A stretch of 49,064 bases of DNA. Source: Spirochaetales bacterium (lineage in GTDB: Bacteria; Spirochaetota; Spirochaetia; Treponematales; UBA12059). Under the pieces are notes generated by a model. It saw only the letters and a list, made by a program, of their open reading frames with translations. It was not told where the DNA came from and ran no database searches. Position numbers and translations under genes: made by a program. Shown piece by piece: positions 1 to 49,064 of the stretch (positions within the stretch are counted from its first letter, which is position 1; each line of letters starts with the position of its first letter). Location: the NCBI GenBank assembly GCA_016928955.1, contig JAFGJV010000043.1, positions 1 to 49,064 on the forward strand, in the 5' to 3' direction.

Positions 1-129
1 GACGCGCGCTCATCCAAAGGCCGGCAAGGAGAGCCGAGCCGGTACGTCATGGAAGACGCGCCACCGGAGAACGCTTTCCGTGACGCCGTGGTAGCATTTC
101 AGACAATGCTTATAGGAGGTTCAATATGA
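1..129 (+). CDS. possible 3' end of an upstream gene (partial)
   Basis: One forward frame is open from the left edge and ends in TGA at 127-129, overlapping the next gene's ATG as ATGA. That junction type is common in this window. The encoded tail is not recognisable, and its last eight codons run through the next gene's ribosome binding site with atypical codon choice. A start inside the window is not required, so this could be chance. No function is proposed. Confidence 0.25.
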   Translation, partial: DARSSKGRQGEPSRYVMEDAPPENAFRDAVVAFQTMLIGGSI

Positions 130-998
130 AGATGATCGATCTGACCATTCCGCTGGGCATAGGCACGCCGCCGTGGCCCACCTACGAGCCCCTTGAGGTG
201 AAGTACTTCAAGCGACTGGCGCCGAACGGGGCCAACGGCCAGCTGGTCACCCACTCAAACCACATAGGCACCCACCTGGACGGCGAGATCCATTTCTACA
301 CGCCGGGCAAGGACATTGCCAGCCTGGACATGGACTTCCTGGTGCACGAGGGCGCTATCGTCGACCTGTCGGACATTGCGGGCGACTACGACCTGTACAC
401 GTCCAAGATGGTAGAGGAACGCGTGGAGGTGAAGGAAGGCGACATCCTGATCATCCACACGGGCTTCCACCATTACGGCTGGGACCAGCCCACGGGCGAC
501 GAGATTCGCTACATGATCAAGCATCCTGGGCCCGACCGCGAGTTCGCCGAGTGGGCCAAGCGCAAGAAGCTGCGCTGGATAGGCGTGGACTGCGGTTCCG
601 CCGACCATCCCATGAACACCAAGATCCGCGACTGGATGCCCAAGCAGGCCGCCGAGTGCGACCGCCATTTCAAGTCCAAATACGGCAAGGGCCTGGACGA
701 CATCTTCACCGAGGACAAGTACCAGCTCATGCACATTGAGATGTTCAACGTGGGCATCATCCACGCCGAGTGCCTGGGCGGCGACATGGACCTGCTCCTC
801 AACCAGCGCGCCCTGATAGGCTGTTTCCCGTGGCGCTTTGTGGACGGCGAGTCCAGCGTGGCCCGCATTGTGGCCATGGTGGAAGACGAACGCTACGCCA
901 AGCTGATGGAGAAAAAGGCCAAATGCGAGCTGACCAAGTTCGGCGACATAGCCGGGGCCCGCGCCGCCTGGCTGCACGAGGAAGCCCGCAAAAAATGA
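126..998 (+). CDS. cyclase family protein (kynurenine formamidase-like metal hydrolase)
   Basis: A 290-residue protein of the cyclase / Kyn-formamidase superfamily (PF04199). The metal-binding signature is visible near residues 43-52 as HSNHIGTHLD, matching the HxGTHxD core, and a second histidine-rich stretch (IHTGFHHYGW) lies near residue 112. Family members hydrolyse amide or lactone-like bonds in small molecules (N-formylkynurenine, isatin and others) with divalent metal. The AGGAGG-like site at 115-120 (taggagg) sits ideally before ATG 126. It is longer than the usual 200-260 residue kynurenine formamidases because of an insert around residues 140-190, so the substrate is unlikely to be formylkynurenine. 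A CoA-transferase and an amidase follow on the same strand, which suggests one catabolic unit. The family call is firm and the substrate unknown. Confidence 0.85.
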   Translation: MKMIDLTIPLGIGTPPWPTYEPLEVKYFKRLAPNGANGQLVTHSNHIGTHLDGEIHFYTPGKDIASLDMDFLVHEGAIVDLSDIAGDYDLYTSKMVEERVEVKEGDILIIHTGFHHYGWDQPTGDEIRYMIKHPGPDREFAEWAKRKKLRWIGVDCGSADHPMNTKIRDWMPKQAAECDRHFKSKYGKGLDDIFTEDKYQLMHIEMFNVGIIHAECLGGDMDLLLNQRALIGCFPWRFVDGESSVARIVAMVEDERYAKLMEKKAKCELTKFGDIAGARAAWLHEEARKK

Positions 999-1003
999 CA
1001 AGA

Positions 1004-1039
1004 GGGAACCTCTAAAAACTGAAGGTTTTAGAGGCTCCC
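1004..1039. repeat. GGGAACC-type hairpin repeat, copy 1
   Basis: Imperfect inverted repeat 5 nt after the cyclase stop: left arm GGGAACCTCTAAAAACT, right arm AGGTTTTAGAGGCTCCC. It belongs to the same family as 5512-5547, 32254-32290, 32323-32362, 40206-40243 and 48977-49016. The position just past a stop codon suggests a terminator-like or mRNA-stabilising role, or a targeted insertion site for a small palindromic element. Confidence 0.9.
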
Positions 1040-1046
1040 AATAATC

Positions 1047-1123
1047 GAACCGCAGAAACACAGAGAAATCGGGAAGGCTCGCGCCACGCCCATTTTCTCG
1101 TAGCCTCTGTGTCTCTGTGGTTC
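1047..1123. repeat. inverted pair of the GAACCACAGAGACACAGAG repeat family
   Basis: Two 19-nt arms face each other: 1047-1065 (GAACCGCAGAAACACAGAG) and 1105-1123, whose complement reads GAACCACAGAGACACAGAG, so 17 of 19 match. The element fills the gap between the cyclase and CoA-transferase genes. It also creates a spurious in-frame extension upstream of the CoA-transferase. A diverged third copy lies at 32410-32427. From memory, similar strings are scattered in many unrelated bacterial genomes. Confidence 0.75.
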
Positions 1124-1144
1124 ATATTCCTACTGGAGGCCGAT

Positions 1145-2350
1145 ATGGCTAAACCGCTCGAGGGGATACGCGTCCTCGACCTGACCAGGGTGCTTGCCGG
1201 GCCCTTCTGCACCATGACCCTGTCCGACCTCGGAGCCGAGATTATCAAGATCGAGGTGCCGGGCACGGGCGACGACTCGCGCAGCTTTGGCCCTTTCAAG
1301 AACGGCCAGAGCCTGTATTTCCTGAACATCAACCGCGGCAAGAAGAGCGTGGCCATAGACCTGAAAACCCAGGACGGCAAGGCCCTGCTCCTGGAGCTGG
1401 CCAAGCAGTGCGACGTGCTCGTGGAAAACTACCGGCCCGGCACCATGGAGAAGCTCGGCCTGGGCTGGGACGTCCTCAAGAAGGCCAATCCGCGCCTCGT
1501 GTACGCCGCCGTATCCGGCTTTGGCCACACGGGACCTGACTCAGGCCGGCCCGCCTACGACATCCTGGTGCAGGCCAGGGGCGGCGTGATGAGCATAACC
1601 GGCTGGCCGGACACGCCGCCCACCCGGGTCGGCTTGTCCATGGGCGACATCATGGCCGCGTCCTTTGCCACCTCGGGTATCCTGGCCGCCCTGTACCAGC
1701 GCGCGGCCTCCGGCAAGGGACAGAAGGTGGACGTGGCCATGCTGGACTGCCAGTTGGCCATCCTGGAGAACGCCCTGGTACGCTACCAGGTGGACGGCAA
1801 GCCGCCCGAGCCCATAGGCACGCGCCATCCCACCATCACGCCCTTCCAGGCCTTCCACGCTTCCGACGGCTGGTTTGTGGTGGGCGTGGGCAACGACGCC
1901 CTGTGGAAATCCTTCTGCGGGGCCATACAAAGGCCGGACCTGCTTGCCGACCAGCGCTTTGCCACCAACGCCGACCGGACCAAGCACTATGACGACCTCA
2001 TTCCGGAGCTGGAGCGCGTCTTCGAACACCGGCCCATGGACGAGTGGCTGGATATCCTGGAACGGGCCGGCGTCCCGTCGGCCCCGGTCAACACGGTGGA
2101 CCGCGTCATGAAAGATCCCCAGCTGGCAGCGCGCTCCATGTTCGTGACCGTGGACGATCCGGCGGCCGGACGGGTTACCATACCGGGCAATCCCATCAAG
2201 ATGGAAAACATCCCGGAGAGCCCCACGCGCCCCGTGCCGCCGCGCATAGGCCAGCACACGGCCGACGTGCTCGCCTCCGTGCTTGGCCTGGACAACGCCC
2301 GCATTGCCGAGCTCAAGGCCTCCGGAGCCATACGCGATGACGGCGACTGA
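1145..2350 (+). CDS. CaiB/BaiF (class III) CoA-transferase
   Basis: A 401-residue family III CoA-transferase. The N-terminus (LEGIRVLDLTRVLAGPFC, then LGAEIIKIE) and the following GRGKKS-like and VLVENYRPG motifs are diagnostic. The catalytic aspartate expected near residue 170 fits GLSMGDIMAA. These enzymes move CoA between carboxylic acids, forming an aspartyl-CoA anhydride. The start at 1145 has a TGGAGG site at 1134-1140. The frame opens earlier, at 1109, but that extension only translates the CACAGAG repeat. It overlaps the amidase by 14 nt, so the two are co-translated. Together with the cyclase upstream this points to degradation of an amide- or lactone-type acid through a CoA thioester. 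The acid is not identifiable. Confidence 0.92.
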   Translation: MAKPLEGIRVLDLTRVLAGPFCTMTLSDLGAEIIKIEVPGTGDDSRSFGPFKNGQSLYFLNINRGKKSVAIDLKTQDGKALLLELAKQCDVLVENYRPGTMEKLGLGWDVLKKANPRLVYAAVSGFGHTGPDSGRPAYDILVQARGGVMSITGWPDTPPTRVGLSMGDIMAASFATSGILAALYQRAASGKGQKVDVAMLDCQLAILENALVRYQVDGKPPEPIGTRHPTITPFQAFHASDGWFVVGVGNDALWKSFCGAIQRPDLLADQRFATNADRTKHYDDLIPELERVFEHRPMDEWLDILERAGVPSAPVNTVDRVMKDPQLAARSMFVTVDDPAAGRVTIPGNPIKMENIPESPTRPVPPRIGQHTADVLASVLGLDNARIAELKASGAIRDDGD

Positions 2351-3665
2351 GGGTTTGGCTCGGCCGCTGTCGCTGGCCAAGACGGCGGCGGATGTAGCCA
2401 GCGGGAAACGTGCCCTTGAAGACCATGTCCTGGACATCCTGGACAGGGTCGACGCTCTTGAACCGAGCGTGCTTGCCCTCCTGCCCGAACCCGGCAGAAG
2501 GGACCGCCTCCTGTCCGACGCGCGCCGGCTTCTGGCCGCCTGGCCGGATCCTCAGAGGCGGCCGCTCCTGTTCGGGACTATGGTTGGCGTCAAGGACATA
2601 TTCGCCGTGGACGGCTTCCCTACCCGGGCCGGCTCGCGCCTTCCTCCCGAGCTGTTTGCCATGCCGGAAGGCCCCGTGGTCCGCGCCTTGCGCGGCGCCG
2701 GCGCCCTGATTCTGGGAAAAACGGTAACCACGGAATTCGCCTATTTCAGCCCGGGCCCCACGCGCAACCCCCGGGACCCTCGGCACACGCCGGGAGGCTC
2801 AAGCTCGGGCTCGGCCGCGGCGGTGGCCGCCGGCTTCTGCGCCCTGGCCACGGCCACCCAGACCATAGGCTCGGTCACCAGGCCCGCGGCCTTCTGCGGG
2901 GTGGCGGGCTGGAAACCCAGTTACGAGCGCCTGAGCAGGAAGGGCGTGGTGCCCTTCAGCCGCTCCGTGGACCATGTTGGCCTCATAGCCGCCGACGCCG
3001 CCAGCCTGGCCTTGGCCGCCGCCGCTCTTGCTCCGCATTGGTCGGGACGACGCTCGTCTCCGGCCGCCTTTGGCCGGCGCGCGCCCGTCCTGCTGGTACC
3101 CAACGGCCCGTATCTGGGGCAGGCGTCCGCGGACGGAATGGCCGCCTTCCAGCGCGACCTGGACAGCCTGGCCGCCGCGGGCTGCGTCATCGAGCGGACG
3201 GATGCCTTTCCCGACATCGAGGATATCAATACCCGGCACCGGCGTATATGCGCGGCCGATCTGGCCCATGCCCACCGCGCCTGGTTCGACGCCCATGGCG
3301 ACCTGTACGCACCGGCCACCCGCGAGCTCATCGAGCAGGGCCGCGCCGTGGATCCCAAACAGCTGGCCAAGGACCTGGCTGGCAGGCGCTCCCTCAGAAA
3401 GCGCCTGGACAAAACGCTCGCGGCATCCGGAGCCGACGCGTGGGTATCTCCCGCGGCGCCGGGCCCGGCTCCAGCCGGCCTAGAATCCACCGGCAGCCCC
3501 ATCATGAACCTGCCGTGGACCCACGCCGGCGTGCCCACCGTGAACGTTCCGTCGGCCACTGCATGGACGGCCCTGCCCACGGGCATACAGCTAGCCGGCC
3601 GATTCGGCCGGGACGAGGAACTTGTGGCACTGGCAGTCAAGCTGGAGCTGCTGCTGGGTCGATAG
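2337..3665 (+). CDS. amidase signature family hydrolase
   Basis: A 442-residue amidase-signature enzyme (PF01425). The Ser-cisSer-Lys triad is visible: lysine in MVGVKDIFAVDG near residue 85, cis-serine in the GGSSSGSAAAVAAG loop, and nucleophile serine in TIGSVTRPAAFCGV. Such enzymes hydrolyse linear amides, and members acting on allophanate or aryl/acyl amides share the RPAAFCG form. ATG 2337 lies inside the end of the CoA-transferase gene (14 nt overlap), implying translational coupling. A frame from 2283 exists but would extend into that gene without need. The substrate is unknown. The cluster suggests it releases an acid that the neighbouring CoA-transferase activates. Confidence 0.9.
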   Translation: MTATEGLARPLSLAKTAADVASGKRALEDHVLDILDRVDALEPSVLALLPEPGRRDRLLSDARRLLAAWPDPQRRPLLFGTMVGVKDIFAVDGFPTRAGSRLPPELFAMPEGPVVRALRGAGALILGKTVTTEFAYFSPGPTRNPRDPRHTPGGSSSGSAAAVAAGFCALATATQTIGSVTRPAAFCGVAGWKPSYERLSRKGVVPFSRSVDHVGLIAADAASLALAAAALAPHWSGRRSSPAAFGRRAPVLLVPNGPYLGQASADGMAAFQRDLDSLAAAGCVIERTDAFPDIEDINTRHRRICAADLAHAHRAWFDAHGDLYAPATRELIEQGRAVDPKQLAKDLAGRRSLRKRLDKTLAASGADAWVSPAAPGPAPAGLESTGSPIMNLPWTHAGVPTVNVPSATAWTALPTGIQLAGRFGRDEELVALAVKLELLLGR

Positions 3666-3693
3666 CAGGCTGGCTGGCAGATCAGGATTGGGC

Positions 3694-3726
3694 GCGGGCC
3701 GCCCGGGGAGTTGCCGGGCGGCCCGC
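3694..3726. terminator. strong hairpin between convergent genes
   Basis: Perfect 13-bp stem (GCGGGCCGCCCGG at 3694-3706 with its complement at 3714-3726) and a 7-nt loop, between the amidase and the oppositely oriented unknown gene. There is no T-tract, so it would act as a bidirectional stem or an end-protecting structure rather than a classic intrinsic terminator. Confidence 0.6.
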
Positions 3727-3728
3727 GT

Positions 3729-4301
3729 TCACGACAGGGCCTTGTTTTCTTCCAAGCCGCCGAGTATGCGTTTGGCCAGGGCAAGCCGCGCCTCTATGTT
3801 CCGGAGGCGCTCTATCACCTTGACGCGCTTCAGGAGGTCGTTCTCGTCGCCCGCCAGGGCCAGCTTCCTGAGTATGTCCATCTTGACGTATACAAAGCGT
3901 AGGGCCTGCAGGACGTTCTCGTATTTCTGCATGGACCGCTCGCGCGCGCCCACCATGTCGGCCAGGTTCTTGATGCGGCCCTTGCTGGACAGCTTGCGGT
4001 ACACGTCTTCTTTCTCGTTGCCCATCAAAACCATTTCCATGACACCCGTCTCAAAGTTGCTGATGAAAAACCGTATCCGCGGGTCGCTCCAGCCGACCTC
4101 CCGGTCCCGCGCGTCTATCAGCACGGCCAGCAGGTCCAGGTCCTTGCACACTTCCAGGTAGAGGAGCCTGATGACCGACGAGGTCTCGCGCCGCACGCTG
4201 TTCCATTTTTCTATGCGCGACGCTATGAGTCCTATGGTGTCCAGGGCCGCGCCCGCGGTTCCCGCGGCCAGGCCGGCCGTGTCCAGGGCTTCCTTCAGCA
4301 T
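3729..4301 (-). CDS. hypothetical protein, helical
   Basis: A 190-residue protein I do not recognise. The first 30 residues are small and apolar (LAAGTAGAALDTIGLIAS) and could be a weak membrane or helical segment. The rest is charged and probably all alpha-helical, ending in KRILGGLEENKALS. It starts with ATG at 4301, inside the end of the Nudix gene (ATGCTGA, 7 nt overlap), so it is very likely co-translated with it. It is the last gene of the leftward run and ends 2 nt from the strong hairpin at 3694-3726. High GC and normal codon use argue it is a real resident gene. Confidence 0.7.
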   Translation of the reverse strand: MLKEALDTAGLAAGTAGAALDTIGLIASRIEKWNSVRRETSSVIRLLYLEVCKDLDLLAVLIDARDREVGWSDPRIRFFISNFETGVMEMVLMGNEKEDVYRKLSSKGRIKNLADMVGARERSMQKYENVLQALRFVYVKMDILRKLALAGDENDLLKRVKVIERLRNIEARLALAKRILGGLEENKALS

Positions 4302-4831
4302 TGCCGGTCCCCCGTCCGTATGCCCGCGGGGCTCTGACTCCTGCCCAGGCCGGACACGGCGGCGTCAAAGGACCTGGCCAGGCTTGGCACCATGGCCCCC
4401 TCGCTGAACATGGCGCGTATGGCGTCTGGCGACAGGAAGCGCGCGGCCACGGTCTCTCGTTCCTGCAGCCGTATGTCGGAAGGCCCCGCGTCCAGGACAA
4501 AGAGCCACACGTCGTACAGGCTGTCGTCGCCCACATAGGAGTCGACCACGCGGCCAAGCGCCGGGTCGGCCCTGAGTCCGGTTTCCTCTTCCAGCTCGCG
4601 GACGGCCGCCAAAAGGCTGCCCTCTCCGGCCACGGCAGAACCTCCGGTGCATTCCCACAGTCCGGGCCAGACCTTGTCTGGATGGCGCTTGGTGACCAGA
4701 AAGCGGCCGTCCGGCGTGGCTACCCACACCAGAACGACCAGATGGTAGTCGCCAGGAGCCAGCTCCGCGCCTCGGACGTGGGTGCGCCCGGTAGGCGTCC
4801 CGTCTATCGTGTAAATGTCCCAGATTTCCAT
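4295..4831 (-). CDS. Nudix hydrolase
   Basis: A 178-residue Nudix protein. The Nudix box runs from G64 to L86: G64, E70, R78-E79 and E81-E82-E83-x-G85 all fit GX5EX7REUXEEXGU. The opening MEIWDIYTIDG...GRTHVRG is the pattern of the small group often labelled isopentenyl-diphosphate isomerase-like or YfcD-type Nudix proteins. I chose ATG 4831 because of that conserved opening and a GGGGGA site 7-12 nt upstream. The frame can be extended to 4909, but without a good ribosome binding site. It probably hydrolyses a nucleoside diphosphate derivative; the substrate is unknown. It overlaps the next gene by 7 nt. Confidence 0.88.
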   Translation of the reverse strand: MEIWDIYTIDGTPTGRTHVRGAELAPGDYHLVVLVWVATPDGRFLVTKRHPDKVWPGLWECTGGSAVAGEGSLLAAVRELEEETGLRADPALGRVVDSYVGDDSLYDVWLFVLDAGPSDIRLQERETVAARFLSPDAIRAMFSEGAMVPSLARSFDAAVSGLGRSQSPAGIRTGDRQC

Positions 4832-4938
4832 GTCCGGTCCCCCGAGCTCGGCGGGCAAGATCCCAAGCCAGCGCCGATTCATAGTGCGCGCGGTCCCGGG
4901 AATTGTCAAATCCTGATCGTGGCCCGAACTCGGAAAAA

Positions 4939-5490
4939 TCAGTGACCGCGCGTGGGGGAGCCGTTTCCATCATCTGTACCGACAGCGTCGCCTTCCACCA
5001 GCACCTCCGGCAAGGTGCGGCCGGAACCTCCGGGCACTACGTAGCCGCCCACCACGAATTCGGCCACGGCCCGGACCTTGCTGGACGAAAACGACGCGGA
5101 GTTTTTCCTGGCCAATTCGATATACTCCAGGACGATCCGCAGTGCGTCGTCAAGGTCGGTATCAAACACGGCTATGACGGAATCAGAAAGCCCCGCTATC
5201 CGGATGTTGGGATACAGCCCGGATATGTGGCCATAGTTGACGTAGTTGGGTATGCCGGCCGACGACAAGAGCGAACGGAGCACCATGAGATCCTCGGAAT
5301 TGTACACGCGCACCAGGGGCATGGCGCTGCGGCCTTGGGCCTGGGCCAGGAACTCCGCGTCGTACTCGCCCGGCTGGTCCTCAGCCCCGCCAGGAGTGGC
5401 CTTCAAGGAAGAGTGCCTGGCGCGGGCCAGAAAGAGGATGAAGCCGGAAACAATGAGTATCAAGGCCAGGAACTTGAATTGATCCATCAC
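4939..5490 (-). CDS. membrane-anchored DUF2007-like protein
   Basis: A 183-residue protein with one N-terminal membrane segment (residues 5-22, FKFLALILIVSGFILFLA), then a cytoplasmic domain. The stretch VRVYNSEDLMVLRSLLSSAG, followed by GIPNYVNY near residues 60-88, resembles DUF2007 / putative signal-transducing proteins, in which a short beta-alpha unit carries 'E..LKSLLES.GI'. The start is GTG 5490 or ATG 5487, behind an AAGGGG site. The hairpin repeat at 5512-5547 lies directly upstream, so translation begins just after it. The tail after residue 150 is low-complexity and polar. The biochemical role is not known. Confidence 0.65.
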   Translation of the reverse strand: MMDQFKFLALILIVSGFILFLARARHSSLKATPGGAEDQPGEYDAEFLAQAQGRSAMPLVRVYNSEDLMVLRSLLSSAGIPNYVNYGHISGLYPNIRIAGLSDSVIAVFDTDLDDALRIVLEYIELARKNSASFSSSKVRAVAEFVVGGYVVPGGSGRTLPEVLVEGDAVGTDDGNGSPTRGH

Positions 5491-5511
5491 GTACCCCTTC
5501 GTGTGGCATAA

Positions 5512-5547
5512 GGGAACCTCTAAAAACTTCAGTTTTTAGAGGTTCCC
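5512..5547. repeat. GGGAACC-type hairpin repeat, copy 2 (perfect arms)
   Basis: Perfect 17-bp arms (GGGAACCTCTAAAAACT with its exact complement) around a 2-nt loop. It overlaps the end of the PIN-domain gene: read on the minus strand, the repeat supplies the last codons Gly-Asn-Leu and the TAA stop. On the other side it lies 22 nt from the start of the membrane protein gene. Confidence 0.95.
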
Positions 5548-5913
5548 ATAGACCACGGATCGCAGGAAGGTCCGCCAGTCCTGGACCCTGACGCCGGAGC
5601 GGGACGCCGCCTCTGCCAGGCCCGCGTCTTCCGTCACCAACAGTGTACACGACGCGGCCGTGCGCGCAATCAGGCCATCGGAGCGGTGCCTGCCCCCCGT
5701 GGCCCCGTCTTGGGGCGCGGCCAGGGTACGGCACAGCGACCGGGCCAGGCCCAGGAGTGCGTCCCGTCTGCTCGGGTCAGGCACGGCCTCCAGCTCGGCA
5801 AGCTGGACAGGCGTCACCAAGAGCGACAGGTCGCGGCGCTCGGCCAGCTCGGACGCGGCCTCGGGGTCTGCAAGGAGGCGGTCAAAGATGTTGCTGTCCA
5901 GCATGATACGCAC
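5536..5913 (-). CDS. PIN-domain protein (putative ribonuclease)
   Basis: A 125-residue PIN-like protein. The opening MRIMLDSNIFDRLL gives the first conserved Asp (D6). A central acidic position appears in AELEAVPD, the next in SDGLIARTAA and the last in LLVTEDAGLAEAA, the order expected of PIN metal-binding residues. PIN domains are Mg-dependent RNases, often VapC-type toxins. No AbrB, RHH or PhD-type antitoxin gene adjoins it, and the upstream neighbour, 9 nt away, is an RNA methyltransferase, so an RNA-processing role is at least as likely as toxin. The start is GTG 5913; ATG 5904 would remove the first beta-strand. Its last three codons and stop lie in the hairpin repeat, so the original C-terminus may have been altered. 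Confidence 0.75.
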   Translation of the reverse strand: MRIMLDSNIFDRLLADPEAASELAERRDLSLLVTPVQLAELEAVPDPSRRDALLGLARSLCRTLAAPQDGATGGRHRSDGLIARTAASCTLLVTEDAGLAEAASRSGVRVQDWRTFLRSVVYGNL

Positions 5914-5922
5914 GGCCGGCTG

Positions 5923-6678
5923 TCAGGTCTTCGCAACCGGCGGCCGGCAGTGGTGCAGGAATAGGGCGGCGGCCTGGGACACGTTGAGGCTTTCCATGGC
6001 GCCGGCGCCCTGGATGCGCACCAGGATTCCGCAGGCGGCCTGGGTTTCCTTGTCCAGTCCGCTTTCCTCGTTGCCAAGCGCCAGGATAAGCCCGCCTCCG
6101 GCCGGCCGGAAAGCTGAAAGCTCGGTGGATCCGCGGTGGTCAGCGCCCACGCTGGGAAGCGCTCCCGCCGCGCGTGCCAGGCACCGGGCGGCAGATTCGT
6201 CGGCGTATACCTGGACGCGGCTCAGGGCGCCCCGGGCCACGCGGTACGCGCTGGTGGTAAGGCGGGCCGGGCCAAAGCGCTCGGTCAGCACCAGGGCGCT
6301 CCAGCCAAAGAAGGCGGCCGCGCGCGCTATGGCACCTATGTTGTGGTCGTCGCCCACGCCGTCCAGCAGGACCACGCGGGATCCTCCCGCGGCCCACTGT
6401 CGTACCAGGCTGTCCGTCACGCGGGCGGGCGGCAGGTCGGCCACCATGGCAACCACGCCCTGGTGATGCACGGTGCCTGACAGCCGCTCAAGCTCGGCCG
6501 CCTCTACCACGCGGTACGGCCGCCGTTCCCTGGCCAAGAGGGAGCACAGGCCGCCGAATTCCTTGATATGCTCGGCCGAGCAGAAAAACCGCGTCACGGT
6601 TTCCGGCATGGCCGCGGCCAGGGCTCGCACGGCCTCGAGCCCGCACACGGCCAGCTCGCTTCGTCGCTGTTGGTTCAC
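5923..6678 (-). CDS. TrmH/SpoU family RNA 2'-O-methyltransferase
   Basis: A 251-residue SPOUT-class methyltransferase. An N-terminal substrate-binding domain (ELAVCGLEAVRALAAAMPE) is followed by the three SpoU motifs: DGVGDDHNIGAIARAAAFFG (motif 1), LALGNEESGLDKE (motif 2) and AMESLNVSQAAALFLH (motif 3, the trefoil knot). It uses S-adenosylmethionine to methylate a ribose in tRNA or 23S rRNA. The exact target, for example RlmB-like, cannot be read from sequence. GTG 6678 is preferred because it precedes the conserved domain and has a TGGTGG stretch upstream. The longer frame opens only with TTG at 6714. It is followed 9 nt later by the PIN gene. Confidence 0.88.
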   Translation of the reverse strand: MNQQRRSELAVCGLEAVRALAAAMPETVTRFFCSAEHIKEFGGLCSLLARERRPYRVVEAAELERLSGTVHHQGVVAMVADLPPARVTDSLVRQWAAGGSRVVLLDGVGDDHNIGAIARAAAFFGWSALVLTERFGPARLTTSAYRVARGALSRVQVYADESAARCLARAAGALPSVGADHRGSTELSAFRPAGGGLILALGNEESGLDKETQAACGILVRIQGAGAMESLNVSQAAALFLHHCRPPVAKT

Positions 6679-6726
6679 GCCACCAGCATAGCCCGCGCGG
6701 GGGAGGGCCGGCAAGCTGAACGCTTG

Positions 6727-7515
6727 CTATATGATTCTCACGTCCTTGGCGCCTTCTTCCCGGGCTATGGCGGCCAGGCGCTCCATGGTGGCGTCGTCCG
6801 GCCTAGGGAGGTCCCGGGCGGCCTTGCGCGTGCCCTGGGGTCGGAACCTGATCAGGGCGTACCGAGCCGCCGAGCCTGAGGCCGCCAGTTCCCGCGCGCC
6901 GTGGCGCACGGTGGAATCGGCGTCAAAAAGCCCGGGCGACACCACGGTGCGGAGCTCGACCAGCTTTCCCGCGGCGGCCAGGAACCTGAGGTTGGCTATC
7001 ACATGCGCGTTGTCAGCTCCGGTCAGGCGCCGGTGCTCGACGGGGTCCCAGGCCTTGAGGTCCAGCATGAAGCCGGCGGCGCGCCCCACGATGTCCGGCC
7101 TGGCCGCGTAATCCAGGGAGCCGTTGGTATCCACCAGGGCCGGCAGGCCCAGGCCGCCGAACAGCCCAACCAGGGCCGAAAGGAAGTCGGGCTGCTCCCC
7201 GCACTCGCCCCCGCTGACCGTAACGCCGGACAGAAAAGCCCGGTACGGCCACACGGCCGCCACCACGCCCAGCGCCGTCATCGCGCGCGGCCAGGCGGGC
7301 TGTTCGTCCGGCCGCGCCTTGGCGGTCACGGCCGGCCTGGTCTCAGGATTGTGGCAGTACACGCAATCGAACGAGCAGCCCTGCAGGAACACCGCCGCCC
7401 GGTTCCCCGGACCGTCCACCGCGCTGAACGTCAGGATGCGGGCCACCCTGCCTTCCCGCGCGGCCAGCTCCCTCCGTTCAGCCCGTGACGGAAAGGGAGC
7501 GGCCCCTCCGCTCAC
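6727..7515 (-). CDS. yjjW: YjjW-type glycyl-radical enzyme activase (radical SAM)
   Basis: A 262-residue radical-SAM protein. The CxxxCxxC cluster site is C47-C51-C54 (CSFDCVYCHNP), preceded by FSAVDGPGNRAAVFLQG as in PflA-type activases, with the GGE motif in VTVSGGECGEQPDFL. It reduces SAM to form the glycyl radical on its partner, here the YjjI homologue encoded directly upstream. The GTG start at 7515 overlaps the partner's TGA as GTGA. GTG 7446, with a GGAAGGCAGG stretch before it, is an alternative that would give a shorter N-terminus. The E. coli protein, as I recall it, carries an 8-cysteine ferredoxin insert after the first cluster. That insert is absent here, so electron delivery must differ. 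Confidence 0.85.
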   Translation of the reverse strand: MSGGAAPFPSRAERRELAAREGRVARILTFSAVDGPGNRAAVFLQGCSFDCVYCHNPETRPAVTAKARPDEQPAWPRAMTALGVVAAVWPYRAFLSGVTVSGGECGEQPDFLSALVGLFGGLGLPALVDTNGSLDYAARPDIVGRAAGFMLDLKAWDPVEHRRLTGADNAHVIANLRFLAAAGKLVELRTVVSPGLFDADSTVRHGARELAASGSAARYALIRFRPQGTRKAARDLPRPDDATMERLAAIAREEGAKDVRII

Positions 7516-9002
7516 GAACGGACGCGGCGTTCCAGCACGCCCAGGTTGTTGATGGCGTTGCGGCCAAGGGCCGTGGTGTCCTGCATGGTCGCCTCGCCGC
7601 GGTTCAGGCGCGCCAGCTCCGAGCGTTTTACCAGGTAGCCGGTGATGCGCACCACGTCGGCGTCCGCCGCGTACGCGCTGAAATACCTGAGTCCGCTTTT
7701 CAGGGCGCCCGCCGCTATGTCGCGCAGGTGGCCGGGGTTGCGGCGCGTGGTCGGGTCGAAGGCAAACACGTCGCCTATGCCGCTGGGGAAGTAGCGGTGG
7801 AACGGCGCCGAGCGGACAATGTGCTCGGGCAATTCCGGCTCCTGGCCTATGGGTATGCGGCAACCCGGGCTCACGCCCGTGTCCGAATCTATGCCCACCT
7901 GGGCGTGCATGAGGAAGCGGCCTCCGTTGAAGGCCAGGTAGGGCGACACGTGCGACCGTACCCTGGCGTCGATGTCCCGTATGATCCGGAGACCCAACTC
8001 GTCGGCCTCGTCGTCATGCCCAAAACGCGCCCCGCCCGAGTGGGCGTTGACGCACTCCGCCAGCCCAACCAGACCGAACATGGCTGAAAAGCGCTCGGGG
8101 TGTATGAGGCCCTCGCGCACCAGGAAGCTGGACTGGAAAAAGCCCGACTCGCTCACCAGGAAACGCACGCGCTCGTCTATGTACTCAAGCTGGCGGTCCA
8201 CGGCCTCGGGCAGGACGCTGGATAGGAGTTGGTCGCGGTCCGCGGCCCGCGGGGCCAGTTTGGCCAGGTTGAGCCTGACCAGGGTGCACGAGCCGCCGCC
8301 CTTGGGCAGGCCGTTGTAGCACGACGCGATGGCGTAGTCGTCCGAACCCATGGCCCTGAATTCGGACTGGAAAATGCGGTGGTTGGCAAAGCTGGGTTTG
8401 GCCGTGTCCAGGGCGGTGGCCGCGGCGAGCTCGGCAAAGTCCGGCGGCGTGAGCTCGGGGTCGTACTTGAGCGTCAGGTTGGGCACCGCGTTCTGCTGTT
8501 CCCGCGTCAGCTCCAGGATGATGCGCCCGGCTTTGGTGGCTGCCGGTCCAAGGTCGGCGTGGCAGAAGGAATCGTTGAGGGTGCGGTCTATCTGTGTCAG
8601 GAAGAGGCCTATGGCCTTGCGCGCCTCGGCCTCGTCGCCCACAAAGGGCTCGAGCAGGGCATCCAGGTCGCCCAGGTAGACGGGAAAACTCGTGATGCTG
8701 GGCACATGCCTGTACAGGATGAGCAGGGCGGCCGTGGCCTCCCAGATGTCGGCAGGGGCTTTCAGCCCCAGGAATTCCGACCCTTGCCGCATGAAGAGCT
8801 CGTAGTCGGGCACCACGTAGCGGGGCCTGTATGGGGCCGCGCCCTCAAAAAGATCGCAGATGACCCCGGCGTCGCGCAGTTCCTGCACGTCCGGGCCTAC
8901 GCGGAGAACGTCAAGCTGGTCCTCCGCCACGTGGGCAAGTCCATTGATCTTCTGCTGGATGGTAAGGGTGGCGTCGGTAACGACGCGCTGGGCAGGGTTC
9001 AC
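7512..9002 (-). CDS. yjjI: YjjI family glycyl-radical enzyme
   Basis: A 496-residue protein matching the YjjI (DUF3029) family: CDLFEGAAPYRPRYVVPDYELF near residue 50 and RHVPSITSFPVYLGDLDALLEPF near residue 100 are family hallmarks. The probable radical glycine is G455 in VVRITGYLV, 41 residues from the C-terminus. YjjI is a glycyl-radical enzyme whose reaction has not, to my knowledge, been settled. It is oxygen-sensitive in principle, consistent with an anaerobic host. I chose GTG 9002 because a GGGGAG site lies 6 nt upstream; the frame can run to TTG 9071. The family's usual length is about 515. The activase gene follows with a 4-nt overlap. Confidence 0.88.
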   Translation of the reverse strand: MNPAQRVVTDATLTIQQKINGLAHVAEDQLDVLRVGPDVQELRDAGVICDLFEGAAPYRPRYVVPDYELFMRQGSEFLGLKAPADIWEATAALLILYRHVPSITSFPVYLGDLDALLEPFVGDEAEARKAIGLFLTQIDRTLNDSFCHADLGPAATKAGRIILELTREQQNAVPNLTLKYDPELTPPDFAELAAATALDTAKPSFANHRIFQSEFRAMGSDDYAIASCYNGLPKGGGSCTLVRLNLAKLAPRAADRDQLLSSVLPEAVDRQLEYIDERVRFLVSESGFFQSSFLVREGLIHPERFSAMFGLVGLAECVNAHSGGARFGHDDEADELGLRIIRDIDARVRSHVSPYLAFNGGRFLMHAQVGIDSDTGVSPGCRIPIGQEPELPEHIVRSAPFHRYFPSGIGDVFAFDPTTRRNPGHLRDIAAGALKSGLRYFSAYAADADVVRITGYLVKRSELARLNRGEATMQDTTALGRNAINNLGVLERRVRS

Positions 9003-9161
9003 GGCAAACTCCCCGGGATGGCATCCCGATTCCCAGAATCCGCCTCGGCGGCGGGAATGGACCACGGCCAAAGCCGCGGAGTTAACCGTTGGGTTTTGAC
9101 GCCCCGTTTTGGGGGACGCTCCGTACTGTGCCGCTTGGCGCGCGCGTGTTAACCCGGGTTC

Positions 9162-9190
9162 TTTATCGCGCAGACTCGCGATGTTAGTAA
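9162..9190 (-). promoter_or_regulatory. possible yjjI promoter
   Basis: On the minus strand TTACTA (9190-9185) and GATAAA (9167-9162) are spaced by 17 nt. This would give a leader of about 150 nt before yjjI. The match is moderate. The -35 box overlaps the dyad at 9185-9200. Confidence 0.35.
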
Positions 9191-9200
9191 AATTGTACTA
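9185..9200. promoter_or_regulatory. 16-bp near-palindrome between divergent promoters (candidate operator)
   Basis: TAGTAAAATTGTACTA is symmetric except for one base pair. It is an AT-rich island in GC-rich surroundings. It sits just upstream of the galactoside operon's -35 box and over the putative yjjI -35, where a single regulator could affect both. No regulator gene for sugar use lies in the window, so the binding protein is unknown. Confidence 0.4.
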
Positions 9201-9206
9201 TAGACC

Positions 9207-9235
9207 TTGTGCCAAGGCAAGAGCGCTCCTAATAT
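9207..9235 (+). promoter_or_regulatory. sigma70-type promoter of the galactoside operon
   Basis: TTGTGC at 9207-9212, a 17-nt spacer and TAATAT at 9230-9235. The position, about 35 nt before the galTK start, is right for the operon that runs to 16949. No strong Shine-Dalgarno sequence precedes the galTK ATG. Confidence 0.55.
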
Positions 9236-9270
9236 GGTGACCAGGAACAGGAAAGCGAGACATCCTCCCC

Positions 9271-11433
9271 ATGGCAGAACTGAGATGGAACCCCTTGTTG
9301 AGAACCTGGACCCTGGTGGCGTCCAGCAGGCAGAACCGACCCCACATGCCCGCGGATTTTTGTCCGTTCTGCCCGTCCTCGGGCAAGGTGCCCGCAGACT
9401 ACGTTGTCCACACGTATGACAACGACTTTCCCGTGCTCAAACAGGACCCGGACCCTGCGGACGCGTCGGACACCCACGGCCCGTACCGCGTGGAGGAGGC
9501 CTACGGCAAGTGCGAGGTCATCCTGTACTCGCCGGACCACTACACCACCCTGTCCGAGCTGTCCGTGGGCCATATCCGCAGGCTGGTGGACCTGTGGCGG
9601 GATCGAGACCGGGCCTTGTCCGCCGATCCCAAGGTTAAGCTTGTCTTCCCCTTTGAGAACAAGGGCCGGGAAGTGGGCGTGACCATGCCCCACCCCCACG
9701 GCCAGATATACGCCTACGGGCACGTGCCCTTGAAGCTCAGGACCGAGCTGGACTCGGCCAGGGACTATTTTGACTCCCACGCCCGCTGTCTTTTCTGCGA
9801 CATGCTCGCGGAGGAACGGCGCAGGGACGTTCGGGTCATCGCAGACAACGGGCTTTTTACCGCCTTCCTTCCGCACTTCACCGATTATCCCTACGGCGCG
9901 TTCATACAGTCCAACAGCCACCTCCCGTCGCTCGCGGCCTTGGACGACGACGCCGCGGACGGCCTTGCGGACATGCTCAAAGAGCTGACCGGCGCCTTTG
10001 ACGCCCTGTACGACAAGCCCTTTCCGTACATGATGGTCATGCACCAGGCTCCGGTGAACAGCCCCGAGTACGCACAGGCCGGACATTACTTCCATTTCCA
10101 CATCGAATTCTACACGCCGCTCCGGGCGCGTGACCGCATCAAGTACTACGCGTCCTCCGAGATGGGCGCGTGGGCCGCCGCCAACGTGGTGGACGTTGAG
10201 GACAGCGCCGTTACCCTGCGCTCGGCCAGGCTCAAATTCCTGGACCGCCACCTGCCGGAGCGCCATGAGCCCGCCCTGCGCGCCGAATTCATCCGCGCCT
10301 TCGGCCAGGCCGCGGCGGACATACAGCACTTCCAGTCGCCCGCCCGCGTCAACCTGATAGGCGAGCACATAGACTACAACGGTGGCCTGGTACTGCCCGT
10401 CACCATCGACCTCAAACTGCATCTTGCCGTGAGGCTCCGCGACGACGACACCGTGCGCGCGCTCACCCTGCAGTTTCCCGGTCCCGCCCAAACCACCACG
10501 CTCGGCCAGCTTGCATCCTTCAAGGGCGGGACGGGCTGGCAGGATTACGTGTTCGGCGTGGCGGCAACCCTGGCTAGAAAACGTCCGGGGGCCATAGACC
10601 GCGGCTTTGACCTCTTGTACTCGGGCAGCATCCCGGACGGCGCGGGCCTGTCGTCGTCGGCCGCCCTTGAAGCCGTCACGGCTGCCGCCCTCAACGACCT
10701 GTTCGGGCTCGGCCTGGACCGCCCCGAACTTGCCGCCCTGTGCCGCGAGGCAGAGATTGCCTACGCCGGCGTGCAGTGCGGCATCATGGACCAGTACGCG
10801 GTGCTCAACGGCACGGACTCGGCCGCCGTGCTCCTGGACTGCGGCCGCCTGACCCACGAGCTCCTGCCCTTCAGACTCGGCGGGGCCAGGCTCGTCGTCA
10901 TGAACACCAACAAAGCGCGCAGGCTCGGCTCGTCCAAGTACAACGAGCGCCTGGCGGAGTGCCGCGCGGCACTTGAGCGCCTGGCGGCCTGGCGTAAGAA
11001 GCCGGACCTCTGCTCGTACACGCAGGACGAACTGCCCGGCATGGAGAGCGCCATAGCGGACGCGACGCTGTTCGCGCGGGCGCGCCACTGCGTCACGGAG
11101 CAGGCCAGGGTCGTCCAGGCGGCTGACGCGCTCAGGAACGGAGACATCGAGCGCTTTGGAAAGCTACTGGCGGAGTCGCACCAGTCCCTGCGCGCCGACT
11201 ACCAGGTAACCGGGGCCGAGCTGGACGCCCTGTGCGACGCGGCGGCTGCCCAGGACGGCTGTTACGGCGCGCGCATGACCGGAGCAGGGTTCGGAGGCTG
11301 CGCCCTGGCCCTGGTCCGGGATGAGGCCGTGCCCGCGTTCAAACGCGCCGTGGAGCGCCTGTACGCGGAACGCACCGGCCTGGAATGCTCGATCTATCCG
11401 TGCGTGCCCTCGGCCGGAGCGGGAAGGGCCTAG
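9271..11433 (+). CDS. galT-galK: fused galactose-1-phosphate uridylyltransferase / galactokinase
   Basis: A 720-residue two-domain Leloir-pathway enzyme in one frame. Residues 1 to about 340 are GalT: zinc-type C31/C34 (DFCPFC), active-site H141-P-H143-G-Q145 with the uridylylated histidine, and the C-terminal HFHIEFYTPLR metal site. From about residue 350 it is galactokinase: SPARVNLIGEHIDYNGG (substrate signature), GSIPDGAGLSSSAALE (ATP loop), and GARMTGAGFGGCALALV (GHMP motif 3). It would phosphorylate galactose and exchange it with UDP-glucose. No GalE epimerase is encoded nearby. The reading frame is uninterrupted across the junction and all catalytic motifs of both halves are intact, so both activities should work. 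It is the first gene of the galactoside operon, and the mutarotase-like gene starts 3 nt after its stop. Confidence 0.95.
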   Translation: MAELRWNPLLRTWTLVASSRQNRPHMPADFCPFCPSSGKVPADYVVHTYDNDFPVLKQDPDPADASDTHGPYRVEEAYGKCEVILYSPDHYTTLSELSVGHIRRLVDLWRDRDRALSADPKVKLVFPFENKGREVGVTMPHPHGQIYAYGHVPLKLRTELDSARDYFDSHARCLFCDMLAEERRRDVRVIADNGLFTAFLPHFTDYPYGAFIQSNSHLPSLAALDDDAADGLADMLKELTGAFDALYDKPFPYMMVMHQAPVNSPEYAQAGHYFHFHIEFYTPLRARDRIKYYASSEMGAWAAANVVDVEDSAVTLRSARLKFLDRHLPERHEPALRAEFIRAFGQAAADIQHFQSPARVNLIGEHIDYNGGLVLPVTIDLKLHLAVRLRDDDTVRALTLQFPGPAQTTTLGQLASFKGGTGWQDYVFGVAATLARKRPGAIDRGFDLLYSGSIPDGAGLSSSAALEAVTAAALNDLFGLGLDRPELAALCREAEIAYAGVQCGIMDQYAVLNGTDSAAVLLDCGRLTHELLPFRLGGARLVVMNTNKARRLGSSKYNERLAECRAALERLAAWRKKPDLCSYTQDELPGMESAIADATLFARARHCVTEQARVVQAADALRNGDIERFGKLLAESHQSLRADYQVTGAELDALCDAAAAQDGCYGARMTGAGFGGCALALVRDEAVPAFKRAVERLYAERTGLECSIYPCVPSAGAGRA

Positions 11434-11435
11434 GC

Positions 11436-12377
11436 ATGGCCTTCAGCAAGGCCAGCTACCTTGGCCAGGAATCGTGGATGCTCAGGACTCGCCGCTTTGT
11501 CATGCATGTGCTCCCGGGCCTGGGCGCCAAGATAGCGTCCGTGTACGACACGGAGCGCCGCTTTGAGTACCTGTTCCAGCCCGCGGACGGATCGTACCGC
11601 GTGCCCAACGGCCAGGCGGCCTTCTCGGACCACGACACGTCCGGCATGGACGACATGCTGCCCACCATAGACGAATGCGCGTTGACGGCCGGCGGGCATG
11701 CATACAGGCTCGGCGACCACGGAGAGGCATGGCGCGTGCCCTGGCTCTGCGTTCCGGACGGCGACGCCCTGGCCTGCGGGGTAGACCTGGCAACCATGCC
11801 CCTCCGTTTCCGGCGCGTCATACGCGCGGACGGCGACGACGCGTTCACGCTCGGCTACCGCCTTGAGAATCTGTCCGACCACGAACTGCCCTGCCTGTGG
11901 GCCCTGCACGCCCTCAACACGCTGACGGACGACGCGGAACTGCGCGTGCCGCGCCCGGGTGAACCCGTCGTGTCCGTGCAGGACAGCGGCTTTCTCGGCG
12001 CCGCGGGCAGCGTCCATGCCTACCCAAGAGCCGCCTGCCAGTCCACAGAATTCGACCTGTCCCGGCCGGGCAGGCTGCCCGCCGGCATGACGGGAAAATT
12101 CTATTTCAGCCACGGAGGAGGCGCCGGTACCGCGAGCGTCGTCTATCCATCCACGGGCTGCGCGTGGAGGATCGACTATGATCCCTCCGACCTGCCGGAA
12201 CTGGGCGTGTGGATCAACACAGGCGGCTTCAAGAACGAGCGCAACCTGGCCGTGGAACCGTCCAACGCGTTCTACGACAGACTGGACAGAGCCGTGGACT
12301 ATGGAAGAGTGTCGCGGATTCCACCGCGCGGGAGCAAGGAATGGATCATCAGAATAACCCTGGCGTCTGTGGACTGA
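11436..12377 (+). CDS. galactose mutarotase-like (aldose epimerase fold) protein
   Basis: A 313-residue protein whose layout (LPGLGAKIASVYDTERRFEYLFQP near the start, GMDDMLPTIDEC in the middle, then LWALHALNTL and LGVWINTGGF) fits the beta-sandwich aldose-1-epimerase superfamily. It is not a close match to classic GalM. Members interconvert alpha and beta anomers, or bind sugars and glycans without known activity. ATG 11436 follows the galTK stop by 2 nt, with GGAAGGG at 11422-11428 as ribosome binding site. The gene overlaps the GH36 start by 37 nt. Its place between galactokinase and alpha-galactosidase suggests it supplies alpha-galactose to the kinase domain. That function is inference from context and fold. 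Confidence 0.65.
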   Translation: MAFSKASYLGQESWMLRTRRFVMHVLPGLGAKIASVYDTERRFEYLFQPADGSYRVPNGQAAFSDHDTSGMDDMLPTIDECALTAGGHAYRLGDHGEAWRVPWLCVPDGDALACGVDLATMPLRFRRVIRADGDDAFTLGYRLENLSDHELPCLWALHALNTLTDDAELRVPRPGEPVVSVQDSGFLGAAGSVHAYPRAACQSTEFDLSRPGRLPAGMTGKFYFSHGGGAGTASVVYPSTGCAWRIDYDPSDLPELGVWINTGGFKNERNLAVEPSNAFYDRLDRAVDYGRVSRIPPRGSKEWIIRITLASVD

Positions 12378-14254
12378 GCTGGACCCGCGCTCGCGTCACG
12401 GCGCGCGAGCGGAAGGGCGGCCGCAGGAGGGTCTTTGACTACGAGCTCCGGGGCGGACGGGCCGATGGGCTGTCCATCGTCGCCTCACCCGACACATCGG
12501 GCGCGGGCTCCGTCATCCGGCTGGACTGGACGGCGCCGGAGAACCTGGTCCTGGAACGCGCCGAGCTGGTAGCCGCCTGTGACCTCCGCGGCTGCCTGAT
12601 GCTGTCCAACGGCTTCCAGAGCTGGAGCACGTCGGGCGAGCTGGGCGCCAGGGACCGCCTGCCCGGCGTCAACCGCCCGGCGTCCGCCCTGTTCCAGTTC
12701 AGGCAGTACGGCGACTACCATTTCAGGCGCTCAAGCGCTAAGCGCGGCGACATAAGCTCCTACAGCTACAGCTACCTGCGCCGCGACGGCGTCATCAGGC
12801 TGTTCTGCTGCTCCCTGGACGAAACCACCGGCTACACGGTCATACGCGGGAATTTCCGCGCCGGCACGCTGGGTTTTGAGAAAGACTGCCAGGGCCTGGA
12901 AGCCAAGCGCGGCGGCACGCTCCGCCTTTTCGAGATTCTTGTGTCAGACACGGCCGACCCGGCCATCCTGGACCGCTGCCTTGCCCGCGGGTCCGCCCAA
13001 GCAACGGAGCGGCCGGCGGTCAGCGGCTGGACCAGCTGGTACAACTACTACACGGGCATTTCGGAAGACATCGTGGACAACAACCTGGCGGCCCTCCAAA
13101 AAAGCGGCCTGCCCCTGGACTATTTCCAGATAGACGACGGCTACCAGGAAAGCCTTGGCGACTGGCTCACACCCAACAGGAAATTCCCGTCGGGCATGGA
13201 AGCCGTGGCCGACCGCGTGCACGCCGCCGGCTTCAAGGCCGGCCTCTGGCTGGCGCCGTTCATCTGCGAGAAACGCTCAACCGTGTTCCGCGAGCACACC
13301 GACTGGCTCCTGAGGGACAGCCGGGGGCGCCTGGTGAAGGGCGGGTGGAATCCGGCCTGGGGCAACGTATTCTACGTCCTGGACGTGCTCAAGCCTGAGG
13401 TCCAGGCGCACCTTGAAAGCGTGTTCCGCACGGTATTGGCAGACTGGCGCTATGACATGGTCAAGCTGGATTTCCTGTACGCCGCAGCCCTGGTACCCCG
13501 CGCCGGGCTTACGCGCGCCGGCGTTATGACCCTGGCCATGGACCTGCTCAGGCGTTGGGCTGGACACAAGGAAATCCTGGGCTGCGGCGTGCCCCTGTGG
13601 CCCGCGTTCGGCGCCGTGGACTACTGCCGCATAGGGAGCGACGTGGCCCCGTACTGGGAAGACCGCCTCCTGTCCCTCCTGCGCTACCGCGAACGGGTGT
13701 CCACGCGCAATTCCCTCCAGAGCACGCTGGCGCGCTATCAGCTGGACGGCCGCGCCTTCCGCAACGACCCCGACGTGTTCATTCTCAGGACCGCGGGAAA
13801 CAAACTGAGTCCCGACCAGAAACGGACCCTCTTCCTTCTCAACAACATCCTGGGAGGCCTGGTGTTCTTCTCCGATTACGTGGGCGACTACGGTAACGAC
13901 GAATGGCGCCTCATACGGTCCATGTTCCCCCGGATCCGGGCGGACGTGCGAGACGTCGTCGAGAAGGCCGGCGTGTACAGCGTGTCCTTCACGGCGGCCG
14001 GCCGAGACTACACGGCCCTGGCCAACCTGACGGGCAAATCCGTAACCGCCGCTTTGCCGGACGGCCCGCACTACGGTCCCGAATCCGGCCCGCGCACGGG
14101 TCCCTGCTCGGTTACCCTCAGGCCCCACGCCTCCGAGTGCTTTGCGCGACTATCAGGAACCGACGCCGCCTCTAAGGGCGGCACAAGCCACATATTTCCG
14201 TTCGCGGACCGGGAAGCGCCGGCAGGCGCGCTCGGCACCGGCACCAAGGAGTAA
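12341..14254 (+). CDS. GH36-type alpha-galactosidase
   Basis: A 637-residue glycoside hydrolase of clan GH-D. After an N-terminal beta-domain come GWTSWYNYY, FQIDDGYQ and GLWLAPF. The nucleophile aspartate is D377 in DMVKLDFLY and the acid/base is D434 in RIGSDVAPYW. It cleaves terminal alpha-1,6-galactosides such as melibiose or raffinose. It has no signal peptide, so it acts in the cytoplasm on sugar brought in by the adjacent symporter. The start ATG 12341 has GGAG 6 nt upstream and lies inside the mutarotase-like gene (37 nt overlap). At about 640 residues it is shorter than the ~720-residue GH36 enzymes. The released galactose would be processed by the fused GalT-GalK. Confidence 0.9.
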   Translation: MDHQNNPGVCGLSWTRARVTARERKGGRRRVFDYELRGGRADGLSIVASPDTSGAGSVIRLDWTAPENLVLERAELVAACDLRGCLMLSNGFQSWSTSGELGARDRLPGVNRPASALFQFRQYGDYHFRRSSAKRGDISSYSYSYLRRDGVIRLFCCSLDETTGYTVIRGNFRAGTLGFEKDCQGLEAKRGGTLRLFEILVSDTADPAILDRCLARGSAQATERPAVSGWTSWYNYYTGISEDIVDNNLAALQKSGLPLDYFQIDDGYQESLGDWLTPNRKFPSGMEAVADRVHAAGFKAGLWLAPFICEKRSTVFREHTDWLLRDSRGRLVKGGWNPAWGNVFYVLDVLKPEVQAHLESVFRTVLADWRYDMVKLDFLYAAALVPRAGLTRAGVMTLAMDLLRRWAGHKEILGCGVPLWPAFGAVDYCRIGSDVAPYWEDRLLSLLRYRERVSTRNSLQSTLARYQLDGRAFRNDPDVFILRTAGNKLSPDQKRTLFLLNNILGGLVFFSDYVGDYGNDEWRLIRSMFPRIRADVRDVVEKAGVYSVSFTAAGRDYTALANLTGKSVTAALPDGPHYGPESGPRTGPCSVTLRPHASECFARLSGTDAASKGGTSHIFPFADREAPAGALGTGTKE

Positions 14255-14257
14255 GCC

Positions 14258-15655
14258 ATGGTTGAGAAACTTCCGGTATGGAAACTCATCATTTTCTCGC
14301 TCGGCCAGTTCGGCTGGTCGCTCGTGTCGTTCAACGTGGGCAACACGCTGACGTATTTCTACATGCCGCCGGTCCAGAACGGGCAATCGGCCTTTCCCGT
14401 GTTCATCTTCCAGGGCGTGGTGCTCGGCATAGCCACGGTCATAGGGCTCATCAATTCGTCCAGCCGCATCTTTGACGCGGTGACCGATCCCCTGGTGGCC
14501 AATCTCAGCGACCGCAGCAAGTCAAAGCTCGGGCGGCGGCGCGTGTTCATGGCAAGCTCGGCCCTGCCCCTCGCCCTGTTCGCAGCCCTGGTGTTCCTGC
14601 CCCCGGTTCAGGGAGAGAGCGCGGCCAACGCCGCGTGGCTGATCGTCGTCATGTTCGTCTACTACTGGTTCATGACCATGTACGTCACGCCGTACACCGC
14701 CCTGTTCAGCGAGCTGGGTCACGACTCTGCCCAGCGCCTGACCATCAGCACGGTCACCTCGGTGACCTGGGCGCTGGGCTTCGCCGTGGGCAACCAGATA
14801 TACGTCATCAAGGACCTGCTGGTGAGCGCCACGGGCATGACGCCTCTGGCCGCCTTCCAGACCGGCGTGGTCGCCTTCTCCGTGCTGGCCGCGGTCATGA
14901 TGCTCCTGCCCGTCATCTTCATCGACGAAAAACGCTACAGCGTGCACCAGCGCTCGGAGGACAGCCTGGGGCAGTCGCTGAAATCCGTGGTCAAGGAAAA
15001 ATTTTTTGTGTACTTTGCCTTTTCCGACCTGGCCTACTGGCTGTCCATGACCTTCATACAAATAGGCATCAGCTATTACATCACCATACTCCTAGGGCTT
15101 TCGTCGTCCATGATATCGTTCTTCATGCTGCTGTTGTTCCTGCTCAGCTTCGTGTTCTACGCTCCCATACATTTCATCGCCTCGCGCCTGGGCAAGAAGA
15201 AGGTGCTGATAGCGGCCTTTGCCATCTTTGCCCTGGTGTTCGCGCTGGTGGCGTCGTTCGGTTTCCTGCCCCTGCCGGCCATCGCGCAGGCCTACCTGAT
15301 CATCGTCCTCACGTCCATACCGATAGCCATATTCGGCATCCTGCCCAACGCCATCGTCGCCGACATAGCCGAGTACAACGGCCAGAAAACCGGCAGTTTC
15401 AAGGCCGGCATTTTCTACGGGGCGCGCACCTTCATGATGAAACAGGGTATATGGCTGGCCAATTTCATCTTCCCGTCGTTCCTGCTGCTCGGCAAGAGCA
15501 CGGACAACAGCCTGGGCATACGCCTGACCGCCGTGGCGGCCGTGGTGTTTTCCCTCGTCGGCCTATTCCTGTTCCTGAAGTACGACGAGAAGAGCATACA
15601 AGCCTTCCTGCGCGAGCGCGGGGAGGGAAGCGGAAAGGATCACGCCCATGCTTAA
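14258..15655 (+). CDS. GPH-family sugar:cation symporter (MelB-like)
   Basis: A 465-residue integral membrane transporter with about 12 hydrophobic segments. The opening (KLIIFSLGQFGWSLVSFNVGNTLTYFYMPP) and RIFDAVTDPLVANLSDRSKSKLGRRR are the glycoside-pentoside-hexuronide pattern, including the conserved D-P-x-x-x-x-x-S-D loop after helix 2. MelB-type members carry melibiose or other galactosides with Na+ or H+. A strong AAGGAG site at 14247-14252 precedes ATG 14258, 3 nt after the alpha-galactosidase stop. The neighbouring GH36 and GH1 enzymes imply that it imports alpha- and perhaps beta-galactosides. The exact sugar and coupling ion are not readable from sequence. Confidence 0.9.
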   Translation: MVEKLPVWKLIIFSLGQFGWSLVSFNVGNTLTYFYMPPVQNGQSAFPVFIFQGVVLGIATVIGLINSSSRIFDAVTDPLVANLSDRSKSKLGRRRVFMASSALPLALFAALVFLPPVQGESAANAAWLIVVMFVYYWFMTMYVTPYTALFSELGHDSAQRLTISTVTSVTWALGFAVGNQIYVIKDLLVSATGMTPLAAFQTGVVAFSVLAAVMMLLPVIFIDEKRYSVHQRSEDSLGQSLKSVVKEKFFVYFAFSDLAYWLSMTFIQIGISYYITILLGLSSSMISFFMLLLFLLSFVFYAPIHFIASRLGKKKVLIAAFAIFALVFALVASFGFLPLPAIAQAYLIIVLTSIPIAIFGILPNAIVADIAEYNGQKTGSFKAGIFYGARTFMMKQGIWLANFIFPSFLLLGKSTDNSLGIRLTAVAAVVFSLVGLFLFLKYDEKSIQAFLRERGEGSGKDHAHA

Positions 15656-16949
15656 GCCCTTTGCCCTGCCTGAAAACCTGCTCATGGGCAGCGCCACGGC
15701 ATCGCTCCAGATAGAGGGCGGCGACACCAACAACTCGTGGTACGCCTGGGCCGAGCGCGGCGGCATAGCCGACGGCTCCAAGACATCGCCGGCGGCGGAC
15801 CACTGGAACCGCGTGGGCCAGGACGTGGCCCTCATGAAGGAGCTTAAGCACCAGGTATACCGCATGAGCCTGGAGTGGAGCCGCATAGAGCCCGAAGCCG
15901 GCAGATTCTCCGCGGACGCCCTGGCCCACTACCGGGGCGAGATCGAGAGACTGATCAAGGCCGGCATCAAGCCCCTGGTGACCCTGCATCATTTTTCCAA
16001 TCCCCTGTGGTTCGAGAACTCGGGCGGCTGGCTCAGGGACGACGCCCCTTCGGTCTTCCAGGCGTACGCGCGCGCGGTGACGGAAGCGCTCGGCGACCTG
16101 GTGTCCGACTGGGTGACCATCAACGAGCCGAACGTGTACCTCACCAACGGCTACGTGTACGGCATCTGGCCACCCGGGCGCACAAGCCCCAAGGACATGT
16201 TCGCCGCAGCGGCCAACATGATAGACGCCCACATCCTGGCTTACGGCACCATCCATGACGTCCGCTCGGACATGGGCAGGACGGACACCATGGCCGGTGC
16301 CGCCCATCACCTGCGCGTGTTCGATCCGGCCTCGGGCAATCCTTTGGACACATTGGTGGCCAAGCTCTTTGAGTACCTGTTCCAGGGCCTGTTCCTGGAC
16401 GGCATGCTGGACGGCTCCCGCCGCCTGCCCCTGCGCCGCCACCGCGCCGCCCTTCCCGGCCGGGTCAGCGACTTCCTGGGCATCAATTATTACACGCGGG
16501 ACCTGGTCAGCTTCACGCCGTCGGCCAGGACGCAGTTCGGGCGCCTGTCCGTCAAGCCCGGCTCTCCGGTGAACGACCTCGGCTGGGAGATATACCCCGA
16601 GGGCCTGTACCGCCTTGTCCGGAAGTACCACCGGAGGTACGGACTGCCCGTCTACATTACGGAAAACGGCATAGCCGACAGGGCGGACGCGCGGAGGAGC
16701 CGCTACCTGTACGACCACCTGTACCAGCTCAGGCGCCTTGCCGACGAGGGCGTGGACCTGCGCTGCTACTGCCACTGGACGACCATGGACAACTTCGAGT
16801 GGATGGAAGGCTTTACGGCGCGTTTTGGCCTTGTCGAGCTGGACCCGGCAACGCAGAAGCGAACCGTGAGGAAGTCCGGCCGCTTTTTTGCCGAAATAGC
16901 CGCCGCCAGGGGAGTGACCCAGGACATGATCCGGAACTACCTTGGATAG
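15648..16949 (+). CDS. GH1 beta-glucosidase / beta-galactosidase
   Basis: A 433-residue family 1 glycoside hydrolase. The acid/base glutamate is E160 in TINEPN and the nucleophile is E339 in YITENG. The substrate-site elements QIEGG, RMSLEWSRIEPE and HWTTMDNFEW are present. It hydrolyses beta-linked glucose or galactose from short oligosaccharides in the cytoplasm, and no signal peptide is seen. It starts inside the transporter gene (8 nt overlap) and ends the operon just before a clear terminator. With a GH36 enzyme, a symporter and GalT-GalK upstream, beta-galactoside specificity is plausible, but GH1 substrate choice cannot be read from these motifs. Confidence 0.92.
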   Translation: MLKPFALPENLLMGSATASLQIEGGDTNNSWYAWAERGGIADGSKTSPAADHWNRVGQDVALMKELKHQVYRMSLEWSRIEPEAGRFSADALAHYRGEIERLIKAGIKPLVTLHHFSNPLWFENSGGWLRDDAPSVFQAYARAVTEALGDLVSDWVTINEPNVYLTNGYVYGIWPPGRTSPKDMFAAAANMIDAHILAYGTIHDVRSDMGRTDTMAGAAHHLRVFDPASGNPLDTLVAKLFEYLFQGLFLDGMLDGSRRLPLRRHRAALPGRVSDFLGINYYTRDLVSFTPSARTQFGRLSVKPGSPVNDLGWEIYPEGLYRLVRKYHRRYGLPVYITENGIADRADARRSRYLYDHLYQLRRLADEGVDLRCYCHWTTMDNFEWMEGFTARFGLVELDPATQKRTVRKSGRFFAEIAAARGVTQDMIRNYLG

Positions 16950-16953
16950 ATCG

Positions 16954-16983
16954 ATGCCGCCCCCTTCCTTTTTTGGGCGGCAT
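16954..16983 (+). terminator. intrinsic-type terminator after the galactoside operon
   Basis: Perfect 9-bp stem, ATGCCGCCC (16954-16962) with GGGCGGCAT (16975-16983), and a 12-nt T-rich loop. It follows the GH1 stop by 4 nt. The T-run lies in the loop rather than after the stem, so efficiency is uncertain. The right arm ends 16 nt before pyk. Confidence 0.65.
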
Positions 16984-16987
16984 TTCA

Positions 16988-16993
16988 CATAAT
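16988..16993 (+). promoter_or_regulatory. possible -10 box of pyk
   Basis: CATAAT ends 6 nt before the pyk ATG, and no Shine-Dalgarno sequence is visible. A -35 at normal spacing (TTCCTT) is weak. If used, the transcript would start at or next to the start codon. Confidence 0.35.
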
Positions 16994-16999
16994 GACACC

Positions 17000-18424
17000 A
17001 TGAACCAGAGAAAACTGACCAAGATAGTGGCCACCATATCCGATTCCCGTTGCGATACGGAGTTCCTCGGCCAGCTTTTTGAGGCCGGCGTCAACGTCGT
17101 CAGGCTGAACACGGCGCACCAGACGCCCGATGTGTCGGCCACGGTGGTCAAAAACGTGCGCGCCGTGAGCAACACGGTGGCCATCCTGGTGGACACCAAG
17201 GGCCCGGAGGTCCGCGTCCGCGGCCTGCCAGCCCCGCTTGAGCTCAAGGCCGGCGACACGGTGACCATACCCAAGGTGGACGAGACGCGGAAGGGTTTTT
17301 CCGTGTCCTATGACGGCTTTGTGGCCGAGGTGCCCCTGGGCTCCCGCATCCTGATGGACGACGGCTGCATAGAGCTTGCGGTCAAGAACACGGCCAACGG
17401 CATGCTCCTGTGCGAGGTGATGAACGACGGCGTCCTCAAGGATCGCAAGAACGTCAACGTGCCCAACGTCAACCTGCGCGTGCCCTCGCTGTCGGACAAG
17501 GACCGCTTGTACCTCAAATTCGTCGCGGAGCAGGGCGTGGACTTTGTGGCCCACTCCTTTGTGCGCAACAAGGACGACGTGGCCGAGGTGCGACGCATCC
17601 TGGACGGCTACGGATCCAAGGCAAAAATCATAGCCAAGATAGAGAACATCCAGGGCGTGACCAACCTGCCGGAAATCCTGGACTATGCGGACGGGGTCAT
17701 GGTGGCGCGCGGCGACCTGGGCGTGGAAATCCCGCTGGAGCGCATACCGGGCATCCAGAAGCACATCATCCAGGCATGCATCAAAAAGGGCAAACCCGTG
17801 ATCACGGCCACGCAGATGCTCCACACCATGATAGAGAACCCCCGCCCCACCCGAGCCGAGGTGTCGGACGTGGCCAACGCCGTGTTCGACGGCACAGACG
17901 CCCTCATGCTGTCCGGAGAGACCGCGCAGGGCAAGTATCCCCTGGAAGCCGTCCGGACCATGGCGCGCATAGCCCTCCAGGCCGAGAGCCAGAAGCCCCG
18001 CGCGGAGCAGCAGGACAGCGAGGCCACGCTCAACCAGGTACGCAACTACCTGGCCCGGGGGGCGGCCATGAGCGCCCAGCGCCTGCCGGTCAAGGCCATC
18101 ATCGCGGACACGGAAACCGGCCGGATAGCCAGGCTCATTTCCAGCTACCGCAGCCACGTGCCCATATACGCGTTCAGTCCCCAGCTGTCCACGGTGCGCT
18201 CCCTGAGCCTGTCCTACGGGGTGTATTCCGAGCTGTCGGACGCGCCGCGCAGCACGGACCAGCTGGTGTCCAGCTCCCTGGCCAGCCTGGTGGAACGCTC
18301 GTCCATCGAGGAAGACGACCTGGTCGTCATCATAGGCGGCGCCCCGGGCAAAAGCGACACGACCAACTTCCTGGAGATCAACACGGCCGCCGCGTGCCTT
18401 GGAAAACACAACAAGCATCGGTAA
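17000..18424 (+). CDS. pyk: pyruvate kinase
   Basis: A 474-residue glycolytic enzyme converting phosphoenolpyruvate and ADP to pyruvate and ATP. Landmarks are KIVATISDSRCD, VDTKGPEVRV, the catalytic lysine in IIAKIENIQGV, VMVARGDLGVEIP and the long ATQMLHTMIENPRPTRAEV region. The C-terminal allosteric domain is short and regular. The usual RxNFSHG motif reads RLNTAHQ, so the serine that contributes a potassium ligand is alanine. I recall NTAH forms in a subgroup of Bacteroidetes and spirochaete enzymes. The start ATG 17000 agrees with the conserved N-terminus, and there is no clear ribosome binding site. It stands alone between a terminator and the OmpA-like gene. Confidence 0.95.
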   Translation: MNQRKLTKIVATISDSRCDTEFLGQLFEAGVNVVRLNTAHQTPDVSATVVKNVRAVSNTVAILVDTKGPEVRVRGLPAPLELKAGDTVTIPKVDETRKGFSVSYDGFVAEVPLGSRILMDDGCIELAVKNTANGMLLCEVMNDGVLKDRKNVNVPNVNLRVPSLSDKDRLYLKFVAEQGVDFVAHSFVRNKDDVAEVRRILDGYGSKAKIIAKIENIQGVTNLPEILDYADGVMVARGDLGVEIPLERIPGIQKHIIQACIKKGKPVITATQMLHTMIENPRPTRAEVSDVANAVFDGTDALMLSGETAQGKYPLEAVRTMARIALQAESQKPRAEQQDSEATLNQVRNYLARGAAMSAQRLPVKAIIADTETGRIARLISSYRSHVPIYAFSPQLSTVRSLSLSYGVYSELSDAPRSTDQLVSSSLASLVERSSIEEDDLVVIIGGAPGKSDTTNFLEINTAAACLGKHNKHR

Positions 18425-18501
18425 CCACGGCTCAGCTTCGTCGCTTTCATTCCGATACTGAAACGGGAGGGCCCGCGGGTCCCTTCAGGAAGGCGGTGCC
18501 C

Positions 18502-19725
18502 ATGAAAGCGAATCGCGCGGCGTATGCCCGGTCGCGCCTTGCCACGCTGGTCCTGGCCGTGGCCGTGCTGGCCTCGGTCGGGGCAAGCGCGGACGAATTC
18601 CGCCACGTGTTTGTGAAGGGCGACAAGTTCCGCGTCCTGTCCCGGGTGGACGAGGACGTGTACCTGGACCGCCGCTATTCCCATTCTGCGGAAATTCTCA
18701 ACCGCATAGCCTTCTCCGTGGAGGACGTCCGAGCTGACGGCTCGGGGCTTCTGGCCGGGACCTTTGACACCAGCGTGCGCTACGAGGGCGGCGCGTCCTA
18801 CGTCCGCGAGCAGTCCTACGAGTCCCGCTACTGGCAGTCGCCTGAAGGCCGCTATGACATAGCCGATACGTACTGGATGCCCGTGGTCAGGCACGTGCCC
18901 ACCTTTCCCGCGCGAGACCTCAAGCCGGGCGACACGTGGACCGCCCCCGGCGAGGAGCGCCACGACCTGCGCGACGGCTTCGGCATAGCCGAGCCTTACG
19001 TCATACCCATAGACGTGCGCTACCGCTACGTGGGGCCCGTCACGCGGGACGGACGCCAGCTCATGCTGATCGAGGCGTCGTATACCGTCTTCTACCGGCC
19101 CGAGCCTCCGCGGGGACCGGCCAATTTCTACCCGGTCCAGATAGCCGGCTACTCAGACCAGCTTTTGTACTGGGATCCAGAGCGCGGCGGCCTGGCCGAG
19201 TACGAGGAAGACTTCAAGTTCGTGTTCGACCTATCAAACGGCCGCAGCGTGGAATACCGCGGGGCGGCCAGCGCCAAGGTCATAGAGGCCGAACTCATGG
19301 ACCGGGCGACGCTCGCCCAGCGGGTGGAGGAAGCCGTGGACGGCTTGGACGGCGTCAGCGTGCAGAGCGACGAGCTTGGCGTGACCATCAGCCTGGAAGA
19401 CATCCAGTTTGAGGCCGATTCCGCCCGCCTTTTGCCTTCCGAACGCCAGAAAATCGAGCGGATTGCCGAGCTCCTGGCCGGCATCCCCGGCCGGGACATC
19501 CTGGTGGCCGGCCACACGGCCCTGGCTGGCACGGCCGAGGGCCGGCTCCAGCTGTCCGTGGAGCGGGCCAGGGCCGTGGCCGAGCTTCTCATAGCCCTGG
19601 GCGCCCGGACGCCGGAGGAAGTGACCGTGGCCGGTTACGGGGCGGACCGCCCGGTGGCCAGCAACACCACCGAGGCCGGCAGGTCCCGCAACCGCCGCGT
19701 GGAAATCACCATCCTGGAAAACTGA
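18502..19725 (+). CDS. exported OmpA-domain protein
   Basis: A 407-residue protein with a signal peptide (charged MKANRAAYARSR, then LATLVLAVAVLASVGASA, cleavage near residue 30) and a C-terminal OmpA/MotB-like peptidoglycan-binding domain from about residue 290. The domain shows IQFEADSARLLPSERQKIERIAELL, VAGHTALAGTAEGRLQLSVERARAV and the final GADRPVASNTTEAGRSRNRRVEITI. The N-terminal 250 residues (VFVKGDKFRVLSRVDEDVYLDR...) form a beta-rich domain that I do not recognise but that recurs, as far as I recall, in spirochaete OmpA-like proteins. It probably anchors the envelope to peptidoglycan. GGAAGG precedes ATG 18502. Confidence 0.85.
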   Translation: MKANRAAYARSRLATLVLAVAVLASVGASADEFRHVFVKGDKFRVLSRVDEDVYLDRRYSHSAEILNRIAFSVEDVRADGSGLLAGTFDTSVRYEGGASYVREQSYESRYWQSPEGRYDIADTYWMPVVRHVPTFPARDLKPGDTWTAPGEERHDLRDGFGIAEPYVIPIDVRYRYVGPVTRDGRQLMLIEASYTVFYRPEPPRGPANFYPVQIAGYSDQLLYWDPERGGLAEYEEDFKFVFDLSNGRSVEYRGAASAKVIEAELMDRATLAQRVEEAVDGLDGVSVQSDELGVTISLEDIQFEADSARLLPSERQKIERIAELLAGIPGRDILVAGHTALAGTAEGRLQLSVERARAVAELLIALGARTPEEVTVAGYGADRPVASNTTEAGRSRNRRVEITILEN

Positions 19726-19745
19726 GCGGCCGGTGCTGGCTTCCC

Positions 19746-19775
19746 TTTACTCGGGCGGCCAAGACGCGATATGCT
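19746..19775 (+). promoter_or_regulatory. promoter of the nad operon
   Basis: TTTACT at 19746-19751, an 18-nt spacer and TATGCT at 19770-19775, about 65 nt before nadC. It is a moderate sigma70-type match with no visible operator dyad. Confidence 0.45.
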
Positions 19776-19840
19776 AAGGTCTCCGGACGGCGCCTCACGC
19801 GGGCCGCCCCCGGCCACATCGCCCACACACGGACGGAACC

Positions 19841-20683
19841 ATGCTTCCCCCCGGAACCCGCTCCCTCATCAAACGCGCCCTGGCCGAGGATCTCGGCAGG
19901 GCAGGCGACGTATCGTCGCTGGCCCTGTTCGGGCCGGCTGACCGCGACCGCTTTGTCCTGGTATCAAAGGACCAGGGCGTGGCCTGCGGCCTTGAGCTGT
20001 TCTCTGAGGTTTTCCGCGCCCTGGACAGACGCGTCCGGGTGGCGACAGGCCTTACGGACGGACAGCTCCTGTCCAAGGGCCAGCGCGTGGCCACCGTTGA
20101 AGGCCCCGTGCGCGCCATACTGTCAGGCGAGCGGACAGCCATCAACTTCCTGTCCCACCTTTCAGGCATAGCCACCAAAACGGCCGCCCTGGTGTCGTCG
20201 GCCGGGCCGGGCGCGCCGGCCGTGCTGGACACGCGCAAGACCATACCCGGCCTCAGGGCGCTGGAAAAGTACGCGGTGGCCACGGGCGGCGGCCGCAACC
20301 ACCGCATGGGCCTCTATGACATGGTCATGCTCAAGGACAACCACATAGACGCGGCCGGCGGCATACCCCAGGCCGTGGCCCGAGCCCGCGCCCGTTGGGG
20401 GCGGCGCTTCAAGATCGAGGTGGAAACCCGCAACCTGGACGAGGTCCAAAAGGCTTTGGACGCCGGGGCGGACCGCATCATGCTGGACAACATGGACGAC
20501 GCCACCATGCGGGAAGCCGTGGCCCTGGTGGCCGGCCGGGCCGAGACCGAGGCGTCAGGCAACATGACGCTGGAGCGCTACCGCACTTTGGCGGATTCAG
20601 GCATAGACTTTGTGTCCTTCGGGGAGCTGACGCACACGGTCAGGGCCTTTGACTTCTCGCTCAGAAAGGACGCGCGCCCGTGA
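19841..20683 (+). CDS. nadC: nicotinate-nucleotide pyrophosphorylase (carboxylating)
   Basis: A 280-residue quinolinate phosphoribosyltransferase. It condenses quinolinate with PRPP to nicotinate mononucleotide, releasing CO2 and pyrophosphate. Family motifs include LAEDLGRAGDVSS at the start, SGERTAINFLSHLSGIAT, DTRKTIPGLRALEKYAV, GGGRNHRMGLYDMVMLKDNH, and the C-terminal IEVETRNLDEV and IMLDNM. It is first of three nad genes in the order C-A-B and overlaps nadA by 4 nt (GTGA). No Shine-Dalgarno sequence is evident before ATG 19841, although the N-terminus matches the family. Confidence 0.96.
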   Translation: MLPPGTRSLIKRALAEDLGRAGDVSSLALFGPADRDRFVLVSKDQGVACGLELFSEVFRALDRRVRVATGLTDGQLLSKGQRVATVEGPVRAILSGERTAINFLSHLSGIATKTAALVSSAGPGAPAVLDTRKTIPGLRALEKYAVATGGGRNHRMGLYDMVMLKDNHIDAAGGIPQAVARARARWGRRFKIEVETRNLDEVQKALDAGADRIMLDNMDDATMREAVALVAGRAETEASGNMTLERYRTLADSGIDFVSFGELTHTVRAFDFSLRKDARP

Positions 20684-21750
20684 ACGCAACCATGACCGAC
20701 GATCTTGACCTCCGGGTCAAGCGCCTGAAAGAGAGCCTGGGCGGCCGCGTTTCCGTCCCGGCACACCACTACCAGCGCCCGAACATCGTGCGCCATGCGG
20801 ACCTGGTCGGTGACTCATACCGCCTGGCCGTGGCCGCGTCGCGTTCGGAAGCGTCGTACATCATACTCTGCGGCGTGCGCTTCATGGCGGAGAGCGCCGC
20901 CATCCTGGCCAGGCCAGACCAGCGGGTCCTGTCACCCGACCTGGCCGCCGGCTGTCCCATGGCGGACATGATAGACCTGGCGGGGGCCAGCATGGCCCTG
21001 GCCAGCCTGAAAGCCGCCGGAGTGGCCGACCCCGCGCCCGTGGTGTACATGAATTCGAACGCTGACGTCAAAGCCCTGGCCGGCTCGCTCGGCGGCTCGG
21101 TGTGCACGTCCAGCAACGCGTCTGCGGTGGTCCGGCATTATCTGGACAGGGGCCGACCCGTGTTCTTTGCGCCTGACCGCAACCTGGCCATGAACACTGC
21201 CAAGCGCCTCGGGCTGGATTCCGGCGCCGTGTTCCTGGTCGGCAAGGACGGGAGCATCAGGGGCCAGGGCGACCCGTCACGGGGCCTACTCTTTGCCTGG
21301 GACGGCTTTTGCCACGTGCACCGCCGCTTTACCCTGGACCAGGTCCGGGCCGCCCGCCAGAAGCATCCCGGCGCCCGCCTGATCGTCCACCCCGAGTGCG
21401 ATCCTGAACTGGTGGACCTGTCCGACGACTCGGGGTCCACGGAAGGCATGCAGAACGCCATCCGCGACGGCGGACCCGGCCGCGCGTGGATAGTCGGTAC
21501 GGAATCCAACTTTGTGCTCAGGCTGGCCTCTGAATATCCGGACCGGACGGTTGAGCCCCTGGCCCTGTCATACTGCCCGGACATGTCGCTCATCACCCGG
21601 GAAACCCTGATATGCTCGCTGGAATCCATAGTAGCCTTTGAATCCGGCTCGGGCCCCCTGGTTCATGAGCTCAGGATAGAAGGACAGTTGCGCGACCAGG
21701 CGGCTTCCGCCCTCCGCGCCATGGTGGACATCGTGGAAGGCCGTTCATGA
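20680..21750 (+). CDS. nadA: quinolinate synthase A
   Basis: A 356-residue [4Fe-4S] enzyme that condenses iminoaspartate with dihydroxyacetone phosphate to quinolinate. Iron-sulfur ligand cysteines are expected in LAAGCPMADMI or LCGVRFMAESA, in GGSVCTSSNASAV, and near HPECDPELVDLSDDSGST. PAHHYQRPN and GVRFMAESAA are substrate-site motifs. The GTG start 20680 overlaps the nadC stop, with AGAAAGGA 9 nt upstream; ATG 20692 is an alternative. The oxygen-labile cluster fits an anaerobic host. It is coupled to nadB by an ATGA overlap. Confidence 0.95.
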   Translation: MNATMTDDLDLRVKRLKESLGGRVSVPAHHYQRPNIVRHADLVGDSYRLAVAASRSEASYIILCGVRFMAESAAILARPDQRVLSPDLAAGCPMADMIDLAGASMALASLKAAGVADPAPVVYMNSNADVKALAGSLGGSVCTSSNASAVVRHYLDRGRPVFFAPDRNLAMNTAKRLGLDSGAVFLVGKDGSIRGQGDPSRGLLFAWDGFCHVHRRFTLDQVRAARQKHPGARLIVHPECDPELVDLSDDSGSTEGMQNAIRDGGPGRAWIVGTESNFVLRLASEYPDRTVEPLALSYCPDMSLITRETLICSLESIVAFESGSGPLVHELRIEGQLRDQAASALRAMVDIVEGRS

Positions 21751-23312
21751 GACAGCACAGGGACGTGGTCGTCATAGGCTCGGGCATAGCGGGCCTGTGC
21801 GCGGCCATCACGGCCAAGGAAGCTGGCCTTGACGTACTGGTGCTCAGCAAGGCGGACTCGCCGGCGGAGACCAACACCAACTACGCGCAGGGCGGCATCA
21901 TAGCCCGCGGCCGAGACGACAGCCCTGAGCTCCTGGCCAAGGATGTGCTGGAAGCCGGCGTCCAGCTGAACAAGCAGGACGCCGTCCGCCTGCTCGCTGA
22001 GGAAGGGCCGGACCTGGTGTACTCCTTCCTGGTGGACAAGGTCGGCGTGGCCTTCAGCCGGGACTCGGACGGCGGGCTGGACTACACCGAGGAGGCCGCC
22101 CACTCGTCGCGCCGCATCCTCCATTTTGAGGACCACACGGGCGACGCCATAGAGTCGGCCCTCCTTGCCTACGCCCGGCTCGTGGGCGTGGACATACGCC
22201 CGGCCGCCACCGCCGTTGACCTTATCACCAACAACCACCACTCGTCGGACAGCCAGGAAATCTACCGCGAGCGCGAGGTGCTGGGCTGTTACGTCATGGA
22301 CAACCGAACGGGAACCGTGGACACCATACTGGCAAACCACGTGGTCCTGGCGGCCGGCGGCCTTGGCAACATATACCAGTACACCACCAACCCGCCAGAG
22401 GCCACCGGCGACGGCATAGCCATGGCCTACCGGGCCGGCGCGGACATCATCAACGCCGAATACGTCCAGTTCCATCCCACGGCCCTCTTCCACAAGGACA
22501 TACGCCGCTTTTTGGTGTCAGAGTCCCTGCGCGGCGAGGGGGCGCGTCTCCTGAACCACTCAGGCGAATTTTTCATGGGCCGCTACTCGCCCCAGGCCGA
22601 ACTCGCGCCGCGCGATGTGGTTGCCCGCGCCATATATGCGGAGATGGCGCGGGAAGGCCAGAGTTACATGTACCTGGACCTGGCAAACCATTACCGGGGA
22701 GAAAAACCCATCCGGGAGCGCTTCCGCCGCATATGGTCCACCTGCATGGAAGGCGGCCTGGACATAGAAAAGGACCCCATACCCATCACCCCGGCCGCCC
22801 ACTATTTCTGCGGAGGGGTCAAGGTTGACCAAGACGGCAGGTCGTCGGTCAGGCGCCTGTACGCCGTGGGGGAATCGTCGTGCACGGGCGTGCATGGGGC
22901 CAACCGCCTAGCGTCCACGTCCCTGCTCGAGGGCCTGGTGTGGGGCGTCAGGGCGGCACGCAGCATAGCCGCCGAGCGCGAGCCCGTGCCCGCTGTCCGC
23001 CACAACGCCATCCCGGACTGGAAGTTCCCCTCGTCGCCCGACGCGTTCGAGCCCAGCCTGATTTACCAGGACTGGAACCTGATCAAGCTGACCATGTGGA
23101 ACCACGCGGGCATCGTGCGCACGCGGCGGGGCCTGGAGCGCGCCCACGCCGACCTTAACTACCACGCCCACCGCATCCAGAAATTCTACAAGGAAGCCGT
23201 GCTGTCCCGTGACCTGGTGGAACTCCGGAACGGCGTCATGGCCGCCCAGCTGGTTGTGGCCGAGGCCATGCACAACGAGCGCTCGGCCGGCTGCCATTAC
23301 AGGGTAGACTGA
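21747..23312 (+). CDS. nadB: L-aspartate oxidase
   Basis: A 521-residue FAD enzyme that oxidises L-aspartate to iminoaspartate, the substrate of NadA. The FAD-binding fold starts at V7 (VVVIGSGIAGLCAAI, G11-x-G13-x-x-G16), with the succinate-dehydrogenase-like NTNYAQGGI loop, HFEDHTGDAI, the catalytic region SLRGEGARLLN and SCTGVHGANRLASTSLLEGLVWG. Under anaerobiosis fumarate would be the likely electron acceptor, as known for other NadB enzymes. The ATG overlaps the nadA stop, and a terminator hairpin follows 6 nt after the gene. The three genes are sufficient for aspartate to nicotinate mononucleotide. Confidence 0.95.
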   Translation: MRQHRDVVVIGSGIAGLCAAITAKEAGLDVLVLSKADSPAETNTNYAQGGIIARGRDDSPELLAKDVLEAGVQLNKQDAVRLLAEEGPDLVYSFLVDKVGVAFSRDSDGGLDYTEEAAHSSRRILHFEDHTGDAIESALLAYARLVGVDIRPAATAVDLITNNHHSSDSQEIYREREVLGCYVMDNRTGTVDTILANHVVLAAGGLGNIYQYTTNPPEATGDGIAMAYRAGADIINAEYVQFHPTALFHKDIRRFLVSESLRGEGARLLNHSGEFFMGRYSPQAELAPRDVVARAIYAEMAREGQSYMYLDLANHYRGEKPIRERFRRIWSTCMEGGLDIEKDPIPITPAAHYFCGGVKVDQDGRSSVRRLYAVGESSCTGVHGANRLASTSLLEGLVWGVRAARSIAAEREPVPAVRHNAIPDWKFPSSPDAFEPSLIYQDWNLIKLTMWNHAGIVRTRRGLERAHADLNYHAHRIQKFYKEAVLSRDLVELRNGVMAAQLVVAEAMHNERSAGCHYRVD

Positions 23313-23318
23313 ACCACG

Positions 23319-23349
23319 GCCCGGGGGCTTGAACGCGTCCGGGCTTTTT
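23319..23349 (+). terminator. intrinsic terminator after nadB
   Basis: GCCCGG (23319-23324) and CCGGGC (23339-23344) flank a 14-nt loop, followed by five T residues at 23345-23349. The loop contains the TTGAAC used as -35 of the next promoter, so termination and initiation share sequence. Confidence 0.6.
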
Positions 23350-23357
23350 GCTATTTT
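23329..23357 (+). promoter_or_regulatory. promoter of the arsR-type / metal ATPase operon
   Basis: TTGAAC at 23329-23334, a 17-nt spacer and TATTTT at 23352-23357. The dyad at 23361-23378 begins 4 nt downstream, covering the predicted start of transcription. Confidence 0.55.
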
Positions 23358-23360
23358 ATT

Positions 23361-23378
23361 TATGAACTATTGCTCATA
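23361..23378. promoter_or_regulatory. ArsR/SmtB-type operator
   Basis: TATGAAC-TATT-GCTCATA is an inverted repeat with 6 of 7 symmetric positions. It resembles the ATGAA-n-TTCAT sites known for SmtB/CadC-class repressors. It directly precedes the regulator gene and overlaps the expected +1, as required for autorepression. Confidence 0.6.
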
Positions 23379-23414
23379 TCTTCATTTGATTACGGACGCT
23401 GAAAGGAAACGCGC

Positions 23415-23810
23415 ATGACCGACGCTACCAGGCGTACAAAAGGGGAAGCGCTGGCGCCTACCTGTTCCTGCTCGGATACGCATGAGCCCGCCTTGGCCTC
23501 AGCCAGGGCCGCCGAGCTGCCCGTGGGCACCCTCCTTGGCCTTGCGGACCTGTTCAAGGTGCTGGGCGATCCTACCCGCCTGCGCATCGTGAACGCGCTG
23601 GCGGTAGCCGACGAGCTGTGCGTGTGCGACCTTTCGGCCGCCCTGTCCCTGAGCCAGTCGGCTGTCAGCCACCAGCTGGCCGTGCTCCGGCGGGCCCGCC
23701 TGGCCCGGCCGCGGCGCGACGGCAAAACCGTGTTCTATGCCCTGGATGACGAGCATGTGCGCGCCCTCCTGGCCCTTGGCCTTGAGCACGCCCGGGAAGG
23801 ATCCCTATGA
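23415..23810 (+). CDS. ArsR/SmtB family metal-responsive repressor
   Basis: A 131-residue winged-helix regulator. LFKVLGDPTRLRIVNALA is the family's dimer/DNA-binding opening, followed by the metal-box motif ELCVCDL, the recognition helix LSQSAVSHQLAVLRRARL and the wing RRDGKTVFYAL. ELCVCDL together with an extra cysteine pair in TCSCSDTH at the N-terminus matches the alpha3N-type site of CadC-like sensors, which bind Cd, Pb or Zn. It would release DNA on metal binding. The gene has an operator and promoter directly upstream and overlaps the P-type ATPase gene by 4 nt, so it probably controls itself and the exporter. AAAGGAAAC near 23401 is a modest ribosome binding site. Confidence 0.9.
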   Translation: MTDATRRTKGEALAPTCSCSDTHEPALASARAAELPVGTLLGLADLFKVLGDPTRLRIVNALAVADELCVCDLSAALSLSQSAVSHQLAVLRRARLARPRRDGKTVFYALDDEHVRALLALGLEHAREGSL

Positions 23811-25798
23811 ATTCCGCCCACGACCACCACCACACCGATTGCGCCCCAGGCGGCTCCGGCGCCTGCCCGGACGACGGCTGCCACGCCTGCGCGGTGAACG
23901 CCAGGCCGCTGCCGCGCTCGGGCACCCGCCTCATGTCGGCAGAACGGGCCAGGGAGCTTGCCCGCATCCTGGCGGCCCTGGCGCTCGGCGCCGCCGGCAT
24001 ACTTCTGTGGGAAACCAAGGCGCTCGGCGCCGTTGTGGCGGGATCCGTGCTGGCCGCGGCCTACCTCTTGGCCGGCACGCCGGTGTTGCTTGGCGCGGCC
24101 CGCAATATCGCCCGCGGCCGCGTGTTCGACGAGCTGTTCCTGATGGCCGTGGCGTCGCTCGGGGCCTTTGCCATCGGAGCCATGGAGGAAGCGGTAGGCG
24201 TCATGGTGTTCTACACGCTGGGCGAATTCCTCCAGGAAGGCGCCGCGGAGAAGAGCCGCCGTTCCATCAGCGCCGTGCTGGAACTCAGGCCGGACAAGGC
24301 CCGCGTTCTGAGGGACGGCTTGTGGACGGACGCCACCCCGGACGACGTTGAGCCCGGCGACTTTGTGCTGGTACGGCCCGGCGAGCGCGTTCCCGTGGAC
24401 GGCGTGGTCACGGAGGGGTCCGGTTCCTTTGACACTTCCGCCCTGACCGGGGAGAGCATGCCCCGTTCCGTGGCCCCCGGCGGCCAGGCGCTGGCCGGTT
24501 TCATAAGCATTGACGCAGCTCTGACCATACGCGCCGAGCGAGCGGCGTCCGCGTCGCAGGCGTCGCGCGTCATAGAGCTGGTGGAGCGTGCGGCAAAAGC
24601 CAAGGCCAGGACCGAGCTCTTCATCAGCCGCTTTGCCAAATGGTACACGCCGGCCGTGGTGTTCGCGTCTTTGGCGCTGGCCCTGCTCCCGCCGCTTTTG
24701 GTACCCGGACAGCGCCTGTCCGTTTGGGCCTATAGGGCCCTGGTGATGCTGGTCATATCCTGCCCCTGTGCCTTTGTGATCAGCGTGCCACTGGGCTACC
24801 TGGGCGGGCTTGGCGGGGCCGCCAGGCGCGGCATCCTGATCAAAGGAGCCAACGTCCTGGACGCTTTGGCCGACGCTCGCACCGTGGTGTTCGACAAAAC
24901 GGGCACGCTCACGGACGGAAGCTTCAGGGTGACCGAACTCCTGCCCGAGCCCGGCGTCGATCCGGACGAGCTCTTGCGCCACGCCGCGGCCGCCGGAACC
25001 CATTCCAACCATCCCCTGGCGCGGGCAGTGCGCGACGCCTGGCAGGTTACCGGTCGGCCCCACCCCGGCTGTGACGCGGGAAGCTACTCCGAATTGCCGG
25101 GCCACGGCACGGCGGCGACCCTGGATGGCCGGGAGGTGCTTGCCGGTTCCGACGGCATACTCCACCTGCGCTCGGTGCCGCATGATTGCCGTCCGTCGTC
25201 CGAAAGCGTCATCCACGTGGCCGCGGGCGGCCGCTACCTTGGCCGCATAGAGGCGGGAGACACGCTCAAGGCCGACGCCCCAGACTCAGTGGACAGACTC
25301 CGGGCCCTGGGCATACGCCGGGTGGCCATGCTTACGGGCGACGCTCCAGCGCCGGCCCAACGCGCCGCGGCGGCGGCGGGCGTATCCGAACTCCACCATG
25401 GCCTTTTGCCGAAAGGCAAGCTCGAGCGCCTGGAAGCCATCCTGGCCGACGAGCGCGGCAGAGGCACGGTCATCTTTGTGGGCGACGGCATCAACGACGC
25501 GCCGGCCCTGGCTCGCGCCGACGCGGGCATAGCCATGGGCGCGTCAGGCGCGGACGCCGCGGTGGAAAGCGCAGACGTGGTGCTGATGGGGCATGAACCG
25601 AGCCTGGTGGCGGAAGCCGTGAGCCGAGCCAGGCGCACCAGGCGCATCGTCACCCAGAACATACTCCTGGCGCTCGGCGTCAAGCTGGTGTTCCTGGGTT
25701 TTGGCGCCTTTGGCCTGGCCGCCATGTGGGAAGCCGTGATAGCCGACGTGGGCGTGGCCCTGGCGGCCGTGCTCAACTCTACCCGCGCGCTGAAATGA
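23807..25798 (+). CDS. P1B-type soft-metal ATPase (Cd/Zn/Pb exporter)
   Basis: A 663-residue heavy-metal pump. The first 35 residues are His/Cys-rich (HDHHH, GACPDDGCHAC), replacing a full HMA domain. Then come TGES (actuator), the CPC membrane metal site in ISCPCAFVISVPLGYLGG, DKTGTLTDG (phosphorylated Asp), SNHPLARAV (the HP loop of metal pumps) and VGDGINDAPALARAD. CPC with the later K-x(n)-D pattern fits the ZntA/CadA group. It exports divalent soft metals at the cost of ATP. It is co-translated with the ArsR-type sensor through an ATGA overlap. A hairpin at 25804-25822 follows at once. Confidence 0.93.
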   Translation: MNSAHDHHHTDCAPGGSGACPDDGCHACAVNARPLPRSGTRLMSAERARELARILAALALGAAGILLWETKALGAVVAGSVLAAAYLLAGTPVLLGAARNIARGRVFDELFLMAVASLGAFAIGAMEEAVGVMVFYTLGEFLQEGAAEKSRRSISAVLELRPDKARVLRDGLWTDATPDDVEPGDFVLVRPGERVPVDGVVTEGSGSFDTSALTGESMPRSVAPGGQALAGFISIDAALTIRAERAASASQASRVIELVERAAKAKARTELFISRFAKWYTPAVVFASLALALLPPLLVPGQRLSVWAYRALVMLVISCPCAFVISVPLGYLGGLGGAARRGILIKGANVLDALADARTVVFDKTGTLTDGSFRVTELLPEPGVDPDELLRHAAAAGTHSNHPLARAVRDAWQVTGRPHPGCDAGSYSELPGHGTAATLDGREVLAGSDGILHLRSVPHDCRPSSESVIHVAAGGRYLGRIEAGDTLKADAPDSVDRLRALGIRRVAMLTGDAPAPAQRAAAAAGVSELHHGLLPKGKLERLEAILADERGRGTVIFVGDGINDAPALARADAGIAMGASGADAAVESADVVLMGHEPSLVAEAVSRARRTRRIVTQNILLALGVKLVFLGFGAFGLAAMWEAVIADVGVALAAVLNSTRALK

Positions 25799-25803
25799 AG
25801 GCT

Positions 25804-25822
25804 GGGAGCCCGCAAGGCTCCC
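25804..25822. terminator. bidirectional hairpin between convergent genes
   Basis: GGGAGCC (25804-25810) and GGCTCCC (25816-25822) form a perfect 7-bp stem with a 5-nt loop. It lies in the 29-nt gap between the metal ATPase and the chemotaxis receptor. There is no long T-tract on either side. Confidence 0.5.
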
Positions 25823-25827
25823 CGCCA

Positions 25828-28008
25828 TCACACCTTGAAACGCTTGGTGCCCGCGTCCACCTTGATGATCAGTTCCGAATTGTGCTCGCCCACAGACGCC
25901 ACCTTGCCGGTAACGGTCAGGATGTTGTCCGATTCGGTGGCTATGTCCTTCATGCTGGCTTTCAGGTCCTCGGTGATGGCCAGAAGATTGCGCATCTCGG
26001 CGCCCATGGCGCCCGCGCCCGAGGTCATCTCCGCAGACGCACCGCGCACCTCGTCGGTGATGTTGCGTATGGTAGCCAGGGCGTCCAGCACCAGGCGCGA
26101 ACCGGCGTCCTGCTCGGACACCGCCGACTTGACCTCGGCCTCCAGATCGCTCACCCGCTTTACAAGCTCAAGGATTTCGGAGAAGGCCTTTTCCGCCTCG
26201 CCAGCCGACAGCACCACGCGGTCTATGCCGGCGCGTATGGTCCCTATGTTTCCAGCGATTTCCTTGGACCGGCCGGCCGACACCTCCGCCAGCTTGCGTA
26301 TCTCGTCGGCCACCACCGCAAAGCCGGCGCCAGCATCGCCCGCGTGGGCTGCCTCTATGGCCGCGTTCATGGCCAGCAGGTTGGTCTGCGCGGCTATGGA
26401 CTGGATGACCTTGTTCGCGTCTATCAGCACCTGGGACCGGCCGGATATGTCGCGCACCAGCTCGCCAACGCCGGCCAGCTTGGTCTTGCCGGAGTCGCCG
26501 GACTCTACCAGCTTGTCCATGTAGCCCGCGAAGTTGTCCATGTTGCGCGATATGGACGCCATGTTGCCGACCATTTCCTCTATGGAAGCGGACGACTCAG
26601 ACACGCCGTCGCGCTGGCGTTCGATCATGCGGTCGAGCGACTCTATGTTACGCGTGATCTGCTCAACCGTGGAGGATACCTCCTCCACGCTGGCCGCCTG
26701 GTTGACCGCCCTCTGGACCATAGCCTCTATGGCCCCGTCTATGCGGCTCACCGCGTCCGTGGCTCCGGCGGTGGCCGCGTCCAGTTCCTCCGAGCCGTTC
26801 TTGAGCTCGGCCACCGCGTCCTTGATGGACGATATGATGCCGGACAACTTTTCCGCAAAGCGGTCAAACGAACGCGAGAACTCGCCGATCTCGTCCTTGG
26901 CCTTGATATTGAGGCGCCTGGTGAGGTCGCCCTCGCCCTCGGCTATGTCACGCAGGAGCTCGTCCGCCAGGCGGGCCGGCCTGGCCACGGCTCCCGCCAC
27001 CAGCCAGGTGACCACGCCCTGCCCCAGGATGACCGCCGCAAACGCGCCGAACAGCATGAGCATGAGAAGAGGAACACCCGAACTCTTGCGTATGTCCTCC
27101 AGCGGCGTCTCGGTCATGAGCGACCATGGGTAACGCGTGGTGGCCACCCTGACCGGCACGTAATTGCGCAGGTACACGGCGCCATCCGCGTCTTCGTACT
27201 CGTAGGACGCCGCCTCGCCCTTGCGTATGGCCTGGGAATCGCCCGGCCGCGACGTGGACACGCTCATTACGGACTTGCCCACCAGGCTCAGGTCGGGGTT
27301 TGTCAGGAACACGTAGTCGTTGTCCAAAAGCGCCGCCCGGCCGCCCAGGTCGCGGGCTATCTGCAGGGCCAGGTCCTTAAAATCCTGGGCGTCCAGCTCC
27401 ACGCCTATGACGCCCACGGACTTGCCCCCGGATATGATGGGAGCGGCCACCGAGAACAATTGTCGACCGCCCTCACCCTGGCCGCCCCTGCTGTACGGGC
27501 CCACGATGGCCTCAGACAAACTGGTATACGGGGACACAAAGCGTTTCTCGGCGCGGACATCGTCCGTGAGCGAACGCTCGTCCAGGTCGTCGCCGGAGCG
27601 GCGTATCTCAAAACCGAACGCCCCGCTTTCAGTCCCGTATTTGCGGCCCGCGTAGACCGCGTCGTACGCGTCAACCGTGTCGTTTCCCCAGAGCGTCCAT
27701 ATGGAAAGAAAATCTGCGTTGCGTTCTATGACGGGCAACATGATGCCCGCAAGGTCAGCCCTGCGGGTCCGTTCGTCCAGGGCCGAGTAACCCTCAATGA
27801 TGGTAGCCAGGGTGCGAACCGTGGCAAAGGGGCTTTCCAGCCTGGCTTCCATCCTGTACGCGTAGCGCTCGACGGTGGCGCCCACCTGGCGCTTGGCCCC
27901 GTCCAAAGCGGCGCTGACCGTGGTGACCACGGCCACAGCGGCCGCGGCGCTGAACAACAGCACGGATACGGCTATTACCGGTACAAGAATCTTGCTGCGT
28001 ATCCTCAC
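25828..28008 (-). CDS. methyl-accepting chemotaxis protein
   Basis: A 726-residue receptor. Membrane segment 1 spans about residues 8-30 and segment 2 about 310-335 (LLMLMLFGAFAAVILGQGVVTWL). Between them lies a roughly 280-residue periplasmic dCache-like sensor, with YSRGGQGEGGRQLFSVAAPI and VGVIGVELDAQDF typical of it. A HAMP domain follows, then the signalling coiled coil with hairpin tip IQSIAAQTNLLAMNAAIEAA and GFAVVADEIRKLAE near residues 536-575. It senses a small ligand and controls CheA. I start it at GTG 28008 because GGGAGG lies 6 nt upstream; the frame extends to 28065 but that part has no good site. A sigma28-like -10 box lies upstream. It stands alone, with no che genes nearby. 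Confidence 0.93.
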   Translation of the reverse strand: MRIRSKILVPVIAVSVLLFSAAAAVAVVTTVSAALDGAKRQVGATVERYAYRMEARLESPFATVRTLATIIEGYSALDERTRRADLAGIMLPVIERNADFLSIWTLWGNDTVDAYDAVYAGRKYGTESGAFGFEIRRSGDDLDERSLTDDVRAEKRFVSPYTSLSEAIVGPYSRGGQGEGGRQLFSVAAPIISGGKSVGVIGVELDAQDFKDLALQIARDLGGRAALLDNDYVFLTNPDLSLVGKSVMSVSTSRPGDSQAIRKGEAASYEYEDADGAVYLRNYVPVRVATTRYPWSLMTETPLEDIRKSSGVPLLMLMLFGAFAAVILGQGVVTWLVAGAVARPARLADELLRDIAEGEGDLTRRLNIKAKDEIGEFSRSFDRFAEKLSGIISSIKDAVAELKNGSEELDAATAGATDAVSRIDGAIEAMVQRAVNQAASVEEVSSTVEQITRNIESLDRMIERQRDGVSESSASIEEMVGNMASISRNMDNFAGYMDKLVESGDSGKTKLAGVGELVRDISGRSQVLIDANKVIQSIAAQTNLLAMNAAIEAAHAGDAGAGFAVVADEIRKLAEVSAGRSKEIAGNIGTIRAGIDRVVLSAGEAEKAFSEILELVKRVSDLEAEVKSAVSEQDAGSRLVLDALATIRNITDEVRGASAEMTSGAGAMGAEMRNLLAITEDLKASMKDIATESDNILTVTGKVASVGEHNSELIIKVDAGTKRFKV

Positions 28009-28117
28009 CTGGGGCCTCCCGTGTGTGTGGCCCCGCGCCGCCGAATCGCGGGACCGGATGCTCACGTTTGTTTATGCCATGCCGTTACCGGGAATGCTGG
28101 TCAGCACCTCGCTTTCA

Positions 28118-28125
28118 TTATCGGC
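28118..28125 (-). promoter_or_regulatory. sigma28 (FliA)-like -10 element of the chemotaxis receptor
   Basis: GCCGATAA on the minus strand is the exact consensus -10 of flagellar sigma28 promoters. No TAAA-like -35 stands at the expected 15 nt; the nearest AAAA lies 20 nt upstream. Chemotaxis receptor genes are commonly in the sigma28 regulon, which raises its credibility. The leader would be about 105 nt. Confidence 0.4.
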
Positions 28126-28230
28126 ACAGTCCAGTATAGCCCAGCTTTTGGCAAAAATATAGATGCTATCGATAGTAGCGACCCGGACAATGCGCCTGAG
28201 ATGATCCACGCTCCGGTTCCAGCCCGGCGG

Positions 28231-28261
28231 AAAAAAAGCCCATCCCGCGGTCGGGATGGGC
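28231..28261 (-). terminator. intrinsic terminator of the lipoprotein gene
   Basis: Read on the minus strand, GCCCATCCCG and CGGGATGGGC form a perfect 10-bp stem with a 4-nt loop, followed by seven T residues. It is the most canonical Rho-independent terminator in the window. Confidence 0.9.
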
Positions 28262-28268
28262 CATGGCA

Positions 28269-28300
28269 GCGGGAAGCCCTGATTCCAGGATGCTTCCCGC
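28269..28300 (-). terminator. second hairpin preceding the terminator
   Basis: GCGGGAAGC (28269-28277) pairs perfectly with GCTTCCCGC (28292-28300) across a 14-nt loop, 12 nt after the lipoprotein stop and 7 nt before the terminator stem. It may protect the mRNA 3' end. Confidence 0.55.
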
Positions 28301-28311
28301 CATGCGCGCTA

Positions 28312-30354
28312 TCAGTACGGGTTGCTGTGCGGGACCGTGACCGTGAACGTCCTTGTGGCCACGTTTCCGGCCGCATCGGTGGCCGTGACCGAAATGGTGT
28401 ACACGCGGTCGTTGCCGCGGCCGTCACGCTCGGCCCGGACCCAGACGTCGCCGTTCTCCTCTACCAGCCAGTCGAACAGGGTGTGCCCGTCGCCCACGCC
28501 CACGTTGTCGTGCGGGTTCTGGTTGTGGGTCACCCGGATCACGAGCTCCGCGTTGGGGTCCACGGCGTCGGAGGCGCTGACCGAGGCGATGCGTTCCATC
28601 CGGTGGTTCGGCGGCCAGAGCAGGGTGGCATACTGGTCAACCACGATGGTAGGCGCCGTGGTATCGCGCACCGTGACCGTCATGGACGAGCTGGACTGGT
28701 TGCCCGCGTCGTCGCGGGCGTGGAACGTGACCGTGGTCACTCCGGCCGGGAACACCGCGGGAGCGTCTGACCACAGCTCAACATCCAGGTCAACGGCGTC
28801 TGTGGCCGACGCGTGGAGGGCCACGACCGAGCCTTCCGGGCCCTGCTGCTCAACCACCATGTCGGCGGGTATGGTCAGTGCGGGGGGCGTGGTGTCTACC
28901 ACGGTGACCGTGGTGGTGGCGACGCTTACGTTGCCGGCGTCATCCGTGGCGGTGAATGTCACGATGGTGACGCCCGCGGGGAACACGGCCGGCGCGTCTG
29001 ATACTATTTCCACGTCCGGATCGGCGGCGTCCGTGGCACTGGCGGTCAGTACCAGCGGCGTGCCGGCCGGACCGACCTGCTCCACGGTCTGCGGAGCGGG
29101 CACGGTCAACACAGGCGGCGTGGTGTCCACCACGGTGACCAACACGCTGTCCTCTGCCCAGATGCCGGTAGCTACTTCATACACCCTGAGCGTCAGCTCG
29201 GTGACACCAGCGGGGAACAGGGCCTCAAATTCCATGGTATCGGCGCTGCCGCCGTTCCAGGTCCACAGGTAACCGAGGGCGTCACCCTCCGCATCGGACG
29301 ACGCGGCCGCCGACAGCGCGGCCACGGCGCCCTGAGGGCTGGTCTGCTCCACCACCTGGTCGTTACCGGCCACGGCGACGGGGGGATAATTGATTTCAGC
29401 GACCGGTGCCCAGTACACGGTGGCTGAAGGACCTGCAAAATGGTGCTGATCCATCGGGGTCACTTGAACGCACCATTTTTCGCCCAATTCAAGGCTGGAT
29501 GCCGGTATGCTCGACCCGGTGTGGTTTGGCTTTCCTGCAAACTCATCGTCGATATAGTAGCCCTGCCCAACGTCTACATACCAGCGATATGAATACGACA
29601 CCGTATCTCCCTCGTTCGGGTCAGGCGGGTTGGGACCGCTTACGGTGACCTCCAGGGGTCTATCAATGGATGCTTCTCCATTGTTGGATGCCAGAAGCTC
29701 AGGCTGAAATGGCGGCAGGTTCCCTGGGACATACAGATAGGTGACGGTCAGAACGGATTGTTGGACCGTGGTAAGCCACCCTTCACGCTCCATATCGATA
29801 TCCAGCCAAACATTGACAATACCGTCGTCAAGAATGGACGTGATGGGCACATCGAAGGTCGTCCTCGACACCTGTTCGTTTCGTCCTTGCAAGAATCCAG
29901 GATTCAGCTGGGCGCCATCAACAGAAACACCGTCAAATTCGCCAACATAATTAGACGTTGGAGATGAATCCACGTCCCAAGCCTCTATCATAAGGCTAGC
30001 GGAAATGATATTCATGCCTGGCTCGGCGTACATATCAAACCGGTGCCGCCAGCCAAAATCCTTGTTTCCAGGGGTATAGTGATTGAATCCACCACCGTTA
30101 AGAGGGGGCACATAAAAATCCGGTCCGCTGCTACCCGTGACCACCTGCGTGAAAGTTATCTCCCCATTTACACCCCGAACCGATTCGGCTGGAAGGAGCA
30201 AGCTGTCTTCCGCGCTAATGGACCTGGACACGTAACGATCGTATGCGGCAGGGTCATCAACCATTTTCTCGCCAGCCACAGGCGATTCGCACGCGGCTAT
30301 GACCAGGGCCAGCACAATCGCTACAAACGCTTCCGCGAACAACGTTCTTCTCAT
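28312..30354 (-). CDS. surface lipoprotein with HYR/PKD-like beta domains
   Basis: A 680-residue exported protein. The lipobox ALVIAACES places the lipidated cysteine at C22. Residues 30-210 form an unrecognised domain (GSSGPDFYVPPLNGGGFNHY). Residues 215-320 look like a fibronectin-type or chitinase-insert repeat, and 325-410 like a PKD-type domain (PPVAVAGNDQVVEQ). Two tandem HYR domains (about 412-580) share DAPAVFPAGVT and DDAGN. The end carries the LWPPNHRMERI element often found beside HYR domains. Such proteins bind or display on the cell surface and are not catalytic. GGAG precedes ATG 30354. The 5' half is visibly AT-richer than the 3' half, suggesting a composite origin. Confidence 0.75.
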   Translation of the reverse strand: MRRTLFAEAFVAIVLALVIAACESPVAGEKMVDDPAAYDRYVSRSISAEDSLLLPAESVRGVNGEITFTQVVTGSSGPDFYVPPLNGGGFNHYTPGNKDFGWRHRFDMYAEPGMNIISASLMIEAWDVDSSPTSNYVGEFDGVSVDGAQLNPGFLQGRNEQVSRTTFDVPITSILDDGIVNVWLDIDMEREGWLTTVQQSVLTVTYLYVPGNLPPFQPELLASNNGEASIDRPLEVTVSGPNPPDPNEGDTVSYSYRWYVDVGQGYYIDDEFAGKPNHTGSSIPASSLELGEKWCVQVTPMDQHHFAGPSATVYWAPVAEINYPPVAVAGNDQVVEQTSPQGAVAALSAAASSDAEGDALGYLWTWNGGSADTMEFEALFPAGVTELTLRVYEVATGIWAEDSVLVTVVDTTPPVLTVPAPQTVEQVGPAGTPLVLTASATDAADPDVEIVSDAPAVFPAGVTIVTFTATDDAGNVSVATTTVTVVDTTPPALTIPADMVVEQQGPEGSVVALHASATDAVDLDVELWSDAPAVFPAGVTTVTFHARDDAGNQSSSSMTVTVRDTTAPTIVVDQYATLLWPPNHRMERIASVSASDAVDPNAELVIRVTHNQNPHDNVGVGDGHTLFDWLVEENGDVWVRAERDGRGNDRVYTISVTATDAAGNVATRTFTVTVPHSNPY

Positions 30355-30379
30355 ACGTCACTCCAAACGATTTGAATTA

Positions 30380-30396
30380 TCGCCGCCAGGCGGCGA
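30380..30396. repeat. short GC hairpin before the lipoprotein start
   Basis: TCGCCG and CGGCGA flank a 5-nt loop in the 120-nt AT-rich gap between the two lipoprotein genes. It lies about 25 nt upstream of the GTTTGGAG ribosome binding site of the downstream lipoprotein. It could be a weak terminator for the upstream gene or a leader structure. Confidence 0.35.
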
Positions 30397-30474
30397 ACAG
30401 CGTCCATCAGGAAGGGCCGGCAAACCATTAAGAAAGATCCCGATTCATAGCACTAAACGGTTTTGCCAACAAAG

Positions 30475-31149
30475 CTACCTGCTTATGGTTATGGTGTATA
30501 TCTTTGAGTTGTCCGTGGTCACCCTTACCAAGAACGTGTTTGAGCCAGAGATCAGTGTGACCACACGAGAAGGCATTGAAGCCAACACCCAGCCACCGGA
30601 GTTGAAATTGGTATATACATCGGCGCTGGTATCCACTGCGGTAAAATAGATCTTGATCTCATCCACCGTTGAGCTCGCGGTATATGACGTGGTGTCGGCA
30701 TCAAAAGTTGGAGTCGTCGGAATAACGGCATACGGTGACGAATTGTCTTCAATGTCAAGCCGTTGCAATTCCAAGATAGTAGCAAACGCGGCGCTCACCG
30801 TGTATGTCTTTGTCGAACCGTCCTCAGCCTTAACCGTAAGCGTTACCGGTGAACCTAGATCAACTGTCGATATGCCGTTTTGTAGCTGGGTAGTCCCATC
30901 CCATAGAGTAGCTTGGGCACTGAGGGTAAATTCCATGGTGACGCTGGCTACGTCAGAGGCTCCCCATGTTGAAGGAAAGGTAATCTCTATATCAGTACCA
31001 GTTATTGTGCCGCTGTATGGCACCCCGCTCACCCTTCCGACCATCGTGAGAATATCATTGTCTGACGACGGTTGAATCGTAGGATTGCTACACGCAGCCA
31101 GTACCGCGACGGCCAGCACGGCCACAGTGAGGTAGCTAGGTTTTTTCAC
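30475..31149 (-). CDS. lipoprotein with cadherin-like / DUF5018-like beta domain
   Basis: A 224-residue exported lipoprotein. The start GTG 31149 has GGGAGG 7 nt upstream. KKPSYLTVAVLAVAVLAACSNP is the signal with lipidated C19. The rest is beta-rich and polar. The repeats VTLTVKAEDGSTKTYTVSAA and TFLVRVTTDNSKIYTITISR are the closing strands of cadherin-like beta-sandwich or DUF5018 modules common in surface proteins of spirochaetes and Bacteroidetes. No catalytic motif is seen. Base composition is low for this region: 25 of 60 bases are G or C in 30721-30780. It lies 120 nt upstream of the larger lipoprotein gene and may be co-transcribed with it. Confidence 0.75.
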   Translation of the reverse strand: MKKPSYLTVAVLAVAVLAACSNPTIQPSSDNDILTMVGRVSGVPYSGTITGTDIEITFPSTWGASDVASVTMEFTLSAQATLWDGTTQLQNGISTVDLGSPVTLTVKAEDGSTKTYTVSAAFATILELQRLDIEDNSSPYAVIPTTPTFDADTTSYTASSTVDEIKIYFTAVDTSADVYTNFNSGGWVLASMPSRVVTLISGSNTFLVRVTTDNSKIYTITISR

Positions 31150-31219
31150 GTTTTTCCTCCCGGCGGGCTGGCCGCCGATTGCGCGATTCGAATTAATCAT
31201 CGTTTAGTAAGCAGATAAA

Positions 31220-31243
31220 TCTGGACGCGAATCTTCGTCCAGA
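31220..31243. promoter_or_regulatory. 8-bp inverted repeat in the lipoprotein upstream region
   Basis: TCTGGACG (31220-31227) and CGTCCAGA (31236-31243) are exact complements across an 8-nt loop. It lies 70 nt before the lipoprotein start, in AT-rich DNA, and could be an operator or a leader hairpin. Confidence 0.35.
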
Positions 31244-31379
31244 CAGCGACACTTTACTCCCGCTTGTCACAAAAAGCAAGAAAAATTAACAAAGTTCCCA
31301 CGGACCGCTACACAGGCTGATCGGCTAGCGCCGGTTCCAGCCCGGCCCGCCGGCCGCTATACTGGGTGGCGGAGGATCC

Positions 31380-32252
31380 ATGGACATACAAAGCCTGTCA
31401 GTCGTGGTGCCCGGCGGCTGTCCCAACGCCTGTGCCTTCTGCGTGTCGCGCATGCACGACAGCCCCTACCCCAACCGCATGGAGGAGCCTGGGGGCGACC
31501 GCGCCCTGTACGAACGGGAATTCCAGGCCAGGATGGCCTTTGCGCGGGACAATGGCTGCAACAACCTGCTGCTGACCGGCCAGGGCGAGCCGGTGGTCAA
31601 CCGCGCCTTTTTGGAGCGCCTGGCATTGTGGAACGCCGGCCTGGCCAAACCCTTCCGGTGGCTGGAACTGCAGACCAGCGGCGTGACCCTGGATCCCGAT
31701 GGCCTGCGCTGGCTCAGGACCACGGTGGGTATATCCACCCTGTCCCTGTCCTTGTCCGACCAATCCGACTCCGCCGCCAACGCGTACATCAACGGCACCC
31801 CGCCTGGCATGGAAGTGGACATAGACGCCTTGTGCCTGGCGGTCAAGAAGCAAGACCTGACCCTCCGGCTGTCGCTCAACATGACGGATCGCTACAACGA
31901 GCGGCCCGTGGCCGAGCTATTCAGGCGGGCGCGCGAGCTGGGCGCCGACCAGGTGACGTTCAGAAAACTCTACGGCTCGGGTACGGGCTGCGCGGAGGAC
32001 CGTTGGGTGGCCGAGCATTCGGTGCGCCCTGGGTTCTGGGACGACGCGGGCGACTATGTGCGGTCCAGGGGCCGGGCCCTGGAAACCCTGCCATTCGGTG
32101 CCACGCGCTGGTCGGTGGACGGCCTGTCAACCGTGCTGGACGACGACTGCATGTCCACCGTGGGCGACAAGCCTGCCATCCGCTACTTGATACTGCGGCC
32201 GGACGCCCGGCTGTACACCAAGTGGGATGACCCTGCCAGCCGCTTGTTCTAA
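31380..32252 (+). CDS. radical SAM protein of unknown function
   Basis: A 290-residue radical-SAM protein with the cluster site C14-C18-C21 (GGCPNACAFC), followed by LLLTGQGEPVVN in the place of the usual GGEP motif and LELQTSGV. It therefore binds a [4Fe-4S] cluster and SAM to make a 5'-deoxyadenosyl radical. No second cluster motif or known partner is apparent, and neighbours give no hint of substrate. The C-terminal LILRPDARLYTKWD stretch is distinctive. ATG 31380 has GGAGG 5 nt upstream, and TATACT at 31358-31363 could be its -10 box. The stop codon is followed at once by a hairpin repeat. Confidence 0.75.
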   Translation: MDIQSLSVVVPGGCPNACAFCVSRMHDSPYPNRMEEPGGDRALYEREFQARMAFARDNGCNNLLLTGQGEPVVNRAFLERLALWNAGLAKPFRWLELQTSGVTLDPDGLRWLRTTVGISTLSLSLSDQSDSAANAYINGTPPGMEVDIDALCLAVKKQDLTLRLSLNMTDRYNERPVAELFRRARELGADQVTFRKLYGSGTGCAEDRWVAEHSVRPGFWDDAGDYVRSRGRALETLPFGATRWSVDGLSTVLDDDCMSTVGDKPAIRYLILRPDARLYTKWDDPASRLF

Positions 32253-32253
32253 A

Positions 32254-32290
32254 GGGAGCCTCGAAAAACTTCAGTTTTTCGAGGGTTACC
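32254..32290. repeat. hairpin repeat, copy 3 (GGGAGCC/GGTAACC variant)
   Basis: Arms GGGAGCCTCGAAAAAC and GTTTTTCGAGGGTTACC with loop TTCA. It starts 1 nt after the radical-SAM stop codon. It forms the first part of a compound element with the palindrome at 32303 and the hairpin at 32323. Confidence 0.9.
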
Positions 32291-32302
32291 TTAGAAAACC
32301 TA

Positions 32303-32322
32303 GCGTTTTCGGCCGAAAACGC
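32303..32322. repeat. perfect 20-bp palindrome GCGTTTTCGGCCGAAAACGC
   Basis: Central part of the compound repeat. The identical 20-mer occurs at 49017-49036, also abutting a GGGAACC-type hairpin. A perfect palindrome of this length conserved without change suggests a protein recognition site or a mobile-element core. Confidence 0.95.
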
Positions 32323-32362
32323 AGGGAACCTCTAATAACCATGGGGTTTTTAGAGGTTCCCT
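32323..32362. repeat. GGGAACC-type hairpin repeat, copy 4
   Basis: AGGGAACCTCTAATAACC and GGTTTTTAGAGGTTCCCT around a short loop. Its reverse complement matches 48977-49016 at 39 of 40 positions. Confidence 0.95.
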
Positions 32363-32409
32363 AAAGGAAGCCCCTTGCCCGTCCGTGCTTACAGACATAT
32401 AAAACGGCT

Positions 32410-32427
32410 AACCACGGAGGCACGGAG
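32410..32427. repeat. diverged copy of the CACAGAG repeat family
   Basis: AACCACGGAGGCACGGAG differs from the AACCACAGAGACACAGAG form at 1105-1123 only by four A-to-G changes. It is a single arm here with no facing partner seen. Confidence 0.55.
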
Positions 32428-32541
32428 CGAGGCCTGAGAAAAATCTTTTTGAGCATTCCCCTACTGCATGAGGAGCTAGAAAAACAACGGCGCTGGGTTG
32501 GTGGCTACCGAGGGCGAGCGCAAGGGATCGAGCGGAAATAC

Positions 32542-32570
32542 GTGGCCCGCTGCCAAAGGCAGCGGGCCAC
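32542..32570. terminator. 13-bp perfect stem downstream of hcp
   Basis: GTGGCCCGCTGCC (32542-32554), loop AAA, then the exact complement (32558-32570). It lies about 57 nt past the hcp stop on the minus strand. There is only a weak T-rich stretch after it (TATTT), so it is probably a terminator or an mRNA end-protecting stem. Confidence 0.6.
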
Positions 32571-32589
32571 GATTGCAGCGAGAGCCCGG

Positions 32590-32609
32590 CGCCGCCGCGC
32601 GCGGCGGCG
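32590..32609. repeat. 20-bp GC palindrome
   Basis: CGCCGCCGCGCGCGGCGGCG is self-complementary and lies 18 nt past the hcp stop. Together with the following stem it forms two tandem hairpins at the operon end. Confidence 0.6.
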
Positions 32610-32626
32610 TGCGCCCAAAAAAACGA

Positions 32627-34318
32627 TCAGCCAACCAGCAGTTTGAGGTCGTTATCCACCGTGCCGATGCCTGCCAGGCCGAAGTTCTCCACAAGCACCT
32701 TGGCCACGCCCGGCGACAGGAAGGCGGGCAGCGTTGGGCCCACATGGATGTTCTTGAAGCCGAGGTACAGGAGCGCGAGCAGGACCAGGATGGCCTTCTG
32801 CTCGTACCAGGCCAGGTTGAAGGCTATGGGAAGCTCGTTCACGTCGGCCAGGCCAAAAGCGTCCTTCAGCATGAGGGCGGTCAGGGCCAGGCTGTAGGAA
32901 TCGTTGCACTGCCCGGCGTCCAGGACGCGCGGTATGCCGTCTATGTCGCCCAGTGGCAGCTTGTTGTAGCGGTACTTTGCGCAGCCGGCCGTGAGGATGA
33001 CCGTATCCTTGGGCAGGGCCGAGGCAAAGTCGCCGTAATACGAGCGCTCCTTGTGGCGGCCGTCGCAGCCGGCCATCACCACGAACTTGCGTATCTTGCC
33101 CGCCTTGATGGCGCCCACCACCGTGTCCGCCAGAGCGGCCACCTGGCCGTGGGCAAAGCCGCCCACGATGCTGCCCGTTTCCAGTTGCTCCGGCGGCGGG
33201 CAGGCCTTGGCCGCTTCTATGACCGCGCTGAAGTCCTTGCTGCCGTCCGGCGCGGCGTCTATGTGGCGGACGCCGGGGACGCCGGTCACGCCGGTGGTGA
33301 ACAGGCGGTTTTTGTACGACTCGGCCGGCGGCACCACGCAGTTGGTGGTCATCAGGATGGGACCCCGGAAACGCTCGAACTCGTCGCGCTGTTTCCACCA
33401 GGCGTTGCCGTAGTTGCCGGCAAAGTGGCCGTACTTCTTGAACGCGGGATAGTAGTGGGCGGGGAGCATCTCGCCGTGGGTGTACACGTCCACGCCCTGG
33501 CCATCGGTCTGCTCAAGGAGCATCTGCAGGTCCTTGAGGTCATGGCCGGATATCAGGATGCCGGGCCTGTCGCGCACGCCCAGGTCCACCGTGGTGACCT
33601 CAGGCGTGCCGTACGCGTCCGTGTTGGCCTGGTCCAGGAGCTTCATCACCGACACGCCCACGGCGCCGCACTCGAGCACCAGGGCCGTAAGCTCGGCCGC
33701 GGACAGGGTGTCGTCCGTGGTGGCCGCCATGGCCTTGTGCATGAAGGCAAAGATGGCGGGGTCGCGCTTTCCGAGCACTGACGCGTGATGGGCGTAGGCG
33801 GCCATGCCCTTGAGTCCGTATATCAACAGCTCGCGGAGGGAGCGGACGTCCTCGTTCTCCGTGGCCAAAACGCCGACCGCGGACGCCTTGGACGCGTAGT
33901 CCTGGGGTGCCGCCGCCCAGGTGGCCGCGTCCGTGCGCAGACTGGCCTTGCCGCCGGCAGGTCCCTGGTCGCCGCCGCAGGCCGGACAAGCCTTGTCGCC
34001 GGACGCGCCGCGGGCGCGGTCAACGGAGTCGCGGAGAAGGTCGCGGATATTCAGGGCCCGGGTAACGGCGGCCTCGAACCACACCCGGTCAAAGTTGGCG
34101 TTGGTAATACAGGCAAACAGGCCTTCCATGACGGCGTCGTCTGCCGCGTCCGTTTCAAGGCCAAAGGACCGCGCTTCCATGGCCCATGCTCCCACGCCCT
34201 TGAGCGTGTGAATGAGCAGGTCCTGCATGTCGGCCGTGGCCGCGTCCTTGCCGCATACGCCCTTGGCAAGGGCGCAGCCCTTGTTGTTCATGGCTTCCTG
34301 GCACTGGTAGCAAAACAT
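32627..34318 (-). CDS. hcp: hybrid-cluster protein (hydroxylamine reductase, prismane)
   Basis: A 563-residue Hcp. The N-terminal cluster site is C3-x2-C6-x8-C15-x6-C22 ([15 protein letters not shown]). Downstream come the hybrid-cluster regions with [58 protein letters not shown] and [13 protein letters not shown]. Family members reduce nitric oxide or hydroxylamine and protect anaerobes from nitrosative stress. The length fits the full-size class of strict anaerobes. AAGGAG lies 8 nt before ATG 34318. It is the last gene of the operon with a ferredoxin-domain protein, its likely electron donor, and an Rrf2 regulator upstream. Confidence 0.95.
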
Positions 34319-34476
34319 GGATATAACTCCTTCCGTATGTCGACCCGTTGCCCTATGGCCCGGGTATTCCCCGTTATGTTCCGGCGACGCTCTGCGCTCA
34401 GCCGCCGTGACGCTTTGCCATGACGTCCAGCATGGCGTGGAGCCGCTCGCGCTCGCCCGCCCCCATGACCGTGGCC

Positions 34477-35397
34477 TTACAGCCAGGTCAGGCTGCCCCC
34501 GCGCGACGACACGACCACGGTGCTGACGGGTACCGCGGCGGACGCCCCGGCCAGGGCCTCGTCAACCAGGCGCCCAAGGCCTCCGCAGCAGGGCACGTCC
34601 ATGACGGCCACCGTGATGGACGCCGCGCCGGACTCATCCACCAGAGCCCTGATCTTGTCCACGTACACTTCCCTGCCTGAGTCCAGCTTGGGACAGGCTA
34701 TGACCAGCTTCCTGCCCGCCAGCAAGGCCTGATGAAAGGCGCCGCAGGCGTATGCCGTGCAGTCGGCCGCCACCAGGATGTCCGCGCCCCTGAAGTACGG
34801 CGCCCGCGGGTTGATGAGGTGCAGCTGCACGGGCCAGTGATCCAGGCGGCTGGCCATGCCGCCGGCCTGTCCGCCAGGCGCCTGGGAGCGAACCGGGGGA
34901 ACAGGGGCGGGACCGGCCGGCGTGAACGACCTTGACAGGATTCCGGGGCAACCCGCGTGGGTAAGGGGCGCGGTAGCTGGGCGCGATCGGGCTTGTACCT
35001 CCGGCGTGCGCCCCGACCCGCCCAGCGCGGCCGCCGGGGTATCAAAACCGGGGACCACCACGCCGGCGGACGCCGCCGCCTCTATGCCCTGGGCCAGCCA
35101 GCTGTCCTGGCCATGATCGCGCAGATGTCTGAAGTGGGCGGCCAGCGTGGCCGTGCCCTGGGGCAGGATGCGCCGGATGACGGCCGCCTCGTCGTACGCC
35201 TTGGCTTCCCGCTCGACCACGGTGATGGCGCCCCGGGGGCAGTCTCCCACGCAGGCGCCAAGGCCGTCGCACAGGCTGTCGCCCACCAGCCTGGCCTTGC
35301 CCTCGATGATCTGTATGGCCGACTCGTGGCAGCCGGTGGCGCACTGGCCGCAGCCGTCGCACAATTCGTCGTCAATCTCAATTACCGAACGCTTCAT
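34477..35397 (-). CDS. dicluster ferredoxin-domain protein, probable Hcp partner
   Basis: A 306-residue protein. The first ferredoxin motif is complete (C13-x2-C16-x2-C19-x3-C23). The second reads C43-DGLGA-C49-x3-C53-P, so the position expected to be Cys46 is Leu; this CDGLGAC form is, as I recall, usual in this family. A variable proline/alanine-rich linker (about 95-185) follows. The C-terminal domain carries further cysteines ([33 protein letters not shown]), possibly another metal or cluster site. It lies between the Rrf2 gene and hcp on the same strand, so it probably delivers electrons to Hcp. AAGGGGAA precedes ATG 35397. The 158 nt to hcp show no gene. Confidence 0.85.
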
Positions 35398-35466
35398 GGC
35401 TTCCCCTTAGCAGTTTTATGGTACTTTTTTACCTTTTAATAACAAACCCTGCCGCCCGACCTCGAC

Positions 35467-35901
35467 TCACAAGGCCGGATGCACGTTGCCCCCAGGCCCT
35501 ATGTCTGAAATCGTGCGCTTGCCGAGGTACGCGACCAGCTGGTGGGCGTGCCGCGCGACGTCGGGGCCAAAGATACAGTTGTCCGGGCTACAACGCGTCG
35601 TCCTGAACGGGCAGAAATCCGGCCCCAGGGGACCGTCCACCGCCTCTATAGCGTCCTTGAAGCTGATCTTGTCTGCCGGACGCGCCAGGGCAAAACCCCC
35701 GCTTGGCCCCTTGACCGATCTGGCAAGCCCCGCCCTGACCAGGCGCTGCATCACCTTGGCCAGGTGGTTCTCGCTTGCGCCTATGGCCGCGGCCAGATCC
35801 CGGCCCTGCGTCAGGCGGTCAGGCTGGGCAGCCAAACCGGCAAGGGCGTGAACGGCTATCAAGGCCGCGTCCGACAGGTGGACAATCGTGTTAATTGGCA
35901 T
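35467..35901 (-). CDS. Rrf2 family iron-sulfur transcription regulator
   Basis: A 144-residue winged-helix regulator. The DNA-binding part shows LAAAIGASENHLAKVMQRLV and the wing VKGPSGGFALARP. The three cluster ligands are C97, C104 and C109 (C-x6-C-x4-C), with FGPD nearby. Rrf2 proteins such as NsrR and IscR sense NO or Fe-S status through this cluster, so control of the hcp operon by nitrosative stress is likely. The start ATG 35901 matches the family N-terminus (MPINTIVHLSDAALIAVHAL). It has no ribosome binding site because the promoter and a dyad stand directly in front, suggesting a leaderless mRNA and autoregulation. Confidence 0.9.
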   Translation of the reverse strand: MPINTIVHLSDAALIAVHALAGLAAQPDRLTQGRDLAAAIGASENHLAKVMQRLVRAGLARSVKGPSGGFALARPADKISFKDAIEAVDGPLGPDFCPFRTTRCSPDNCIFGPDVARHAHQLVAYLGKRTISDIGPGGNVHPAL

Positions 35902-35904
35902 TGA

Positions 35905-35918
35905 GGTATTCTTATACC
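35905..35918. promoter_or_regulatory. inverted repeat over the hcp-operon promoter (candidate Rrf2 operator)
   Basis: GGTAT-TCTT-ATACC has perfect 5-bp arms and a 4-nt centre. It lies 3 nt before the Rrf2 start codon and contains the -10 box. That geometry fits autorepression. Confidence 0.55.
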
Positions 35919-35937
35919 GTTTTAAGATCCCTGTCAA
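35911..35937 (-). promoter_or_regulatory. promoter of the rrf2-ferredoxin-hcp operon
   Basis: On the minus strand TTGACA (35937-35932) is a perfect -35, followed by TATAAG (35916-35911) after 15 nt, or TAAGAA after 17 nt. Transcription would begin within a few bases of the ATG at 35901. Confidence 0.6.
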
Positions 35938-36002
35938 GCATCCGCGGATGAAAACGGCCCGTGTTCCGCTTAGCGCCGGACGCCCGGAACCGTCCCGTGC
36001 GG

Positions 36003-36440
36003 CTACCTGAGCTCCTTGATGAACACCTCTTCGTCGTCCTCAAGTAAGCCCGTGTCCACAAAGCCGACCGAGCTGTACACCTTGATGCCGTTCGAATTGC
36101 TCGGCTCCGTGCTCAGCTTGATGCGGACTATGCCGGGCTCGGCCCGCGCCATGCGTTCCAGGAGACCAAGGGAGGCCGTGCCGTAGCCCTTGCCCTGATA
36201 GCGCTGGTCGATCATGAAACGCCACAGATACAGCTCGCCCGAGCCGCGATCCACGATGTACATAAGGAAACCGACCATGGTACCGTCCGCGTAGATGGCC
36301 CGAGGCACCGCTTCCGGATTGATGGCCGCCTGGGCAAGGGACTTGATATTGGTCGCTACAAAGGGCTGGTCGTCGCGCACGGATAGTCCCACGCACTCTT
36401 TAAAATTATCCTCGTTAACCTGTCGGAATTCTATGGTCAT
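36003..36440 (-). CDS. GNAT acetyltransferase, polyamine-type
   Basis: A 145-residue GCN5-related N-acetyltransferase. The acetyl-CoA loop is FMIDQRYQGKGYGTASLGLL, and the preceding VGFLMYIVDRGSGELYLWRF gives the two central beta-strands. FVATNIKSLAQAAINPEAVPRAIYAD resembles BltD/spermidine acetyltransferases, which detoxify polyamines with acetyl-CoA. I start it at ATG 36440 because of the conserved MTIEFRQV opening and a GGGGGAG site 4-10 nt upstream. It is a single gene, convergent with nothing, placed between the Rrf2 and small-protein genes. The polyamine assignment is a resemblance only. Confidence 0.82.
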   Translation of the reverse strand: MTIEFRQVNEDNFKECVGLSVRDDQPFVATNIKSLAQAAINPEAVPRAIYADGTMVGFLMYIVDRGSGELYLWRFMIDQRYQGKGYGTASLGLLERMARAEPGIVRIKLSTEPSNSNGIKVYSSVGFVDTGLLEDDEEVFIKELR

Positions 36441-36644
36441 ACATCTCCCCCTAGCTCGTATGGACGGTGCCCGCAACCTGTTTCGCACCTGAGCCTAGTG
36501 CGGCTGGGAACCGCGGGCAAGGGGAAGACTTAGGTAGAGCCGAAAAGAACCAAGGGAACTCATAGCTCGCGGCGCCGTATGGCCCAGCACGCCGTTCCTG
36601 GTGTAGGCTCTGCTTTCAGGGCGGCCGCGCCCCGGAGGATGCGT

Positions 36645-36956
36645 ATGAGCGTGTTTTTTTCCATTGAGGACAGGGACGGCGAAGCCCTGGAAGAGGTGTT
36701 CGAGCTTGACCACCTGCCCAAGGCCTTTCCCAGGGACGAGGGCCTGTGCCTGCGTTTTGTCAGGGGCGACGACGACGCGTCGTTCAACGCGGCGCAGGCG
36801 CCGATCCTCCTTAAGGAACTGGAAGCCATAGATCCCGCCGGGCTGGAGCCCAGGGCCGCAGCCGAGCTGGACCGCCTTGTGAAGCTGTGCCGGAAGCACG
36901 GGGGCAAACGCCACGTGCACCTGCGCTTCTACGGCGAGGACGGCTCGCGTGGCTGA
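36645..36956 (+). CDS. small hypothetical protein
   Basis: A 103-residue soluble protein that I do not recognise. It is acidic in the first half and basic near the end (KLCRKHGGKRHVHLRFYG). Predicted content is mixed alpha/beta with no signal peptide. ATG 36645 has GGAGG 7-11 nt upstream. It overlaps nudC by 8 nt and is therefore almost surely co-translated with it. Good codon use and the coupling support a real gene, possibly a partner or a regulator of the Nudix enzyme. Confidence 0.7.
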   Translation: MSVFFSIEDRDGEALEEVFELDHLPKAFPRDEGLCLRFVRGDDDASFNAAQAPILLKELEAIDPAGLEPRAAAELDRLVKLCRKHGGKRHVHLRFYGEDGSRG

Positions 36957-37758
36957 AGGCGGCGTGTGGGCCGTACGCGGCGCTGAAATTCTCGTTCGAG
37001 AGGGTGAGGATTTTGCCGCCCGCGCCGAGCCGGGCAGCTCCTTGCTGTCGTGCCGGGGCCTGGCTTTGCCGGAGCCGGCCGACCGGTATGCCCTGCCCCC
37101 GTACGCCGGCCGCCCCGAACTGGACGGCATGGCGCTCCTGTACCCGGAAGACGCTCCCGCGCCGAACGGCTGGGAATGGCGGCCGCTACGCGCGGCCGTG
37201 ATGGCCCTGCCGGAAGACGCCTGGCTGCCGGCGGCCCGGGCCATGGCCTTCATGCGCTGGCGGGAAGCCACCAGGTACTGCGGGCGCTGCGGCGGCCGCA
37301 ACCAGGACAAGGCAGACGAACCGGCCCGCGTGTGCTCAGCGTGCGGCGCCTTGAGCTTTCCCAGGATATCGCCCGCCGTGCTGGCCGTGGTGCGCCGGGG
37401 CGACAAACTGCTCCTGGCCCGCAACGCGGCCTCCCGCCTGGGCTTCTGGAGCCTGATAGCCGGCTTTGTGGAACCAGGCGAGCGCTTTGAGGACTGCGTG
37501 CGCCGCGAGGTGCGTGAAGAGGTCGGCGTGGATATACGCGTGGACGGCTACCTGGGTTCCCAGCCCTGGCCCTTCCCCGACCAGCTGATGATTGGCTTCA
37601 AGGCCAGCTGGGCGTCCGGCGAGCTTGCCCCGGACGGCGTGGAGATAGCCGAGGCGGGCTGGTTCGGTCCGGATGACCATCCGCCCCTGCCCAATCCCGG
37701 GAGCCTGTCCCGCAGGCTGATAGACGCCGCCCTGGCCGACATTGCCGCAGGCCGCTGA
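36949..37758 (+). CDS. nudC: NADH pyrophosphatase (NudC-type, NAD-capped RNA hydrolase)
   Basis: A 269-residue Nudix protein with the full NudC layout. The zinc ribbon is C111-C114 and C129-C132, the Nudix box runs from G172 to G193 (GFVEPGERF...REVREEVG), and the SQPWPFP signature (204-210) defines NADH pyrophosphatases. It splits NADH or the NAD cap of RNA into NMNH and AMP. GTG 36949 starts 8 nt before the end of the small-protein gene, with GGCGAGGA as ribosome binding site. Together with nadC-nadA-nadB elsewhere in the window it contributes to NAD turnover. It converges on the TtcA-like gene, 16 nt away. Confidence 0.93.
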   Translation: MAEGGVWAVRGAEILVREGEDFAARAEPGSSLLSCRGLALPEPADRYALPPYAGRPELDGMALLYPEDAPAPNGWEWRPLRAAVMALPEDAWLPAARAMAFMRWREATRYCGRCGGRNQDKADEPARVCSACGALSFPRISPAVLAVVRRGDKLLLARNAASRLGFWSLIAGFVEPGERFEDCVRREVREEVGVDIRVDGYLGSQPWPFPDQLMIGFKASWASGELAPDGVEIAEAGWFGPDDHPPLPNPGSLSRRLIDAALADIAAGR

Positions 37759-37774
37759 GTCAGCCGCGCCGGCC

Positions 37775-38494
37775 TCAGGGCAGATACTCGGCGTTGATGT
37801 GCCTGAGCGACTCCACGATGTTCAGTTTGGCAGCGCGTGAGCCCCGCGTCAAAAGCTCAACGCGCTCCCGTACGCGGTCGCGCTCGGAGTGGTCGTTGTA
37901 GCCGCAGGTGCAGGTGGACGACGCGATGCCCAGGGCTGTCGCCAGCTCCTCGATCTGCCGCTCCTCCACCAGGTACAGGGGCCGTAGCACCCGCAGGGGA
38001 TATTTGCGGTACCTGAGCACGGGCGGCATGGTGGACAGTTCGCCTTTGCGGAGCATGTTCATGAACAAGGTCTCAAGGACGTCATCCAGGTGGTGGCCAA
38101 GGACAACGGCCGTATAGCCGTGGTCCATGGCATAGCGGATCAGCTCAGTGCGCCGCTGGGTACTGCACCAGTAGCAGTTCATGGACCGGCCGGGTTTGAG
38201 TCGCCCTATCACCGGCACGTCCAGCGTGTGGAGCGGCAAGCCCCAGGACCGATACGCGTCCGCCAACCCGGGCGAGAAGGCGTCCGGGGACAGGTCCGTG
38301 CGCACGTGGACTGCCAGGATGTCGGCGTCCAGCCTGCCCTGGGCCTTCTTCATGGCCAGGTCATGGGCCAACACGGCAGAATCCTTGCCGCCGGATGCGC
38401 CCAGGAGTACGCGGTCACCCGGCTGGAACATGTCCCAGGTTTTGACCGCCTTGACGACCAGGCCGTCCACGGCCTGGGCTATGGTTCTCAGCAT
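37775..38494 (-). CDS. TtcA-like PP-loop ATPase (tRNA thiolation family)
   Basis: A 239-residue protein with the ATP-pyrophosphatase PP-loop SGGKDS at residues 34-39, the C107-x2-C110 pair (MNCYWCSTQRR), GHHLDDVLETLFMNML and a later cysteine cluster (STCTCGYND). TtcA/TtuA enzymes adenylate a tRNA base and insert sulfur with a [4Fe-4S] cluster held by cysteines. It is shorter than E. coli TtcA (about 310). The CxxC and CTC motifs differ from classic TtcA spacing, so the thiolated position is uncertain. It is transcribed toward nudC. The 137 nt after its start (38495-38631) hold the promoter region of the divergent sensor gene. Confidence 0.85.
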   Translation of the reverse strand: MLRTIAQAVDGLVVKAVKTWDMFQPGDRVLLGASGGKDSAVLAHDLAMKKAQGRLDADILAVHVRTDLSPDAFSPGLADAYRSWGLPLHTLDVPVIGRLKPGRSMNCYWCSTQRRTELIRYAMDHGYTAVVLGHHLDDVLETLFMNMLRKGELSTMPPVLRYRKYPLRVLRPLYLVEERQIEELATALGIASSTCTCGYNDHSERDRVRERVELLTRGSRAAKLNIVESLRHINAEYLP

Positions 38495-38631
38495 GGCATC
38501 ACGCTACCATACATGGGTGGCCTTGCGCAAAACCGCAGGGGCACCCGCTCCTGCATGGTCGCCCGTAAGAAATGTTTTTTTTGGGGAACCGTTTTGCCCG
38601 CCGCAACGACCTCTTGTCATGGAGGATGAAC

Positions 38632-39171
38632 ATGAACCTTGGTAAACGCATCCTATGGCTGGTCGTTGCCCTCAGCGCGTCCGGCACGGTTTTTGCCCAG
38701 AACACGGCTGCCCCGAATCTTGCCCAGGCCCCAGACGACAGGGCCGCCGACTATGGCCTTGCGGAAGCCCGCAGGGATATCCGCGTGGTCAACCTGGGCC
38801 AGGACGAGGCCGAGCGCATCCTGGAGCGGCTGGCCAAGGACGGGCGGGAACTGGAGCGCGCCCGGGCTGAGATCCGGGAAGCCCAGGCACGCGTGGCCAG
38901 GCTCCTCCTCGACGAAAAACCGGACCTGGGCGCCATCCAGGATACGGTGCGGAAAAGCCTCGAGGCCGAATACCTCATACGAATGGCCCAGATCCGGCGC
39001 AACCTGGACCTGCGTGCCCTGCTTGGCGACCAGCGCTGGGCGGCCCTCTGGCGCCTGTCCAGGGAGTACACGACGCTTGCCCGCTCCGGGGACCTGCGCA
39101 GGCTGGCAGACAAGGCCGACGACGCCGAACGTCTGGCGCCGCTCATCGAGGTGCTGAAAGCCCTGCAGTGA
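38632..39171 (+). CDS. periplasmic sensor-like protein (CnrX/ZraP type)
   Basis: A 179-residue exported protein. A signal peptide (residues 1-26, GKRILWLVVALSASGTVFA) precedes a helical, charged domain. LEYLIRMAQIRRNLDLRALLGDQRWAALW-like spacing, here EYLIRMAQIRRNLDLRALL followed by GDQRWAALW near residues 110-145, resembles periplasmic heavy-metal sensors (CnrX, ZraP, CpxP-like helical hairpins). The position directly before an ECF sigma factor, joined by a GTGA overlap, supports a sensing role in envelope or metal stress. The ATG at 38632 is 6 nt after GGAGG, and ATG 38626 is too close to it. No metal-binding histidine cluster like that of CnrX is obvious, so the ligand is unknown. Confidence 0.65.
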   Translation: MNLGKRILWLVVALSASGTVFAQNTAAPNLAQAPDDRAADYGLAEARRDIRVVNLGQDEAERILERLAKDGRELERARAEIREAQARVARLLLDEKPDLGAIQDTVRKSLEAEYLIRMAQIRRNLDLRALLGDQRWAALWRLSREYTTLARSGDLRRLADKADDAERLAPLIEVLKALQ

Positions 39172-39773
39172 GTCCAGTGACCGGTCCTGATTCGGATGCT
39201 GTTCTCGTGGCGGCCTGGCGCGACCGGGGCGACCAGGCTGCCTTTGGCGAGCTTGTGCGCCGCCACGGCCGCCTGATGGCCCGCGTCGCCGTGGTGGCGC
39301 TCGGCAGCTCGGGCAGGCGGGACCCCGGCCTGGTCCAGGACGCCGTCCAGGAGGCGTCCATCAGGCTCCTGTCCGCACTGCGCGGCTACCGGGGTGACGC
39401 TCCGCTGTCCGCCTTCATAGCGTCGCTAGCCCGTAGGGCCGCCCTGGACGAACTGCGCAAGGCTCTGCGGCACAAAAAACGCGCCGAGCTGGCAAGCAGT
39501 CACGCCGACACGGCCCGGCCCAAGCCTGAAGACCCGGCCTCCGGCGCCGAGCGGACGGCGGCCGCCCTTGCCGTCCTGTCACGCCTGGACGCGCTCAAGG
39601 AGCCCGACAGGAGCATCCTGTACCTGCGCGACGCGGAAGACCTGGATATAGCGAGCCTTGCCGCCATGTTCCGGCTGCCGCAGGGAACCGTAAAAAGCAA
39701 ACTGGCTCGGGCCAGGGCGGCGGTACGCGCAGACGTGATCTCAGCCTGGGGAGAAGGAGGGACCCTGTCATGA
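39168..39773 (+). CDS. ECF-type RNA polymerase sigma factor
   Basis: A 201-residue sigma-70 family factor of the extracytoplasmic class. Region 2 is QAAFGELVRRHGRLMARVA...LVQDAVQEASIRLL (residues 23-65) with FIASLARRAALDELR for promoter melting. Region 4 carries the helix-turn-helix RLPQGTVKSKLARARAAVR (170-190). It is coupled to both neighbours, GTGA with the upstream sensor-like gene and ATGA with the downstream membrane protein. Such factors are held by a membrane anti-sigma and released by an envelope signal. No ribosome binding site is needed because of the overlaps. The target promoters are unknown. Confidence 0.9.
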   Translation: MSPVTGPDSDAVLVAAWRDRGDQAAFGELVRRHGRLMARVAVVALGSSGRRDPGLVQDAVQEASIRLLSALRGYRGDAPLSAFIASLARRAALDELRKALRHKKRAELASSHADTARPKPEDPASGAERTAAALAVLSRLDALKEPDRSILYLRDAEDLDIASLAAMFRLPQGTVKSKLARARAAVRADVISAWGEGGTLS

Positions 39774-40156
39774 AACCGGACACAACGCCCGCACGGGCAG
39801 TCCCCGATGAACGAGACGAGGTTTTGGGTTCCATATTGGCTGAAGCCGCCGACGTGGCCGCTGGCCGCGCCAGAGCCCGGCTTGAGCCCATCCTGGGCAC
39901 GACAGCCCGGCATGGCCCGCGCGCGCATCGCAGGACGCCGGTCTTGATCGCTGCCGCAGCCGTGCTCGCCGTTGGCCTGGCGCTCGGGCCAGGCCTTGTC
40001 CGGTCGGCGTCCACCGCGAGCGCGCTCCAGGACCTGGCAGCATACATCATACCCGAGCGCTCAACCTGGCTAGCCGACACGCTTGCCGTATCCTCCTGGG
40101 ATGGCGACACGGCCCGCTTTGTCACGGATCTCTGGTCCGAGCCCGGAGCCTACTAG
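39770..40156 (+). CDS. small membrane protein, probable anti-sigma factor
   Basis: A 128-residue protein with an acidic/basic cytoplasmic N-terminus (about 56 residues), one membrane helix at 57-76 (VLIAAAAVLAVGLALGPGLV) and a 50-residue periplasmic tail. It has no zinc-binding ZAS motif. Its topology is like CnrY, the anti-sigma of CnrH, which is small and single-pass. The ATGA overlap with the ECF sigma gene makes an anti-sigma role likely. A hairpin repeat follows 49 nt after the stop. The assignment rests on topology and context rather than sequence similarity. Confidence 0.6.
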   Translation: MKPDTTPARAVPDERDEVLGSILAEAADVAAGRARARLEPILGTTARHGPRAHRRTPVLIAAAAVLAVGLALGPGLVRSASTASALQDLAAYIIPERSTWLADTLAVSSWDGDTARFVTDLWSEPGAY

Positions 40157-40205
40157 CCATCCCGCCGAACCATTACCGCTCCCCATCCTTCCCCTGAGTG
40201 GCTAC

Positions 40206-40243
40206 AGGGAGGCTCTAAAAACTTAAGTTTTTAGAGCCTCCCT
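40206..40243. repeat. hairpin repeat, copy 5 (38-bp perfect palindrome)
   Basis: AGGGAGGCTCTAAAAACTT followed at once by its exact complement, with no loop. It is the most symmetric member of the family and lies 49 nt after the membrane-protein stop. Confidence 0.95.
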
Positions 40244-40268
40244 ACAGTCAAGCCGACACCTGTTCCGC

Positions 40269-40297
40269 TTGACTGTGGACTTGCGTCGCGCTATTAT
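40269..40297 (+). promoter_or_regulatory. strong promoter of the SPFH operon
   Basis: TTGACT at 40269-40274, a 17-nt spacer and TATTAT at 40292-40297: five of six matches at each box with ideal spacing. The dyad at 40303-40321 begins 5 nt downstream, over the start of transcription. Confidence 0.7.
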
Positions 40298-40302
40298 CAT
40301 CT

Positions 40303-40321
40303 TGATATCATTATGATATCA
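40303..40321. promoter_or_regulatory. operator: two TGATATCA sites, probably for the RHH repressor
   Basis: TGATATCATTATGATATCA is two copies of the 8-bp palindrome TGATATCA separated by TTA. The whole 19 bp is also a perfect palindrome about its central T. Tandem short palindromes covering +1 are typical of ribbon-helix-helix regulators, and an RHH gene is the second gene of the operon it controls. Confidence 0.65.
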
Positions 40322-40392
40322 CATCCGCGCGGACCTGTTTAAAACCCAGTCCCACGCGGCAGGGCGCGCGGCGCCCGAAAGCGAGGATAGAT

Positions 40393-41400
40393 ATGAGCGA
40401 CCATGATAGGGAGAAAGCCCCCCGGCATCTGGACGGCATGACCGTCACCATTCTGAACATCCTGGCCCTGATCGGGGCCACGGTGGTATTCATCATGGGC
40501 ATGTCCGCCATAGAAACCGGCCGGAACTCCGTGGCCTGGATAGCGGCATCCATAGCCGCCGGCCTTTACCTCTTCCTTGTCGGCCCCGTTTTGTTCGGCG
40601 GCCTCAAGGTCATCAAGCCAAATGAAGCACTGGTGTTCACGCTCCTGGGGCGCTACCACGGCTGCCTGAAGGAAGCTGGCTTCTATTTCATCAACCCGCT
40701 TGCCCAGGCGGTGCGCCCCGTCGGCCAACAAGCCCAGCCCTCACAGGGCGCGGATAAAGCCGCCCAGTCTGCGCGAACGTCCACGGGCAGTATCGGGACC
40801 AAGGCGCCGAACAGGGCGCTGTCGCTCAAGGCCATGACCCTGAGCAACGACAAGCAGAAGGTCAACGACGCTCTGGGCAACCCCATCGTGATAGGCATCG
40901 CGGTTGTCTGGAAGGTGGTCAACCCGACCAAGGCCGTGCTGGACGTGGACGATTATCCCGAATTCCTCTCGATCCAGTGCGACGCGGCCCTGCGCAACAT
41001 CGTGCGGCTCTATCCTTACGATTCGAGCGACGAGGAAGAGGAAAAGTCCCTGCGCGGCTCCAGCCAGGAAGTGGCCAAGCGCCTGCGCGACGAAATCCAC
41101 GCCAAGGTGGATGTAGCGGGCATTGAGATTATAGAGGCCAGGATCACGCACCTGTCCTACGCGCCCGAGATAGCGGCGGCCATGCTCCAGCGCCAGCAGG
41201 CGTCGGCCGTCATAGCCGCCAGGCAGAAAATCGTTGAAGGCGCAGTGGGCATGGTAGAGATGGCGCTGGCCAAGCTGAGCGAGAACAATATCGTCGACCT
41301 GGACGAGGAACGGAAGGCGGCCATGGTCAGCAACCTCCTGGTGGTGCTCTGCTCGAACCGCGACACCCAGCCGGTGGTCAACTCCGGTTCCATCTACTGA
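40393..41400 (+). CDS. SPFH/band 7 membrane protein
   Basis: A 335-residue protein of the SPFH (stomatin/prohibitin/flotillin) family. Two N-terminal membrane helices (about residues 17-38 and 48-70) are followed by [31 protein letters not shown], the classic opening of the SPFH domain. An insert rich in Gln/Ser/Ala (about 105-140) interrupts it. The end carries [37 protein letters not shown], a coiled-coil oligomerisation part. Such proteins form membrane rings or scaffolds and are often co-transcribed with small RHH proteins. GCGAGG lies 6 nt before ATG 40393. It is the first gene of the operon with RHH and ABC-exporter genes. Confidence 0.9.
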
Positions 41401-41413
41401 AGGCGGCCAGGGC

Positions 41414-41632
41414 GTGGCTGGCGACGGCGACAAGAAACAGGTTCTCCTCAGGCTGTCGCCCGGTTTGTGGCGGGAGCTGGCCGCGTGGGCGGAAGACGAT
41501 TTTCGTTCCATCAACGGCCAGATAGAATACCTCCTGTCGGAGGCGGTAAAGAAGCGGAAAGCGGGCTCGGGCCCGCGGAACTCGGAAAGGGACGCGCGCC
41601 AGGACCAAAGGTCCGGCGCGGACAGGGAGTGA
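41414..41632 (+). CDS. ribbon-helix-helix (Arc-type) DNA-binding protein
   Basis: A 72-residue protein. KKQVLLRLSPGLWRELAAWAEDDF is an Arc/MetJ-type beta-strand plus first helix, and NGQIEYLLSEAVKKRK the second helix. The last 20 residues are polar. RHH dimers insert the paired strands into the major groove. It lies 13 nt after the SPFH gene, opens with GTG, and is followed by the ABC gene at a 4-nt distance. It probably represses the operon at 40303-40321. There is no sign of a toxin partner, so an antitoxin role is less likely. Confidence 0.8.
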   Translation: MAGDGDKKQVLLRLSPGLWRELAAWAEDDFRSINGQIEYLLSEAVKKRKAGSGPRNSERDARQDQRSGADRE

Positions 41633-41636
41633 ACGC

Positions 41637-42380
41637 ATGATAGAACTCAGTCGGGTATCTAAATCCTACGCCAAAAGCGGCGTCAAGGCCGTGAACGACG
41701 CGGACGTGACGGTCAAAAACGGCGAGATTTTCGGGTTTCTCGGCCCGAACGGGGCCGGCAAGACGACCACCATCAAGCTGATGACCGGCGTGCTCAAGCC
41801 GGACTCGGGCACCGTGTCCATAGACGGCATAGACATGGCCGAGCGGGCCCTGGACGCCAAGCGCCGCTTTGGCTACGTGACCGACAATCCGGAACTCTTC
41901 GCGCGCCTCAAGGCGTCGGAATACCTGAACTTTGTGGCAGACGTGTACGGCGTGGACACGGCGGACCGCAGGGAGCGCGTTGAGCGCTACGCTAGCCTCT
42001 TCGAGATCAAGGACGTGCTCAACGCGTCCATAGGCAGTTACAGCCACGGCATGAAGCAGAAGCTCCTGGTCACGGCCAGCCTGGTCCACGACCCGGACAA
42101 CTGGATACTGGACGAGCCCATGGTCGGCCTGGACCCCCGCTCGTCGTTCAACCTCAAGGAGCTGATGCGGGAGCGGGCCGCCGCCGGCAAGACGGTCTTC
42201 TTCTCCACGCACGTGATGGAAGTCGCCGAGCGCCTCTGCGACCGGCTGTCCATCATAAACAAGGGCGCCATCCTGTTCACGGGCACCCTGGCCGAGCTCA
42301 AGACCAGGGGCGGCTCGGACTCCTCTCTGGAGAAACTGTTCCTTGAGCTGGTGGACGACAAGGAGGAGGCGAAGGCATGA
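41637..42380 (+). CDS. ABC transporter ATP-binding protein
   Basis: A 247-residue ATPase subunit of an ABC-2-type exporter. Walker A is GPNGAGKT at 36-43, the signature YSHGMKQK near 136 (an SGGQ variant with H), and Walker B WILDEPMVGLDP. FSTHVMEVAERLCDR is the switch region. A GGGAG site lies before ATG 41637 and the gene overlaps the permease by 4 nt. It powers export of an unknown substrate. The downstream permease fixes the system as a two-gene exporter. Confidence 0.93.
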   Translation: MIELSRVSKSYAKSGVKAVNDADVTVKNGEIFGFLGPNGAGKTTTIKLMTGVLKPDSGTVSIDGIDMAERALDAKRRFGYVTDNPELFARLKASEYLNFVADVYGVDTADRRERVERYASLFEIKDVLNASIGSYSHGMKQKLLVTASLVHDPDNWILDEPMVGLDPRSSFNLKELMRERAAAGKTVFFSTHVMEVAERLCDRLSIINKGAILFTGTLAELKTRGGSDSSLEKLFLELVDDKEEAKA

Positions 42381-44062
42381 AGGTATATTTCAGCCTAGCC
42401 GCCTTGTACATCCGGAGCTTCTACAACCTGCCGGGAAAAAGGGCGCCGGGAGCCAAGCTGGACGGCAAGAAAATCGGCAAGCTCGTGGGCATGACCGTGC
42501 TGGTGCTGTTCCTGCTGGCCAACCTGGGCGTCATGTTCGTCGGACTGAACCTGGGGCTGTACGAGTCGCTGGCGTCAGTGGGCATGCAGGGCATGCTCCT
42601 CCTCAACGCCGTGGTCATGGCCACGGTCATGACCCTGATCATCGGCTTCCTCACCTCCCTGTCCACCTACTACCTCAACGACATGGAGCTCCAGCTTCTG
42701 GCCATGCCGATCAAGCCCAGGGCCTTGTTCGCCGCCAAGTTCACGGCCGTATACGTGTCGGAAGCCATCTTCTCGCTCTTCTTCATCCTGTCAGCCATGG
42801 TGATATTCGGGATCAAGGAGCAGCCCCACCCGCTTATGTACCTGTGGGGAACCCTTGCGGCGTTCCTGGTGCCCATTCCCGCCCTGGCCGCGTGCTACTT
42901 CGTGCAGGTGCCCCTTTTGAGCGTGGCCCGCTTCCTCAAAAACCGGCAGACCATACTGCTGGTCGGCGGCGTCCTGGGCCTGGCCATGGGCCTGGGCTTC
43001 AACCTGTACTACCAGACCATGTTCAGCCGCCTGGCCACCGACCCGGCCTGGATAGCCCAGAACATGGCAGGCCCCGAGTCCCTGGTTGCCCAGGCCGGCC
43101 GCGCCTGGCCCCCGGCCTATCTTGCCTGGAAGGCCATGAGCCAGCCCGCCTCGGCCCAGGCAGCGCTGTCCCTGCTGGGCATGGCCGCGTTCTGCCTGTC
43201 CTTCCTGGCGGCCGCGGTTCTGGTATTGTCAGGCGCCTACGCCAAAAGCCTTGTCGGCTTCAACGAGGTCAGGCTGCGCCGCCTGGGCGCCCGGACGGGC
43301 GAGTACCTGGACAGGAACCTGCGCAGGGGCCATGCCTTTGGCACGCTGGTGCTACGGGAGGTGCGCATGATGAACCGCGAGCCCATGTACCTGCTCAACG
43401 GTCCCTTCATTATCGTGCTCATGCCCGTGATCTTTGGCATCATGCTGGCCGCGCAAAAGGACGCGTTCCTATCCGACCCGGACATGGCAGGGCTCCTTGC
43501 CCTGCTCCAGAGCGGCGGCGGAGCGGTGATAGCCGGCCTGGCGGGAGCCTTCCTGGGCTCGGGCACAAGCATCACCTGTACGGCGGTGTCGCGGGACGCA
43601 AAAGCCCTGCCCTACATCAAGAGCCTGCCCATCAAAGCCGGCAGGTATTTCCTGGCCAAGCTGGCGCACGGCCTGATATTCGGCGTCTTCGGGGCCGTGG
43701 CCGGGGTAGGACTCCTCACCTGGGCACTCGGGCTTGGCGCCTCTGACGCCGCCGCCGGACTTGCCATGGCGCTCGGCCTTTCGGCCTTGGTGAACATGGC
43801 GGGCCTCTGGCTGGACACGGCCAATCCGCGCCTCAAGTGGGACAATCCCATGGCGGCGCTCAAGCAGAATCCCAACTCGGTCATCATGATCCTGGGAACC
43901 ATGGGCCTGATCGGCGGCGCGGGCTACCTGGCCTTCAGCCAGGGCCTGTCATCGTGGCAGGCGGCCGCCTGGTTCGGCCTGGTGCCCGGCGTGGCCTTTG
44001 CCGCCTTGCTGGCCGCCTTCCCGGCCTACGCCGAGCGACGCCTGGCGGCCATGGAAGTATGA
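42377..44062 (+). CDS. ABC-2-type transporter permease
   Basis: A 561-residue membrane protein with about a dozen hydrophobic segments in two halves (residues 35-270 and 330-555), joined by a cytoplasmic loop (ARTGEYLDRNLRRGHAFG...LREVRMMNREPMYLLNG). It looks like a fused pair of ABC-2 permease modules, as in large lantibiotic- or lipid-type exporters. The start ATG 42377 overlaps the ATPase stop (ATGA). The transported substrate is unknown. The operon's SPFH protein suggests a role in membrane organisation or in defence against a membrane-active compound. That is inference. Confidence 0.85.
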   Translation: MKVYFSLAALYIRSFYNLPGKRAPGAKLDGKKIGKLVGMTVLVLFLLANLGVMFVGLNLGLYESLASVGMQGMLLLNAVVMATVMTLIIGFLTSLSTYYLNDMELQLLAMPIKPRALFAAKFTAVYVSEAIFSLFFILSAMVIFGIKEQPHPLMYLWGTLAAFLVPIPALAACYFVQVPLLSVARFLKNRQTILLVGGVLGLAMGLGFNLYYQTMFSRLATDPAWIAQNMAGPESLVAQAGRAWPPAYLAWKAMSQPASAQAALSLLGMAAFCLSFLAAAVLVLSGAYAKSLVGFNEVRLRRLGARTGEYLDRNLRRGHAFGTLVLREVRMMNREPMYLLNGPFIIVLMPVIFGIMLAAQKDAFLSDPDMAGLLALLQSGGGAVIAGLAGAFLGSGTSITCTAVSRDAKALPYIKSLPIKAGRYFLAKLAHGLIFGVFGAVAGVGLLTWALGLGASDAAAGLAMALGLSALVNMAGLWLDTANPRLKWDNPMAALKQNPNSVIMILGTMGLIGGAGYLAFSQGLSSWQAAAWFGLVPGVAFAALLAAFPAYAERRLAAMEV

Positions 44063-44076
44063 TGTCCTTCTGAACA

Positions 44077-44112
44077 AACCGGGCCGGGCGGCCCTTGGTC
44101 GTCCGGCCCGTT
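44077..44112 (+). terminator. hairpin after the ABC operon
   Basis: GGGCCGG (44081-44087) and CCGGCCC (44103-44109), with AAC and GTT extending the stem around a bulged C. The 15-nt loop holds the -35 box of the next gene. There is no long T-tract. Confidence 0.5.
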
Positions 44113-44124
44113 CCGTTCTATACT
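44095..44124 (+). promoter_or_regulatory. promoter of the YgiQ-family gene
   Basis: TTGGTC at 44095-44100, an 18-nt spacer and TATACT at 44119-44124, 8 nt before ATG 44133. No Shine-Dalgarno sequence is present, which implies a leaderless transcript. Confidence 0.55.
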
Positions 44125-44132
44125 ACCCGTCT

Positions 44133-45992
44133 ATGCCCTTCCTGCCCACCACCCGCTCGGACATGAAAGCGCGCGGCCTGTCCGAGCTGGACTTTGTCCT
44201 GGTCACGGGCGACGCGTACGTGGACCACTCGTCCTTCGGCGCGGCGCTGATAGCCCGGCTCCTGGAATCCGAGGGCTATTCCACCGGCATCATAGCCAGG
44301 CCGGACCCGCGGGGTCCCGAGGCGTTCCGCGCTTTGGGCAGGCCGCGCCTGGCCTTCCTGATTACCGGCGGGGCGCTGGACTCCATGGTCTGCTCGTACA
44401 CGGCCAACCGCAAGCCCCGCTCGGAGGACGAATACGCGCCCGGGGGCAACCCTAGCCTGTGCAGGTCAGCAGACGGCTCCATCGTCGTCCATGAAGTGAA
44501 CGGCAAGCCAGCCAAGGCCAGGCCGGACCGCACCGTCATCGCGTACGCCGCCCGGTGCAGGGAAGCGTTCAAGGGCGTACCCATAATCTGCGGCGGTCTG
44601 GAAGCGTCGCTCCGCAGGCTGTCCCATTACGATTACCTGTCCGACTCCGTCCGCAAGCCGATCATCCTGGACGCCAAGGCCGACCTGGTGGTGTACGGCA
44701 TGGGCGAGCGCGCCATCCTGGACGCCGCCGGGCGCCTTAAGCGGGCAGCCGTTGAGGGAAGCGACGCCCGGCTGGCCCTGCGCGGCATCCGCGGCACGGT
44801 GTGGCGCTGTTCCAAGGCGGCCGAGGTGCCGGACGGCGCGGTGTTCCTTCCGCCCCACGACCAGGCTGCCGCCGACCGCGTCGTATTCGCCAAAGCCTTT
44901 GCCGAGCAGTACCGCAACACCGACCCAGGCACGGCCGCTGTACTGGCAGAGGAAGCGGCCGGCCAGTACGCGGTCCAGGAACCGCCGGCGCCCCCCTTGA
45001 GCCGTGCGGAGCTGGACAGGCTCTACGCCCTGCCCTTCATGCGCGCCTGGCATCCTGAATACGACACGTCGGGCGGCGTTCCGGCCTTTCAGGAAGTCCG
45101 CTTTTCCCTGACATCCAGCCGGGGCTGTTACGGCGCCTGCTCGTTCTGCGCCCTGGCCTTCCACCAAGGCCGCATCGTGTCGTCGCGATCCAAGGAGTCG
45201 CTCGTAGCGGAAGCCAACATCCTCAAAGCCCAGCCGGGCTTCAAAGGCTACATCCATGACGTGGGCGGGCCCACGGCCAATTTCCGCGGCCCCGCGTGCA
45301 AGCGCCAGAAAGCCGGCTCGGCCTGCGTGGACCGCCGCTGCCTGGTCCCGGAGCCCTGCCCGTCGCTGGAGGTCAGCCACCGCGACTATCTGGACGTGCT
45401 CAGAGCCCTGCGCTCGCTGGCCGGCGTCAAGAAGGTGTTCGTGCGCTCGGGCATACGCTTTGACTATGTCATGGCGGATACGGACGACGCTTTTGTCCGC
45501 GAGCTGGCGGCGCACCATGTGTCGGGCCAGCTCAAAGTGGCTCCGGAGCACGCCTCGGACAGGGTCCTGGCCCTGATGGGCAAGCCGCCCCACCGCGTGT
45601 ACGACGCCTTTGCCCGCCGCTGGGCGGACATCAACCGCGACCTGGGCCTCAAGCAATTTCTGGTGCCGTATTTCATAGCGTCGCACCCAGGCTCCACCCT
45701 AGAAGACGCCATACTCCTGGCCGAGTACTTGCGGGACTCGGGCTTTGTCCCGGACCAGGTGCAGGATTTCTATCCCACCCCCGGCACCCTGGCCACCGCC
45801 ATGTACCACACCGGCCTGGACCCCCTGACCATGCAGCCTGTGTATGTTGCCAAGGGCGCCCATGAACGGGCCCTGCAGCGCGCGCTCATGCAGTTTGACC
45901 GGCCGTACAACAGGGACCTGGTGGTGGAAGCGCTCAAGGCCGCCGGACGCACGGACCTCATAGGCCGAGGCCCCAAATGCCTGGTGCGCTGA
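44133..45992 (+). CDS. YgiQ family radical SAM protein
   Basis: A 619-residue UPF0313/YgiQ protein. The opening FLPTTRSDMKARGLSELDFVLVTGDAYVDHSSFG is diagnostic and fixes the start at 44133. The radical-SAM site is C332-C336-C339 (CYGACSFC), and KRQKAGSACVDRRCLVPEPC gives additional cysteines, as in other family members. It binds a [4Fe-4S] cluster and SAM. Function and substrate are not known for this family. It is shorter than E. coli YgiQ (about 740) because the C-terminal extension is absent. The frame runs further upstream (43998), but only through the ABC permease end and the promoter. Confidence 0.93.
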   Translation: MPFLPTTRSDMKARGLSELDFVLVTGDAYVDHSSFGAALIARLLESEGYSTGIIARPDPRGPEAFRALGRPRLAFLITGGALDSMVCSYTANRKPRSEDEYAPGGNPSLCRSADGSIVVHEVNGKPAKARPDRTVIAYAARCREAFKGVPIICGGLEASLRRLSHYDYLSDSVRKPIILDAKADLVVYGMGERAILDAAGRLKRAAVEGSDARLALRGIRGTVWRCSKAAEVPDGAVFLPPHDQAAADRVVFAKAFAEQYRNTDPGTAAVLAEEAAGQYAVQEPPAPPLSRAELDRLYALPFMRAWHPEYDTSGGVPAFQEVRFSLTSSRGCYGACSFCALAFHQGRIVSSRSKESLVAEANILKAQPGFKGYIHDVGGPTANFRGPACKRQKAGSACVDRRCLVPEPCPSLEVSHRDYLDVLRALRSLAGVKKVFVRSGIRFDYVMADTDDAFVRELAAHHVSGQLKVAPEHASDRVLALMGKPPHRVYDAFARRWADINRDLGLKQFLVPYFIASHPGSTLEDAILLAEYLRDSGFVPDQVQDFYPTPGTLATAMYHTGLDPLTMQPVYVAKGAHERALQRALMQFDRPYNRDLVVEALKAAGRTDLIGRGPKCLVR

Positions 45993-46019
45993 CGGAAACG
46001 GCCCCGGCGCTTCGTAACA

Positions 46020-46049
46020 TTGTCGATCCGGCGGCGTTTGCGATATAGT
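46020..46049 (+). promoter_or_regulatory. promoter of the M16 peptidase gene
   Basis: TTGTCG at 46020-46025, an 18-nt spacer and TATAGT at 46044-46049, about 44 nt before the start, with a GAGGAG ribosome binding site in between. Confidence 0.5.
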
Positions 46050-46092
46050 CATCCACGGCGGCGCTCGCCGCTACCCCGATAGAGGAGCATTC

Positions 46093-48954
46093 ATGAAATT
46101 TATGCGACGAACCACCCTGGCCGCCGTCACCCTGGCGCTGGCCGTTGCCTTCCTGGGCCTGTCCTGCGTCGGAACCCCGCGGGCCGCCGTCACCGGCCTG
46201 CCCGGCGGCTCATCCTACGAGCTGGACGACCCCCTTCCCCTGGCCCCCGAACTGATCAAGGGGACGCTGGACAACGGACTGACCTATTACGTCAGGGCCA
46301 ACGGCAATCCCGGCGGCCGGGTAACCATGTACCTGGTGGTGGCCGGCGGCTCGTCCGAGCAGACCGACGACGAGTCGGGCTATGCCCACTTTGTGGAACA
46401 CATGGCCTTCAACGGCACGGCCAGTTTCCCGGAAAACGAGCTGGTCAGCTACCTGCGCTCCATAGGCATGGAATTCGGGGCTGAGGTCAACGCGTACACG
46501 GCCCTTGAGGAAACCCTGTACAGCCTGGAAATGCCCACGGACGACCCCGCCCATTTCGACACGGGACTCAAGGTGCTCAGGGAATGGGCCACGGCCATAA
46601 GTTTTGATCCCGTTGAGGTTGAGAAGGAAAAGGGCGTCATCCTGGAAGAGATGCGCCTGGGCCTGGGTCCCGAGGACGCCGCCCGCAAGGCCGAGTTGCC
46701 CGTCCTCTTGGCCGGCTCCCGCCAGGCCACGCGCGAGCCCATAGGCACCGAAGCGTCCGTCCGGGCGGCCACCGCGGAAGGGCTCAAGGCTTTTTACGAG
46801 CGCACGTACCGGCCCGAGCGCATGGCCGTCATGATCGTGGGCGACGTGATGCCCGCGGACGCCAGGGCTGCCATCGAGCGGGAATTCTCCTTCCCGTCGC
46901 GTGACGGCAAGACGCTCCCCCGCCCCCTGCATCCGGTAACGCCCACAAGCGACCTGAGCTTTGTGGCAAGTTTCCATCCCGACTTCGACACCTCGGTCGT
47001 CTTCTACGAAAAAATCGTCCAGCTGCATCCAGACAGGACCGTGGGCGAGTACATAGACTGGCTCACCAAGCGCATAGCCGCCGAGGCGGTCCGCCTGCGC
47101 CTTTCAGACCTGACGCGGGCCGGCGGCAAAGCCTGGAACGACGCGTATTTTGACAACGACTATTTCTACGGCTACACGCGGCTCTTTGCCTTTTCCCTGT
47201 CGGCGGCTCCGGGCAAGGAGCTGGCCGCCTTCTCCGACCTGGCCACCGAGGTAGAGCGCATCCGCCGCCACGGCTTCACGGACAGCGAGTTCAAGCGCAC
47301 GATGGATACCTACCGCCGATGGCTGTCCAGCTTGACCCCGGAGGACCAGGACATCAAGAGCTGGACCTTTGCGGACGAGTACGTGCGCAATTTCATGTAC
47401 GACGAGCCGGTGCCCGGCATCGTCAACGAGCGGGTGTACATACGCGACACCCTGGACGCCTTGACCATAGATGACCTGAACGACGCGGCGCGTTTCATCC
47501 TGGCGGAGGACGAAGGTTTTGTGGCCGTCCGCGCCAAGGCCCAGGCTGCCGACGGCTCTATCCGGGAAGAAAATTTCGAAGCCGTGCTGGAAGCGGCGCG
47601 GGCCAGCCAGCTAGAGGCCCTGGTGTCGTCCGAAACGTCGGGAGGCGGTCTCTTTGACGGCGAGCCCGAGGGCGGGTCCATCGTGTCCGAGAGCCAGCTC
47701 CCCAACAACGTGACCAGGCTCGAGCTGTCCAACGGAGCCCAGGTGCTCCTTAAGCCCACGAGCTACGACAACAATTCCATCAGTTTTGCCGCCTGGTCCC
47801 TGGGCGGCTACTCGGCCCTGCCCCTGGGCGACTATTACGCGGCCGTATTCGGTCCTACCCTGCTGGGCGCCGCCGGACTTGGCCCCATGGACGCCCTGCG
47901 CCTGGAGGAGGAGACGGCCCTGTCCGAGGTCGGCCTTGCCTGGAGCATAGGGGAAAACGGCGAGAGCATGTCGGGCAAATCGTCCACGGCCGACCTGAAA
48001 ACCCTGCTCAGGCTGGCATACCTGACCGCCGCCGAGCCCGGCCAGGACGTATCCGCCTTCAACCAGTTGCGGGACCGCCTGGCCGCCCAGGTGGGGCCCT
48101 ACGCCCAAGACCCGACCTACCGTTTTGAGACCGCCTGGAGCGCCCACCTGTTCGGGGACAATCCCCGGACCGCGCCCCTCAGCGCGGCCGACATCAAGGC
48201 GCTGACCCTGGATCAGGTAGCCGAGGTGGCCAGGGGCGCCCTGGCGGCCGCATCCGACTTTACCTACGTGCTGGTAGGCGACTTCTCCCTGGACGAGGCC
48301 AAGGCTCTTTCCGCCCGGTACCTGGGTGCCATACCGGCCGGTTCGTCCAACGCCACGGGCTGGGTCTCACCGCTCAAGCCGCGTTCTGAGGGAGCCGCCA
48401 GGCAGGATTACGCCTACGGCAAGGAAGACCGCGCCACCGTCAAGATGATATGGGCAGCTGAAACGCCCTGGACCTGGGAACGCGAAACGTCCATGGAGCT
48501 TCTGTCCGCGGCGCTGAACAACCGCCTGCTGGACGCCATCCGCGAGGATCTTGGCGGCACGTACGTGGTGTCCGTGCAGGGAGCCTTTGCCCACATCCCC
48601 GTTCCCCAGTACGCGCTTATTGTATCCTTTGATTGCGACCCTGACCGGGTGGACGAGCTGGTGGCGGAAGTCCAGGCGGAGATCGCCGCCTTTGCCGCCG
48701 GCGCCACTGATCCCAAATACATCCAGCAGATCCAGGCGGCCGCTCAGCGCGAATACGACGGCACCCTGCGCACCAACCAGTTCTGGGTACGCAACCTGGC
48801 GTCCGCGGTGGCCAACAAGCTGGACTTCGAGATCCTTGGCCGGGCCAGGCGCAAGATGGAGCTTGCGGACGCATCCAACCTGGTTGCCCTTGCTGGGGAG
48901 CTCCTCGACCCGTCCCGCTCCTTTGTGTACGTGCTCTTGCCGGAAGCCCGCTGA
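46093..48954 (+). CDS. M16 family zinc metallopeptidase lipoprotein (PqqL/pitrilysin type)
   Basis: A 953-residue exported peptidase. The lipobox FLGLSCVG puts the lipid anchor near residue 25. The inverted zinc motif is H99-F-V-E102-H103, with the third ligand E179 exactly 76 residues after H103 (EVEKEKGVILEEM). The N-terminal half also carries ALEETLYSLEMP. The C-terminal half lacks a second motif, as usual for the non-catalytic module of fused M16 enzymes. It degrades peptides in the periplasm or at the outer membrane. GAGGAG precedes ATG 46093. The compound hairpin repeat begins 22 nt after its stop. Confidence 0.92.
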   Translation: MKFMRRTTLAAVTLALAVAFLGLSCVGTPRAAVTGLPGGSSYELDDPLPLAPELIKGTLDNGLTYYVRANGNPGGRVTMYLVVAGGSSEQTDDESGYAHFVEHMAFNGTASFPENELVSYLRSIGMEFGAEVNAYTALEETLYSLEMPTDDPAHFDTGLKVLREWATAISFDPVEVEKEKGVILEEMRLGLGPEDAARKAELPVLLAGSRQATREPIGTEASVRAATAEGLKAFYERTYRPERMAVMIVGDVMPADARAAIEREFSFPSRDGKTLPRPLHPVTPTSDLSFVASFHPDFDTSVVFYEKIVQLHPDRTVGEYIDWLTKRIAAEAVRLRLSDLTRAGGKAWNDAYFDNDYFYGYTRLFAFSLSAAPGKELAAFSDLATEVERIRRHGFTDSEFKRTMDTYRRWLSSLTPEDQDIKSWTFADEYVRNFMYDEPVPGIVNERVYIRDTLDALTIDDLNDAARFILAEDEGFVAVRAKAQAADGSIREENFEAVLEAARASQLEALVSSETSGGGLFDGEPEGGSIVSESQLPNNVTRLELSNGAQVLLKPTSYDNNSISFAAWSLGGYSALPLGDYYAAVFGPTLLGAAGLGPMDALRLEEETALSEVGLAWSIGENGESMSGKSSTADLKTLLRLAYLTAAEPGQDVSAFNQLRDRLAAQVGPYAQDPTYRFETAWSAHLFGDNPRTAPLSAADIKALTLDQVAEVARGALAAASDFTYVLVGDFSLDEAKALSARYLGAIPAGSSNATGWVSPLKPRSEGAARQDYAYGKEDRATVKMIWAAETPWTWERETSMELLSAALNNRLLDAIREDLGGTYVVSVQGAFAHIPVPQYALIVSFDCDPDRVDELVAEVQAEIAAFAAGATDPKYIQQIQAAAQREYDGTLRTNQFWVRNLASAVANKLDFEILGRARRKMELADASNLVALAGELLDPSRSFVYVLLPEAR

Positions 48955-48976
48955 GTACCGTAGCCAGAAAAATAAT

Positions 48977-49016
48977 AGGGAACCTCTAAAAACCTCATGG
49001 TTATTAGAGGTTCCCT
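48977..49016. repeat. GGGAACC-type hairpin repeat, copy 6
   Basis: AGGGAACCTCTAAAAACC and GGTTATTAGAGGTTCCCT around TCAT, 22 nt after the peptidase stop. It is followed without a gap by the 20-bp palindrome. It is identical at 39 of 40 positions to the reverse complement of 32323-32362. Confidence 0.95.
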
Positions 49017-49036
49017 GCGTTTTCGGCCGAAAACGC
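49017..49036. repeat. perfect 20-bp palindrome, second copy
   Basis: The same 20-mer as at 32303-32322, in the same place relative to the adjoining hairpin. Confidence 0.95.
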
Positions 49037-49048
49037 TCGGTTTTTTAA

Positions 49049-49064
49049 GGTAACCCTCTAAAAA
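49049..49064. repeat. hairpin repeat cut by the window end
   Basis: GGTAACCCTCTAAAAA matches the complement of the right arm of 32254-32290 (15 of 16). The other arm should lie just beyond the window. It is the third part of the compound element. Confidence 0.8.

Follow-up and report, generated by a model that had tools for sequence, protein, structure and literature searches.

A putative three-gene envelope-stress switch with an ECF sigma factor and a conserved ECF-type promoter in Spirochaetota

What might an ECF sigma factor be doing when its gene lies between those of a small periplasmic protein and a small membrane protein, and what could hold it in check? The question is raised by three genes at positions 38632-40156 of the DNA stretch analysed here (49,064 nucleotides in full, hereafter the window), which comes from a genome of 2.87 Mb that is 99.5% complete. 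A sequence-only reading had proposed that these genes may be an envelope-stress circuit that mirrors CnrX-CnrH-CnrY in function. An envelope-type circuit stays the likeliest reading, and a conserved unit and an ECF-type promoter have been added to it. The three genes probably form an autoregulated three-component envelope-stress switch made of a periplasmic sensor, an ECF sigma factor and a membrane anti-sigma factor.

All three open reading frames lie on the forward strand and are joined by the GTGA and ATGA overlaps that had been reported. P0001 (38632-39171, 179 aa) is the first gene of the unit. The GTG start codon of the second, P0002 (39168-39773, 201 aa), overlaps the TGA of P0001 as GTGA, and the ATG start codon of the third, P0003 (39770-40156, 128 aa), overlaps the TGA of P0002 as ATGA. 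A perfect 36-nt palindrome, assigned to no strand, lies 50 nt past the last stop codon (40207-40242) and is a possible end-of-operon hairpin. As RNA it forms a 17-bp hairpin (z -6.4 for the folded region); it is absent from the terminator prediction, and a search of the window that tolerated up to 3 mismatches found no second copy. The genes at 40393-44062 are outside the conserved unit; they encode an SPFH/Band 7 protein, a small ribbon-helix-helix-like protein, an ABC transporter and a further membrane protein.

The second gene encodes an ECF sigma factor, as the sequence-only reading had it. P0002 matches Sigma70_r2 at 3.6e-10 (residues 29-99) and Sigma70_r4_2 at 6.3e-10 (residues 135-185), and it scores 69.7 bits against TIGR02937, for which the cut-off is 42.9. 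Its best solved-structure match is RpoE (2.6e-9). With regions 2 and 4 only, in about 200 aa, P0002 has the make-up of an ECF sigma factor, and its placement in a sigma tree (below) agrees.

What is the protein encoded before it? P0001 had been described as a helical periplasmic protein, and its helix-rich sequence and a signal peptide recognised by eye bear this out. Basic residues at the N-terminus are followed by a hydrophobic stretch ending in F-A-Q-N, which was judged by eye to be a Sec signal (residues 1-22, 38632-38697, forward strand) with cleavage probably before Gln23. This end is conserved among 31 sensors, window counted (A22 in 29, Q23 in 26). An alternative in-frame ATG lies two codons upstream at 38626; 38632 is the likelier start because GGAGG abuts the ATG at 38626. 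P0001 can be placed as a putative sensor of the Metal_resist (CnrX/ZraP) superfamily by Pfam, composition, alignment and a model. Its own score against PF13801 is 21.4 bits (E 3e-4), under the 29.2 cut-off; among 18 aligned sensors, 17 match the family with E values of at most 0.1, the best being 7.5e-10. As yardsticks, CnrX matches at 7.5e-26, ZraP at 4.8e-23 and CpxP at 8.3e-5. Among 17 genomes that carry the unit, PF13801 is matched at 0.001 in 13 and above the cut-off in 8, some via a second gene described below, and the other four have no match at 0.001. All but one of the 18 PF13801 places in these 17 genomes are the sensor or that second gene.

A helical hairpin fold of P0001 is plausible. 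The single-sequence model, which is of low confidence (mean pLDDT 60), shows a hairpin of helices 57-93 and 99-131. Structure comparison with CnrX and ZraP had been proposed as a check, and it went only part of the way: the hairpin was obtained at that low confidence, Foldseek gave no match at 0.001, and ZraP, CpxP and CnrX appeared only among its weak matches, amid unrelated helical proteins. Unrelated hairpins score like ZraP when aligned to the model with VIA-align, which makes that comparison unusable as fold evidence. The sensor alignment found no solved structure at E 1. A probability of 0.2% was returned by hhalign for the sensors against the single CnrX sequence, a weak test that ZraP and CpxP failed likewise.

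The sensor alignment also marks a conserved stretch (38968-39039, forward strand) with E113, R123, R135 and W136. All 29 sensors from outside genus g42 retain these four residues. The g42 pair departs from this at one residue each, with Arg in place of E113 in one sensor and Tyr in place of W136 in the other. These changes, from one genus only, hint that the four residues may serve a partner.

Could the unit be a true CnrX-type metal sensor that controls metal efflux? CnrX has a membrane anchor and a histidine-containing Ni/Co site. P0001 has a predicted cleavable signal peptide, and the reported absence of the CnrX histidines turns out to be a stronger case than was claimed, since P0001 contains neither His nor Cys. 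Across the 31 sensors, His or Cys stays below 30% in every alignment column, and 22 of the 31 are without His in the last 150 residues. The lack of both residues in P0001 makes CnrX-type nickel sensing unlikely. Some observations do speak for a metal sensor: PF13801 takes its name from heavy-metal resistance and includes both CnrX and ZraP, P0002 is 27% identical to CnrH, and the Acinetobacter baumannii sigma factor SigAb is described as copper-responsive in the available portion of its report (PMC12153292). Against these, the nine window proteins scanned (36579-42377) include no RND or cation-diffusion protein, though an ABC transporter is encoded at 41637-44062. A metal-efflux unit is thus highly improbable. 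Membership of P0001 in CnrX was rejected, with no metal ligands in P0001 and none conserved in the 31 sensors. For a unit of the envelope-stress kind, misfolded or damaged envelope protein would be more likely as the signal than a metal.

The third gene encodes a single-pass membrane protein without the ZAS motif, as had been claimed, and P0003 can be read as a putative anti-sigma factor. It has one hydrophobic stretch, placed by hydropathy at about residues 59-77 (39944-40000, forward strand), which leaves cytosolic residues 1 to about 56. The ZAS signature HxxxCxxC occurs in none of the 25 order-level membrane proteins tested, P0003 included. In an alignment of 18 sequences (A2), certain residues recur in the short cytosolic head, basic residues precede the membrane segment, and a linker that varies in length leads to a tail that also recurs. 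In P0003 the tail carries the motif F-V-T-D-L-W at residues 117-122 (40118-40135, forward strand), a putative docking site for the sensor identified by alignment. Of 25 proteins, window counted, 22 have the pattern [LI][WF] in their final 25 residues, the exceptions being L127, L129 and L133. Family searches gave little: P0003 has no Pfam match, and no anti-sigma family in Pfam, CnrY PF17524 included, matches P0003 or its 17 relatives in A2. P0003 scores 18.7 of 100 bits against NCBIfam NF052375, hhalign finds no link of its family to the single CnrY sequence, and the best solved-structure match of the alignment (E 0.067) was taken as chance. The head of about 56 residues is predicted to be helical at low confidence, in a model too weak to say more.

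How is the unit expressed? A candidate ECF-type promoter, GGAACC-N16-CGAC, lies on the forward strand at 38585-38610, 21 nt before the P0001 start codon. Outside g42, 25 of 29 first genes, window counted, are preceded by this motif with at most one mismatch; the motif had been noticed first and was then tested on those very sequences. The 29 comprise 28 sigma-linked first genes and one cut by a contig end (L134). Thirteen of the 25 sites have no mismatch, all 25 have a spacer of 16 where 15-17 was allowed, and shuffled upstream sequences reach the score of each site in at most 3 of 100 cases. The start codons behind the order-level, second-gene and outside-order upstream regions were chosen by script. 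Four loci (L125, L131, L132, L145) have no clear site directly before the first gene; in L125 and L131 a site lies instead before an upstream second gene. The two g42 first genes are also without a promoter-like site. The -35 element GGAACC resembles the GGAACTT box of RpoE, as given in the available part of PMC8103513. Conservation of the site before 25 of the 29 first genes makes it very probable, as judged from sequence, that this is the promoter of P0002 itself and that the unit is autoregulated.

Does the sigma factor have other targets? Across 16 genomes the pattern GGAACC-N16-CGAC-HW is not enriched (81 matches versus 106 of the reversed pattern), so no further target was found by the genome-wide pattern search. 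The genome of the window has 6 matches versus 18 reversed, and a looser GGAACC-N6-30-CGAC gives 261 versus 645 there; the opposite trend is seen in single genomes only, for example G013 (9 versus 1 reversed). Outside the operon, 65 of 73 site matches lie inside a frame that is open for 90 nt on both sides, and such frames are common in GC-rich DNA. The one useful site among them precedes the second periplasmic gene (G049:C98, L211/L256). G007, a low-GC genome, has the unit itself as its sole exact match. This single match and the missing enrichment indicate that the regulon is small or that its other sites are weaker. Two one-mismatch sites are also present in G007 (L254, L255). On G030:C58 (L204, L257), a GGAACC-N16-CGACAT site is followed at 96 nt by a gene whose product was taken for a 4Fe-4S membrane protein.

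Are the three genes a unit beyond the window? A search with the sigma factor found relatives in 19 of 78 genomes, and the loci with enough flank have a sensor gene before the sigma gene and a membrane gene after it (L014 and L015 are each truncated at one side). When 390 genomes of the order were searched with the sensor alignment (A1), 31 proved to hold the first gene. The sigma gene follows it directly in 28 of the 31 loci, and the third gene is present in 26 of these 28, recognised 25 times by profile match and once, in L145, by eye; contig ends cut L134, L139 and L147. The neighbourhood is another matter. When eight flank proteins of the window were compared with 30 other loci, a TtcA-like protein and an ABC pair were matched at high identity in G005 only, and one further flank match was a 31% identical ABC protein in L120 and L121. 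Thirteen loci of family f4, genus g17 included, share a neighbour read as prolyl-tRNA synthetase. Since the same three-gene order recurs with other neighbours, the three genes are the unit, and more than chance holds them together. In genus g42, the sensor genes at L143:644-1222 and L144:3620-4237 have no sigma match alongside. One locus (L013/L129, in G007) keeps both unit and promoter at 35% G+C, versus 59-74% in relatives of the same family. Among the loci of named organisms that the sigma search returned (L025-L084), no sensor relative scores better than E 0.049, and the unit is therefore not extended to those organisms.

The pairing of a periplasmic gene with an ECF sigma gene reaches beyond the order. 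Across the phylum, the A1 search matched 34 of 392 Spirochaetota genomes, of which 25 lie outside the order; 21 loci outside the order were covered, the matches in G413, G429, G514 and G573 having come without loci. In 19 of the 21, the next gene after the sensor-like one encodes an ECF sigma factor. The other two differ: in L294 about 490 nt separate the sensor-like gene from a sigma gene upstream of it, and the order may be sigma gene, membrane gene, sensor gene, as in other phyla; in L297 a sensor-like gene with an ECF-type site has no sigma match in its flank. A short frame with a membrane segment starts -20 to +5 nt from the sigma stop codon in 18 of 18 loci checked, which leave out L282 (cut), L294 and L297; the choice of frames favours hydrophobic stretches. 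Upstream, GAAC[CT]-N15-17 followed by CGAC, GGTC or CGTC was found in 16 of 20 regions where 0.09 would be expected, with a motif set that was picked after looking and with L280 excluded from the count, its sensor frame being cut. The -10 element is CGAC in 5, CGTC in 2 and GGTC in 9.

The sigma tree (midpoint-rooted FastTree, 166 columns, 30 outgroup sequences cut to their matched parts) has several low inner supports (0.03-0.34). The order-level sigma factors cluster with those of L276, L278, L279, L280, L281, L282 and L284 (support 0.979). Eleven other sigma factors of the phylum form a separate clade (0.999), and L296 is placed elsewhere. The pairing thus appears widespread in the phylum and, by the sigma tree, not of single origin. 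All nine GGTC-type -10 elements belong to the separate clade, where they occur in 9 of the 11 loci. By eye, the loci of that clade (L283, L285-L293, L295) have LTPEQ-type sensors, often rich in Met and His, and membrane proteins that mostly end in an ID..L..R-like tail.

These relatives bear on the role of the third gene. The motif HxxxCxxC is present in 3 of its 18 positional equivalents in the phylum (L280, L281, L296). The zf-HC2 family matches L281 at 2.2e-4 and L296 at 3.6e-4, both just under the cut-off, and does not match L280. Since L280 and L281 belong to the sigma clade of the window, ZAS and non-ZAS heads stand beside sigma factors of one clade. Could P0003 nevertheless be a membrane protein of other function, with the sigma factor controlled in another way? 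The absence of a Pfam anti-sigma match for P0003 and its 17 aligned relatives and the shortness of its cytosolic head would fit such a role. Yet the gene lies directly downstream of, and overlaps, the sigma gene, the pattern of head and tail recurs in 18 sequences, and P0003 shares its gene position and topology with proteins that bear a ZAS motif and are encoded next to sigma genes, two of which belong to the same sigma clade. Another function is hence very unlikely, and the anti-sigma role of the third gene is supported by its three ZAS-bearing equivalents. The third gene of L284 looks by eye like the ZAS-type heads of L280 and L281 minus the Cys residues and has no zf-HC2 match; it is possibly a ZAS domain with a lost zinc site.

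A second periplasmic gene raises the question of what the first one is for. Immediately before the unit, genomes of genus g17 carry a gene for a second secreted protein. This protein matches PF13801 above the cut-off in 3 of 3 scanned copies. The 11 stretches checked hold 8 copies of the gene, and all 8 have their own GGAACC-N16-CGAC-type site, 37-40 nt ahead of the start codon. Seven g17 loci carry this gene and the first gene side by side; the eighth copy stands on another contig of G049 (L256), and the end of that contig may be compatible with the same gene order. The sensor residues Q85, E113, R117, Q120, R123, R135 and W136 were not found in six aligned second-gene products.

Is P0001, then, an output of the circuit rather than its sensor? 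It might be a Spy/CpxP-like feedback chaperone, with P0003 sensing stress itself, for example through regulated proteolysis of its periplasmic part. CpxP, too, matches PF13801 weakly, the second promoter-bearing gene of g17 belongs to the same superfamily, and two g42 genomes keep the first gene without a sigma gene alongside. In other bacteria, CirYZ of Phocaeicola vulgatus is described as co-transcribing a Spy-like gene as output (PMC13114119, available portion), and AabB alone lowers SigAb activity like a feedback inhibitor (PMC12153292, available portion). The first gene immediately precedes the sigma gene in 28 of 31 order genomes, which argues the other way. So does the retention of E113, R123, R135 and W136, which are not found in the second product, as expected of a dedicated regulatory contact, and so do the seven g17 loci that hold both genes adjoining. 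A feedback chaperone is on balance the less likely of the two readings, and P0001 is more probably the sensor.

How does a switch with P0001 as sensor compare with known systems? CnrYXH of Cupriavidus metallidurans (pMOL28) is likewise encoded by three genes with slight overlaps, whose products are a short anti-sigma factor, a periplasmic sensor of the PF13801 family and an ECF sigma factor. The excerpts available describe CnrY as a two-helix anti-sigma factor that embraces the sigma factor, with release triggered by CnrX as proposed (PMC4598750, PMC7406223). The likeness that had been seen to CnrX-CnrH-CnrY holds for this build, with the different gene order that had been noted (sensor, sigma factor, membrane protein versus Y-X-H), and does not extend to membership in CnrX or CnrY, given the missing metal ligands and the missing PF17524 match. 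Membership of P0003 in CnrY was rejected because PF17524 matches none of the 18 relatives; as a control, CnrY itself matches it at 2.2e-51. The unit also differs from CnrYXH in having no RND genes beside it and a sigma factor that is not grouped with CnrH in the tree.

SigAb-AabA-AabB of A. baumannii also combines a sigma factor, a membrane protein and a periplasmic helical protein in overlapping genes. According to the available portion of its report, AabA is a 107-aa membrane protein with modelled CnrY-like sigma binding, AabB is helical and periplasmic and, in the model, surrounds the end of AabA that lies in the periplasm, both had measured anti-sigma activity, and SigAb is autoregulated with few direct targets (PMC12153292). 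It differs in gene order (sigma, AabA, AabB) and in its copper response, and the likeness was drawn from the description, not from the AabA and AabB sequences. CirYZ-Spy of P. vulgatus has an ECF sigma factor and an anti-sigma factor co-transcribed with a Spy-like chaperone (PMC13114119, available portion), and the RpoE8 operon of Azospirillum brasilense was grouped with it as a related system. Both were likened by description rather than sequence, belong to other phyla and have the periplasmic gene last. RpoE-RseA-RseB of E. coli shares a membrane anti-sigma factor with a periplasmic partner and an envelope stress signal (PMC8103513, available portion); P0001 and P0003 have no Pfam match to the RseB and RseA families, and P0003 has only 128 aa and a short tail.

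Taken with these precedents, namely sigma binding by CnrY with its proposed CnrX-triggered release and the SigAb-AabA-AabB arrangement, sequestration of the sigma factor combined with a tail contact is the most economical model. The cytosolic head of P0003 would hold P0002 at the inner membrane. In the periplasm, exported P0001 would most likely contact the C-terminal LW tail of P0003, and this contact would set whether P0003 releases P0002; we infer both the anti-sigma action of P0003 and the tail contact of P0001 from sequence. Substrates that arise under envelope stress would shift the contact and free P0002, which would then transcribe its own operon from GGAACC-N16-CGAC. In g17, the freed sigma factor would also transcribe the second periplasmic gene of the PF13801 superfamily, with its Spy/CpxP-like product.

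A broader version for Spirochaetota can be offered tentatively, as possible but not probable. In such a chaperone-titration switch, a Spy-like cradle would hold the anti-sigma tail and release it when stress substrates compete, tail and sensor would diversify together, and the head would switch between ZAS and non-ZAS types within a sigma clade. LW tails occur with RW136 sensors in the order and ID..L..R tails with LTPEQ-type sensors in the other clade, a pairing seen by eye and confounded by descent.

How new is such a unit? The sequence-only reading had suggested a circuit not yet described in this lineage. No description of such a unit in the lineage was found in a partial literature search that left out the main ECF re-classification, which is consistent with the claim as far as that coverage goes, and an existing ECF group number is possible. 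The searched literature on spirochaete ECF factors consists of work in Leptospira with no such three-gene switch, and the available part of a Leptospira sigma-factor review names ECF groups and no such unit (PMC12655853). The unit is known in kind; it differs in gene order, phylum, missing metal ligands, tail motif and promoter. Added here to the sequence-only reading are the conserved ECF-type promoter, the recurrence in Spirochaetota, the second promoter-bearing gene of g17 and the ZAS-bearing equivalents of the third gene. With this unit and its promoter, Spirochaetota would have a defined envelope-stress circuit. The loci also form a natural series: the sensor and sigma genes remain paired, the anti-sigma head may or may not be of the ZAS type, and a second gene carries the same promoter. 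This series and the promoter-marked second gene make control of an anti-sigma factor by a hairpin of the Spy/CnrX type directly testable. The hosts are placed in Spirochaetota because FlaA (PF04620), a spirochaete flagellar family, is present in 20 of 20 order genomes searched and in 0 of 14 control genomes.
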